In this document: one piece after another, positions 1-46,343 of the stretch
Position numbering within the stretch: position 1 is the first letter of the stretch
How the letters are laid out: the number at the start of each line of letters is the position of its first letter
Source of the DNA: a virus
Virus record (IMG/VR): IMGVR_UViG_3300037961_006053
Location: 3,156 to 49,498 of that record
Length of the DNA: 46,343 nt
Strand: one strand, 5' to 3'
Notes under the pieces: model-generated
What the model was told of the DNA's origin: nothing
Databases searched by the model: none
Seen by the model: the letters and a program-made list of their open reading frames with translations, nothing else
Program-made: the position numbers and the translations under genes

Positions 1-3000
1 GGAACCCCTGTCGGCCATCAAGAACGGCATTCAAATCTCCCCGCCACTTTGAGGCACGAGTCAATTGAGCCGCCCACTCAGCAGCCTTATCCCCACCTTT
101 TTGAAGGACCTCACGAGCAGCCTCACCGGCTTGATCTTTTCCTGCCTTACCCGCCGCAAAGATGACTGCTTGACCAACTGGGTTTGACGCAAACGTTTGC
201 GGAATTATTCGCATTGTTGAAATAAATGCTGGTCGAAATCCTACAATTTGACTCATCTGATTGAAGTGATCGTAAGTGTTCATCCAAAAGTAACGACTTT
301 TTAGAATGAAGTGACCGCGAACCATTCGAGTTTTGAGGTACCGCATTGTCCAGGCGGCAGCAAATTGATTCCCTGTTTGGGTTTCCCGAATACCTTTACC
401 AAGAGCCTCAAGCGCGTCACCGCTTAATCCTTTCAACTCAGGATCAGTTGCTTGCTCTAAGGCCATACTAAGCTTTTTCCTTGCCGCTGCGGGCACAAAA
501 AAGTTTAGCCCCTCAAGATCAGCCGCCTCGAGAAACCTTGGGTTGTAACCTTGAGCCTGGAAAACTTGTCTTACGGCCTCATAATCCTCAGGGTTATCCA
601 ACGCTTCGCCAACAACCCAACGCTTGAAATTGGTTGCAGTTTTTGCGTCCGTTGCAATACCCAAATTAACCCACTCAAGTCTTGCCTTTGATGCTTGACC
701 ATGACCCGCAATCAAAACTGTGACCCGGTTGGCAACAGGATCATCGCCATACTTTTTAACCGGAAACATGGAGTCCAAATCTTTTCGTAGCTTTTTAAAT
801 TTGTCTGCCGAGGTGCCTACAGCATTCACATCAGTGATGTCGAAAATACTTTTGAGCATTCGTAGGTGATCTGGGGTAAGCGCAGATTTGCTGTGCTTCG
901 CTCCTGCCGCACCAAAAATGTCTCGCAGCAAAGTACTACCCGCAGGATCGTACACCAGAGCCTTAAAAGCTTTTACGATGTTTTCTTGCTGAAGCGCTTT
1001 TGAGTATGCAGCTTTGTCGCCAATCGGAGACTCAAACAACCGTTTAAGGTTCGTCATGTGAGTGAAGTTTGGCGATCCCTCTTTTGTCGAGAATAAAGCA
1101 AAATACTCGGCTAAAGAGTCGACAGACGATCCCATCATGTCATGACCTGCACTCAAAGCATTTCGACCCGAGTTAAACTTAATCTGAGGATCACCCGTGA
1201 TGTAGCGGACGAGGCGAGAAGCATCACCTTCTGAGATTAATGTTACCGTGTCACCAATACTCTGCTGCGTCACGCGAACGCCGGACATAATTGCTTCGCG
1301 AACTTTGGGCGGCAAGTCTCGCATATCATCGAGAGCATCGCCACCAAGATACATTGATCGAACAACCCGAGCCAAAGGCCTCGATGTCTTCACATACTGG
1401 TCAATCATTTGCGACGGAGAAAGTTCTCTGATTGCGTTTACCTGACTGTCCAAAGCTATTTTTCGTGTCGCAGGATTCTCAACCAATTGTTTGCGAGCCG
1501 CAAAAGATGCCGCACCTTTACCAATCTCAAGCAACGTATACGATGCTTTAGGCTTTGGTGAAAGTAGACCACCTAAAGAAACCGGACCTGGCAAGTCAAT
1601 TGTAACCTCGATATCAGGGTTCTTGGCTTGCTTTTCTGCCGCTTCAGTCACCAGCTTCTTGAGTTCTTTGACCGAAATGGGACTACCTAAACGTTGAGAC
1701 TCTTGTGCGATACGCAAAAGATATTCGTCGCCCACCTTCTTGGGTAGATCGTCCAACAAGAAACGCTTTAAAGCCTTAAAGACATTAGGAGTTGTCGATC
1801 TTGTTGGTGCTTCAGTCAGCAACAAATCGTCGAATACATCTTCAATTTTAGGCGATGGTGAAAACCTGGCGCCTTCAGCTTGCGCATTTTTTGCCGACGC
1901 AAAACTACTGACAACACGTTTCTTTACGCGCTCAAAAGCAGACGTAGTTTCGGGAGTTGGAGCAGGTCTGCCCTTTGCGTACGCCGCAAAAGACTTCGCA
2001 AAAGCCTCTTCTGCCTTGGCAACCTCTTCAGGGTCGCCTTCAAACACCGCACCTTTATGGGTGACTTTTATTCCTTTCGTCGACAACCACTTTGTCAGAG
2101 AACTCATTTGGTCTGAATCAAGTTCGCGTCGAGCAACCTTACTTATTTCTAAAATAAATTCTTCTACCGTCGGGGCTTCTTCCATGGCACGAACAACGGT
2201 TTGTGTATCAGCCACAAAAGTAGATAACTCACCTGGTTCGACGGGTTTTCTAACTTTACTTGGCCTCAATAGATCATCTGAAACCCGAGCAAGTTCGTCT
2301 TTACCAATTATAAATTGAACGGCCTCGGAACCATCACGACTACGTGAAGTAATCTTTTTAATCGGCAAACCATCGTTAATCAGCCGCGCATAAACCCGTT
2401 GAGCGTCAGGCGATGGATTCACGTCACTCGCAAAATCTAAACCCTCTTTTTTGGCTCTTTGCAAAGCAATTTTATAAAACGATGTTGCAATTCCTTTTTT
2501 CTGCAATTCCGCTGGCAACTCAATTGACTTCACATTCAGCGCACCCTTTTCAATCTTGATGAGCATTCCAGGAATAAAATCAATATCATCGGCTAAATCA
2601 ATAGACTCTCTACCTTCTTGAGCAGCCTTTCGAGTAAAGTTTTCAAGTTCAACAATACTGCGGTCCCGTAAAACCTTTGCTGCAACCATATCCATTTCAG
2701 CTTTATCGCGATCAAACATGCGAACTTTGGTGCCTTCGATATCAATAACTGAAACATCTTTACCCTTATTGAGAGCCGCCTCGACAATACTACTAGGCTG
2801 ATCTAAATAATCTCTACCAGTCGGGGCTTTTGCAGATTTCAAATCTTCGTAGACATCAATTTTACGCTGAAAATCTTTCTGAGCATCCAACATCTTTACT
2901 TTAAGTTCGTCATGCTGTTGACTCAACTGAGGATTCCGACGCCAAAATTCGCTAACCTTAAGTCGATCTCTGTCTAAATCGGCAATACGCTCAATCAAAT

Positions 3001-6000
3001 CAGCTTTTCTTAACTTCGAGTACCCCTTAATTCCGCGATCTTTAGCAATTGCTTTTAGTTGTTTGACTGTCTGAGTTGCAAGATCAGCCAAAACGTCAGA
3101 CATATCTTCACGCTCAAGACGCTCTGAAATGTCTCGTGTAAAGTTTCGAACCTCTCTTGAGGTTAAAAGTTCCTCTCCAAAAGCCATTTTGCTAAACTTC
3201 GGGTCTGTCGCCACATCAACTGCCGTTTCAACTGTAGTTTCAACAGCTTCGCCAGGTTTGACACGGAGATTAGGAATAATTTTATCGAAGCCCCTCGTCT
3301 CGTAGATCATGTCAACATGTTCGCCCGTCTTGCGTTGAATTGCTTTGAGGCGGTCATCGAGGTTCCTGGCAACGTGCATAGCAGCGTCACCACGCATAGC
3401 GGGAAAGGCGTCTTCAAGTTGGTTGCGGAAACTTAAAGCCGTACTCGATATTTTGTCAGTTCCAATTTCTTCGTACTTAGTTGCCGCCGCTTTAATTATC
3501 GGCTTCACAGCAACTTTTTCTTGTGCCGCCAAAGCAGAACGTGTCAGCGCATGCGAAACCCCACGGGCCTCCGCGATGCCAGCAAGCGACTTCGTAACGT
3601 CAACTACCGCCTGTTTAAGGTCTGCGTCACTGACCCCTTTGTCCGATGCAGCTTTAATTTTCACTGCTCTTCTGTGGTTGCTGGGGATAATCAAAGAAAC
3701 TTCGTCTAAAATAGTTTTGCCCGACGGAACTTTTTTCACCGGCAATTGAGCCACAAACTGACCAAGTCTTTCGGTAAACTCTACCGGACTTTTTACCAGC
3801 AGGTCAGCCGCTTCGGCGCTACCCATAAAATCAAACATGCTTTTAATTGCTCGAGTTGTCGAATCTTCTTGAGCCTTTGTACGCACCGGAGAAAACTTTC
3901 TGTTTACGAGAGACCGCTTCAACGCTTTCTCAACACGAGCGATGGCATCCTCTTGAACTGGCCGAAGGTAAGCGCTGGCAACATCTCCTGACTCAACTTT
4001 TTTCGTCATTTCAGAAAGACGATCAATCTTTTTGCTGAGATCAAAAAATTCAGGAAAAGCCACAAGCTGACCTTCAGACTCACCTCGAGCAATAGGTCTC
4101 TCAATTCCAGGGTGGACATAGTCTCGACGAATACCAAAATCAGAAAACGCTAAAGTTTTGTCGAGGTCTTCTTTCCCCTTTCCGGCGATTACAGGTAAAT
4201 CCCGCGCAATCTCGAGAGCGACCCTTCCGTCCGTTCGGTCAACCTGCTTCATCACCTCTGGAAGTTTTTTACGTACACTTTTTTCCGCGCCCTCTGCCGC
4301 TGCTGACCGCAGCTTTGCTTGAGCCAAAAACTTACGGCCAACCTCATAATTACCGGAAGCAAAAGCCTCTTCTGCTTTGATCAAAAATGTCTGAGCCTCA
4401 ACCATCTTGGTCGCAGAATTACCCATACTTTCAAGTGCTGCGGGTACGTGCTTCTTGTTGATTAGAGGCGAAATCTTTTTAATTCCTTGCCGAGATTTAG
4501 ACGCAATCTTCGCAAAACCAAGTGTCGGATCAGGCGCAAGAACGTCAATTAAAAACCCAAGACTACCCAAAGCAAACGCTTTATAACCACTGTCTCGTGC
4601 AGCATCCGTTGAAAGCAGGGTTTTCGTAAAGTCTTGTGCGTTCTTAACCCCCTCAATTGACCCCTCCTGGAGGGCTTCAACAATTGACTCACCCTCAGGA
4701 CCTCGAAGCAATCGATCCAACGCACCAGAACTCGCGCTCAAATGCAAATTAAGCTTGTTAAACACAGAGTCCAAATGATTTTCTGCGCGATAAACCGGCC
4801 GACCGTTTGCGTCTAAACCAACAAGTTGAACTCTATTCTTGCTTGCGGCGTCAAACAGTCTTGTCCAGTACCCATCGTCTTTACCAGCACGATCCTGTTT
4901 CATCGAGTTTTCAGGGTCCATGAATTCGTACGAAACAAAAGCTGGCACACCAATCTTATTGGTTGTCACATACAAAGCTGCGTGGCGTTGATTGCTTTTC
5001 CAAAGATCAGCCGCAATCTTACTTTCCTTCGACCCCTCTCTGCCGGCTCTGGACTTGAACTCATCCACCGAAAGACCCAATCGCTTAGCAATAAGTTCGG
5101 TGTCATAGTCCAAACCAGCTTGCATCATCTTGCGAAAAGCAGAATCTGCCAAGGTTTCTCGGATATTGTCCGCACCATCACCCGAAAACTCGGCTAACGT
5201 TTGAGCCATTACTTGGGCCCTTTCTGGATCAGCGGCTATTTTCGGATCTAAAAGCTTTGCCGCTTCACGCTCATACATTTCACGCTGATACGTTCCTATC
5301 TGAGCGACTTCATTTTGAACATCTCCACCAGCAGCATCCTCATCACTAAGTAATCTGTACCGACTACGAGCACCGTTTTGAAGCAAGTCCAAAACTTCTT
5401 TTCGTTTTTTCAGATCAAGACCGAGAACGTCTGATGTTTTTGGGTCGGCTTTTTTCGCTGCTTCCAAAAGACGGTTTGCTTGACCCAAGTACGCCTGACG
5501 CTCACGAATCTTTTTATCTGTTTGGATCGCAGGCTTCTCAAACTGAAGCATAAATTGTTTCGTTAATTCGTTCGCGTCAGCATTTGGGTCCCGAAAACCA
5601 GCCAAGTTATCTCGACTGTTAATTGCCTCAATAATCTTAGTCATTTGAAACCGTGGGTCCTGAAGCTGCTCAACACTAAATCCAGCGCCTTCTCCAGAAC
5701 CAGAACGATTAAATTGCCAAACACCGTGAGAATCTTCACCGTCAGCTTGATTCTTACCCATTGGATCAAGTCGGCTTTCGGCAATTCCGTTTGCCAGGAT
5801 TGCAGCCATCTGATCCTGACTGAGGCCCGCACTTGTACCCATCTTGTAGACTGTCTGCGCCACGAAGGATTGACGCTTTGTCGGGTCTGATATTTTTCGG
5901 AAATTGACCGGATCGACTTTTGCTGCGTCGGCTAATTCCTCACGACTAAAATCAAACTCTTTTTCGAAGCTAACAACACGTTTCTGGGCCAATTGATTAA

Positions 6001-6442
6001 TTGCCGCGCCTCGATTTGCGACCAAGCGTTTACGGCGAATTTCTCGCATGCCCGTTTTTCTTTCTTCGAGAGGCTTAAAAGCAACTGTTCCTTTATCTTT
6101 CAGTTCTTTAAAAACATCATCAACTTCGCGGCCTTGTCGCCCAATACCGTTAATTAAAACAGCAATATCAACTCCCTGATTTGCTGCTGCACGGGCAAAC
6201 TGATTAGTTGAAATTCCTAAATTTCTACTGTGTTGCTCCATAATCTCGGGCAAAGACAACGCTTCACCTAAAGATTCTCGAGCAACCGTTGGGCTCAAAA
6301 CTGCTTCTCGACGACGAGTAATTGTAGACGCTAAATTGTCTAATTTTAGATCGAAACTATCTTCGTCGATCTCAGCCGACTCTTCATCTTTATCGATCTC
6401 AAATTTTTCTGTTACTTCGTTTTGTTGATTAGTTTCGGCCAC
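1..6442 (-). CDS. Giant internal virion (ejection) protein with lysozyme-like domain, C-terminus outside window
   Basis: This frame is open from a GTG at 6442 to the window edge, giving at least 2147 residues. A TAA lies just upstream in frame, so GTG is the only plausible start. Residues about 205-307 resemble the phage tail lysozyme family (PF18013-like): candidate catalytic Glu222 in IAESRLDP, then HGVWQFN around 239-245 and KQFMLQFEKPA near 295-305. Around 1128-1155 the motif GIKGYSKLRKADLIERI matches a Rho N-terminal/SAP-type nucleic-acid-binding helix pair. Around 1290-1365 the run ELQKKGIATSFYKIALQRA, followed by a conserved-looking SPDAQRVYARL, resembles the acetyl-CoA-binding part of GNAT acetyltransferases. 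The rest is mostly helical and charged. Known giant podovirus proteins of this kind are packaged in the head and ejected to breach the peptidoglycan; a polyvalent protein with several effector modules is also possible. The domain assignments are made by eye. Confidence 0.85.
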   Translation of the reverse strand, partial: MAETNQQNEVTEKFEIDKDEESAEIDEDSFDLKLDNLASTITRRREAVLSPTVARESLGEALSLPEIMEQHSRNLGISTNQFARAAANQGVDIAVLINGIGRQGREVDDVFKELKDKGTVAFKPLEERKTGMREIRRKRLVANRGAAINQLAQKRVVSFEKEFDFSREELADAAKVDPVNFRKISDPTKRQSFVAQTVYKMGTSAGLSQDQMAAILANGIAESRLDPMGKNQADGEDSHGVWQFNRSGSGEGAGFSVEQLQDPRFQMTKIIEAINSRDNLAGFRDPNADANELTKQFMLQFEKPAIQTDKKIRERQAYLGQANRLLEAAKKADPKTSDVLGLDLKKRKEVLDLLQNGARSRYRLLSDEDAAGGDVQNEVAQIGTYQREMYEREAAKLLDPKIAADPERAQVMAQTLAEFSGDGADNIRETLADSAFRKMMQAGLDYDTELIAKRLGLSVDEFKSRAGREGSKESKIAADLWKSNQRHAALYVTTNKIGVPAFVSYEFMDPENSMKQDRAGKDDGYWTRLFDAASKNRVQLVGLDANGRPVYRAENHLDSVFNKLNLHLSASSGALDRLLRGPEGESIVEALQEGSIEGVKNAQDFTKTLLSTDAARDSGYKAFALGSLGFLIDVLAPDPTLGFAKIASKSRQGIKKISPLINKKHVPAALESMGNSATKMVEAQTFLIKAEEAFASGNYEVGRKFLAQAKLRSAAAEGAEKSVRKKLPEVMKQVDRTDGRVALEIARDLPVIAGKGKEDLDKTLAFSDFGIRRDYVHPGIERPIARGESEGQLVAFPEFFDLSKKIDRLSEMTKKVESGDVASAYLRPVQEDAIARVEKALKRSLVNRKFSPVRTKAQEDSTTRAIKSMFDFMGSAEAADLLVKSPVEFTERLGQFVAQLPVKKVPSGKTILDEVSLIIPSNHRRAVKIKAASDKGVSDADLKQAVVDVTKSLAGIAEARGVSHALTRSALAAQEKVAVKPIIKAAATKYEEIGTDKISSTALSFRNQLEDAFPAMRGDAAMHVARNLDDRLKAIQRKTGEHVDMIYETRGFDKIIPNLRVKPGEAVETTVETAVDVATDPKFSKMAFGEELLTSREVRNFTRDISERLEREDMSDVLADLATQTVKQLKAIAKDRGIKGYSKLRKADLIERIADLDRDRLKVSEFWRRNPQLSQQHDELKVKMLDAQKDFQRKIDVYEDLKSAKAPTGRDYLDQPSSIVEAALNKGKDVSVIDIEGTKVRMFDRDKAEMDMVAAKVLRDRSIVELENFTRKAAQEGRESIDLADDIDFIPGMLIKIEKGALNVKSIELPAELQKKGIATSFYKIALQRAKKEGLDFASDVNPSPDAQRVYARLINDGLPIKKITSRSRDGSEAVQFIIGKDELARVSDDLLRPSKVRKPVEPGELSTFVADTQTVVRAMEEAPTVEEFILEISKVARRELDSDQMSSLTKWLSTKGIKVTHKGAVFEGDPEEVAKAEEAFAKSFAAYAKGRPAPTPETTSAFERVKKRVVSSFASAKNAQAEGARFSPSPKIEDVFDDLLLTEAPTRSTTPNVFKALKRFLLDDLPKKVGDEYLLRIAQESQRLGSPISVKELKKLVTEAAEKQAKNPDIEVTIDLPGPVSLGGLLSPKPKASYTLLEIGKGAASFAARKQLVENPATRKIALDSQVNAIRELSPSQMIDQYVKTSRPLARVVRSMYLGGDALDDMRDLPPKVREAIMSGVRVTQQSIGDTVTLISEGDASRLVRYITGDPQIKFNSGRNALSAGHDMMGSSVDSLAEYFALFSTKEGSPNFTHMTNLKRLFESPIGDKAAYSKALQQENIVKAFKALVYDPAGSTLLRDIFGAAGAKHSKSALTPDHLRMLKSIFDITDVNAVGTSADKFKKLRKDLDSMFPVKKYGDDPVANRVTVLIAGHGQASKARLEWVNLGIATDAKTATNFKRWVVGEALDNPEDYEAVRQVFQAQGYNPRFLEAADLEGLNFFVPAAARKKLSMALEQATDPELKGLSGDALEALGKGIRETQTGNQFAAAWTMRYLKTRMVRGHFILKSRYFWMNTYDHFNQMSQIVGFRPAFISTMRIIPQTFASNPVGQAVIFAAGKAGKDQAGEAAREVLQKGGDKAAEWAAQLTRASKWRGDLNAVLDGRQGF

Positions 6443-6466
6443 GGTGACGCCTATACCTTAAATTGT

Positions 6467-7450
6467 TTAACTTTTATCATTCTCTTTAGGCTTCTGAAAC
6501 TTTTTGGTTTCAAAGTCAGGGCGAGCCTTTTCTAGCATTGTGCTGTAATCGCTCTTTGCATTCCTAAGTTGTTCTAATCTATCTTCAACAAGTTTTGATT
6601 TCGCAGCGTGCTCCACAAGAAATCTATTTAGTTTGTTGTAATCTCGAATAAGGTTCGCAGTTCCTTCTTTTCCAAGCACAGGCACACCCGACTCATTTAG
6701 AACGCCATAACTATCAACCAGCGCTCTTTCTTCGTCTGTCTCTGGCCGCACTATTGCGGGTCGCATGTGAGTCATTCGATAATCACCCTCGAGAGAATCT
6801 TTCCCTGCGTCTGACGCACCTTGCCGGCTGTAAGATTGAACTTGAGGACCACTTCTATCAAGCAAAGACTTCATCGCTTTCATTTGATCTTCTACGGCAC
6901 CCCGCTCATTATCAAAGCGATTAAGTATGTCCTCTCTCAATCTTATTTTCGTCTCTATATTTTTAATTCCGTCTTTAACTTTTTCTGGTGTGAGGCCCGC
7001 ACCTAAAAACATAGATTGTCCGGAATCATCTGGGTCTTCTGACCGATCAACTACCGCACCCGCCATCAAAGTGGGAAACGCGCCGAATTGAGGCTCCATT
7101 ATTTGTTGTTGCCCCTCGCCTAGTTTCATGCCGCCACGAGAACGAACAACAGCCTGTCTTTCTCGAGCAATCTTGGCCCTCCTAAGTTTTTCTGTCCTCG
7201 CAGCAGAAGACCTACCTAAAATACTACTAACTTCATCCGGCAAGTCGATACCGCCACCGGTTTCCTCGGTTCCCTCAGTTTCCTCGGTTCCCTCAGTTTC
7301 CTCGGTTTCCTCGGTATCCTCGGTATCAGCTTGAGTACCTTGATTGCCGCCACCACCTTGATTACCACGACCTTGATTGCCGCTTCGAGAAATCTGAGTT
7401 GCGGCCTGTCGACCAAACCTAAGAATTGTTCCGCCTTGAAGACCAGCCAT
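6467..7450 (-). CDS. Hypothetical virion-associated protein with Thr-Glu repeat
   Basis: This 327-residue protein sits between two structural genes in the leftward late operon. Its ATG overlaps the stop of the upstream gene by one base (TAATG), which suggests translational coupling. The N-terminus has Gly/Gln/Asn-rich sequence (NQGRGNQGGGGNQG), then an acidic TEETEGTEETEG low-complexity run around residues 40-66. The C-terminal half is charged and probably coiled coil (for example KVKDGIKNIETKIRLREDILNRF cut into heptads). I do not recognise a family. The context, next to the giant ejection protein, suggests an internal or tail-associated virion component. Confidence 0.75.
   Translation of the reverse strand: MAGLQGGTILRFGRQAATQISRSGNQGRGNQGGGGNQGTQADTEDTEETEETEGTEETEGTEETGGGIDLPDEVSSILGRSSAARTEKLRRAKIARERQAVVRSRGGMKLGEGQQQIMEPQFGAFPTLMAGAVVDRSEDPDDSGQSMFLGAGLTPEKVKDGIKNIETKIRLREDILNRFDNERGAVEDQMKAMKSLLDRSGPQVQSYSRQGASDAGKDSLEGDYRMTHMRPAIVRPETDEERALVDSYGVLNESGVPVLGKEGTANLIRDYNKLNRFLVEHAAKSKLVEDRLEQLRNAKSDYSTMLEKARPDFETKKFQKPKENDKS
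7259..7330. repeat. In-frame tandem repeat encoding Thr-Glu units
   Basis: The plus strand shows repeated blocks of TTTCCTCGG and TTCCCTCAG. They encode the alternating Thr-Glu-Glu/Thr-Glu-Gly run of the minus-strand gene they lie in. The length is a multiple of three throughout, so expansion or contraction would not break the frame. Confidence 0.8.
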
Positions 7451-7905
7451 TACCCCATACCCTCAAGATCATCCAAGCGTTGAAGCAACTGTAAATAACG
7501 CAATTGCTCAGCCTCTCTTTGATCTTCTAAAGATTTTTGTTGGTCAAGGTTTGCTTTTTGCTCTGCAAACGCCGACATCATATCAACCGCAGACGAGTCG
7601 CCCCCACCAGAAGCAATGCTCATCATTTTACCCGCCATTGCTGCGCGACCGGAATCATCAGCCTGCCCGTAAATAGTGTTGTCAAATCGCTCTTGTCGAA
7701 TCTCTTGACGGTCTTCCCGCTTTTCTTTACGCTTGTCTTTGGCCTCTTTTCGACGCTTTTCTAACGCCTTAGCCGCAGAGCCTGTATCCGAAACTTTTGG
7801 AGTAGCCTTAGCAGCCACAGAGGGCGCGGGCTTAGGCTTCATAGTTGGACCCTGTGAGCCCGCACTAATTTGCTGTGTTCCAATTCCTTGAGGTGGTGCT
7901 GCCAT
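7450..7905 (-). CDS. Small charged coiled-coil virion-associated protein
   Basis: A 151-residue protein whose ATG is preceded by a good ribosome site (TAGGAGATTAAAATG); the upstream gene's stop overlaps that site. The N-terminus is Ala/Pro/Lys-rich and the middle is an uninterrupted charged helix (KALEKRRKEAKDKRKEKRED). The C-terminus is a Gln/Leu-rich coiled coil (EAEQLRYLQLLQRLDDLEGM). No family recognised. Its position between large structural genes points to an assembly or internal virion role. Confidence 0.75.
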   Translation of the reverse strand: MAAPPQGIGTQQISAGSQGPTMKPKPAPSVAAKATPKVSDTGSAAKALEKRRKEAKDKRKEKREDRQEIRQERFDNTIYGQADDSGRAAMAGKMMSIASGGGDSSAVDMMSAFAEQKANLDQQKSLEDQREAEQLRYLQLLQRLDDLEGMG

Positions 7906-7919
7906 TTTAATCTCCTACC

Positions 7920-10900
7920 CTAACCGCTTTGACCAGGAACAATGTTCGAAGAAATACCCGAATCTGCCGCAGGATCATCGCCGCCTACACCCGCAGCCGT
8001 TGTGTTAGTAGAGCCCAGATACTGCTCTACAAGGCTTTTAGCGTCGGGACTAACTTGACCCTTAATCTGTTCTCTTCGAGCCTTTCTGCGTTGACGACGT
8101 TGTTCCCGACGATTCATGCGAGACAATTGTTTTGTCGGCGAAGGCTCACGCAACTCACGCTTAAGCTTCTCTCGAGCCTCATTAATGAGTTTTTTCCGTT
8201 CCTCTGGTGTAGCGCCCTCTAAAGATTTTTCTAGCGCCTCCATATCAAACGTAGACATTAGTGATGTTCCTTGCCCAACAGCAAACCCGCCAGAGCCTGG
8301 TTTTTCCTCGGGCTTTGGAGGCTTAGCCGGCTCATCAACAGAAACTGGAGACTCACCAAAACCTGAGAGATCAGGATCAGATCTACCCGTCACGGGGTCT
8401 GACGTAGGGTACGCTTTTGAATCGGCTATACGACTAAGTACGGGAGGCAAAGCAATGTCTTTGGGATCTTTTGTAAACACATCGAGGTCAACCTGACTCA
8501 AATCCAGACCGTCTTTACCTTGGTTTTTAATCAACTGGTTTGCAACTTCAATACCTTGCTGAACTGTTTTCGGGTCAAGACCTTGCTTAGACATCATCTG
8601 AGAAAACAATTCAGCCTCAGACGGAGCACCTTTTTGAATTTCAGCTTCGGCTTTTTTCGCTTCTGCTTCAGTTGGAGGTTTAGCATCATAGGCATCAGCA
8701 GCAGACTCAATCGTTTCCATTACTGGGTCAACTTCAGCTTCAGCTTCAGGCTGAATTGTTCTTCTTATCGTGCGGTCTGGCCGCTGTGCCTGGACGTCAG
8801 CCGCAGCCATCTCCATCGGATCAACTTCAGATTCTGTAGCCGTTGTGACTTGAGGCAAAGGCCTATCTGTTGATGCGGTTGGGTCTGATGGCTGATCCAA
8901 TGTTTTCGGTGGGTCGCCTGGACGAGCAATCGACTCACCTCTCGGTGATTGCGTAAGATCTGTAAACTTAAACCCACCAATATTACGAGACTCACCGACA
9001 GGTGGCGGTTCATAAGGTCGAAACTCTGAAGTTCCCTTCAGACCAAACTGATCTAAACTCAGTGAATCAATAGTCTGATCACGTAGTTTTAGATCATAAG
9101 AATCCATGTCCCACGGACTCTTTTCTCCAGCCCTGCGATCAGGCGCAACATACCCTGGCTCACCTTCAATCGGAGCCACTGAAAGCACCTCACCTTCAGT
9201 CAACGTAAGAAAATTATCTTGAACATCATCAAAGTTTAGCGGTCGTGATGTGTCCGTATCTAAAATGCCGTCAGCGTTAGGTTTGCCAACGTACGCAGTG
9301 CGCGCAGGGGCAGCACGAACAGCGGCCATCGTCGATAAGACGCTATCGTCTACACCTTCAGGTAACCCACGCTCTTCATTATAAGGTTCGTAAGTACCAT
9401 CAGCTTGCGGAATATAAACTGTTCCGTCGCCGCCCTCGAAGTAAGTTTGACCATCGACAACCTTTGCAACGACGCGATTTTTCCTAACTTCACGATCAAC
9501 TGTTTCGTTCCACTCAGCATCAGTAAGATGGCGCCCATCTTGAGTCGTAATGAACTGCCCTTTAAACTCTGCCGCGTCACCAACATCAATCGCTGAGTCA
9601 GAAACCTTTTCAGTTGCCGCATCAATACGATCACCCATTCCACGACGCAATCGACGCTTTGCTCTTTTTGCAAGCACAGACACCTTTTCTGGGTCACGCT
9701 CGACGATAAAAACTTCATCTGTGTCACCGGGGTTAACCAAAATAGGCTCAACCTCACCAGGAACCATGACACGAAATGATCCAGGTCGATCGGCAGAATG
9801 ATACTTCAACCGCTCACCAACGATGGTCCTACCATCAATAGTAACTCGAACAATGTCGCCAGTACCGATACTCTGGAATCCGTAGCGACCCGCGCCCCTC
9901 TTCTGCTCACGATTAAAGGCTTTGAATGCGGCTAAGTCGTCCCTTCCGGCAACGTAGCTATCAACGTCAACTGTACCGTCTTCAGCAAGATCTGCGCGGC
10001 CCAACTCATCAAAGCCATGGTCAGCAGCCCACTCGCGCCACCAATCATTAGAAATAGCAGTAGCCCTCTCAAGCTTGTCCTGGTCCAATGCAGACCTGGC
10101 GGCAGGAGCATCGGGTCCGCCTGATTCAGACATCGATCGAAGTCGCTTTTGGTCCGCACGAAGCTGTCGATTGTCCTCTTCAATTTGTTTAACGTCTGCC
10201 AACTCTTGATTGATTCGTTCTATGTCAGTTAGGTCTGAACCAATAGCATTCTGAGCGGCTTGAAAGATAATTGGTATCTTGCCCTGAACGTCCTGCATAC
10301 GCTGAATAATTGCGTCAGAGTCGTTATCCGCACTAATTGCCTCGGCGTCAGCGTTAAGCGTGTCAATGTTGGCTTGGAGTCGTGATATTTGTGCGGCCGA
10401 CTTGTCTATCTCTCGGTTGTAACGCGAAATAAAGTTTGTCTTTTGGGGGTCATCTACGTACAACTCGTAATGCTCACCCGTGCCGATAAACGGATTATTC
10501 TCTTGTGCCAGGGGGCCGTCTTCCGAAAGCAACTCGGCTTCGTTTAAAATTTTACCCGTTGCATTATCGATGTCAAACAAGCCGTATCGAGATGAAAACT
10601 CCTGCAGTAGCTGACGTTGAGCCTGCAAAACACTCGGATCACTAAAGTCCACAAACTTTGCATCATCAAACGGGCTTGTGTCAGCAATGGCGGCAAAAAA
10701 CGCTTGCGGGTCAGATACTGCGCCATACCGTTCCGATGCCCGATTTCTCTTTACACGAGTCAAAAACTCTGCGTCGGGCTCAAGAAATCCACCAACTTCT
10801 TTTTGTAGCTTGTCCGTTACACTTCTAATCTGGCGAGTAATCGCGTTTTTCTCGATTCGCTTGTCACCCTGAATCCACGACTCAATGTCTTTACCCAACT

Positions 10901-11117
10901 TTATTCGATCATCGACAATAGACGCGTGGCGCTCCAGCCGATCTCTGCCCGCTTTCCGTATCAGTTTTTCATTTTGACGAATTTCTCCGCCAAACTTAGC
11001 GATCAGACGGTAGCGTGTTGCGATGTCAAGTTCGTCGTCAGCCGTATGTTTATCTCGGCCTTCTTGTGCAGCCTTAGCCGCTGCCATGAATGTTACCGCG
11101 TCGTATGTTCGTGCCAT
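7920..11117 (-). CDS. Large virion-associated protein of unknown function
   Basis: A 1065-residue protein in the leftward late operon. The ATG at 11117 lies three bases after the stop of the upstream gene. Residues 1-350 are mostly charged helices with coiled-coil character (AQISRLQANIDTLNADAEAI). The middle (about 400-700) contains beta-rich segments such as GTGDIVRVTIDGRTIVGERL and DGTVYIPQADGTYEPYNEE. The C-terminal third is Pro/Glu/Ala-rich linker, then a strongly basic helix (NRREQRRQRRKARREQIKG). No enzymatic motif seen. The size and place suggest an internal or ejected virion protein, like the large internal proteins of T7- or N4-type phages, but no homology is visible by eye. Confidence 0.75.
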   Translation of the reverse strand: MARTYDAVTFMAAAKAAQEGRDKHTADDELDIATRYRLIAKFGGEIRQNEKLIRKAGRDRLERHASIVDDRIKLGKDIESWIQGDKRIEKNAITRQIRSVTDKLQKEVGGFLEPDAEFLTRVKRNRASERYGAVSDPQAFFAAIADTSPFDDAKFVDFSDPSVLQAQRQLLQEFSSRYGLFDIDNATGKILNEAELLSEDGPLAQENNPFIGTGEHYELYVDDPQKTNFISRYNREIDKSAAQISRLQANIDTLNADAEAISADNDSDAIIQRMQDVQGKIPIIFQAAQNAIGSDLTDIERINQELADVKQIEEDNRQLRADQKRLRSMSESGGPDAPAARSALDQDKLERATAISNDWWREWAADHGFDELGRADLAEDGTVDVDSYVAGRDDLAAFKAFNREQKRGAGRYGFQSIGTGDIVRVTIDGRTIVGERLKYHSADRPGSFRVMVPGEVEPILVNPGDTDEVFIVERDPEKVSVLAKRAKRRLRRGMGDRIDAATEKVSDSAIDVGDAAEFKGQFITTQDGRHLTDAEWNETVDREVRKNRVVAKVVDGQTYFEGGDGTVYIPQADGTYEPYNEERGLPEGVDDSVLSTMAAVRAAPARTAYVGKPNADGILDTDTSRPLNFDDVQDNFLTLTEGEVLSVAPIEGEPGYVAPDRRAGEKSPWDMDSYDLKLRDQTIDSLSLDQFGLKGTSEFRPYEPPPVGESRNIGGFKFTDLTQSPRGESIARPGDPPKTLDQPSDPTASTDRPLPQVTTATESEVDPMEMAAADVQAQRPDRTIRRTIQPEAEAEVDPVMETIESAADAYDAKPPTEAEAKKAEAEIQKGAPSEAELFSQMMSKQGLDPKTVQQGIEVANQLIKNQGKDGLDLSQVDLDVFTKDPKDIALPPVLSRIADSKAYPTSDPVTGRSDPDLSGFGESPVSVDEPAKPPKPEEKPGSGGFAVGQGTSLMSTFDMEALEKSLEGATPEERKKLINEAREKLKRELREPSPTKQLSRMNRREQRRQRRKARREQIKGQVSPDAKSLVEQYLGSTNTTAAGVGGDDPAADSGISSNIVPGQSG

Positions 11118-11119
11118 TA

Positions 11120-11902
11120 CTATTTCCCCAACTGATTGACGGCATCAGCCGACGGCGCTGCTGGACCGGGTTCCGGTGTGGGAGTTTTGCCTCCACCACC
11201 ACCACCACCACCCGCAAACATTCCACCCGTTGCAGCCGCAGTCAAACCTGTACCAACAGTTCCCAAAAGTCCTTCAACAATACCTGGCCCCGACGCTACG
11301 GGCATCGGAGCCATACCTGCTTTAGTCCTTTCGTAATTAGTTACTAATGCTTCGTCGGCGCGTTTTTTAGCTTCTGCCAAAGCAGCAGATTGCCGCTCAA
11401 TCCCAAGCCTTCCACCAGCAACTGCGTCAGCCCTTCTTTTGCGCAAGTAATCCATCATCTGAAACTGTCTGCCTGAACCATAAGGCCCCAGCCTTTGTGC
11501 TTCTCGTTTTGTCGCAAGTTCGTCGGCCCGAAGTTGCGCATCAACCTGACGGCTAATTCCTTCTGACTGCTCATCCTTAGCGGCTTGACTCACTTGATAT
11601 TGTTCGGGATTTTTAAGGCGTTCTTTCGCTGGATCAACGATATCTGCCATGCCCGCTTCAAGATCTTTAAGGCGCTTTGCTTGGGCTTTCTCTAAAGCTT
11701 CGCGATCTTTCTTTGCTCGACGCGCTGCGACAGCTTCTTTTACTGCGCCCGCAGCCAAAGCAACACCTAAACCAATAGCTAAGCCCACCGAAGCAAAGCT
11801 GACTTCAGGGTTAGACTCACCACCGAAGAACAAACACAAAACATAAAATGCAGCAATAAATCCCCAGACGACGGGGTGAAATTTTGGAATCAATAGACTC
11901 AC
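11120..11902 (-). CDS. Membrane-segment-containing virion protein
   Basis: A 260-residue protein starting at GTG 11902 behind a GAGGTG ribosome site. Residues 10-28 (VVWGFIAAFYVLCLFFGG) and about 35-58 (FASVGLAIGLGVALAAGAV) are hydrophobic and could span a membrane. A long charged Ala/Lys/Arg-rich helical region follows. The C-terminus is Gly/Ala-rich with eight consecutive glycines, then Pro-rich. Hydrophobic hairpin plus helical rod in a podovirus late operon fits an ejected protein that helps form a channel through the cell envelope, but that is inference. Confidence 0.7.
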   Translation of the reverse strand: MSLLIPKFHPVVWGFIAAFYVLCLFFGGESNPEVSFASVGLAIGLGVALAAGAVKEAVAARRAKKDREALEKAQAKRLKDLEAGMADIVDPAKERLKNPEQYQVSQAAKDEQSEGISRQVDAQLRADELATKREAQRLGPYGSGRQFQMMDYLRKRRADAVAGGRLGIERQSAALAEAKKRADEALVTNYERTKAGMAPMPVASGPGIVEGLLGTVGTGLTAAATGGMFAGGGGGGGGKTPTPEPGPAAPSADAVNQLGK

Positions 11903-11925
11903 AGCAGCACCTCAAACCACGATGA

Positions 11926-12966
11926 TTATAACAAGTTTAGTACGCGAGCGTTTCGAATACCAAGGCTCACTTTACCTACAAGGTTAAAATAGCCTCGTCC
12001 AGTAACAAATGTCTTAGATCGTTTACCCAAGTTTTGAAGGTACACGCCGGCACCATCAGGAGTTCCGATTGCGCACTCGATCGAAATTTCGTGAAACCCC
12101 TTCGACAAAGCCGTCGTGTGATGCAAGTCAAACTGAGTTGCTGTGTGAGCCTCAGAAGCTGCGTACTGCGGGTTACCCCCGCGCTGAGCCCAAGTATATT
12201 CGTCGGTTTCATCATCACTATCAGAGTCACGCTTTTCAGGAAAGTCAAAAGCGTTTAGACCTGTTCCACCTGACACGCCGGTAAAAATGCCTGCGTCTGT
12301 GCCGTCGGCCTCAAGTTCAGCCGTTTTTGACTTAAAAAATTCCCACGCGTACATACCTGGACCCGTTTGATCCGATCGATCGGGCGCTCCAGGAGATATA
12401 GGATGGAACATGTTGTGTCCAAGGTGACGCTCACTTGCAGGAACAACATTATTGTCTAATCGGCAGCGGACTGTAATCGGTGAGTCCACGCCGCCAGAGT
12501 GATACGTACCCTCCATATCTTTGTAGCAACCCCGCCAGCAATTAAAACTTAAAAAGAACGACCATTGCATCAAAGAAACAGAGGTTGCGTACGGCTGGTA
12601 CCACCGAAGAGAGCAGCCAGGAACAGTAAAAAAGTTGCCGCTGGAAATCTCACGAATTTCATTTCCCGTTACGGGCTCAACTAAAGAAGGTATTCCGTTT
12701 CCGTAGACCGTTGACGTTGCCCTCATAGACTCCATTCGGGCCAGTGAAGCTTGCTCCGGTTGGATATGATACGACTTAACTTTAAAGTCTGAGTTTAGAT
12801 TTACATACTCAAGTTTGCCGTTCAGGGTAGACATCAAACCAACATCACGTTCTCCCAACGCTGTATAAAGAGATTTAGTGTACGCATCGTTGACATTGCT
12901 TTCAGATTTGTTTGTAAGTAAATCTGAGCCATCAACAGGTAACGGTGGAAGAACAATTCGAGACAT
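11926..12966 (-). CDS. Structural protein, probably appendage or tail component
   Basis: A 346-residue protein starting at ATG 12966 (MSRIVLPPLPVDGS). This start follows the upstream gene's stop by a few bases; the longer reading from 13050 would overlap that gene by about 75 bases and is unlikely. The sequence is beta-rich with many aromatic and Gly residues (GNFFTVPGCSLRWYQPYAT, FHEISIECAIGTPDGAGVY), as expected of an extracellular structural beta-sandwich. It resembles the shorter partner proteins that accompany tail or head fibres. It is probably co-translated with the 899-residue protein upstream. Confidence 0.75.
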   Translation of the reverse strand: MSRIVLPPLPVDGSDLLTNKSESNVNDAYTKSLYTALGERDVGLMSTLNGKLEYVNLNSDFKVKSYHIQPEQASLARMESMRATSTVYGNGIPSLVEPVTGNEIREISSGNFFTVPGCSLRWYQPYATSVSLMQWSFFLSFNCWRGCYKDMEGTYHSGGVDSPITVRCRLDNNVVPASERHLGHNMFHPISPGAPDRSDQTGPGMYAWEFFKSKTAELEADGTDAGIFTGVSGGTGLNAFDFPEKRDSDSDDETDEYTWAQRGGNPQYAASEAHTATQFDLHHTTALSKGFHEISIECAIGTPDGAGVYLQNLGKRSKTFVTGRGYFNLVGKVSLGIRNARVLNLL

Positions 12967-12973
12967 TAAACAC

Positions 12974-15673
12974 TCACTTTTTAACTTTAATCGCAGACAA
13001 TTTAGAGTTGCCATAGTGAACTCTAGCGCCTTTGAGAATTTTACGTCCACCTATGGGCGATGCCCACCCATGTCGGACAGCAAACTCTTCTCCATCGTCT
13101 CTAACGTACGTCCGCTTGTTGTTATAATGATGCCCAAAAGTAACGTCACTCATGACAACGCTTGCAGTAAATCCTCCAAACTCATTAAAAGTCATATCGC
13201 TTGACGTGTCATTTGATATCACTTGCATAATCGGCACATTGATTCCAAGGTTGCTGCGCGCCAATCTACCGCCAGAACCAAAAGTATCGTCATCTTCCAT
13301 GTTATCTTTAAGCCCACGACCATCGATCCAAGTAATTGAATCGACCCATTCCTTATACGCTTCCAACTCTGAATCTGTCCTGTAAGTGAACTCTGCTATT
13401 CCAGGTCCCGAAACACGCTCCCAAAATGGATTGATGTCCCAAAGATAATTTTCTTTCAGCAAACGTAATGCAATCGGCAGGCATGCATCCGATGACGCGT
13501 GGTACCCCGCAGTACGGTTTACCCAGTTAAAAGAATTCACCACGGCTGGAACAGATTCAGAAGCTATTGTCCAATTACTACCTTGTTTGTAGCCAATCGC
13601 AAAAAGCGCAAAAAGATCCAGATACCTTTCAGCTAAAAGATAATGCGCGTAATGCGCAAAAGCCTCTCGAATATCTGCCGCACCCCCCTCACCCGAGCCA
13701 ATAGTGTGCCTCTTCATCATATCCATAAGTTCAATAGACTCATCTGAATAAAGTGGCTCAATACCCAGCAACTCAACGTCCATCATAAGAATGAGTTTTT
13801 CGTGTGGTCGCAACACAGTTTCTGATGGCGTGATAGATAATGTAGACCCGTCAATATCTTTAAGCTGAAACCATCCGGCTTTCTCAACTGTACCTAATGT
13901 CGCTGGATTATGGTTAGTCACAGATGACCAACCAGCGTTAGGGTCTGTAACAACTCGATTTAATTTCGACGTGTTTAGAAAACCACCAAAAATTGCGTCG
14001 GTACCATTAGTCGTCGAGGTTAGTTTTGTGGTCGCCTCACCGGTATATTTGTTGGTCCGGTAACCAGGTTTAATCGTAGCTGTCTGATTGTACATTACCT
14101 TGCTTGGCAAAAAATGATGCGAAAAAACATTATCGTCCAAGTAATTCGTGTTGATATCATTTGTTTGAGCGCGTAGGATTCTTCTCGGACGAGAAATATT
14201 TTCGTTGGTTAAAACGGTCTCAGACTTAAACGACTCAATCTTTGGTTGTTGTGTAAGGGTCTCAGAGCCGGAATCCGATCCAGGAAAGCTGTTAATTATA
14301 ATCTCTGCGCTTTCCTGGCGTTTTGTTTCAATCGGTAGATCAAAAGTAAGTAGTCGCCGAGAAAACACTCCAACGTAATCACCGGGACGATACTTACCTT
14401 TTTTGCGTTCTAACCTACGAACACAAAGTTCGACTGTGTGATCACCAGGCTCAACATCAATAACCGCGCCCAAACGAACCGGCATAACTTCTGGACCATA
14501 ACCAACAGACCGAGATGAACGAACTTTCTGACCGGGTCTCGAATCACTACGATCACCGTAAGAAGAACTTGACGCTATAGAGCGTTGACCAAAAACATAA
14601 TAGCGCTCTGTAAAGCCGGGTAATGCGCTAGCAATGTCGGCAACTTCGCCCTCTGTTTCGTCTTCGTCTCGTTTACGAATACTGTCCGTCACACTCAACC
14701 CATGACTAGATTCTTCGTTGTTTAACGCTTTGCCCGTAATAGTTTCCTCAATAATTTTTCCGTCTACACGCAAAGCAAACTGTACAAGGCACGGAGTACC
14801 CCCTCGAGAAATGTGATGGTAGCCGCCGCGACTTGGGCTAACCCGATCCTCTACCGGACCATACTCATTTAAGGGAAACCCAAACGAGGCATCGGAGTCA
14901 AACAAAGCTTCCGTTGTGTTTTTCGTTGATGCAGTCGGCAAATATTCATAACTTCTCGACGGACCAACACGATTTAGAACTTCTCTCTCGCGCAACGTTA
15001 AAGTTTTTCTGTTATTTGCGCCATCAGAAGTAGGGTCATCAAGGCTCAGAAAATCTTCGTCCACGTCGGGCAACAATTCTTGCAGCGCCGGAAGGTCCCG
15101 ATACTTACGATTTTTAGTAATATACGGAGGCTTCTCTTCGTAGAATCCCTGCCAAATATACTGAGCATAAGCTGAAATCCACAACTTAGATTTACCCGTT
15201 GTAAAGTTTAGTTGTTGGTTTGAAGACAAGTCTGCGTTTTTTACCGCTACCCAACCTCCGTGATTAGGGACCACAAAGGGTTTTGAGTTTGGATTAGAAC
15301 TACCATCTCTAATCGGCCCCTCTCTGAATGTTGTTCCGTCTAACTCAACAAAGTTTGGGGGCCTACGCTTAGACCCCTCGTGCGGATAAAACTGATACCG
15401 ACTCTCGACACTATCGTCATAGATGTTGAAATAAGCACCTTCAGCAACACAAGCGCCTGGACGCCAGGAATCGGATGCGTCAAACGTTGGCATTGCCGTA
15501 TCAGTATCATCTGGGTGTCGTTTTAGTCTTGACGACAAAGAACCAGAATTAAAGTTTGTGCTATCTAATCTGCCTGAGATTAGATCCGAAACCGGATGAA
15601 TATCGTCATTCAACTCTTTTGGAGTCAAAATATCTCGAGTACGCAAAAATCTTCTCGGAAATATATGAGGCAT
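12974..15673 (-). CDS. Large appendage or fibre-like structural protein
   Basis: An 899-residue protein whose ATG overlaps the TAA of the upstream gene (TAATG at 15673). The N-terminal stretch RDILTPKELNDDIHPVSDLISGRLDSTNFN resembles the attachment segment found at the start of many phage fibre and appendage proteins. The rest is rich in beta-strands, turns, aromatic residues and Asp/Ser/Gly. The C-terminal part includes an Asp-rich stretch and ends in the basic tail KLSAIKVKK. Its place between the nozzle-like gene and a smaller structural gene supports a tail or head appendage that meets the host surface. No depolymerase motif was recognised. Confidence 0.75.
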   Translation of the reverse strand: MPHIFPRRFLRTRDILTPKELNDDIHPVSDLISGRLDSTNFNSGSLSSRLKRHPDDTDTAMPTFDASDSWRPGACVAEGAYFNIYDDSVESRYQFYPHEGSKRRPPNFVELDGTTFREGPIRDGSSNPNSKPFVVPNHGGWVAVKNADLSSNQQLNFTTGKSKLWISAYAQYIWQGFYEEKPPYITKNRKYRDLPALQELLPDVDEDFLSLDDPTSDGANNRKTLTLREREVLNRVGPSRSYEYLPTASTKNTTEALFDSDASFGFPLNEYGPVEDRVSPSRGGYHHISRGGTPCLVQFALRVDGKIIEETITGKALNNEESSHGLSVTDSIRKRDEDETEGEVADIASALPGFTERYYVFGQRSIASSSSYGDRSDSRPGQKVRSSRSVGYGPEVMPVRLGAVIDVEPGDHTVELCVRRLERKKGKYRPGDYVGVFSRRLLTFDLPIETKRQESAEIIINSFPGSDSGSETLTQQPKIESFKSETVLTNENISRPRRILRAQTNDINTNYLDDNVFSHHFLPSKVMYNQTATIKPGYRTNKYTGEATTKLTSTTNGTDAIFGGFLNTSKLNRVVTDPNAGWSSVTNHNPATLGTVEKAGWFQLKDIDGSTLSITPSETVLRPHEKLILMMDVELLGIEPLYSDESIELMDMMKRHTIGSGEGGAADIREAFAHYAHYLLAERYLDLFALFAIGYKQGSNWTIASESVPAVVNSFNWVNRTAGYHASSDACLPIALRLLKENYLWDINPFWERVSGPGIAEFTYRTDSELEAYKEWVDSITWIDGRGLKDNMEDDDTFGSGGRLARSNLGINVPIMQVISNDTSSDMTFNEFGGFTASVVMSDVTFGHHYNNKRTYVRDDGEEFAVRHGWASPIGGRKILKGARVHYGNSKLSAIKVKK

Positions 15674-18180
15674 TATTTATCCTGCCTTTTAGGTACCCGA
15701 CCCGTTGGCGAGCCCTTTGTAGCGATACTAGTATCAAACGCGAAAGCCGCAATCCTCAACCGACCCAACTCCCACTTAGTCGGATCATCAATTGCCGACT
15801 CAATGAATTTCGTTGAGCCGGCTTGATCCACATCAAACAAGCGATCAAATGCTTTGACGTCTAAACGCGTGCTCGCAAGTGATCCTGAACGATCAAAAAC
15901 ATCGGGCTCCGATGCAGTTCCGCGTACAATGTTAAGAGACTCTTTTAAGTCTTCGGGGAAATCTGGATCAACGCTACCGACAATATCAATTTCAAATGCC
16001 CAACAATTGGCGTTCTGAATATCTACAGGTATCTGACGCCAGAATAATCTTGGTTCTCGTGCTTTAGCTTCACCAAGAACCGCATTTTCCGCAGAATCTA
16101 AAACAATACCGGAACCATCATCGGGACCACAAAGTCGGACATCAGACAACTCTGAAATAGGCTCCCAACAACCATTTCGGTATAAACGAATCGTTGCGTT
16201 ACCAACCCACGAATCCAAAAGACCAATATACATTCGTCGAACATTGGTCGGAATCAGCCCAAGTTCACTCGATCGAAGCCAAGCAGAACGATAACGAATT
16301 CGTCTCGGAGGTGCGAAATAGTCAGGCGACTGGCGATTAGCTACAAAAACTCGAGAAAGGGTTGATTTGGTGCGAACAGGTGTATCGCCACCGGCCGCCG
16401 AAACAAAAACGTTATGAGCAATCGTAACATCTGTTTCTCGCTGATCAGAACCAAGCATAAAGGTAGTGTTGGTGTGGTCTGGAGATCGGCACATGTCCGC
16501 AATTTGAATACCCAAAGTTTGACGGCGCCAATAAGTTCCATCAAAGCACAACATAATTGTATTACGGGATTCGCCTTTTGCGGCAATAGCGCATCGATAC
16601 TCCCCTGTTTCAAAATCAATTATCGAACTTGCACGGAAAAACTGACTCCAGTTCAGTTCTTGATCAAAGATTTTGTCTATTGGAGTACTCAGTTTTATTA
16701 ATGCACCATCTGGCCGCAAAGAATAAATTCCATCCTGGGCCAGCCACATAAGGCTACCATCACGGAACGACTGAATTGATTTCGGTGAAACACACCCAAC
16801 AGTAGTAGAGACCGGTCGAGGAACACTAAAATCATCGCCCAACAGATACGTAGAGGTTTCTGTAAAAGCAACCAAATTTCCGTTGTGCGAATGCAACGCC
16901 GTAATAGCATTGCCATTGCTGTCGGGGTAAACGAAGTCGAACTTCTCAAACGTTCCTGGGAATCCAACTTGGGAGCGCCGAATAATGCCAGAATCACCAG
17001 GGAGGTTACCAATAATTAGGCGTCCTTGATGTGCACAGCAAACATTAAACAGCGGCACAGAAACGGTTTCCACCCACTCGGCGCCAAGGTCACTGTCAGC
17101 GTGGTTATCATCAAAATAAAACTGACGTGATCCTGGAACTCGTGCCAAGAGTCTCGGAGTAGATTCTTTGTGTACAGTATCTGGCGTACGATAAATTCGA
17201 GTGGCTACCGCGTGAGAAGGCAAATCACCAACGGCCTTAACCAAAAATCGCCGCGTAAGATCGTCGATTTCCGTTCCCATCGGCAAGCCTCTTTTCGATC
17301 GCTCTTCACCGCCGACAGTTAGGTTCTGTTTGTCCTCGCTGATATTCTTTACCCCAAGCGTAAAAAATGGATCTGCTTGGTTGGTATGAATTGTCGCTGG
17401 CTCGCTGGGATTAGAGAACTCTGATAAGTTGCCGAATAGGTCCTCATACTGGAAATAGTAGTACCACATTCCCTTTAATAGGGATGCCTTTTGACCTGAC
17501 AATTCGTCGCCAGGAGTCCCGATTCGGCCCTGCCAAGAATAAGCCATAGAGTTGGGGTAATAATTGGGTGCCTCGTCGTAGTCTGGCTGACTGGGACAAG
17601 ACACTGCAGGTGCTGCCGCCGCACGAGAAAACCCAAGATCTTGAACGTTACCGTCGTACGTAATTACCTTTGGGCGGTCAACGCCGTTTGAGTAGATAAT
17701 TCTGTCGTGTATAACGGCGTAATGGTCAAGTGTTTTAGACTCAGGGTTAACCGTAAGGTCACTGATTAAGACTTCGTCTGCATTATTCGAGCCACCCCTA
17801 AACAAATACAACCGAGAGCCAATTCGGTACAAAAGAATGCTTACTTTGTTCCGCATAACGCGTGCAGCAAAAATACTAAACGGTACACCGGACTTAAAAC
17901 TAAAATCCGCAAAAGCATTTTTTATGCCTTCAATACCACCACCATCAGCGACAGGGTCAACCTCTAGGTTCTCAAACTTGTCGTTTACAGTGTCATCGGT
18001 GACGTAGATGCTTCTTTTTATTCTAAGCGGGGCAGGACCGACGACACTCTCTAAAATTCCATCCTGACCGGGCACAAGATTTTCTACCAGCCAAGCAAGT
18101 GGTGACGGAGCAAAAGTCTGACGACCCTCTCCTGGAGGGATAAATACAGTGTCAGTTTTTTGCTCCGTCGGTCCACCCAC
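15673..18180 (-). CDS. Tail nozzle-like beta-propeller protein
   Basis: An 835-residue protein starting at GTG 18180 after the ribosome site GAGGTGATT. The N-terminal half has features common in podovirus tail tube B/nozzle proteins: DHYAVIHDRIIYSNGVDRPKVITYDG, a construct-like FQYEDLFGNLSEFS and a later propeller-blade series FPGTFEKFDFVYPDSNGNAITAL, GNLVAFTETSTYLLGDD, GSLMWLAQDGIYSLRPDGAL and DFETGEYRCAIAAKGESRNT. The repeated W/F-x-D-G blades and the length agree with T7 gp12-type proteins. It would form the distal tail tube through which DNA leaves. Next to the adaptor-like 614-residue gene, this marks the tail module. Confidence 0.75.
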   Translation of the reverse strand: MGGPTEQKTDTVFIPPGEGRQTFAPSPLAWLVENLVPGQDGILESVVGPAPLRIKRSIYVTDDTVNDKFENLEVDPVADGGGIEGIKNAFADFSFKSGVPFSIFAARVMRNKVSILLYRIGSRLYLFRGGSNNADEVLISDLTVNPESKTLDHYAVIHDRIIYSNGVDRPKVITYDGNVQDLGFSRAAAAPAVSCPSQPDYDEAPNYYPNSMAYSWQGRIGTPGDELSGQKASLLKGMWYYYFQYEDLFGNLSEFSNPSEPATIHTNQADPFFTLGVKNISEDKQNLTVGGEERSKRGLPMGTEIDDLTRRFLVKAVGDLPSHAVATRIYRTPDTVHKESTPRLLARVPGSRQFYFDDNHADSDLGAEWVETVSVPLFNVCCAHQGRLIIGNLPGDSGIIRRSQVGFPGTFEKFDFVYPDSNGNAITALHSHNGNLVAFTETSTYLLGDDFSVPRPVSTTVGCVSPKSIQSFRDGSLMWLAQDGIYSLRPDGALIKLSTPIDKIFDQELNWSQFFRASSIIDFETGEYRCAIAAKGESRNTIMLCFDGTYWRRQTLGIQIADMCRSPDHTNTTFMLGSDQRETDVTIAHNVFVSAAGGDTPVRTKSTLSRVFVANRQSPDYFAPPRRIRYRSAWLRSSELGLIPTNVRRMYIGLLDSWVGNATIRLYRNGCWEPISELSDVRLCGPDDGSGIVLDSAENAVLGEAKAREPRLFWRQIPVDIQNANCWAFEIDIVGSVDPDFPEDLKESLNIVRGTASEPDVFDRSGSLASTRLDVKAFDRLFDVDQAGSTKFIESAIDDPTKWELGRLRIAAFAFDTSIATKGSPTGRVPKRQDK

Positions 18181-18193
18181 AGAATCACCTCAT

Positions 18194-18691
18194 TTAGAGA
18201 GTAATCTCATAATGCTTCTTCTTCCATGCCGCTGAAAGCTTATCATAAATGTTTTGTGTGCCCTTCAAACTTGGCTGTGATTTCAAAACACGAGACCGCC
18301 AAGACATGTACTTCTCTTCTGCCCACGGCGCCGGAATATCGTAAATTGTTTGAGATGCTACCAACTCTGCTTGCTCTGGATCTTCAACAGGAACATCTTC
18401 GTCATCACCCCGAAGAATTTCTTCTGGTGGGAACCAGCCAACCTTATCAGCGTCAAAGACCCAACCCTTAGGCATCCAGTCATGAACTGACCGATGCTCA
18501 ACTGAGCCGCTAACAAACTCAACACCATTTTTGGTCATCAAAGTAGCCGTCCATGTAGGTGAGTCTTCGGTGTTACCCAAAACACTTACCACCATGGCTT
18601 CCTCGTATTGATTGATAAGTGTCTTACGGAACATGATCGTTCCTACTTGAACTCGGGGGATAGCTGTAAGCGTCGGATAAAATTTTGTCAT
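18194..18691 (-). CDS. Hypothetical protein between adaptor and nozzle genes
   Basis: A 165-residue protein with an ATG at 18691 after AGAGGT. The sequence has a short beta-rich N-terminal half (VGTIMFRKTLINQYEEAMVV), an acidic linker (GDDEDVPVEDPEQAEL) and a C-terminal helix rich in Trp/Lys (WAEEKYMSWRSRVLKSQ). No family recognised. Location within the neck and tail module suggests a minor structural or assembly role. Confidence 0.7.
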   Translation of the reverse strand: MTKFYPTLTAIPRVQVGTIMFRKTLINQYEEAMVVSVLGNTEDSPTWTATLMTKNGVEFVSGSVEHRSVHDWMPKGWVFDADKVGWFPPEEILRGDDEDVPVEDPEQAELVASQTIYDIPAPWAEEKYMSWRSRVLKSQPSLKGTQNIYDKLSAAWKKKHYEITL

Positions 18692-18703
18692 CGTAAATAC
18701 CTC

Positions 18704-20548
18704 TTAGTCTTCTAGTGGAGTTGAACCGAACTTACCGTAACGGTGCCTTCCAGCGTAACCTAAAATTGGAACGGGTTCGACAATTCCTCCAGGATTACCG
18801 TATCTATCCCGAAAAACGCGAACTAAATCCATGTAACGATTAAGGTGAGCCTGTGCACTTACCTGATCATTTCCATCCACCAAACTAATGTAATATAGTG
18901 CCAACTCCAATAACGTCGGCACGGCCTCTGGGTGTATGGGTGCTGTATCTTGGTCGTTGATGTATTTTTTCGGTAACCGAGAAACGCGAAAGTCCAACTC
19001 ATACCGCGCATCTTGATGAGGAAAAACTTTCCATGCATAGTAGCCAGTGCTGTGCTTTAAGGTGCGGTGATAGTCGTATAGTTCCTTACCCGTCCAAATA
19101 ATTCTTGCTGCTGGCTTGTCATTATTGCCTAAGTCACTGATTGCTTTTGGCATTGCTGCGGCAATAGACGTGTCCGACTCAACCTTTTCGCACATGTCAT
19201 AAGTCGGCTCAACTTCACACAACAAGTGAAATCTTTGATTCGTTTCTACCGCGTTATATGTGCCTCGACCTTTCTCATTCGCCTCAAGATGCGCCACATA
19301 ATACCGAATCCGCAAACCCGAACGCCCGAATCGAACATCAGCGTCGTCACCAAAACCAAGCATTTGATCAATGTTTGTGGCTGAAATAACTAACGCAGAG
19401 GATTGACCGCTGGTGCTCTGCTTGAACACTGTCACAGGAGATGGAGCACTCTCAAACTGAGGGTCGTGAATTCCCGAATAATTGTTTTCGCCCGTCGTTA
19501 TCGTACCTTTTTTGTACGCCCAAGTAAGCCCGTATGAACTGTTTTGTTCAATGTCTCCGCCAGGAGTAACCATTGGCGACTGACGCCAATCCTCATTTTT
19601 TCGACCCCAAACATAGGTGTAACAAATTGCCCAAGTACCTCGGCGAAGACCTTTTAGATCTGTCCACTTATAAACGTCAGGCAAAGGATCTTTGCCCCCA
19701 CCCGAAGCAGCCGCAGCGCTGGCGGTGGACAAAATATCTGAGTACACTTCATTTTCAGACGTTCCCTCCGTCTGAGTTTGGTCAGCGTCAACTTCCATTG
19801 CTCGAGGCGGTTCTGTCGGAGCACGAAGCTGAAAATGGCGACCACGCCAACATCGAAAAGGGCGACCTTTTGAGTTGCCCTGATAATCAAGCATATCCTG
19901 ACGAGACGCACCAGCAGTATCAATTTTCCATACTTGTTGACGTGTGCCATCAAAAATACGCGCTGGCTCCATCAAATCCGTAACGTCGTCATCGACAAAA
20001 AACTCAGGCTGATGCAACCGAAAAGCAAGGCCCTGAGTCGTAGCGTTATTGTCTATTGTAATTAAAGAAATGTAAGGTCGGTCTATTGTAACGAAATATG
20101 CCCGATACCAAGTAGACGAATCTGTCTGGTCAGGCTTTACCAACTGACTAAAAAACTCAACGCATTGACGACGGTGAATTTGACCCTTCGCATCCGTGAT
20201 TTCGATGTGCATGATACCGTCCCATTCACCGGTATCTCGAGGGTTCCAAGTCGTATCACTTCCAGGACTAAGAAGATTATTACCCGCGTAGTTAACGAAC
20301 TGAAGCAACCGTTTATCACTATCAGCCGTTAAAACACGGGCCTTTACCGTGTCATCGGTGCTGACAACATCTGGATACAAAACAACGGTTTCTTCGTCAG
20401 GCAACAAGGCCTGAGGCACGTCATTTGCCATTCTATCGAGAGCAACGTTTAAAGAATCTCGAATACGTTTGTCTTGCGTTTCACCTGAAGAATCCCAAGA
20501 ACGCATTGCGTACAGTTGTCGTCGAAGCATAGCTAAAGAAACATTCAT
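18704..20548 (-). CDS. Probable head-tail adaptor/neck protein
   Basis: A 614-residue protein starting at ATG 20548 behind a strong GGAGG. The N-terminus MNVSLAMLRRQLYAMRSWD with RIRDSLNVALDRMANDVPQALLPDEE is a helical bundle of the kind seen in gp11/gp6-type adaptors that dock on the portal. It is followed by long beta-rich sections (RAYFVTIDRPYISLITID, FHLLCEVEPTYDMCE) and ends in a helical part about residues 555-600. It is longer than the classic T7 gp11 (about 200 residues), so extra domains are fused or this is a different neck protein. Order capsid - adaptor - nozzle supports the call. Confidence 0.55.
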   Translation of the reverse strand: MNVSLAMLRRQLYAMRSWDSSGETQDKRIRDSLNVALDRMANDVPQALLPDEETVVLYPDVVSTDDTVKARVLTADSDKRLLQFVNYAGNNLLSPGSDTTWNPRDTGEWDGIMHIEITDAKGQIHRRQCVEFFSQLVKPDQTDSSTWYRAYFVTIDRPYISLITIDNNATTQGLAFRLHQPEFFVDDDVTDLMEPARIFDGTRQQVWKIDTAGASRQDMLDYQGNSKGRPFRCWRGRHFQLRAPTEPPRAMEVDADQTQTEGTSENEVYSDILSTASAAAASGGGKDPLPDVYKWTDLKGLRRGTWAICYTYVWGRKNEDWRQSPMVTPGGDIEQNSSYGLTWAYKKGTITTGENNYSGIHDPQFESAPSPVTVFKQSTSGQSSALVISATNIDQMLGFGDDADVRFGRSGLRIRYYVAHLEANEKGRGTYNAVETNQRFHLLCEVEPTYDMCEKVESDTSIAAAMPKAISDLGNNDKPAARIIWTGKELYDYHRTLKHSTGYYAWKVFPHQDARYELDFRVSRLPKKYINDQDTAPIHPEAVPTLLELALYYISLVDGNDQVSAQAHLNRYMDLVRVFRDRYGNPGGIVEPVPILGYAGRHRYGKFGSTPLED

Positions 20549-20567
20549 TGGGCCTCCAAAAGACGAA

Positions 20568-20595
20568 GGGGGCGGAGCCCGAAAGCCACGCCCCC
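20568..20595 (-). terminator. GC-rich hairpin after the capsid genes, probable partial terminator
   Basis: GGGGGCG (20568-20574) pairs perfectly with CGCCCCC (20589-20595), a 7-bp GC stem with a 14-base loop. On the minus strand it is followed by TTCGTCTTTT and then by the GGAGG of the adaptor gene. It lies just downstream of the decoration gene, where phages often reduce transcription beyond the highly expressed capsid genes. The T-tract is interrupted, so partial termination or an mRNA-stabilising role is likely. Confidence 0.6.
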
Positions 20596-20618
20596 TAAGT
20601 GTATCACGTAGTCAACTA

Positions 20619-21179
20619 TTACAGTAGACCAATCAAACGAGCACGAATAGTGCCACTAACTGGAGTGTCAGTCGTGCTAAGCGCACGACCAATCAGATTG
20701 CCTGCCGTAGTATCATCGTCTACTTGCCCCGCAGAAACGCCACCGTTGGTGTCCAGGAACTGGCCCACGGTAATGCCTGCAGCACCATTGACAACGCACT
20801 CACCCTGGACGAGAATCCAGAAATAGTACTCATCGGTTACGCCTGTTTGGGCTACACCAACAATGTCAAGAGCGTTCATGCCTGTAGATGCCGCAGGTTG
20901 AACCATGTACGATTCAGGACCACTACCGCCTGTCCAAATAGAACAGCAGTCGTAGATATCAATGGCTTCTTTTGCACGAACAAACATCCAAGTACGGTCA
21001 CCCTTGAGACCAAGGGCAGTACCATCTGTGTGCTCTGCATCAGCGGTTTCATCCGCTGGCTCAACACGCAGTGTACCAATAGGATATCGCTCATCTTCAT
21101 GAGTTTGCGTCCAAAATGGCTGAGAGTCTTGGCCGTCAACAATGTTGCCGCCAGTACTAAATTCATTTCCTTGTGCCAT
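20619..21179 (-). CDS. Capsid decoration (cement) protein
   Basis: A 186-residue protein starting at ATG 21179 after GGAGGTACATC. The sequence is Gly/Thr/Asp-rich and beta-rich: ALDIVGVAQTGVTDEYYFWILVQGECVV, then GITVGQFLDTNGG and AGNLIGRALSTTDTPVSGTIRARLIGLL. This pattern of a barrel with a GNLIGRAL-type strand and a closing RARLIG is typical of small capsid-decorating proteins. It lies directly after the major capsid gene in the same operon, the usual place. The family match is by eye. Confidence 0.7.
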   Translation of the reverse strand: MAQGNEFSTGGNIVDGQDSQPFWTQTHEDERYPIGTLRVEPADETADAEHTDGTALGLKGDRTWMFVRAKEAIDIYDCCSIWTGGSGPESYMVQPAASTGMNALDIVGVAQTGVTDEYYFWILVQGECVVNGAAGITVGQFLDTNGGVSAGQVDDDTTAGNLIGRALSTTDTPVSGTIRARLIGLL

Positions 21180-21190
21180 GATGTACCTCC

Positions 21191-22240
21191 TTAAATCGCG
21201 CCGCCAGACACACAGCCCTGCGCCGGAAGCTTGGTGCAGATCAGGTTGCCTTGCATTGCAAAGATTGCAGTCACCACGTCTTGATCGCCAACCCGCTCCT
21301 TGAACTCCGATACATTCGGGGCTTCAAGCATTGGGAACTCGATGTAGTCCGTGTTGAGCATGTAAGTAACACCATCATTGGCTGGAGCAGAGAAGTTGCT
21401 CCGATCCAAGTCGATAGATGAGGTGACTGAAGCAAGACCAAGGCTCAGAGCCATAGTGTTGCTCTTGTCAATCTTATCATCAACAAGTGTTACGCGAACG
21501 TTTTCACTTCGAGCATCTTCGAAGTTAGTGTAAGTGTCGTCGTCCATGAAAATCATGTCTGGACCCTTACCGATACCACCAGCATAGTGAGCGCACTGAC
21601 GATAAGTCTTACGCAATTGAGTCATGCCATCAGCGCTGAAAGCTGTGATGTCATTGTACTGGTTGAAGTGGAAGTAGCTGTTGCTCTTCGTCACGTTTTG
21701 AACTTTTTGGTTTTGTGATGTAGGAACAACAAAGTCAAGAAGACCATGAGTTACACCAGTTCCGATACCGGTACTAAATTCACCGTTAAAGGTTTGGAAA
21801 CCTTGAAGTTCAGCCGTGTTGAAAGCCAAGCCGCGACTCTGACCTGTAAGCAGGTACTTGTTGAGATCAGCTTTTGCTGCTTCCATAGCGGTTTGCGGAT
21901 ACTCTTCAATCAAGCGAATGATCGCCAGCTTGCCAGAGTTCTGAGCAAGTTCACGCTTAGGAATGTTAATCGCCATAACCAGACGATGAGGCTCAACCTC
22001 AAACTTCCGAATTTGTTGACGACGGGTCATGTTCAGCAGTTCGTCACCGACGTAGACACCAACACCGCGAGCAGGAGCGCCACCGGAAAAGGAACGTTCA
22101 ATCTTAGTTCCGCCTTCCATTGGCATGCGTGCTTTCGAGTTAAGTGCCTCGAACAGTTCATTACTGCGAACAAACGAGTTTACCAGGGGTCCACGGAGGT
22201 CCGCGAACGTGGTATTCAGTAGTTCAGTACTGATAGTCAT
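21191..22240 (-). CDS. Major capsid protein (HK97-fold type)
   Basis: A 349-residue protein, a normal length for phage capsids, starting at ATG 22240. Visible capsid features include the N-terminal arm NTTFADLRGPLVNSFVRSNELFEAL, an E-loop-like stretch GTKIERSFSGGAPARGVGVY, helical spine EEYPQTAMEAAKADLNKYLL, and the A-domain strand-loop GPDMIFMDDDTYTNFEDAR. The C-terminus NTDYIEFPMLEAPNVSEFKERVGD is also typical. It is the first gene of the leftward late operon, with its decoration protein next. I infer it forms the icosahedral shell with the scaffold-like protein encoded at 29003-29923. Confidence 0.85.
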   Translation of the reverse strand: MTISTELLNTTFADLRGPLVNSFVRSNELFEALNSKARMPMEGGTKIERSFSGGAPARGVGVYVGDELLNMTRRQQIRKFEVEPHRLVMAINIPKRELAQNSGKLAIIRLIEEYPQTAMEAAKADLNKYLLTGQSRGLAFNTAELQGFQTFNGEFSTGIGTGVTHGLLDFVVPTSQNQKVQNVTKSNSYFHFNQYNDITAFSADGMTQLRKTYRQCAHYAGGIGKGPDMIFMDDDTYTNFEDARSENVRVTLVDDKIDKSNTMALSLGLASVTSSIDLDRSNFSAPANDGVTYMLNTDYIEFPMLEAPNVSEFKERVGDQDVVTAIFAMQGNLICTKLPAQGCVSGGAI

Positions 22241-22418
22241 TTTGTTCTCACATAAAGTGTTACAGGGATTTAAACGATTCTCACGCCTGCCCGGTGCGTT
22301 TTGCTGGACCCAAAGGGCTACCCAACCGCAATTTAGGTGCGTGTTTCAGGTTTACATTATTAAGAATAAAAGTGCAAACACTTTCATCCAAAAACTTTTT
22401 ACGTGATAAAGTTGACAC
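22241..22418. promoter_or_regulatory. Divergent control region between capsid and terminase genes
   Basis: This gap separates the leftward capsid operon from the rightward packaging operon and must hold promoters for both. Visible elements are an inverted repeat AAAGTG-CAAA-CACTTT (22369-22384), a single GTGTTACAG at 22257-22265 that matches the repeat of the 38.2-38.5 kb array, and AAAGTTGACACA at 22408-22419, which overlaps the terminase ATG and recurs at 34239. No strong sigma70 promoter stands out, and the terminase start has no clear Shine-Dalgarno. Confidence 0.5.
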
Positions 22419-24068
22419 ATGGCTAATGCTCAGAAAAAACAAACCGAAGAAATTGGCGGCGCAGAGTTTGCTGACGCTCCTGGATTACATCAAGGCAAAA
22501 TTAGAGCCTTATTTTCTACGCCCGATGCATTTGTCTCAATGTGTCAGATTGTCCGAGAAGATGAGTCTACAGGCTACATGGAGCCTACGCATACGCAAAA
22601 GAAACTATTAAAAGCCTACGACGAAAACAGATGGTTAATGGTAAACAAGTTTCGTCAGGCAAAGATTACAACTGTTTCGGTCATGCTGCTATTGCGAGAC
22701 TGTATGTATCTCAGCGGTGTCAAGGGCTTGCTTATTGCGGAGCGTCAAGACACAGCGGAAGATATTTTTGAGCGCATACTGTTTGCATACAACAGACTAC
22801 CCGCTGATGTCAGAATGCCTCTTGCGCCAGGACGAAAGGCGGGTGCGACACAAATGCAATTCATACATGGCGGTGGAATCAAAGTTCTCACTGCTGGGGG
22901 GCGCTCGCCTGCAATTGGGCGCTCAATCGACCGCCTTGTCATCACTGAGTTTGGTGAAGCGCAGTGGCAACGAAAAGCTGCCATCAACATATTCCCGACC
23001 GTAAACAAACGGCCTAATGCGAAAGTAATTCTGGAGTCTACCCCCGGTCGCGCAGGCTCGCACCATGAGCAAATGTGGCGGTCAGCCCTGGAAGGGTCGA
23101 GTAGATTTACGCCGCTATTCCTGGAGTGGTGGGAGGATGACAGTTGCCGCGAAATGGCTGAAGATTTTGAGCCTACGCTGGAAGAACTTGAATACATGAA
23201 GCGGCATCAAGGCATGAGTAAGTACAATCTTGCCTTTCGTCGCAGAGGCCTAAACACCGAGTTTGTCGGTGATTCTCGATTGTTTTCGTGTAAGTACCCG
23301 TCAGATCCATACGATGGGTGGTTAGGAACTACAAATCCTGTCATGCCCGCAGAAGTTCTTAAGCCTTGGTTGGCAAAAGCAAAAGCAGATCCCGAACTCT
23401 CTCCGTGGGGCTGTCGTGAGTTCGAATCACCGCAACCAGGCAGAAGATACTTGGTTACGGCTGACCCCGCTGGTTTCGGAAGCACCGGAGATAAATCTGC
23501 GTTGACCGTATGGGATGCACAAGAGTGGCGAGAGGTTGCTTTTTGGGAAGACCGAGAAACGCCCGACAGGTTTGCGCAAAGGTTGAAGCAGATACAGCAA
23601 CGCTACAATCAAGCGCTGCTAGCGGTGGAGTCTAACGCTACTGCGTGTATCGCAATTCTGAAAGATCAAAGCACAAGAAATCTTTTGTGGACTGACCGAA
23701 ATCATCCTGGATGGTACGCAACACAAAAACGCGTGCAAGAATCAGAAGCAAGACTTGTTCAAATGCTTAGACAAGGCGACATTCGAATACAAAGTCGGGG
23801 CACGCTGCATCAACTATTAAACTACGACGGCTCAAAAAAGAAGCGTGTTAAGGGTGAGGACGGCATCCTTCATCACTTTGATAGGGCTCGAACTGCTGTT
23901 ATGGCTGCTGATATACTTTCAAAACGACGATTTAATGCGCCAGTAAAAGAAACGGATAACACATATACTAGTGGACAAGTTACAATCAGGCAGCTTGATG
24001 ACCACAAACGAAAAAAACGGCAGGCTGCAACCTCCCCGTTCTCACCCGCTTCACAAATTTGGAGATAA
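22419..24068 (+). CDS. terL: Terminase large subunit (packaging ATPase-nuclease)
   Basis: A 549-residue protein. The ATPase domain shows the Walker A region NKFRQAKITT (residues 76-85), a Walker B-like LVITEFGEA (173-181) and the coupling motif ESTPG (206-210). The nuclease domain shows the three acidic RNase H-like positions: YLVTADPAGFG (D349), LAVESNATA (E404) and HHFDRARTA (D488). These are the defining elements of TerL. The Walker A position usually holding glycine (RQxGxST) is Lys here (RQAKITT). The protein pumps DNA through the portal and cuts concatemers. It leads the packaging operon, with the portal two small genes later. Confidence 0.93.
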   Translation: MANAQKKQTEEIGGAEFADAPGLHQGKIRALFSTPDAFVSMCQIVREDESTGYMEPTHTQKKLLKAYDENRWLMVNKFRQAKITTVSVMLLLRDCMYLSGVKGLLIAERQDTAEDIFERILFAYNRLPADVRMPLAPGRKAGATQMQFIHGGGIKVLTAGGRSPAIGRSIDRLVITEFGEAQWQRKAAINIFPTVNKRPNAKVILESTPGRAGSHHEQMWRSALEGSSRFTPLFLEWWEDDSCREMAEDFEPTLEELEYMKRHQGMSKYNLAFRRRGLNTEFVGDSRLFSCKYPSDPYDGWLGTTNPVMPAEVLKPWLAKAKADPELSPWGCREFESPQPGRRYLVTADPAGFGSTGDKSALTVWDAQEWREVAFWEDRETPDRFAQRLKQIQQRYNQALLAVESNATACIAILKDQSTRNLLWTDRNHPGWYATQKRVQESEARLVQMLRQGDIRIQSRGTLHQLLNYDGSKKKRVKGEDGILHHFDRARTAVMAADILSKRRFNAPVKETDNTYTSGQVTIRQLDDHKRKKRQAATSPFSPASQIWR

Positions 24069-24070
24069 CA

Positions 24071-24328
24071 ATGCCAGGTAACAAATCATCATTTGTTCCA
24101 AACACAACGCCGAAAAAAACGCCCGATAGTCCAACTCAGGCTGAAATGCCACAGGCCAGATCGGAGGACAAAAAAAGAACTGAGGGCGCGACAAGCATTA
24201 CCGGCCAGCCTCTTGAGGGAGAGGCGCTGGAAAAATTTAAAGGTCTTTACGAGAAATCTGCGATGGTTCGCGCTTCTTACAACCCAGACGGCTCGTTAAA
24301 AGCAGACGTCGAAAAAATCACGGAGTAA
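24071..24328 (+). CDS. Small hypothetical protein between terminase and portal
   Basis: An 85-residue protein. I chose ATG 24071 (MPGNKSSFVPN), six bases after the GGAGA that overlaps the terminase stop; a TTG at 24059 would add four residues. The first half is low-complexity Lys/Pro/Thr/Gln, the second half has ITGQPLEGEALEKFKGLYEKSAMVRASYNPDG, a short helix and turn. No family recognised. It is probably translationally coupled to terL. Confidence 0.7.
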   Translation: MPGNKSSFVPNTTPKKTPDSPTQAEMPQARSEDKKRTEGATSITGQPLEGEALEKFKGLYEKSAMVRASYNPDGSLKADVEKITE

Positions 24329-24603
24329 TGATGTCTATTTTTTCAAGAGAAAAAAATCTCGAAGAGATGAAAGATACTGAGTATGCTCGGGTCACAGGTT
24401 TGAACCCAGAATATCGAAGACACGCATATCAAGAGCCTATTACGCCACCAAGACCGGGCATTATTCCAGGGCTCGCAGGTCTTGCTCGAGGGGCGTCCAG
24501 TATTATGGATTTGTTTTTTAACGCGAAAAAATTGGCTCGGGCCGAGGATAACAGGGCGAGAAAACGAGCGTTAGATAATATTGGCAAAATGGATCAGACA
24601 TAA
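24328..24603 (+). CDS. Small hypothetical protein upstream of portal
   Basis: A 91-residue protein whose ATG overlaps the previous stop (TAATGATG; the second ATG at 24331 is equally possible and better spaced from GGAG). The sequence has a charged N-terminus, a Pro-rich segment ITPPRPGIIPGLAGLARG, and a C-terminal basic helix (AKKLARAEDNRARKRALDNI). No family recognised. Its place suggests a head-assembly role. Confidence 0.7.
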   Translation: MMSIFSREKNLEEMKDTEYARVTGLNPEYRRHAYQEPITPPRPGIIPGLAGLARGASSIMDLFFNAKKLARAEDNRARKRALDNIGKMDQT

Positions 24604-24618
24604 AAATACAGGTGATAC

Positions 24619-26382
24619 ATGGCCTCAAAACTATCAAAGTTGATTGACCGTCATTTAGACTTTTACAAGCGCTCAGAAAAGACGCAATTCGACAAAGCCC
24701 GTCGATTTTATCGGGGAGACTTTTTCGGAACAACTGACAGCGACTTAAACTCGTCTAAATTGAATTCGTTTTTGTGTTCTAAAAACATGATCTATGCGAT
24801 TGCAGACACGGCGGTCAGTGCTTTGTTAGGGCCAAATCCTAACGTTGCAGCAATTGCAAGAACGCCCAAATCTCAAGACGCTGCAACATCAGTTACGGGA
24901 TTGCTGGAATATATTTTTCACGCAAATAAATTTCGGAGAAAGGCATCAACAGCCCTTATCGATGCCGTCTTGTGTAAGCGCGGTGTGTTTAAAACTGGAT
25001 GGGATGCAAAAAAGGACATGCCTATTGTCCGCGCTGTGAACCCATCTACGCTCTTTTTTGACCTAACGGCAAGAGATGCTGACGACATTCGATACTGGAT
25101 TGAAGCCACGGTTATTTCTTTTGAAGAATTTAAGGATCGTGTCCGATCGGGATTGTACAAAGCCGAACTTGTGAAAGACGTATCGCCAGACAGATACCCA
25201 AAATGGTTGATGGATCGAAATCAACAAAGTGACACACAACAAGTGCGTGACGCGTTTCAGTGGGTCACGATTTACGAGTACTACGATCGCGAACGCGGAA
25301 TTATTCAGCATTACGTAAAACAAGCTGACGCAGTCGTGTTCGAAGATAAAATTGACTACATTCCATACTCAATGTTTAGCCTCAATCAATCCGGTGTAGA
25401 TTGTCTTGGGCTCAGCGAAGTTCAGTTGGTTTTGAAACAACAAGAGACTATCAACGATCTGCTGACACACATGAAACAGATCACATACCTACAGATACCT
25501 CGAGTGCTCTACGATTCTGGTCGGATTACCGAAGAGGATCTAAACAAAGCTGTAGAGGCAAGCGCTGGATCTTTTATCGGAATCAACCCCTCAAACAGCG
25601 AAGCACTCAGAACTCTTGCGACTTTGTTTTACGAAATGCCTCAACCCCAAAATCCTGCGGGCGTACAAGAGTTTGTTGCCCGCCAGGAAGACGACGCTGC
25701 TTTTATTTCAGCGCTTGCTGAAGCCGCTCGAGGACAGGTTGTGGGCGCTCGAACCGCTACGGAAATGGCAATTATTGATGCGCAAATGAGAACACGACTC
25801 GCTACAAGAGAAGGTCATCTCAACGATGCTATTGAGGACGTTGCACGAAAGATTTTTTATCTCAGCAAAAAATACATGCGTGAACCGCGTCTTATTCGTA
25901 TTGCGGGTGACCGACGTTGGGCTGAGTTGGCACACAAAGACTTGGTCGATGTTCAAGTTGACTTTGAAATGGTTTCGTACAACCCAATTCGAAAGAACCC
26001 TGGAATTATGCTTGAAAGCCTTTTGCAGTTGATTCCATTCCTCGCGGAAAACCCGAACGTAGATGTTAGAAAACTTACAGAAGAAGTGATTTCTGGAATG
26101 GGTCTGTCTCGTAGAATAATTATTCCCGAGGCAGAATTAGAGGCGATAGCAGCAGAGGCAATGGAAGAACAGGGTGCAATGGCTCAAGCACAGTCACAGG
26201 CAAGCTTGGGTGGTGCCGCAGGGGGCGAGGCTTACTTACAGGCTCAGCAATTAGCCAAACTACAAGAAATGCTGGAGCAGTTGCCGCCTGAAGAGGCGGC
26301 ACGAATCAGAGAGTCTGTTGGCGCTCAAGCAGGATTAGACATTCCATCCCCACAAGACATTGCACCAGGTGGAGAAGCCTAA
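24619..26382 (+). CDS. Portal protein
   Basis: A 587-residue protein of usual portal length, starting at ATG 24619 behind CAGGTG. Portal features are visible throughout: the N-terminal FYKRSEKTQFDKARRFYRGD, the wing segment KNMIYAIADTAVSALLGPNP, the clip/stem region LGLSEVQLVLKQQETINDLL, and the C-terminal crown with GQVVGARTATEMAIIDAQM and a Gln/Ala-rich helical tail. The dodecameric portal forms the DNA gate and docks TerL. It follows terL and precedes the scaffold genes, as in most tailed phages. Confidence 0.9.
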   Translation: MASKLSKLIDRHLDFYKRSEKTQFDKARRFYRGDFFGTTDSDLNSSKLNSFLCSKNMIYAIADTAVSALLGPNPNVAAIARTPKSQDAATSVTGLLEYIFHANKFRRKASTALIDAVLCKRGVFKTGWDAKKDMPIVRAVNPSTLFFDLTARDADDIRYWIEATVISFEEFKDRVRSGLYKAELVKDVSPDRYPKWLMDRNQQSDTQQVRDAFQWVTIYEYYDRERGIIQHYVKQADAVVFEDKIDYIPYSMFSLNQSGVDCLGLSEVQLVLKQQETINDLLTHMKQITYLQIPRVLYDSGRITEEDLNKAVEASAGSFIGINPSNSEALRTLATLFYEMPQPQNPAGVQEFVARQEDDAAFISALAEAARGQVVGARTATEMAIIDAQMRTRLATREGHLNDAIEDVARKIFYLSKKYMREPRLIRIAGDRRWAELAHKDLVDVQVDFEMVSYNPIRKNPGIMLESLLQLIPFLAENPNVDVRKLTEEVISGMGLSRRIIIPEAELEAIAAEAMEEQGAMAQAQSQASLGGAAGGEAYLQAQQLAKLQEMLEQLPPEEAARIRESVGAQAGLDIPSPQDIAPGGEA

Positions 26383-26690
26383 TGTCTTTGTCTAAACGCG
26401 ATAAAATACGTAAGGCATCGCTTCTCAAGAAACACAATCTTGAGGGCGTAAACAAGCCTAAACGGACACCAAATCACCCGAAGAAAAGTCACATTGTTCT
26501 GGCTCAAGAAGGTAGTCGACTTAAGTTGATTCGATTTGGTGAACAGGGCGCAAGTACCGCAGGTAAGCCTAAGAAGGGTGAAGGCGATCGAATGAAGAAA
26601 AAGCGCAAAAGCTTTAAGTCTCGACACGCTAAGAACATCGCCAAAGGAAAAATGAGCGCGGCGTATTGGGCCGATAAGGTGAAGTGGTAA
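26382..26690 (+). CDS. Small basic protein downstream of portal
   Basis: A 102-residue, strongly Lys/Arg-rich protein. Its ATG overlaps the last base of the portal stop (TAATG). The stretch NKPKRTPNHPKKSHIVLAQEGSRLKLIRFGEQG is followed by GDRMKKKRKSFKSRHAKNIAKGKMSAAYWADKVKW. The RFGEQGA...KKRRKSFRSRHAKNI-type pattern recurs in environmental phage proteins next to portals. The charge suggests DNA or portal contact, but the function is unknown. Confidence 0.7.
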   Translation: MSLSKRDKIRKASLLKKHNLEGVNKPKRTPNHPKKSHIVLAQEGSRLKLIRFGEQGASTAGKPKKGEGDRMKKKRKSFKSRHAKNIAKGKMSAAYWADKVKW

Positions 26691-27109
26691 TGGCTACGTT
26701 CCAAGAAATGATGGATGAAATGCGTCAGAACGCACAACAATCTGATGCGTGTCCGGCTGCAACAAAAGACGTAGAACTAAACTTAGAGAATAGGCAAAAA
26801 GCGTTAGACACCAAAGAATACGGACCAGCTAATCCAGGACTCGACGCTGAAGGTGGTAACCAAGAGTTTTGGCAGCGTTACGCAGATAGATTTAACGATA
26901 CCGTAGAAAACGTAATGACCATGCGTTGCGGTAACTGCAGTTTTTTCGACACGTCGGAACAAATGAAAGAATGCATTGAATCAGGTATCGGTGACGAGGG
27001 TGATCCCGAAGCAGCCGTTGATGCCGGTGAGTTGGGGTACTGCTCAGCCCTTGATTTCAAATGTGCATCTCAACGAGTTTGCATCATCTGGGCAGGGAGG
27101 GCAGAGTAA
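26690..27109 (+). CDS. Cysteine-rich small protein, putative metal-cluster binder
   Basis: A 139-residue protein. ATG 26690 overlaps the preceding stop. The C-terminal half carries six regularly placed cysteines: C80 and C83 (MRCGNCSFF), C95, C118 (LGYCSALDF), C125 and C131. The arrangement C-x2-C-x11-C-x22-C-x6-C-x5-C, together with aromatic residues, resembles small proteins that hold zinc or an iron-sulphur cluster (HiPIP-like). The acidic N-terminal half is unstructured-looking. It is embedded in the head-assembly operon, where such proteins are found in environmental phages. The ligand is inference. Confidence 0.7.
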   Translation: MATFQEMMDEMRQNAQQSDACPAATKDVELNLENRQKALDTKEYGPANPGLDAEGGNQEFWQRYADRFNDTVENVMTMRCGNCSFFDTSEQMKECIESGIGDEGDPEAAVDAGELGYCSALDFKCASQRVCIIWAGRAE

Positions 27110-27111
27110 TC

Positions 27112-27297
27112 GTGGCAAAGAAGTCTGAAAGCAAAGTGAACGAGGCGGGTAACTACACAAAACCTGGTATGCGTAAACGCTTGTTTAAGAGCATCAAGGC
27201 AGGAAACAAGGGCGGTAGAGCCGGTCAGTGGTCCGCTCGAAAGGCCCAATTACTTGCTCTGAGATACAAAAAGAAGGGCGGAGGTTACAAAAACTAA
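27112..27297 (+). CDS. Small basic protein with GQWSARKAQ motif
   Basis: A 61-residue protein. GTG 27112 is the likely start, three bases after the previous stop and behind GGAGGGCAGAG; the longer frame from 27061 would lie inside the upstream gene. The sequence NYTKPGMRKRLFKSIKAGNKGG followed by RAGQWSARKAQLLALRYKKKGGGYKN is a widespread short viral module of unknown role, seen in tailed phages and large DNA viruses. It is strongly basic and could bind nucleic acid. Confidence 0.7.
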   Translation: MAKKSESKVNEAGNYTKPGMRKRLFKSIKAGNKGGRAGQWSARKAQLLALRYKKKGGGYKN

Positions 27298-27536
27298 TGG
27301 CTCTCAAAGCACCTCAAATGTCCTTAAAAAAATGGACTAAGCAAAAATGGCGCACCAAATCCGGCAAGCCAAGTGTGCAGGGACCAAAGGCTACGGGAGA
27401 GGTGTATGCTCCGTCAGCAACATTTAAATCGGTAAGCCGAGGAAAAATCGCAGCCGCGACACGAAAAAAACGGGCTGCAACACGGGCGGGCAAACAACAC
27501 GCTAAACATGGATTGCACAAAGGAATGAATCGATGA
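27297..27536 (+). CDS. Small basic protein with KKWTKQKWRTKSGKPS motif
   Basis: A 79-residue protein whose ATG overlaps the previous TAA. The motif SLKKWTKQKWRTKSGKPS near residues 8-25, a short TGEVYAPSATF beta turn and a basic tail (AAATRKKRAATRAGKQHAKH) are recognisable as a family common in environmental phages and often next to the GQWSARKAQ protein, as here. The high positive charge suggests DNA contact in the head. Function not known. Confidence 0.7.
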   Translation: MALKAPQMSLKKWTKQKWRTKSGKPSVQGPKATGEVYAPSATFKSVSRGKIAAATRKKRAATRAGKQHAKHGLHKGMNR

Positions 27537-27778
27537 GCGACAACGATAAAAAGAAACCAAAAAAAGAATATACTCCTGGCGCAAAGAGACAACAAATACG
27601 AGAAGTTGCAGGGTTTAAAATAACCAAAAGTGGCGTGAGGATTCCAATCGGAAGTTCGACACTTACTTTGAGCGGAAGCATACCTAAACAGAAAGTTTCG
27701 GCCAAAATAAAAGTACCTTTCGACGGACCAAGAAAAGGCCGGAACATCGCAGGTAAAAAGACGTCAGGGAAAACATGA
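27533..27778 (+). CDS. Small basic hypothetical protein
   Basis: An 81-residue protein with ATG overlapping the end of the previous gene by four bases (ATGA). The N-terminus is Lys-rich (DNDKKKPKKEYTPGAKRQQ); then a beta-rich core with KITKSGVRIPIGSSTLTLSG and VPFDGPRKGRNIAGKKT. No family recognised. The close packing with its neighbours indicates one polycistronic message. Confidence 0.65.
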   Translation: MSDNDKKKPKKEYTPGAKRQQIREVAGFKITKSGVRIPIGSSTLTLSGSIPKQKVSAKIKVPFDGPRKGRNIAGKKTSGKT

Positions 27779-28236
27779 GTTTTAGAACAAACAATATTGA
27801 ATGTACTGGCTGCGACTTCTTTGAGTACGAAGTGTTTTACCGTACCTCAGAGGGTCCACCCGACTGCCCTGAGTGCGGCAGCAAACGTAAGATGAGTTTC
27901 AAAGGCTTTACATGCGCTATCCATGGTCAGGGACCAGGATCATTCGCCGCAGTCGACTTTGGCGTACTCGGCAAAGCCGAAACCAAAGAAGACTACGACC
28001 GCTGCATCAAAACAATCGAGAAGCGCTTCCCCGGTAAGAGGGTGAACATTCAAGGTGAATCCGAAGCACAAAAATCTGAAAGGCTCGACACGATGCGCCA
28101 CGGTAGTTGGCAACGAAAAAAGGCGCAGGGACTCAACGACAAGATTATTAAAGAAGTGTCTACACACAAAAAACGCTTGGCTTCAGAAGGTCGAAGCGAA
28201 AACCGTAGCCCCGCACAATTGGTAGGTAACAAGTAA
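27775..28236 (+). CDS. Zinc-ribbon protein of the head operon
   Basis: A 153-residue protein. The N-terminal zinc ribbon is plain: C10-x2-C13 (ECTGCDFFEYEVFY) and C31-x2-C34 (PDCPECGSKRKMSFKGF). A second part from about 60 is Lys/Arg/Glu-rich and helical (DRCIKTIEKRFPGKRVNIQGE, SERLDTMRHGSWQRKKAQG). It is similar in style to the FmdB-type ribbon at 34007-34195. It starts by ATGA overlap with the upstream gene. Zinc binding is inferred from the four cysteines. Confidence 0.7.
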   Translation: MSFRTNNIECTGCDFFEYEVFYRTSEGPPDCPECGSKRKMSFKGFTCAIHGQGPGSFAAVDFGVLGKAETKEDYDRCIKTIEKRFPGKRVNIQGESEAQKSERLDTMRHGSWQRKKAQGLNDKIIKEVSTHKKRLASEGRSENRSPAQLVGNK

Positions 28237-28490
28237 TGCCTGATCCAAGCACACGAAGTTTATTGTCCGATATTGAACTTGTTGAGTACGCACATCATAT
28301 TGCGGCACAAAAAAACAGGTCTCTTAGAGAAGTAAAAGACGATACAATCAGGGACGCTAAGGTCGTACAGGACAGAACGACAGGCGAACAACTAAGCGTA
28401 CCCAATAAATTCATCCGATCTATCGGTATAAACTCTGCATTTGAACTAATGCGACCTGATTTATTTCAGGAATATCAACAACAAAATTAA
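28236..28490 (+). CDS. Small hypothetical helical protein
   Basis: An 84-residue protein beginning at an ATG that overlaps the previous TAA. It looks helical with charged faces (LSDIELVEYAHHIAAQKNRSL, FIRSIGINSAFELMRPDLFQEYQQQN). No family recognised. It is the last of the tightly overlapping small-gene block; a gap with a palindrome follows. Confidence 0.65.
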   Translation: MPDPSTRSLLSDIELVEYAHHIAAQKNRSLREVKDDTIRDAKVVQDRTTGEQLSVPNKFIRSIGINSAFELMRPDLFQEYQQQN

Positions 28491-28497
28491 TAACCCC

Positions 28498-28515
28498 ACT
28501 GGTAATCTTACCAGT
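28498..28515. promoter_or_regulatory. 18-bp perfect palindromic site upstream of acidic protein gene
   Basis: ACTGGTAA (28498-28505) and TTACCAGT (28508-28515) are perfect inverted copies separated by two bases. No T-tract follows, so it is not an intrinsic terminator. It lies 19 bases before an ATG in an operon where most junctions overlap, so it could be an operator or mRNA hairpin controlling the scaffold genes. Confidence 0.5.
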
Positions 28516-28533
28516 ATGCAATAGGATAGTATC

Positions 28534-29001
28534 ATGGCTGCAGAAAAAGAAATGTCACCTGAAGAGGATGCCGCAAAACGAGATGCTTTAAAGCAGCTTC
28601 TTGATGCGGGTGATGCGGAAGACGCAGCAGATGCTCCTGCCGCTGCCGAGGGCGCGGAAATGGCGCAAGAAGGCGCTATGGAAGAGCAAGAGGGTAAGGT
28701 CGAAGAGGCCGAAGCAACTGAAGGTGTTGACCTTGCACCCCTCATGGAAACATTGGGCGCGACAGAAGAGCGCGCACAAAAACTTTATGATGCAGCACAA
28801 CAGATTCCGAACCTTGCTGGTAAGACACCACAAGAATTGTCGGATATGATTGCTTCTGATTTTGATGTCCTCATGCAGCTTGAGATGGCCGCAGCCCGTG
28901 GTGACGGCGGTGCGATGGGCGGGCCTCCTGCTGGGGGAATGCCACCGGCAGGACCAGAAGGTATGCCTCCCGGTCAAATGATGCCGCCAGAGGGTATGTA
29001 G
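28534..29001 (+). CDS. Acidic low-complexity protein, possibly scaffold-related
   Basis: A 155-residue acidic protein. Residues 1-65 are Ala/Glu/Asp-rich (EGAEMAQEGAMEEQEGK). A helical segment follows (ETLGATEERAQKLYDAAQQI, ASDFDVLMQLEMAAARG) and the C-terminus is Gly/Pro/Met-rich (GGPPAGGMPPAGPEGMPPGQ). The first part resembles the acidic start of the next gene. Next to the scaffold-like gene it may be a partner or minor head protein. Confidence 0.7.
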   Translation: MAAEKEMSPEEDAAKRDALKQLLDAGDAEDAADAPAAAEGAEMAQEGAMEEQEGKVEEAEATEGVDLAPLMETLGATEERAQKLYDAAQQIPNLAGKTPQELSDMIASDFDVLMQLEMAAARGDGGAMGGPPAGGMPPAGPEGMPPGQMMPPEGM

Positions 29002-29002
29002 T

Positions 29003-29923
29003 ATGTGGGAAGAGGACAACGAAGCTGTTGAGGGCGAACAGACCGAGGTCACAGAGGCAACTGAAGCGGCAGAGCCTGTAGAGGCTGCAGCAGAGGTTGT
29101 CGAAGATACGACTGAGGCCGCACCCGAGGTTTTTGACTGGAACGGGGAACTTGAAAGTCTTCGCCAGGAACAATGGTTCAACGAACTTGATGAAAACATG
29201 CAGGGCTCTATGCTCCAAGGGTTTGAAACCAAGTATCAAAACTGGGCTCGCGGATATCAAAAGAAGTTCGACGAACTTTCAAATCAACGTAGAGAGGCCG
29301 ACAGAACTCTTGAGAAGGCACGAGCACAAGAGTTGAAGGTGATGCAGTGGCTTCACGGAGACGTGGACCCAATGGTTGAAAAGCAAAAAGAGGTAGAAAG
29401 CCTTAAGATTGCGCACCAATCAGCCCTCGAAGCCCTTCGTGAGAGAGCAGAAGCAGAACACGAAAAGATTAAATCTAGTTTTGGTATAGAACTTGAAAAG
29501 GCTGTGCAGGAAAGAGATGCGGCAATTCAACAGCACGTCGAAGTTCAAAAGCAGTTGGAACAGTTTGAAACTGCCATTACAGAACGAGAAGTTGATCACA
29601 TCGAGGAATACCTCACAACTCACGCCTCTGACGTATATGAAAATGACGAAGCATTTGAGACATTCCTAAAGGCTTGGAAGAGTGGATTTGATATCGATCA
29701 GTCACTTGCAATGACTCGATCATTGATGCCTGAACCAGAACCAGAACCCGAGCCAGAGCCTGAACCAGAACCCGAGCCCGTGCCAGAAGGTATGAAGCTT
29801 ATGAATATGAAGCCAGATACCGCAGCCGCAACGGAGGGTGGCAACCCTCAGACGTTCGAAGAAATGATGATGGCTTTGAAGCGCGCTGGCCAAAGAGAAG
29901 CAGACATTCTGCGTAACGCATAA
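29003..29923 (+). CDS. Scaffold-like coiled-coil protein
   Basis: A 306-residue acidic protein. Residues 1-45 are Glu/Thr/Ala-rich, 60-200 form a long coiled coil (KKFDELSNQRREADRTLEKA, EVESLKIAHQSALEALRERA, VQKQLEQFETAITEREV), a Pro-Glu spacer (PEPEPEPE...) follows near 242-260, and the C-terminus is a short helix (TFEEMMMALKRAGQREADIL). This architecture, and position after the portal as last gene before a terminator, match capsid scaffolding proteins that template procapsid assembly. The major capsid gene is on the other strand, 7 kb away. Confidence 0.75.
   Translation: MWEEDNEAVEGEQTEVTEATEAAEPVEAAAEVVEDTTEAAPEVFDWNGELESLRQEQWFNELDENMQGSMLQGFETKYQNWARGYQKKFDELSNQRREADRTLEKARAQELKVMQWLHGDVDPMVEKQKEVESLKIAHQSALEALRERAEAEHEKIKSSFGIELEKAVQERDAAIQQHVEVQKQLEQFETAITEREVDHIEEYLTTHASDVYENDEAFETFLKAWKSGFDIDQSLAMTRSLMPEPEPEPEPEPEPEPEPVPEGMKLMNMKPDTAAATEGGNPQTFEEMMMALKRAGQREADILRNA
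29728..29790. repeat. Pro-Glu codon repeat inside the scaffold-like gene
   Basis: CCAGAA, CCCGAG and CCTGAA alternate about ten times and encode EPEPEPEP. The run is in frame and works as an extended linker between the coiled coil and the C-terminal helix. Copy number could vary by slippage without breaking the frame. Confidence 0.85.
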
Positions 29924-29925
29924 AT

Positions 29926-29962
29926 AAAAAACCCCCGACGGCCTAAGCTATCGGGGGTTTTT
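29926..29962. terminator. Bidirectional intrinsic terminator between convergent operons
   Basis: CCCCCGA (29932-29938) pairs with TCGGGGG (29951-29957), flanked by a run of A upstream and a run of T downstream. The A/T flanks make it work in both directions. It separates the rightward packaging operon from the leftward operon whose last gene ends at 29978, the classic place for such a terminator. Confidence 0.95.
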
Positions 29963-29977
29963 CTTTGTCTAACTATC

Positions 29978-30802
29978 TTATGCGTACTGATACTTAATGT
30001 ACGGACGAATTACTCCAGCAGAGATCGTCGCGCTGCATTGGAAACGGTAGTACAAGGTCCGTGCCGTTGCTGTGTACAGCGGGAACTTAGCTACAATTGA
30101 CATTGAAGCACCAGCCTCACCTTGAGAACCGTTAGCAACCTGCATCGACTCACCAATCGCTGAAACACCAGCGGTTACATAGTTAGTGTCAGCAATCACT
30201 TCTTGCCCGTCAGAAGCAGTGCCCACACGAACAACAATGTTCGAAGACCCAACAGTCGCGGTAGTGGTTACGTGTCCGATATCAGTAATCAAGGTTCCCG
30301 CAGGCTGAACGAGTTGTACCTCAACGTCGGTTGCCCCGGTGTGGTCGAATGTATGTGATTCGTAAACGATACCGTCAGTCGAGGCAAAAGCTTGAGGTGC
30401 GAGCAAGATTTGTCCCGTAGACGCGTCAACAGTCAAAACTGTACCAACCTTCGTGGCCGAAGTTCCAGGCGTCAAGCTGAATGCTCCTGGAGTGTCGGAC
30501 AAAAACACAGGCGCACCAATAACAGAGCCCGCAGTATTTACACCCGTCGCTAGTTTCCACGGCACGGCAACAGGAGTGTAGTCAGCAGATGACGCCTTAT
30601 AGTCAGCAACGTACAGCAAACCTTTGTTCAAAGTGTCTGCGCCGTCAGCGTCAGCCTTAGCAACCTTAAGAAAGTCGCCTTCGACACCGGTAACACTAAT
30701 AATATCATCCGCGGCAATAGCTTCCGAACAGTACACCTTGACGGCGTTTGAACGGTGCTTGGTTACACCTGGGTGGATTTGAGTTTGTTTAAATTTAGCC
30801 AT
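29978..30802 (-). CDS. Second capsid decoration or head-fibre-like protein
   Basis: A 274-residue protein starting at ATG 30802 after CTGGAGAATCGA. Residues 1-130 resemble small capsid cement proteins (IAADDIISVTGVEGDFLKVAKADADG, GAPVFLSDTPGAFSLTPGTSATKVGTVLTV). The C-terminal half (150-274) is beta-rich with VTTTATVGSSNIVVRVGTAS and ends TISAGVIRPYIKYQYA, typical of an exposed domain of a decoration or fibre protein. It lies far from the other decoration gene, at the end of a different operon. Structural role inferred from composition. Confidence 0.65.
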   Translation of the reverse strand: MAKFKQTQIHPGVTKHRSNAVKVYCSEAIAADDIISVTGVEGDFLKVAKADADGADTLNKGLLYVADYKASSADYTPVAVPWKLATGVNTAGSVIGAPVFLSDTPGAFSLTPGTSATKVGTVLTVDASTGQILLAPQAFASTDGIVYESHTFDHTGATDVEVQLVQPAGTLITDIGHVTTTATVGSSNIVVRVGTASDGQEVIADTNYVTAGVSAIGESMQVANGSQGEAGASMSIVAKFPLYTATARTLYYRFQCSATISAGVIRPYIKYQYA

Positions 30803-30860
30803 TCGATTCTCCAGTCCCTCAAGGGAATTTCAATACGCAAAATCGCGTGGCACTACTATA

Positions 30861-33758
30861 TCACGTTTTAGTAGTCCCACTCATCTTTATTGCCTTGCTT
30901 ACGCGTACCGCATCTTGACCGTCAGGAGCATACAACTCAATCGTCCCTTTTTTGTTCATGACGCCTATCGCTGGGCGCCCATCTGAGTATGTAGTTACGA
31001 ATTTATCACCGGGACTCAGGTTACTCGGACCCGAAACTTTGCCTCGAGAGTCTTTTGGAAAGAATACTGGATATTCCTTCCCTCCGGGGAACAGACCAGA
31101 TTCATCCGGATATTTTAGGTCACTCTTTGGATCATAGTACACGCCACCGCGCTTGACTGGACGCTTCGGCATCTCAGCGCGACGTTTAGCTATTGACTCA
31201 AGTACGCCCGAAAGGTTGTTATTGGTAAGGGCGTCAGCCTGCGGATCGCTACGAATCATAGCGTTAAGTTCATTCTCAAGATCGTCTAAGAGTTCATATT
31301 CAGCTTGCTTACCTTTAGCCGCACTTAATCTCATTCGACTATCCTCAACAAATTTCTTATACTTTCCAGGATCAGCCTGTTGAATGGTTTTAGCCGCCTT
31401 GGTCGACTTCGTTAAACTACCCACCGACTCACCATCGGATCTTTTCACCAGAGCATCTAATACTTTACCTGGTAGGTTTTCGTATAAATACTCTTCCTTA
31501 CTCAAAGCTGATTGCTTAGCAGCGTCTCGCTCAACTCGACGAATTTGCTTAAACGTATCCATATCTTCGATAGAAAATTCAGCTTTTACTGCGTCTAAAT
31601 CTGATAAGTCACCTCGTCGGGCTTCGCGCTCGATGCGAGCAATTTCTTTCATCGCATCAGGATCGCCCTTAAATGTGCGCTTCACTTCGTCCAGGTTCTC
31701 CAAGACCTCACGCTCAGACATTGTCGGGTAAGAATCGCGCTTAGCCTGCTCAAACATTTCATCTTCGAAAAACTGACGATCCCTGCTCGCTTGATCCTTC
31801 GCGGCTTCAACCTGATCAAGATAGTCGGCCCGGTCACCAACAAAACCACCTCGAGCAGCGGCTTGCTCTTCCCGAACCCCACGCTCAAATGCCTCTTGCG
31901 CGTCCAGATCGAAGTCAGGAGATTTCTCCAAATCACGAGCCCTCTGCGTCATAGTTCTTGCATCTTTTGGTTTTGACTCAGATATCTGAGCACGACGACG
32001 AGCACGCAAAGAGTCACGATCTACTTTTTCCGTCGGCTTCGGCTTACGCCCCTTACGAACAGGACCACTCGCTTCACGCTTACCCTGCTTCAAAGACAGC
32101 AAAAAGTCTGGATCAACATCAGGCAGGTCCTCTGCTGTAATCAGAGAACTCTCATCTAAAATATCAAATCCACCTTCATCATTGAGAACAACACGCTTGT
32201 TGTTTTCGCGCATGTCGAGCAAAAACTCTTTTACCTGATCATCGTTTTCTGGAAGCCCCTTCGTAAGGTTTGTTTCTTGGTTTGCCCGAATAAACGCAAG
32301 TTCACTGTCATTCCAATTCGGCTCACCTATAAGGGCTCTACGACGCGCAGCTTTTAGTGCCTCTCTCGCTGCACGATCCTCGGTTTGATAACCCGCACGC
32401 CTAATCGCAGCTTCAAGAGGATCAAAAGAGGCTTCGGCTAGTTGGCCTTTTTGTTGTTGTAACTCTTCATACTCACGAATCTTTCTTTGGTGCGCGTACT
32501 CAGGACCTCTTAGAGGCTCAGCCGCTTGCCCACGAGCGCCTTCTAAATAAGGCTTAGGCGCCGTACCCACGTCATAAAAGTCTTCGTCTGTAAGTTTCGG
32601 TTCAGGAGTCTCTGCACGCACTTTAGCGGGCAACCTGCGATAAGCCGCACGACGCTTCTCCAAATCTAATCGGGCACCAGGACGAAGCTTTCGGGCACGA
32701 GTAATTTTCCCTTCAGCATCACGAGAGAAATAAGTTTTCTCGTACTCTAACGGTTGACTCACAGAGGTCGCTTCATCTGCTTCCTTTTGCACCATTTTCA
32801 GTGCTCGATCCTCTCCCTCAAACGACGCACGCGGGTCATCAGAGATCTTGCTCCTTTTCTTGGTGCGTGTTGCGTATGCCGCCTCGCTACGCGCCTGACC
32901 CATTACATCACCAGCCTGACGCTCAGCATGCTGTGCGTATGACTTCATTGGAGCCTCAAGACTTTTCCTCGCCTGTTCAGGAGTCATCTTGCCCATCTTC
33001 ACCAGATTTACATGCTGACGCATGACCGAACGAGCAAGGTTTGCGGCTTTGGTGTCGGGATATGCCTGAAGCGTTTCAAGCGCATCTCCAGGAATTAAAT
33101 CCTCTAAAGGATTTTTAGCCTTTGGTTTGTTTGTTGCAGCCAAGTATTTAGCCGCCTCTTCCATTTTAGGCGCTAATTCTTTAGCTGCCTGCTCCCCGGT
33201 AAGTTCACCCGCCGCAACACGAGATTGATATTGTCGATACAAATCCCTTGTTTCTTTTGTTACTTTAGACTCAGGATACTTACCCAATACTTTTGCAGAC
33301 TTTGCAAGCAACCCAATTGGTATCAAAGGCAAAGCAGCGGCAGCAACACCCATTGCAGCCTCGGTTCCTGCGCCCTCTTCACCCATCATATAACGGGCGC
33401 CAGCCCCTCCAGCGTAAAGTAAGTCACCAAAAAAACCAGTTGCTTGACCAGACAGTGTGGGGGCTAAACCGGCGTAACTTAGCTGTTCACCCCTATCTTG
33501 AATTCTTTGAGCGATCTCTCGCTTACGCATATCATCAACAAGCTTCTGAACTTCTGCATCTTCAGCGCGCTCATCACGGAGCATCGAAAAAATTTCATCC
33601 TCCGTCATAGGCTTGTCTTCTGTAATGCGAACCTTGGGCTCTTCTGTAATGCGAACAGTGGGCTCCCCTACCGACAAAACAGTGCGTGCGGGAAACCGAG
33701 CGGACGTTCCCTCACGCTCGGCACGCATTAGGCGATCATATTCACTCATATCTGCCAC
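30861..33758 (-). CDS. Large coiled-coil virion-associated protein with hydrophobic segment
   Basis: A 965-residue, very charged protein (Glu/Arg/Lys/Ala-rich). The start is GTG 33758 or ATG 33749. Around residues 35-50 the unit EP(T/K)VRITE is repeated. Around 115-160 lies a hydrophobic segment (AAMGVAAAALPLIPIGLLAKSAKV) able to insert into a membrane. Long coiled coil follows (for example ATRGQAAEPLRGPEYAHQ cut by KIREYEELQQQKGQ), with a basic Lys/Arg middle. The C-terminus is a small beta-rich domain (GDKFVTTYSDGRPAIGVM, KKGTIELYAPDGQDAVRVSK). This pattern is typical of ejected or internal virion proteins. No enzyme motif seen. Confidence 0.7.
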   Translation of the reverse strand: MADMSEYDRLMRAEREGTSARFPARTVLSVGEPTVRITEEPKVRITEDKPMTEDEIFSMLRDERAEDAEVQKLVDDMRKREIAQRIQDRGEQLSYAGLAPTLSGQATGFFGDLLYAGGAGARYMMGEEGAGTEAAMGVAAAALPLIPIGLLAKSAKVLGKYPESKVTKETRDLYRQYQSRVAAGELTGEQAAKELAPKMEEAAKYLAATNKPKAKNPLEDLIPGDALETLQAYPDTKAANLARSVMRQHVNLVKMGKMTPEQARKSLEAPMKSYAQHAERQAGDVMGQARSEAAYATRTKKRSKISDDPRASFEGEDRALKMVQKEADEATSVSQPLEYEKTYFSRDAEGKITRARKLRPGARLDLEKRRAAYRRLPAKVRAETPEPKLTDEDFYDVGTAPKPYLEGARGQAAEPLRGPEYAHQRKIREYEELQQQKGQLAEASFDPLEAAIRRAGYQTEDRAAREALKAARRRALIGEPNWNDSELAFIRANQETNLTKGLPENDDQVKEFLLDMRENNKRVVLNDEGGFDILDESSLITAEDLPDVDPDFLLSLKQGKREASGPVRKGRKPKPTEKVDRDSLRARRRAQISESKPKDARTMTQRARDLEKSPDFDLDAQEAFERGVREEQAAARGGFVGDRADYLDQVEAAKDQASRDRQFFEDEMFEQAKRDSYPTMSEREVLENLDEVKRTFKGDPDAMKEIARIEREARRGDLSDLDAVKAEFSIEDMDTFKQIRRVERDAAKQSALSKEEYLYENLPGKVLDALVKRSDGESVGSLTKSTKAAKTIQQADPGKYKKFVEDSRMRLSAAKGKQAEYELLDDLENELNAMIRSDPQADALTNNNLSGVLESIAKRRAEMPKRPVKRGGVYYDPKSDLKYPDESGLFPGGKEYPVFFPKDSRGKVSGPSNLSPGDKFVTTYSDGRPAIGVMNKKGTIELYAPDGQDAVRVSKAIKMSGTTKT
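33617..33656. repeat. Direct repeat encoding EP(T/K)VRITE in tandem
   Basis: CTTCTGTAATGCGAAC occurs at 33617-33632 and again at 33641-33656, 24 bases apart. The unit is eight codons and in frame, so the N-terminus of the 965-residue protein carries a duplicated 8-residue segment. Confidence 0.85.
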
Positions 33759-33760
33759 GA

Positions 33761-33973
33761 CTACTTACCTGGTAAAATCGATTTTCTGCGTCGAGAAAGT
33801 GCTGCCGCCATTGAAGGCGTAGAAACTTTACTACCAAAAATATCAGACGGTGCCGCAGTAGGAGAACCACTAAAGTCTACTCCCTCGTAAAGGGTACCCT
33901 TTCTCTTTTTCTTTTTGTACCGACGCTTACCTTTTTGATACTTTCCAAACGGGGTAACCACTTTAAACGCCAT
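33761..33973 (-). CDS. Small basic hypothetical protein
   Basis: A 70-residue protein. I chose ATG 33973 (MAFKVVTPFGKY), which follows GGGAGAA by six bases; a longer frame would add seven residues without a better ribosome site. It has a Lys/Arg-rich stretch (KYQKGKRRYKKKKRKGTLY) and a C-terminal basic helix (MAAALSRRRKSILPGK). No family recognised. It ends two bases before the large coiled-coil gene, so the pair is probably coupled. Confidence 0.65.
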   Translation of the reverse strand: MAFKVVTPFGKYQKGKRRYKKKKRKGTLYEGVDFSGSPTAAPSDIFGSKVSTPSMAAALSRRRKSILPGK

Positions 33974-34006
33974 TAGAATTCTCCCTGAGACCAAACAATA
34001 ACATAA

Positions 34007-34195
34007 CTAACCTGTATTTTTAAGGCCGTAGTTATCTTTTGCCCACCCCTCACCTTTAAGAGCAAAACTAGTTAGCGCAACTTTCTTGTTCATTTGCTTA
34101 CTACACTTCGTGCAATCAGGCCACCGGTCACCGAATTTTTGGAGCACTTCAGCGGTACAACCGCAAGCGTTACACTCGAATACGTATAAAGGCAT
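34007..34195 (-). CDS. FmdB-type zinc ribbon protein
   Basis: A 62-residue protein; MPLYVFECNACG at ATG 34195 is the family start, preceded by GGGAG. The sequence has C8-x2-C11 and C28-x2-C31 (DRWPDCTKCSKQMNKKVA), the classic FmdB small zinc ribbon, ending FALKGEGWAKDNYG as in cellular FmdB proteins. Cellular members are poorly understood regulatory ribbons. In phages they sit in structural operons, and the role is unknown; it may bind nucleic acid. An upstream reading from 34249 would add 18 unrelated residues. Confidence 0.8.
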   Translation of the reverse strand: MPLYVFECNACGCTAEVLQKFGDRWPDCTKCSKQMNKKVALTSFALKGEGWAKDNYGLKNTG

Positions 34196-34250
34196 AATAC
34201 AAAAATCTCCCAAAGATAAGACTATATAGTATGTGGCGAAAGTTGACACA
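34196..34250 (-). promoter_or_regulatory. Probable promoter of the leftward operon starting with the zinc ribbon
   Basis: ACTATATAGT (34221-34230) is a perfect 10-base palindrome that offers a -10-like box in either direction. It lies about 25 bases upstream of the zinc ribbon start. The same strip holds AAAGTTGACACA at 34239-34250, identical to the sequence at the terminase start. Both suggest a control point, but no start has been shown. Confidence 0.4.
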
Positions 34251-34306
34251 CTACATAGAGAAACGTTACCCTGGACGAGACCGCCAGGTCAGTCCGACAA
34301 ATTTAG

Positions 34307-34344
34307 CGCCCGATCAGTACCTCTCCACTGGTCGGGCGTTTTTT
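34307..34344 (+). terminator. Intrinsic terminator facing right, ending a possible small RNA
   Basis: CGCCCGATCAG (34307-34317) pairs with CTGGTCGGGCG (34328-34338) through 11 positions with one wobble, followed by TTTTTT. It points rightward, against the direction of the surrounding genes. It could block antisense transcription, or end a short plus-strand RNA that starts near the TTGACA at 34243. A second hairpin CCTGG/CCAGG (34270-34288) lies between them. Confidence 0.8.
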
Positions 34345-34358
34345 ATTCCATAAAAAGT

Positions 34359-34745
34359 TTAATCTTTAACCGTCGATGGCAGTGTAACTTTGGGTGTTAC
34401 GTCGTCGATTTGATCAAGCGTTGCTCGAGCCATTCGGCGCTCGATACCCCCACGACCATCCCCGATTATCAAATCTGTTACTGTAGGGTCAACATTCTGG
34501 CGAATCATTTCTCCGTAAGCTTCTTTCATTTCACTACTTGGCGCAGACAAATAACTTTTGTACAAACCAGCCAAGTACGGATCTTTTTCAATTCCGTAAC
34601 GTTCCATCAATGACTCAACGGGCTCGGATTCAGCCGCAATACGTTGGGCCGCAATAGCAGTTTTATATCGTTTTTGTTCTTCGTCAGTACCCTTGGGCAC
34701 ACGAAAACCGCCAACCTCTTCTCTTTTTTTGTACTTATCAGACAT
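34359..34745 (-). CDS. Hypothetical helical protein
   Basis: A 128-residue protein with ATG overlapping the last base of the upstream gene (34745). It is helical and charged (EEQKRYKTAIAAQRIAAESE, YLAGLYKSYLSAPSSEMKEAYG). No family recognised. It lies between a probable small terminase region and the zinc ribbon, in the leftward operon. Confidence 0.7.
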   Translation of the reverse strand: MSDKYKKREEVGGFRVPKGTDEEQKRYKTAIAAQRIAAESEPVESLMERYGIEKDPYLAGLYKSYLSAPSSEMKEAYGEMIRQNVDPTVTDLIIGDGRGGIERRMARATLDQIDDVTPKVTLPSTVKD

Positions 34746-35131
34746 CAGTATTTCTTGTGACTTCCGTACGGATTGTGGTCACCATACGACTTATGTGGCT
34801 TCTCATCGGACTCATTATCAGACTTATCTTCTGAATCGTCAGAATCATCTGAACCATGTTCCTTACCGTACATCTCTTCGCAAATCTCCATAAGCTTATC
34901 CGCTTGACCTGCGTGCATCTTAGAGGCTTTGTAAAGTTCCTTGGCCATTTCTTTCATCGCCATGTGAGGATCGTCCGAATACTTGTCATCCTTTTTGGAT
35001 TCACCCATATCCTCGCCCATCATCATCTTTTTCTTGGCGCTGACAAAAGAATCGCCGCCGAAATCGGGCATATCTTCGCCAAGCACCTCTTTTTTCGCCA
35101 TAATAATAAGTTTTGGTCCAGATCCGTGCAT
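34745..35131 (-). CDS. Acidic hypothetical protein
   Basis: A 128-residue protein. ATG 35131 is preceded by TAGGAAG; a second ATG at 35101 has no ribosome site, so I keep the longer form. Residues 30-80 are Met/Lys/Asp/Glu-rich, with a helix AMKEMAKELYKASKMHAGQA, and the C-terminus is Ser/Asp/Glu-rich with His (GSDDSDDSEDKSDNESDEK). Low-complexity acid tails are common in small virion proteins. No family recognised. Confidence 0.65.
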   Translation of the reverse strand: MHGSGPKLIIMAKKEVLGEDMPDFGGDSFVSAKKKMMMGEDMGESKKDDKYSDDPHMAMKEMAKELYKASKMHAGQADKLMEICEEMYGKEHGSDDSDDSEDKSDNESDEKPHKSYGDHNPYGSHKKY

Positions 35132-35144
35132 GATGCTTCCTATA

Positions 35145-35687
35145 TTAGCTATTTGAGCCCGATATTGCGCTACCAGCTACGATTCGGGCCAATCGTTCGT
35201 CGAAATCCACGTCTACTGTAACACCTACGCGGGCTTCAGTGGACTCTGACTGCGGTGTTATCCCACATCTGTCCAATATGGCCTCAGATGCCTTGACTCG
35301 GTCCCGTGGTTGCGCACCTACGTCCGTTGCCACCTCTAAAAGCGCGCTCAATGCGGCTTCTGCCGCCTCTTGTAGCCCCTCACCCAACACTTTTTGGCGC
35401 CTATCCGCCCCATCCTGGATGGCCTCCACAAATTCGGGCTCTTTTGACCACGACCACACCGTAGTTGGGCGGATTCCAAGACGCCTTGCTGTGGTTGCTA
35501 CGGTATATCCGGCGCCGAGTAGACTTTTTGCGGTGTCTTTTAGGGCTTCGTTGGACCCAAAACGTGTTTGTTCTGCCAACATAGCCACAACTTCCGCCTC
35601 CCCTGCAGGAACAACGGTGCTCGGCACCAATTGTAGCCCTTCAGGAGACGGTAAAGTAGGCTCAACGCGCTCTGATTCGTCTTCCAT
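35145..35687 (-). CDS. Probable terminase small subunit
   Basis: A 180-residue protein. The N-terminal domain contains a helix-turn-helix at residues about 58-85 (YTVATTARRLGIRPTTVWSW). This is followed by an oligomerisation-type helical region (LQEAAEAALSALLEVATDVG) and RDRVKASEAILDRCGI, which recur in small terminases, then a beta-rich C-terminal segment (VGVTVDVDFDERLARIVAG). DNA recognition by the small subunit is needed to start packaging. It is encoded 11 kb from terL and on the opposite strand, which is unusual. No clear Shine-Dalgarno precedes the ATG. Confidence 0.65.
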   Translation of the reverse strand: MEDESERVEPTLPSPEGLQLVPSTVVPAGEAEVVAMLAEQTRFGSNEALKDTAKSLLGAGYTVATTARRLGIRPTTVWSWSKEPEFVEAIQDGADRRQKVLGEGLQEAAEAALSALLEVATDVGAQPRDRVKASEAILDRCGITPQSESTEARVGVTVDVDFDERLARIVAGSAISGSNS

Positions 35688-35737
35688 ACACCCACATTAC
35701 CCCGACAGAAAACTATTCACAAGCCAACACACCTAAA

Positions 35738-36130
35738 CTACTCTTCAGATTCACCGTTAGGCGCGATAAACTGACCAATAAAAAACTCTGTTGCATCTTC
35801 TTTGCCTTCAATGGGCGAAAAGTCCTCTACGGGAAACTTTATACCTACAGGTTGGAGGTCAAATGACGCAATAAATGGTGTGTGGGGCCCCGCCCAACAA
35901 CCTTCAATGTTGTAGCAGAAATAATCAAGCGCCTGTTCATACGAAGCGCCTTTATCCATCAGTATCTGGAGACACTTTTCGCGATCGTACAAGGCCAGTG
36001 GCTCGGTACCACAACGTGCAATCATACCAACCAGAGCATCGTCAAACCCATCATACATAATTGCTTCTGGATTCAACTCTTCTAAAGTCGAAACAATATC
36101 TTCTGGTGTCGAGATTTGAATACTCATCAT
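35738..36130 (-). CDS. Hypothetical protein
   Basis: About 130 residues. The start is ATG 36130 or 36127, both adjacent to GGGGAGG; the former overlaps the upstream stop as ATGA. The sequence is beta-helical with EEALDYFCYNIEGCWAG-like features (YEQALDYFCYNIEGCWAGPHTPFI), a pattern found in many small phage proteins of unknown role. It ends in a hydrophobic-acidic tail. Probably coupled to the upstream gene. Confidence 0.65.
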   Translation of the reverse strand: MMSIQISTPEDIVSTLEELNPEAIMYDGFDDALVGMIARCGTEPLALYDREKCLQILMDKGASYEQALDYFCYNIEGCWAGPHTPFIASFDLQPVGIKFPVEDFSPIEGKEDATEFFIGQFIAPNGESEE

Positions 36131-36693
36131 CCTCCCCAACCGTGCGGAACTATATGACCTGGTCCGTATGGAGTTTCTTGAACTTTAATTACTTTACCTG
36201 ACCTATCTTTACCGTCATACGCTTCTACATCTTGTAGTGACGGGTCAGGAGACCAATAAAAAACCATAGTCTCGTCACCAGACCGACCCCAATAACGACG
36301 CCAACCCTGACGATCGTAGTAAGAATGAATATCAGCCTGAATCTCAGGGATTCGCTCTGACTCACGCCATACGTGCCAACCCTCAGGCAGGCGAATCAAA
36401 CCAGAATTGTCGAATTCAACTTCTTCAGCTACCTCAACAGGAGTTGGTTCATCAGAAATATCAGAGGCTTTTGAGGTGTGGGAGTTGGTAGCGCTCGCCT
36501 TGGCGGGAGCCCCCGGTGGGGGTGGTGCGAGAGACCGGGCCTTCAAACCCCGAACCAGCGCCAAACGAGCAACGGTTTCGCGGGTAACAATGATGCCAAG
36601 TTCCCTGACAGCGTCAGAATCGCTGACGATCGGGACAAGTTCGTCCAGTTTGGCAAGGATTTGATCGTCGATCGGAACTTCGATTGTTTGCAC
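36127..36693 (-). CDS. Hypothetical protein with possible ribbon-helix-helix N-terminus
   Basis: A 188-residue protein beginning at GTG 36693 behind GGAGG. Residues 1-50 (MQTIEVPIDDQILAKLDELV, VTRETVARLALVRGL) look like a strand-helix-helix DNA-binding unit. A Pro/Ala linker leads to a C-terminal domain with RYWGRSGDETMVFYWSPDPS and PYGPGHIVPHGWGG, whose family I do not recognise. It is the first gene of the leftward operon and sits beside the 36.7-37.2 kb control region, so a regulator role is possible but not proven. Confidence 0.6.
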   Translation of the reverse strand: MQTIEVPIDDQILAKLDELVPIVSDSDAVRELGIIVTRETVARLALVRGLKARSLAPPPPGAPAKASATNSHTSKASDISDEPTPVEVAEEVEFDNSGLIRLPEGWHVWRESERIPEIQADIHSYYDRQGWRRYWGRSGDETMVFYWSPDPSLQDVEAYDGKDRSGKVIKVQETPYGPGHIVPHGWGG

Positions 36694-36748
36694 TTGGGCC
36701 TCCAGACAAAGAACCTACCACGAGCCGCTTGTCGTGACAAGGTGGTAA

Positions 36749-36761
36749 TACCATTACGGTA
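36749..36761. promoter_or_regulatory. Operator-like TACC-N5-GGTA site
   Basis: TACCATTACGGTA, a 13-base palindrome with half-sites TACC and GGTA. The same arrangement followed by AAGG occurs at 42173-42185, 12 bases before a gene start. Two spaced copies of the same layout suggest a binding site for one regulator. Confidence 0.4.
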
Positions 36762-37174
36762 AGGTGTTTTGAGAAATGTGTCCGGTCGAAGAAAGGGCTT
36801 TCCAATTAAGGTACCATGGGGGTTGCGATTGGGTGTACCCCCCCTCCCCATGCGGCTTTCTTGAATACCATCCGGCGAATCAAACTTAATCCAAGTACGA
36901 CGTTTCGCGTTGGTGGCGAGCCGGCTTCCACAGACAAACCTCTATCCAACTTTTTCCGGCGGGGGGGAAGACGAAATTGGTGGCGTGGTGTCGAAGTCCG
37001 TGCGCTCCAGGTTCGACGTGCCCAGGCCTCGTCCTGATCAAGCCCTTCAGTCATACCATGGGGTCGTGCTGAAGCACTCAGAACCCTGGGAAAAACAAAG
37101 AGTATTTTTTTTAACCGCAGAAAAAATCTTCCTTTCTTTTTCCCATGAACCTGACCCCATGGAAGGACTGGGTC

Positions 37175-37197
37175 GTGATCGGGACGGTCCCGGTCAC
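37175..37197. promoter_or_regulatory. 23-bp near-perfect palindrome
   Basis: GTGA-T-CGGGAC-G-GTCCCG-G-TCAC is symmetric at all positions except one T/G pair. It is centred at 37186, 70 bases before the first early gene. As DNA it could bind a dimeric protein; as RNA it would fold into a strong hairpin. No T-tract follows, so termination is unlikely. Confidence 0.55.
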
Positions 37198-37255
37198 TAA
37201 ACGAACCTTACGCACCCAGCCTTCTAGTGTTGGGTGTGTTGTATGTAAAGGATGG

Positions 37256-37468
37256 ATGACGATGAGTTCAATGAAAGACGCTTACCTTCGACAACTTCGG
37301 CCCATGGACGGCCAGCAAGCTGACCCGCCCGAGCCAAAGGCAGAGACGGCTCCGGCTCACCCGAAGCAGGGTGATCTCTTCGACGTTGCAGACAACCGGG
37401 TGCTGTGTCTCAACCTTCTCTCTTTTACTGAATACGAACTTCGTAGGCGGGCTCAGAAGCTTGGATGA
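37256..37468 (+). CDS. First early-region gene, hypothetical protein
   Basis: About 70 residues. ATG 37256 lies 3 bases after AAAGGA; a second in-frame ATG at 37262 is spaced better. An upstream start at 37145 would include the palindrome and has no ribosome site. The sequence is MTMSSMKDAYLRQLRPMDG, a Pro-rich linker (DPPEPKAETAPAHPKQ), and a hydrophobic/basic end (NRVLCLNLLSFTEYELRRRA). The run NRVLCLNLLSFTEYELRR suggests a helical end. No family recognised. Confidence 0.55.
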   Translation: MTMSSMKDAYLRQLRPMDGQQADPPEPKAETAPAHPKQGDLFDVADNRVLCLNLLSFTEYELRRRAQKLG

Positions 37469-37479
37469 TTCCACTGCAC

Positions 37480-37507
37480 GCTCATCGGGCTTCGCTGTCC
37501 GATGAGC
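37480..37507 (+). terminator. Perfect 9-bp hairpin after the first early gene
   Basis: GCTCATCGG (37480-37488) pairs with CCGATGAGC (37499-37507), loop GCTTCGCTGT. It lies between two genes and has no T-tract, so it is more likely an mRNA-processing or stabilising element than a full terminator. A related hairpin with similar loop (GCTTCGGT) is at 38108-38127. Confidence 0.6.
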
Positions 37508-37550
37508 ATTCTGTGAAATCCTTCACAATATCAACCACTTAGGAGGCCAC

Positions 37551-37820
37551 ATGCTTCGCTACTTCTTCTCTCGTTCTATCCGCATGGTCATTGACTCCGT
37601 CGACGACCTTACCATCGCACCCGGCGTCGAAGCCGAAGAAACCCTGTACGCTTTCCGTGACGCAGTCGTTACTGACCTCGTAAGCTTCGACGAATACCTC
37701 CCTGAAGATTCGGTCTTCCTTGAGGCACCCGAAGCCCGCAGGTTGCACGACGCTAAGCGCAACGTGTACGTCGCAATCATCGAACTTATCGACGCGCAGA
37801 TCTCTGCGATCACCCGCTAA
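37551..37820 (+). CDS. Early small hypothetical protein
   Basis: An 89-residue acidic protein with a strong AGGAGG before ATG 37551. It is helical, with alternating charge (GVEAEETLYAFRDAVVTDLV, EAPEARRLHDAKRNVYVAII). The start and codon use (many C-ending codons) match the neighbouring early genes. No family recognised. Confidence 0.7.
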   Translation: MLRYFFSRSIRMVIDSVDDLTIAPGVEAEETLYAFRDAVVTDLVSFDEYLPEDSVFLEAPEARRLHDAKRNVYVAIIELIDAQISAITR

Positions 37821-37844
37821 ACCCTAACCAACATAGGAGGCCAC

Positions 37845-38093
37845 ATGGTCTACTCCAAACTCGCTACCTTTCTTCTCTCTATCGATCTCTGTACTGACGT
37901 CGACAGCCTGGTTGAGCAATACGAACTCATTCGCAATGAGTACGATCTTGCTGGGTACGAAGCAGACGGGAACATCTTGATCGCCGAGTCCGACTACCAC
38001 GACGCGTACATGAAAACCTTGTGGTCGGTCATGCAGATGTTCGAGATTCGTATCAAGGAACTCGGAGGTCAACTCCCCGGCTACGCAGCTTAA
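37845..38093 (+). CDS. Early small hypothetical protein
   Basis: An 82-residue, probably helical protein starting at ATG 37845 behind ATAGGAGGCCAC, a near copy of the leader of the previous gene. The sequence has VDSLVEQYELIRNEYDLAGY and MKTLWSVMQMFEIRIKELGG. No family recognised. It lies directly before the long GTAACAC array. Confidence 0.7.
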   Translation: MVYSKLATFLLSIDLCTDVDSLVEQYELIRNEYDLAGYEADGNILIAESDYHDAYMKTLWSVMQMFEIRIKELGGQLPGYAA

Positions 38094-38107
38094 TTCCTTT
38101 CCGCGCT

Positions 38108-38127
38108 CATCCGGCTTCGGTCGGATG
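38108..38127 (+). repeat. Hairpin related to the 37480 hairpin
   Basis: CATCCG (38108-38113) pairs with CGGATG (38122-38127), loop GCTTCGGT. The surrounding sequence (CGCTCATC-x-GGCTTCGG and a following GTTGTGA) resembles that of the 37480-37507 hairpin, so the pair looks duplicated. Both sit between early genes. A regulatory or processing role is possible. Confidence 0.5.
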
Positions 38128-38153
38128 GACGTTGTGAGTAATTAAACTCTAAA

Positions 38154-38490
38154 CCGTTACACAGCGTAACACACTGTAACACACTCAGTGTTACGGCAAA
38201 CCGGAGGTTCTATCTACCTTATTCTAAAGTGTAACACTGTAACACACTTTTCCTACTATACCCTTACGTGACGAGACCACGAATGGGTTTAGAGCAACAC
38301 GCTACGCGCTAAACCCATTCTCACATTCTATATGTACGTCCTCTCCACGATATCCGTGTTACAGTGTTACACCTCGCGATTGTCCAGCTTGTTCCTGCAC
38401 TCTCGCGTAACACGCATCCTGTTACACAGTGTTACATCATTCAGCCAACTCAGCGAAAAACCAGGTTGAACCGTCGACACTGCGTAACAC
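38154..38490. repeat. GTAACAC / GTGTTAC repeat array in intergenic gap
   Basis: The gap 38094-38553 has no gene. GTAACAC occurs at 38166, 38176, 38231, 38239, 38407 and 38484, and its complement GTGTTAC at 38188, 38356, 38364 and 38429. GTTACAC occurs at 38156, 38366 and 38421. The core GTGTWACAC is itself symmetric. Spacing is 8 or 10 bases within clusters, near one helical turn. Such dense repeats are typical of iterons, partition or operator arrays. Confidence 0.85.
38229..38372. other. Nested perfect dyad, candidate replication origin or control site
   Basis: Outer arms of 17 bp (38229-38245 and 38356-38372, GTGTAACACTGTAACAC type) and inner arms of 12 bp (38281-38292, GAATGGGTTTAG, and 38309-38320) are both perfect and share one centre at 38300.5. 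The two spacers between outer and inner arms are each exactly 35 bases, and they are not symmetric in sequence. The centre would form a hairpin with a 16-base loop (AGCAACACGCTACGCG). This geometry suggests paired protein binding around a cruciform or an origin. Function is inferred only. Confidence 0.85.
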
Positions 38491-38553
38491 AGCCTACTCC
38501 GTCGAGGCTTTTGACGGAGATCATAGAAACCCCAAACCGACCAGGAGGTCCAC

Positions 38554-38709
38554 ATGAAAGCGCTCATCCTTATCGACTCCGCAGAAAACCCCGGCTTCCT
38601 CGAAGTGTACGCGTCCATCACTTGCACCGACGAAGACGAATTCCTCGACACGCTCGAATACTACGAATCATCGCAGTTCACAATCTGGCTCACCGAGATC
38701 CCAGCCTAA
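38554..38709 (+). CDS. Early mini-protein (51 residues)
   Basis: ATG 38554 follows ACCAGGAGGTCCAC, the same leader as in neighbours. The sequence MKALILIDSAENPGFLEVYA and DEDEFLDTLEYYESSQFTI ends in WLTEIPA. It is acidic, 51 residues, below usual gene-calling limits, but the ribosome site, length and codon choice support it. No family recognised. It directly follows the array, so it is the first gene under any promoter there. Confidence 0.75.
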   Translation: MKALILIDSAENPGFLEVYASITCTDEDEFLDTLEYYESSQFTIWLTEIPA

Positions 38710-38734
38710 ACTCTAACCCGACCAGGAGGTCACC

Positions 38735-39004
38735 ATGGCCGAACACCACCTCAAAGTTCTTTACGTCAACACAGACGGCACCCTTCCCGGCGCCCCAAAC
38801 CTCAAGCAGATTTGGACATGCGGCCCCGGTCACTGGACTGCAGAGGTCGTTGCAATCTACGCAGAGGCTTCAGACCCCAACGCGAAACCGTACCACACCC
38901 ATATCGAAATGACGAGAACCGAAGCCTACGACAACTGGCACCGGATACCTCACACAACTCGAACGAAAATTCGTGAGTGCAAAACAATCTCGTTCAACGA
39001 CTAA
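38735..39004 (+). CDS. Early small hypothetical protein
   Basis: An 89-residue protein starting at ATG 38735 after CGACCAGGAGGTCACC, again the repeated leader. The sequence is HLKVLYVNTDGTLPGAPNLK, then beta and helix (WTAEVVAIYAEASDPNAKPY, ETAYDNWHRIPHTTRTK-like). Aromatic and polar residues are frequent. No family recognised. Confidence 0.7.
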   Translation: MAEHHLKVLYVNTDGTLPGAPNLKQIWTCGPGHWTAEVVAIYAEASDPNAKPYHTHIEMTRTEAYDNWHRIPHTTRTKIRECKTISFND

Positions 39005-39025
39005 CCGACCAAGGAGGTCAATATC

Positions 39026-39136
39026 ATGAAACACTTCTACGTTCCACACAATGTGTTCATCAAACAGTTCAGGCACGCAATTGCCTGGAACCCAATCCGT
39101 ATTCCTTCTTCGTTCATCATCCAACAACTCGCGTAA
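39026..39136 (+). CDS. Early mini-protein (36 residues)
   Basis: ATG 39026 follows CGACCAAGGAGGTCAATATC. The product MKHFYVPHNVFIKQFRHAIA then WNPIRIPSSFIIQQLA is basic and aromatic, with no membrane segment. It is very short, but the conserved leader supports translation. A terminator-like hairpin follows 31 bases downstream. Confidence 0.6.
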   Translation: MKHFYVPHNVFIKQFRHAIAWNPIRIPSSFIIQQLA

Positions 39137-39167
39137 ACGTAGCGTAGATTTAGTTTCCGTTGCGCGT

Positions 39168-39201
39168 AAAACATCTCGGCCCTTTGGTTGAGAGATGTTT
39201 T
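39168..39201 (+). terminator. Hairpin with T-tract, probable terminator
   Basis: AAAACATCTC (39168-39177) pairs with GAGATGTTTT (39192-39201), ten perfect pairs, with the T end supplying the terminal tract. It closes the block of early mini-genes and precedes an AT-rich strip (39222-39245) that could hold a promoter for the next gene. Confidence 0.75.
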
Positions 39202-39295
39202 CCTCTCCACTTCAACAAATTGTGTTGAGTGAATATTAATTGATTCCGCCGGCGGTCGGTCACCGTCATCCCTAAAACAACAACAGGAGTCCAAC

Positions 39296-40009
39296 ATGGA
39301 CAAAATGACAAAGGCGTACATTCGCCGTATCGCAAAGCCACAACTCGTTCCGACCAGTAGCGTAATGCACTACATGGCTCATCACGAGATCATCCACGGC
39401 AGTACGTTCGACAAGAACGGCAAGGAGTGGCCCCAGGTCGTAGCCATCATGCTCGTCAATCCAGACGATCGCCAGATGGTTCACTACCACGTCTACTCCG
39501 AAAGTCGGAAAGACGTCGAGCGCATCATGAAGATGTTGCCAGTCAAGTACCGGTCGTGGATGCGAGACAACCTGCTCAACGACGCGGGGTTTCACAACCC
39601 TGGTCAGTCGCCCGGTTGCAAAGGTCGCAACATCGAGATGCGTTCCACGTACTCATTCGAGAAGCCACCTTGGGTTCGCCCTCCAGTGTTCAACCCGAAC
39701 GCTCACACCTACGTGAAGGTGGGCGGGATTCCCAACTCCAACCGTCTTGGTCCTTACTACAAGATCAAGCCCAAGAAGGAGCCAGAAGATCAGGTCCCAA
39801 TGCCTGGCAACAAGTTGTCCAAGCCTGCAGGCGACGAGTCGATTCTCGATCCTTGGGGCAAACGGCACACAGTCGGTGAGGTCAGCGACATACAGATTGA
39901 CTCAGCACTGGACGTGTTGATGTCATACGCCGAAAAGCAAGGCGCACTCGCTCCAATGCAGGCGTGGGCCGAAGCGATTCGCGAAGGTTACGAACCACCC
40001 ATTCGGTAG
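39296..40009 (+). CDS. Hypothetical protein, 237 residues
   Basis: ATG 39296 is behind AACAGGAGTCCAAC. The sequence has beta-rich and His-rich patterns (HYMAHHEIIHGSTFDKNGKEWPQ, VHYHVYSESRKDVERIMKML) and a Pro-rich middle (KPPWVRPPVFNPNAHTYVKVGGIP), then a helix near the C-terminus (QIDSALDVLMSYAEKQGALAP). No family recognised. It is the largest unknown early gene. The His-containing HHEIIHG is not a clear catalytic motif. Confidence 0.75.
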   Translation: MDKMTKAYIRRIAKPQLVPTSSVMHYMAHHEIIHGSTFDKNGKEWPQVVAIMLVNPDDRQMVHYHVYSESRKDVERIMKMLPVKYRSWMRDNLLNDAGFHNPGQSPGCKGRNIEMRSTYSFEKPPWVRPPVFNPNAHTYVKVGGIPNSNRLGPYYKIKPKKEPEDQVPMPGNKLSKPAGDESILDPWGKRHTVGEVSDIQIDSALDVLMSYAEKQGALAPMQAWAEAIREGYEPPIR

Positions 40010-40025
40010 GAAGTAATTGCATTCT

Positions 40026-40047
40026 CACCAGGCTCTCGGGTCTGGTG
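40026..40047 (+). terminator. Weak hairpin between two early genes
   Basis: CACCAG (40026-40031) pairs with CTGGTG (40042-40047), followed by GGTTTGTTGTTCC. The stem is six pairs and the T-tract is broken, so termination is at best partial. Confidence 0.45.
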
Positions 40048-40097
40048 GGTTTGTTGTTCCTTTCACCTCCCTAACCCTTAAACAACAGGAGTCCATC

Positions 40098-40370
40098 GTG
40101 GACGATTTCATCATTCTCATTCTCTTCATGCTTGCCTCGACTGGCTTGATCATCTATCTCATCCCCTGGTTCGAACGACGCAGTGCGCGTATTCAACTCC
40201 TGGAACTTGAACGCAAGCTTCACTACACCATGCTCTTCGCTCCAATGTGGGATGCGCCCGACGAAGAACACGACCGTTACGAAAACGAAATTACTTGGCT
40301 GCGCCGTGAAATGAACTCCATCATGGATCGCCACGGTGTACACCCACTCGACTCAATCAAACCTTTTTAG
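40098..40370 (+). CDS. Small membrane protein with coiled coil
   Basis: A 90-residue protein. GTG 40098 is the start, behind CAGGAGTCCATC, a copy of the leader at 39296; the frame upstream lacks a ribosome site. Residues about 4-23 (FIILILFMLASTGLIIYLIP) form one membrane segment, followed by FERRSAR. By the positive-inside rule that tail lies in the cytoplasm. A short helical coiled coil follows (IQLLELERKLHYTML, NEITWLRREMNSIM). A membrane role is inferred; it does not look like a spanin by this topology. Confidence 0.7.
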   Translation: MDDFIILILFMLASTGLIIYLIPWFERRSARIQLLELERKLHYTMLFAPMWDAPDEEHDRYENEITWLRREMNSIMDRHGVHPLDSIKPF

Positions 40371-40379
40371 GAGACCATC

Positions 40380-40766
40380 ATGGCTCGCGAATTCAAAGTA
40401 ATCGTTGCTGGCTCTCGAACCGCTCGCTTCGACGCATCCACTTACCAATTGCTGGAGCGCAAACTAAACCTCATCCTCGAGAAGAAATCCATCACTCACG
40501 ACATTGTGATCATCTCTGGTGGCGCCGCAGGTGCCGACTTTTGGGGCGAACTCTACGCCCGCGACTACAACTACAAGGTGAAGCGTTACCCCGCTAACTG
40601 GGACACACACGGCAAACGTGCTGGGTACCTGCGCAACGAGGCCATGGCTGCAAACGCTGACGCACTTGTCGCACTTTGGGATGGCACATCACGCGGCACC
40701 CAACACATGATCAACATCGCTGCCCAACGTGGGCTTCCTACTCGAATCATTCGCTTCGGAGAATAG
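40380..40766 (+). CDS. SLOG-family DUF2493-like protein
   Basis: A 128-residue protein behind TAGGAGACCATC. The Rossmann-like SLOG motifs are plain: VIVAGSR (residues 7-13), DIVIISGGAAGADFWG (41-56), RYPANWDTHGKRAGYLRNEAM (69-89) and ALVALWDGTSRGT (95-107). These match DUF2493/YspA-type SLOG proteins, predicted to bind nucleotides or nucleotide-derived ligands. Phages often carry them in early regions; a role in nucleotide signalling or conflict is plausible but not shown. Confidence 0.88.
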   Translation: MAREFKVIVAGSRTARFDASTYQLLERKLNLILEKKSITHDIVIISGGAAGADFWGELYARDYNYKVKRYPANWDTHGKRAGYLRNEAMAANADALVALWDGTSRGTQHMINIAAQRGLPTRIIRFGE

Positions 40767-40767
40767 A

Positions 40768-40875
40768 ATGTACCTACTTGAAATATCTCAACCAATTATG
40801 TTGATTGTTCTTTTGTTCAACACCTGCCTGTTCACAGCCGCTTACTTCACAGCGCTTGACCCACGCAGGCACTAA
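40768..40875 (+). CDS. Membrane mini-protein (35 residues)
   Basis: ATG 40768 lies one base after the previous stop, behind GGAG. The product MYLLEISQPIMLIVLLFNTC then LFTAAYFTALDPRRH has one hydrophobic segment and a basic end. It is 35 residues, too short for usual calling. It could be a small membrane effector. Evidence is spacing, ribosome site and composition. Confidence 0.55.
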   Translation: MYLLEISQPIMLIVLLFNTCLFTAAYFTALDPRRH

Positions 40876-41011
40876 CTTCAACTCAACGTTTCAAAACTGC
40901 GGCAGAAAACACCCGGCCACGCAGCGGGTGCAGACGATAGGTGGGCGTCCGGTCTATCGTTCGTATAACTAAAGGACAGGGCGCACTCCCTACACTACCA
41001 AGGAGGTAGAC
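40876..41011 (+). ncRNA. Structured leader upstream of ssb
   Basis: Two adjacent hairpins lie in this 136-base leader: CACCCG (40910-40915) with CGGGTG (40925-40930), and ACGATAG (40934-40940) with CTATCGT (40954-40960). A TATAAC-like box is at 40964-40969. The strong AAGGAGG follows before ATG 41012. The paired stems could control ssb expression or stabilise its mRNA. No known riboswitch recognised. Confidence 0.45.
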
Positions 41012-41425
41012 ATGAATACCGTAATCATCTGTGGCAACCTGGGCAGCGACCCAATCAAGCGGGCAACCGCATCCGGCATGAGCGTGTGCAACCTGAGCGT
41101 TGCAACCAACGAAGGCAAGACCGTCAACGGCGAGTGGCAACCACACACCGAATGGCACAACGTCACAGTCTTCGGCAAGACGGCCGACGCTTGCGCCAAC
41201 AACTTGGCCAAGGGCTCCAAGGTAACCATCCGCGGCAAACTGCGTACACGCAAGTTCACCGACAAGGATGGCAACGACCGCAAGGCAACTGAAATCGTCG
41301 CCGACGAGATCGACTTCGTCGCCCGTCCCACCGCTCAAACCCAGAGCGCCCCTCGCCAATCAGCGCCACCACAGCCGACATACAACGGCGATGGCGCCTA
41401 CGGTGCAGACGATATCCCCTTTTAG
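41012..41425 (+). CDS. ssb: Single-stranded DNA-binding protein
   Basis: A 137-residue protein with a strong AAGGAGG. It shows the OB-fold of bacterial-type SSB: MNTVIICGNLGSDPIKRATA, NLSVATNEGKTVNGEWQPHTEWHNVTVFG, a KGSKVTIRGKLRTRKFTDKDG strand, and TEIVADEID. A Gln/Pro-rich linker and the acidic end GADDIPF are the conserved C-terminal peptide that recruits replication and repair proteins. It would coat single-stranded DNA during phage replication and recombination. Confidence 0.95.
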   Translation: MNTVIICGNLGSDPIKRATASGMSVCNLSVATNEGKTVNGEWQPHTEWHNVTVFGKTADACANNLAKGSKVTIRGKLRTRKFTDKDGNDRKATEIVADEIDFVARPTAQTQSAPRQSAPPQPTYNGDGAYGADDIPF

Positions 41426-41429
41426 GGAG

Positions 41430-41449
41430 AAGCAGTTTGCGGTCTGCTT
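41430..41449 (+). terminator. Hairpin just downstream of ssb
   Basis: AAGCAG (41430-41435) pairs with CTGCTT (41444-41449), then TGCTAAAACC. An alternative pairing GCGGT/ACCGC (41439-41461) overlaps. The second half of the stem is partly T-rich. It may attenuate transcription past ssb. Confidence 0.5.
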
Positions 41450-41486
41450 TGCTAAAACCGCACTCCCCACCAACACAGGATTCCCA

Positions 41487-42119
41487 ATGTCTCGAACCGA
41501 CGCGATCTTCTGGATCAACAACAACCCACAGCTTTTAACTTCACTGTTCACAAAATTGCCCGCATCAGCACCCACCCGACAATGCGGCTGCCCACCCGTG
41601 CACACGACATGCATGGAAACCACAGGCCCCGGCTCTTGGGTGCCCGCCTGGATCGACCACGACGACGGAAGCAATGACCCAGACTGTCACTCATGCGAAG
41701 CACACAACATCGTAGGAACCATCATCAAAATGTGCAACGAGGTCAACCCTCGTGGCCAGGTCACAAGTTCCGATATTCATTGCATGGAAACCGGATACAT
41801 CGACCCCACTACGTTTCTAACACCCAGCAACAAACTCACTTACAACGACCACACCGAACCACTCGGCATCTGGGTATGGCCATTCCGTATGTTGTGGGAA
41901 TTCGAAACCAACGAAATCATATTCAACCAGGCGCCGATGCCGTGGATCATCGCCCGGCTGCAACATATCAAAGAACAATGCAACCTCGCCATGTGCGACG
42001 AACAATCCCTCGACGAGTGCGCAATTGTCAACCACCTTGGCAACGACTTCAACAAGTTCCCACCACGGACCCAAAAGTTCCTCGACGACATGTACGGCGT
42101 GTGGCAACTCCGACGGTAG
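41487..42119 (+). CDS. Hypothetical Cys-rich protein
   Basis: A 210-residue protein starting at ATG 41487 behind CAGGATTCCCA; a longer frame upstream overlaps ssb and lacks a ribosome site. Cysteines cluster in QCGCPPVHTTCMETT and DPDCHSCEAHNIV. The remainder has Trp/Pro-rich segments (WVWPFRMLWEFETNEI, PMPWIIARLQHIKEQCNL). Metal binding is possible but the spacing is not a known finger. No family recognised. Confidence 0.7.
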   Translation: MSRTDAIFWINNNPQLLTSLFTKLPASAPTRQCGCPPVHTTCMETTGPGSWVPAWIDHDDGSNDPDCHSCEAHNIVGTIIKMCNEVNPRGQVTSSDIHCMETGYIDPTTFLTPSNKLTYNDHTEPLGIWVWPFRMLWEFETNEIIFNQAPMPWIIARLQHIKEQCNLAMCDEQSLDECAIVNHLGNDFNKFPPRTQKFLDDMYGVWQLRR

Positions 42120-42172
42120 CGAACTCAACGAAACACTCATTTTTTTGTTTGCTTTTTATTTTAGTTTAACTA

Positions 42173-42185
42173 TACCATATTGGTA
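42173..42185. promoter_or_regulatory. TACC-N5-GGTA site overlapping a leader
   Basis: TACCATATTGGTA lies in an AT-rich gap (42120-42196) containing a T-rich tract and a TATACC box at 42171-42176 that could be a -10. AAGGAG immediately after is the ribosome site of the next gene. The same palindrome layout occurs at 36749-36761. Confidence 0.4.
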
Positions 42186-42196
42186 AGGAGATCATC

Positions 42197-42652
42197 ATGA
42201 ACATCACAGACCTTGAACTCGAAGCACTACGCAAGTTCAACAGCGGCAAAAACGCTGACGCGTTCGCCAACGAACTTGAGCCCGGCACATACCCCGTCAA
42301 ACTAACCGTCACTCTCGAGGGCGAACTACGCAAAGGCCAACCCGGCGTCACCAAGTCTCGCAACACAACCGGCAGTGCCAATATCGTTCGTTACCTTCTG
42401 GACCGAATCAACGACGCCACGTATGCTGCGATGTTTCGCGACCTCGAAGCGATCCGCGCAGGCAAGTTCGACATCAAACAACCCAAACAATTCGCCCGTC
42501 GTTTGGAAATGGTAATGCCCTACCGTGAAATCCCAAGAGCAGGCAGCACCAAATACAACGGCAATGTATTCGTAGAAGACATCATTGCCGCACCAACCCT
42601 CGACGAACTGCCTACCGGCCTTCGTCTCATCAATGGAGATTCAAATGAGTAA
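42197..42652 (+). CDS. Hypothetical early protein
   Basis: A 151-residue protein starting at ATG 42197 after GGTAAGGAGATCATC. It has charged helical parts (DLELEALRKFNSGKNADAFA) and a beta strand (GTYPVKLTVTLEGELRKGQPG), then helices (NIVRYLLDRINDATYAAMFR) and a C-terminal YNGNVFVEDIIAAPTLDELP. No family recognised. The operator-like site before it suggests it has its own promoter. Confidence 0.75.
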   Translation: MNITDLELEALRKFNSGKNADAFANELEPGTYPVKLTVTLEGELRKGQPGVTKSRNTTGSANIVRYLLDRINDATYAAMFRDLEAIRAGKFDIKQPKQFARRLEMVMPYREIPRAGSTKYNGNVFVEDIIAAPTLDELPTGLRLINGDSNE

Positions 42653-42911
42653 TCCAACCGACACCACAACCGACCCGACTGAACCCATACGCCGTTCGAT
42701 GGTGCACGCGCTCAACACCAACGCCGGTCAACGCGCAACATTGGAAGAAACATGGGGTCGGGTTTGGACAACCAGTGAACTCACGAGCGAATTCGATGTA
42801 ATCGCATTCCTTGCCCCGTACGTCAAAGTCGTCAGACACTCCGACGGCCAAACCGGAACACTCATGTTCCAGCATCACCCTCGCTACTACTTCGACTTCC
42901 AGTCTTCATAA
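42645..42911 (+). CDS. Hypothetical early protein
   Basis: An 88-residue protein whose ATG (42645) overlaps the end of the previous gene by eight bases and has GGAGAT upstream. The sequence is Thr/Pro-rich at the start (TDTTTDPTEPIRRSM), then DVIAFLAPYVKVVRHSDGQT. The aromatic end HHPRYYFDFQSS is distinctive. No family recognised. Confidence 0.7.
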   Translation: MSNPTDTTTDPTEPIRRSMVHALNTNAGQRATLEETWGRVWTTSELTSEFDVIAFLAPYVKVVRHSDGQTGTLMFQHHPRYYFDFQSS

Positions 42912-42925
42912 CCCCAGGAGGAATA

Positions 42926-43168
42926 ATGTCCGCATCAGAACAAGCCCGAATCGACAAACTACAATCCGTATACATGAACGCCGAAGTCTACCTATCAGAG
43001 GCTGACGTCACTGTAACCCTCCAAGGCGACGACCACATCGTCACCGTCGACGACGTGGAAGGCACAGGCTCATTTACCATCGACGCCAAAGTACTTCAAC
43101 AACTAACTGACCTCGAACTTCGCTGGCTCAGTAAAACATGCCGCGAGATACGCGCCGGGAGAGAATGA
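42926..43168 (+). CDS. Hypothetical early protein
   Basis: An 80-residue protein behind CCAGGAGGAATA. It has MSASEQARIDKLQSVYMNAE, beta-rich VTVTLQGDDHIVTVDDVEG, then a helix ending RWLSKTCREIRAGRE. No family recognised. Confidence 0.7.
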   Translation: MSASEQARIDKLQSVYMNAEVYLSEADVTVTLQGDDHIVTVDDVEGTGSFTIDAKVLQQLTDLELRWLSKTCREIRAGRE

Positions 43169-43169
43169 C

Positions 43170-43523
43170 ATGCCATGGAAACACGAATGGGTAGACCCTG
43201 AATTAGCGTTCAAATGCTCAACCTACAGCCCGAGCACCGGCCGCAAAACAATCCGCGTATACTTAGCATACAAAGACGACAACTGGGCTGAACCTCTCGA
43301 CTACCATTACACGCTCCACGACGGCAAACCCCAGACCGACACCTCCTACGCCAGCAACCAACACGGCATCTTCGACTTTGATATCCGTGACTTTCCCACA
43401 TATCACGACGACCTCACTCATCAGCACATCATGCAACTTGCAATCGACCGCCAACTGTGCACGATCGAAGACGTCATGATCTACATACAACCCATCAACC
43501 GAGGCTCCAATGCAACGCAATGA
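43170..43523 (+). CDS. Hypothetical early protein
   Basis: A 117-residue protein with ATG 43170 right after the previous stop. Aromatic-rich (EWVDPELAFKCSTYSPSTG, VYLAYKDDNWAEPLDYHYTL) and later DIRDFPTYHDDLTHQHIMQL. No ribosome site is obvious, so it is likely translated by coupling. No family recognised. Confidence 0.65.
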   Translation: MPWKHEWVDPELAFKCSTYSPSTGRKTIRVYLAYKDDNWAEPLDYHYTLHDGKPQTDTSYASNQHGIFDFDIRDFPTYHDDLTHQHIMQLAIDRQLCTIEDVMIYIQPINRGSNATQ

Positions 43524-43764
43524 CCAGCTAAAAGTCAGAACCAGCAACCTGCGCCCAAACCACCCATACTTCTACCAATACGCCGTCGCCCGCCTAATGC
43601 GCGCCGGCATGTGGTTCTCCGACGCTATCCAGGTCATACAAATAGTCATGCCACATAGCGTCCACTCGCTTCCCGACGACTATGAAGACACCTTCTACGA
43701 CGTCACTCGCGAAGCCCTCGCCAACAAGGACCTTCCAATCCCAACCTACAAACCCATCTGGTAA
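43510..43764 (+). CDS. Hypothetical early protein
   Basis: An 84-residue protein overlapping the previous gene by 14 bases. The sequence has NHPYFYQYAVARLMRAGMWF and helical parts with SVHSLPDDYEDTFYDVTREA, ending in Pro/Tyr-rich DLPIPTYKPIW. No family recognised. Confidence 0.65.
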   Translation: MQRNDQLKVRTSNLRPNHPYFYQYAVARLMRAGMWFSDAIQVIQIVMPHSVHSLPDDYEDTFYDVTREALANKDLPIPTYKPIW

Positions 43765-43768
43765 CCCC

Positions 43769-44194
43769 ATGCTACACATGATCGACGACCAACTCACCGC
43801 ATACCGCATAGCCGTAGAAACACGCGCCAAAGCCGAGGTCAACTGGTACAACGACGACGCCGACGCCACCGAACTTCGCGCATGCCGTGAAGAGGAACAG
43901 CTACGCCTAAATGGTTTGCAATCCGTAATTGGCATGGCAATCCGCGAATACGCCGCCCGCGAGCCATGCAATCCATTCAGCATCAACGGCGACGTCAACC
44001 AACCACCAGTTGCTTTACAAGACGCAGTCGCCGCCGCCATCCAGGAGGGCCAAGACTGGTTCAACGATTCCAATGCCGACATATCTTCTGCAGATTGCAT
44101 CGACAATATGATGACCATTCTCGACGAAGCCACCTCCGCACCTCCTTCAAACGAACACGGCACCTTCCCCCCACCACCCAAACGTTCCTCATGA
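43769..44194 (+). CDS. Hypothetical early protein
   Basis: A 141-residue protein. ATG 43769 follows the previous stop by four bases; a longer frame from 43682 would overlap the upstream gene. The N-terminus is helical (IDDQLTAYRIAVETRAKAEV, ELRACREEEQLRLNGLQSVI), the C-terminus has Asp-rich and Pro-rich segments. No family recognised. Confidence 0.65.
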   Translation: MLHMIDDQLTAYRIAVETRAKAEVNWYNDDADATELRACREEEQLRLNGLQSVIGMAIREYAAREPCNPFSINGDVNQPPVALQDAVAAAIQEGQDWFNDSNADISSADCIDNMMTILDEATSAPPSNEHGTFPPPPKRSS

Positions 44195-44466
44195 AACTTC
44201 ATCACCACACCCCACTCGACGGGAGCCATCAGTTTCGCATCGACTCAATTGACAACGAAACAATCGCACTGCGAGTCACGCACGAAGGAATAATTATTGA
44301 AATTGAAGATGAGAATGGTGAGGTCATTCGGACTGCTTACCAATTCTGGTCTGACCTCGATGAACTAACACAACCCCGTTTGTGCAACTGCATGCAATGC
44401 ACCCAACAGCGTTGGGACAACCACAAACTTATCACCGCCCAAAACAAAGCAAAGGATCAAACATGA
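44191..44466 (+). CDS. Hypothetical early protein
   Basis: A 91-residue protein whose ATG overlaps the previous stop (ATGA). Beta-rich N-terminal half (QFRIDSIDNETIALRVTHEG, IIIEIEDENGEVIRTAYQFW) and a CNCMQC cluster near the C-terminus with basic residues after it. Metal binding at CNCMQC is possible. No family recognised. Confidence 0.65.
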   Translation: MKLHHHTPLDGSHQFRIDSIDNETIALRVTHEGIIIEIEDENGEVIRTAYQFWSDLDELTQPRLCNCMQCTQQRWDNHKLITAQNKAKDQT

Positions 44467-45389
44467 CTCACGACTCTACACCAATCGCTGCACCACGCCT
44501 CGACACCTCGCTCAATCGAGCCCGTGTTGCACCACTACCACAACTCAAGTCACAGCAAATCTGTACCATCGGTGCCCCCGATGCATACCGTGTCGACTAC
44601 CAAACCCTATGCCAGGTACCAACCCCCGAAACAACTTACCATCCTCGTTCCGGCAATGCTCAGTGGCAACCCGTACCATACGCTTCATTCGTCAATGGCG
44701 CACGCGATGCAATGGCAAACGTACTCAACCAGGACCCAGTGTTCGAGACCTACGCCCTCAACAACTCAGGTTCACAAATGTTTGGGATGATTGGTTTTGG
44801 ATCTGGTATCACCGGCCAAGCTATCACAGTTGCCCTGCGTTCCAGCCTCGACAAAACAATCGCTCCCGCCGCAGCAATCGGCAGCGCACCATTCGTATGC
44901 GCCAACGGTTGTTTCTCAGGTGACTTCATGATCAGTGCCAAACAAACCACCAATGTATTCGGCACACTGGGTCGCATGTTCAACGACATCTGCGACGAGG
45001 CAGTCACACCAGTACTCGAACGCATTCGCATGGTCGAAGGCTGGCGCGACATTCCAGTCAAGAACGACTTGTTTGGTGCATACATGGGTGTCTTGTTCAG
45101 TCGAGGCCTCGTAAAACCACAGGAGTTCACTGCTGCCTTCCGTTACTGGAATGCATGCCACGGTGGCGACTTGCACAACGAACACGGTACCTTCGACTTG
45201 TTCAGTGCATACCAGGCCGTCACTGCCGCCGGCCAACGTACTGCCCCACGCAATGCGTTCCGTCACTTCGCCGGTATCGACCACGCAACCAAAGCCATCG
45301 CAGAAGCTGGTGGTTCTGTAACAGAAGCCTACATTCCTTCATTCGACTTGCAAATCCGTGAGTACGTAGACGTTGGCGAAGCCAAGTAG
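44463..45389 (+). CDS. DUF932-like phage protein
   Basis: A 308-residue protein whose ATG overlaps the previous stop. Signature segments of the DUF932 (phage/plasmid-like) family are visible: QPVPYASFVNGARDAM, FGMIGFGSGITGQAITVALR, SSLDKTIAPAAAIGSAPFVC and ANGCFSGDFMISAKQTT (residues about 68-165), and a later GTFDLFSAYQAVTAAGQRTA. Family members are widespread in phages and plasmids, but the biochemical function is not established. It is the longest early gene here and is followed by a structured gap. Confidence 0.7.
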   Translation: MTHDSTPIAAPRLDTSLNRARVAPLPQLKSQQICTIGAPDAYRVDYQTLCQVPTPETTYHPRSGNAQWQPVPYASFVNGARDAMANVLNQDPVFETYALNNSGSQMFGMIGFGSGITGQAITVALRSSLDKTIAPAAAIGSAPFVCANGCFSGDFMISAKQTTNVFGTLGRMFNDICDEAVTPVLERIRMVEGWRDIPVKNDLFGAYMGVLFSRGLVKPQEFTAAFRYWNACHGGDLHNEHGTFDLFSAYQAVTAAGQRTAPRNAFRHFAGIDHATKAIAEAGGSVTEAYIPSFDLQIREYVDVGEAK

Positions 45390-45569
45390 TCACCGTCTAT
45401 ATGCGCGCAGTAAGGGATCTGCGGTGAACGGAAACAAAATCCCATTCTTGACTACACGGTGTTTTTTGGGACTCCGTTCCCGTTTGTTTAGGCCGTGCGT
45501 TTACCCCAGCAGGGAGGCATGTGGGGAGTCACATAGATGCCTCATTATCCCTACCAAACAGGACCACCC
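45390..45569 (+). ncRNA. Structured intergenic region, candidate small RNA or control element
   Basis: No gene in 180 bases. Three hairpins line up: CGCAG/CTGCG (45406-45423); GAACGGA (45426-45432) with TCCGTTC (45473-45479) enclosing TCCCA/TGGGA (45440-45444 / 45467-45471); and GAGGCAT (45514-45520) with ATGCCTC (45537-45543) enclosing GTG/CAC. A TTGACT at 45448 and a T6 run at 45462 lie inside the second. Not a match to a class I recognise. Confidence 0.6.
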
Positions 45570-45779
45570 ATGAAAGACATATACACACTCGCCGAACTTC
45601 AAGCTTTACCAACAATACGCCAAGCATCGACCGGCAACCTCAAAGTCCAAACCAAGGCCAAACGAATATGGCTCAGCCGAATGACTATCGACGACGGCGC
45701 AGACTACAACAATCAGGTCACCGTTGAACGTTGCCGAAACGGATCATGGTACCCCGCCATCACCTACCAAGCCAAGTAA
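45570..45779 (+). CDS. Hypothetical early protein
   Basis: A 69-residue protein; ATG 45570 is behind CAGGACCACCC. A longer frame would run into the third hairpin of the structured gap. The sequence is MKDIYTLAELQALPTIRQAS, then basic and beta-rich (KRIWLSRMTIDDGADYNNQV) and WYPAITYQAK. No family recognised. Confidence 0.65.
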   Translation: MKDIYTLAELQALPTIRQASTGNLKVQTKAKRIWLSRMTIDDGADYNNQVTVERCRNGSWYPAITYQAK

Positions 45780-45795
45780 ACCAATGGAGCAAACC

Positions 45796-45936
45796 ATGAA
45801 AACACCACTATCCTTCAGACAATGGTGCGAACTCAACGGCAAACGCTGGGACCACCACGGTTCATTCGAAGAGTTCGAACGCAACTTCAAAGCGTACGAA
45901 GCCTACCGCAAATCCCTGGAGCCCACCAATGCATAA
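45796..45936 (+). CDS. Mini-protein (46 residues)
   Basis: ATG 45796 follows GGAGCAAACC; ATG 45784 would add four residues. Sequence: MKTPLSFRQWCELNGKRWDH then HGSFEEFERNFKAYEAYRKS and LEPTNA. It is helical and charged. It overlaps the next gene by eight bases. No family recognised. Confidence 0.6.
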   Translation: MKTPLSFRQWCELNGKRWDHHGSFEEFERNFKAYEAYRKSLEPTNA

Positions 45937-46183
45937 ACAAAAGTTCACCTACAACATCACACGTACCATCGAAATCGAAGTCGAGTGTGTGTACTACCCC
46001 GCATACCAGGAAACCGAAATCATCAGAGCAATCAACTGTGAAACTGGTGAACCAATAGAACTCGAAGATCATGAGGTCGATCAGTGCATGACTGACGGAA
46101 CCGCTGACCACCACCAAGGTTTACAGGATGCTGAAGACGACCGCCGCTACGAAGACTGGAAACTCGAACAAATGGAGAGGTGA
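45929..46183 (+). CDS. Hypothetical early protein
   Basis: An 84-residue acidic protein. A beta-rich start (KFTYNITRTIEIEVECVYYP) and a long acidic end (DAEDDRRYEDWKLEQMER). The first part resembles small beta-strand proteins common in phage early regions. No family recognised. Confidence 0.65.
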   Translation: MHKQKFTYNITRTIEIEVECVYYPAYQETEIIRAINCETGEPIELEDHEVDQCMTDGTADHHQGLQDAEDDRRYEDWKLEQMER

Positions 46184-46186
46184 GTG

Positions 46187-46343
46187 ATGAAAAACACGGA
46201 AGACAACCGATTGAACTTAGCCGAAGCTATATGGGAGACGCTAAGTCTCGACGCAATACATGAACAGTTTATCCTTCAAAATCTTGAACGATACAAAACA
46301 GATCCCGACGCATTTGAGGAAGACTCTGCGATGATGGGACTCG
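46187..46343 (+). CDS. Hypothetical early protein, C-terminus outside window
   Basis: ATG 46187 follows GGAGAGGTGAGTG, a strong ribosome site. The visible 52 residues (MKNTEDNRLNLAEAIWETLS, HEQFILQNLERYKTDPDAFE) are acidic and helical. The frame is open to the window edge. No family recognised. Confidence 0.65.
   Translation, partial: MKNTEDNRLNLAEAIWETLSLDAIHEQFILQNLERYKTDPDAFEEDSAMMGL

Follow-up and report, generated by a model that had tools for sequence, protein, structure and literature searches.

What function is served by the mirror-symmetric array of short repeats that occupies a 460-bp gap (38093 to 38554) between two small rightward ORFs of an uncultured phage, each of them preceded by an AGGAGG-type ribosome-binding site? 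The array was analysed in a window of 46,343 nucleotides, the term being used here for the whole stretch of DNA under study, which belongs to a virus record of 49,498 bases. An earlier note on this DNA had described two perfect inverted repeats, one of 17 bp (38229-38245/38356-38372) and one of 12 bp (38281-38292/38309-38320), with a common centre at 38300.5 and 35-bp flanks between their arms on either side. These coordinates were reproduced exactly, as was the composition of the outer arms, which are pairs of GTAACAC units 8 bp apart. The inner repeat can be extended to 15 bp with one mismatch (38281-38295/38306-38320; 93% identity), and a third concentric pair of 30 nt (38166-38195/38406-38435; 77% identity, centre 38300.5) had been overlooked. 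Together the boxes form a mirror array of about 270 bp, with GTAACAC boxes at approximately ±58, ±66, ±110, ±122 and ±132 bp from the centre (Table 1).

The assertion that such repeats are not expected by chance was borne out. The whole window was resampled 100 times under an order-1 Markov model; no replicate contained a perfect 17-bp inverted repeat spanning at most 400 bp, and none had a concentric pair of repeats of at least 11 bp each (0/100 in both cases). The window contains 17 copies of GTAACAC where 4.5 are expected, and ten of these copies fall within 325 bp (38166-38490). The central spacer is close to neutral in composition (54% A+T vs 52% in the window). A stem-loop, CATCCGgcttcggtCGGATG, at 38107-38128 immediately follows the gene preceding the array; it lacks a clear T run and is possibly a terminator.

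Table 1. Features of the proposed origin region and of related loci. Coordinates refer to the window unless a contig is named.
Feature	Position	Strand	Basis
Whole mirror-symmetric iteron array (proposed origin)	38166..38435		Three concentric inverted repeats; box positions kept in 8 relatives
Left inner iteron pair, GTAACAC at 38231-38237 and 38239-38245	38229..38245	+	Repeat, kept in relatives
Right inner iteron pair, reverse-strand GTAACAC at 38356-38362 and 38364-38370	38356..38372	-	Repeat, kept in relatives
Left outer iteron cluster, 38166-38172 (+), 38176-38182 (+), 38188-38194 (-)	38166..38194		Aligned in 8 relatives
Right outer iteron cluster, 38407-38413 (+), TGTTACA at 38420-38426, 38429-38435 (-)	38407..38435		Mirror of 38166-38194; aligned in 8 relatives
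Central spacer, 110 bp, proposed melting region	38246..38355		Length 109-110 in 8 relatives, sequence drifting
Central stem-loop, 15-bp stem with one mismatch, accessory	38281..38320		Not found in L029
Extra left box GTTACAC, about -142, no mirror partner	38156..38162		Box-position comparison
Extra right box GTAACAC, about +187, no mirror partner, position conserved	38484..38490	+	Box-position comparison
YspA/SLOG-family protein gene, conserved early block	40380..40766		PF10686, E=3.8e-12
SSB-like gene, conserved early block between proposed origin and helicase gene	41012..41425	+	PHROG 44, E=1e-43; synteny
Conserved 335-aa gene, helicase gene expected beyond contig end	44382..45389	+	Synteny
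Looser box cluster, L083	16350..16900		
Looser box cluster, L085	15120..15620		
Looser box cluster, L087	19850..20420		
Looser box cluster, L090	16950..17408		

Relatives were found in IMG/VR by an exact 17-mer search followed by a scan for the opposed tandem pattern. Seven further contigs of the same family carry both arms, 109-110 bp apart. When the eight copies were aligned, the boxes were nearly invariant, and their positions agreed to about 1 bp: boxes at 58, 66, 109/110 and 131/132 bp from the centre are present on both sides in all copies, and the box at 121/122 bp is found on the left in 8/8 and was recognised on the right in 7/8. Unpaired boxes near -142 and +187 also recur in the family. 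As the relatives keep arms and spacing while the sequence of the spacer drifts, the array passed the comparison that the earlier note had itself proposed. A second suggested check, cumulative GC skew, did not help: the skew is negative throughout 37-46 kb without a change of sign at the element and is uninformative because it mostly follows the gene strand. A first search for relatives by way of the SSB gave homologs of 29-49%, none of which led to the element.

In more distant members of the clade the geometry is kept with altered iterons, TGTAAC in L089 and L098 and GTAACC-type in L216 and L217, whose helicases are about 64% identical; the arms of L216 are again 110 nt apart. A first exact 6-mer scan missed these last members for two reasons: the iterons are degenerate and of GTAACC type, and the loci fetched initially stopped short of the site, which was recovered when more sequence was fetched. 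An inverted repeat in L071 of the same helicase group (10859-10989) was discarded, as it lies inside the helicase coding sequence. Clade members with helicases 56-58% identical (L083, L085, L087 and L090) have box clusters of other sequences (GTCGTAAC, TGAAACG), arranged more loosely and mostly as single boxes. Lone copies of the 17-mer were also seen inside clusters of TGTAACA-type repeats in L027, L032, L033, L034, L036, L039, L044 and L049. No DUF927 helicase was found in the records of these eight contigs, and their clusters may serve other replication systems as origins or operators.

The opposed pattern was present in six contigs unrelated to the family as well (L050-L055), and in five of them (L050, L051, L052, L054 and, via L065, L055) a DUF927 helicase gene lies beside it; the remaining contig, L053, is 4 kb long. 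In a search of whole records, DUF927 was found in 9/14 of those carrying the two-armed element and in 0/15 of those where the arm sequence occurs just once. The five two-armed records without it are partial contigs of 49, 40, 34, 11 and 4 kb. All four family records that reach the helicase locus (G001, G003, G004 and G005) encode a protein of 712-713 aa with a DUF927 domain (E about 1e-38 to 1e-41) and a C-terminal HTH_56 domain (E about 1e-8), both above the curated Pfam cut-offs. HTH_56 is the helix-turn-helix of Cch. By sequence, these helicases match SaPIbov1 Rep (8tch, E=1.9e-29) and SCCmec Cch (5dgk, E=2.5e-15). The same two structures are the clear top matches of the predicted structure (mean pLDDT 81), which places the protein in the DUF927 (Cch/SaPIbov1 Rep) family; the helicases of SV40 large T antigen and papillomavirus E1 match weakly in the fold search.

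To keep the repeat out of the selection, an alignment of eight DUF927 helicases served as the only query; it retrieved 80 viral loci, of which 78 had enough sequence to be scored. In 67/78 loci, opposed tandem 6-mer iterons follow the helicase match downstream at a distance of at most about 700 bp, the effective number being smaller than 78 because many of the loci are mutually related and three of the query helicases had been found through the element. The same pattern occurred in 1/536 control windows elsewhere in these loci. An exact hit was absent in 11/78 loci. The iterons are of many different sequences, and the median gap between the opposed sets is 94 bp. This suggests as a general rule that a DUF927 helicase is accompanied by opposed tandem iterons separated by roughly 75-130 bp. 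Among annotated phages, Roseburia phage Jekyll, Faecalibacterium phage FP_Epona, Thermoanaerobacterium phage THSA-485A and Ruminococcus phage phiRg507T2_3 resemble the present array in their opposed tandem iterons, which are separated by about 80-100 bp. They differ from it in that the sites directly follow the DUF927 gene and consist of other iterons (GTAACA, TTTCACC, GGTAACCG); the tables of these four records list no origin feature at these sites.

In the close relatives the element is followed by a YspA-like gene, SSB, small genes, the 335-aa gene and, about 2-4 kb further on and on the opposite strand, the helicase gene, which lies 8-12 kb from the array. No DUF927 helicase gene was found in the record of the window itself, whose contig ends at window position 46343, before the expected locus, with the 335-aa gene ending at 45389. 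On the strength of this synteny, the helicase gene of the window phage is predicted to lie just past the contig end. A family-A DNA polymerase is encoded in 12/13 clade records, the sole exception being the record of the window, as expected if the same end piece is missing. At the other end, positions 1-6457 of the minus strand form a single open frame of 2167 codons that runs past the left edge and probably encodes a giant virion protein.

The inner repeat can form a hairpin, and the earlier note had placed a cruciform at the centre of a site bound symmetrically by an initiator. A recognisable central stem is kept in 7/8 close copies with a few two-sided changes. Upon folding, six of the seven stem-keeping copies were more stable than all of 200 shuffles or all but one, and no significant central fold was obtained for L029 or for the more distant L089. 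Covariation of the hairpin is suggestive only: 79.6% of cells were paired compared with 74.8% after shuffling (7/500), and counts of two-sided changes were not exceptional (65/500). A scan for the exact hairpin sequence yielded no match because the stem sequence changes. Given the lack of a significant fold in L029 and L089, the hairpin is regarded as an accessory of the close group, and any part that it plays in melting or priming is speculative. The proposal of an origin with symmetric initiator binding is well supported by the relatives and by the association with DUF927 helicases, whereas a central cruciform as a general requirement is not.

Which type of origin would this be? Origins of phage-inducible chromosomal islands (PICI) have an AT-rich region between two iteron sets, and a rep-ori segment drives replication of a plasmid (PMC6092414). 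Rep of the staphylococcal pathogenicity islands (SaPI) recognises the iterons of its origin via its C-terminal domain, and Cch, a DUF927 protein, is related to SaPIbov1 Rep (PMC7581432). The array agrees with the SaPIbov1/PICI origin in its two opposed iteron sets around a putative melting region of ~100 bp, and all four close relatives with contigs long enough encode the corresponding DUF927-type initiator helicase with a C-terminal DNA-binding domain (PMC6092414, PMC7581432). Whereas the earlier note did not recognise the site as a described origin, its layout therefore matches one that has been described (PMC6092414). Differences concern (i) the distance of 8-12 kb from the helicase gene, as the PICI origin lies immediately downstream of that gene; (ii) the phage group, which has its own family-A DNA polymerase; (iii) the additional mirrored outer iterons, the near-neutral spacer and, in close relatives, the central hairpin. 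Because the helicase gene is not immediately upstream, the array is called a variant rather than a typical member of the PICI/SaPI type, its added iteron layers and its near-neutral, hairpin-bearing spacer being further marks of the variant. For the SCCmec Cch module the comparison covered the helicase, which is homologous (DUF927 plus HTH_56); for Cch2, which is distinct from Cch, direct-repeat iterons downstream of the operon have been put forward as origin (PMC7581432). SV40 large T antigen and papillomavirus E1 work in a similar way, as initiator helicases on symmetric short origin sites, but belong to other helicase families and bind the origin via an N-terminal domain (PMC7581432), which makes this an analogy and not a membership.

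Judged from sequence comparison, the mirror array is very probably the replication origin of this uncultured phage, and the comparative case for a putative origin of SaPI/PICI type is strong. By homology, the C-terminal HTH_56 domains of the helicase would dock on the inner GTAACAC box pairs on each side. The innermost boxes are 116 bp apart from centre to centre, corresponding to ~11 helical turns; the geometry therefore suggests that both sides present the same face of the DNA. Two ring-shaped helicase hexamers could then assemble face to face across the spacer, which would melt, and each self-loading hexamer would load onto a single strand and move apart from the other. Bidirectional replication would follow, with the family-A DNA polymerase and SSB supplied by the phage itself. 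Cooperativity or control is the probable contribution of the outer boxes, which may also store or titrate initiator; the hairpin may aid melting or priming without being essential. More tentatively, and with some doubt on our part, an apparently non-integrating phage lineage might have uncoupled a PICI-type origin from the helicase gene and evolved an exactly mirrored, multi-layer array in which outer layers and hairpin control or sharpen bidirectional firing. Iterons that track the HTH domain within a fixed geometry would then amount to an initiator/origin code readable across DUF927 replicons.

Other functions were weighed against an origin. Boxes of near-palindromic sequence in a symmetric layout, ~1.1 kb from the point where gene orientation changes between leftward and rightward, could be an operator array at which a phage regulator loops the DNA and controls early and late transcription. 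This is unlikely, since a consensus scan of 37000-39400 detected no sigma-70-like promoter, unrelated elements have the same type of box and the same layout a short way downstream of their DUF927 helicase genes, and the spacing is constant while the gene context varies. An operator is nevertheless the only alternative that retains some weight, and an origin may double as one. It is very unlikely that the nested stems mark a structured RNA or other transcribed element such as a terminator or leader RNA. The predicted fold is strong (z = -8.2), but it corresponds to no Rfam family, L029 and L089 lack a significant central fold, and the boxes are invariant rather than compensating, with spacing and not pairing being kept when the iterons change.

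A partition site, which the earlier note had also considered, would account for the general, centromere-like form of clustered near-palindromic repeats. That claim was weakened by a PF13614 search, which detected no ParA-type ATPase in 13 clade records (seven of at least 70 kb, some partial), and opposed sets with a fixed gap are an atypical geometry for partition sites; we consider partition highly improbable. Least credible is an attachment site with integrase arm sites around a core. Tandem arm-type repeats flanking an inverted-repeat core give the array a superficial likeness to the attP of tyrosine integrases; however, a PF00589 search found no such integrase in the 13 clade records, some of them partial, and the central sequence drifts among relatives.

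An origin of the SaPI/PICI type would provide a candidate origin together with its initiator for an uncultured phage group that has no match in a 50,697-record phage collection, either to the DNA of the array region or to the portal protein. The association of helicase and iterons is extended here to many viral contigs. If the suggested pairing of DUF927 helicases with opposed iterons is general, sequence would be enough to locate the origins of many phages and islands, and the pairs of iterons and HTH domains are a ready test set for origin recognition and opening by self-loading helicases. Finally, another short motif, AGGTT(C/G)NNCC, which comes near to the palindrome AGGTTGAACCT, was observed in the window at approximately 38206, 38388 and 38464, that is, about -94, +88 and +164 from the array centre, the copy at +88 being AGCTTGTTCCT. 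It lies at fixed distances in the putative origins of family members, occurs also in distant clade members, and is perhaps the site of a second protein.
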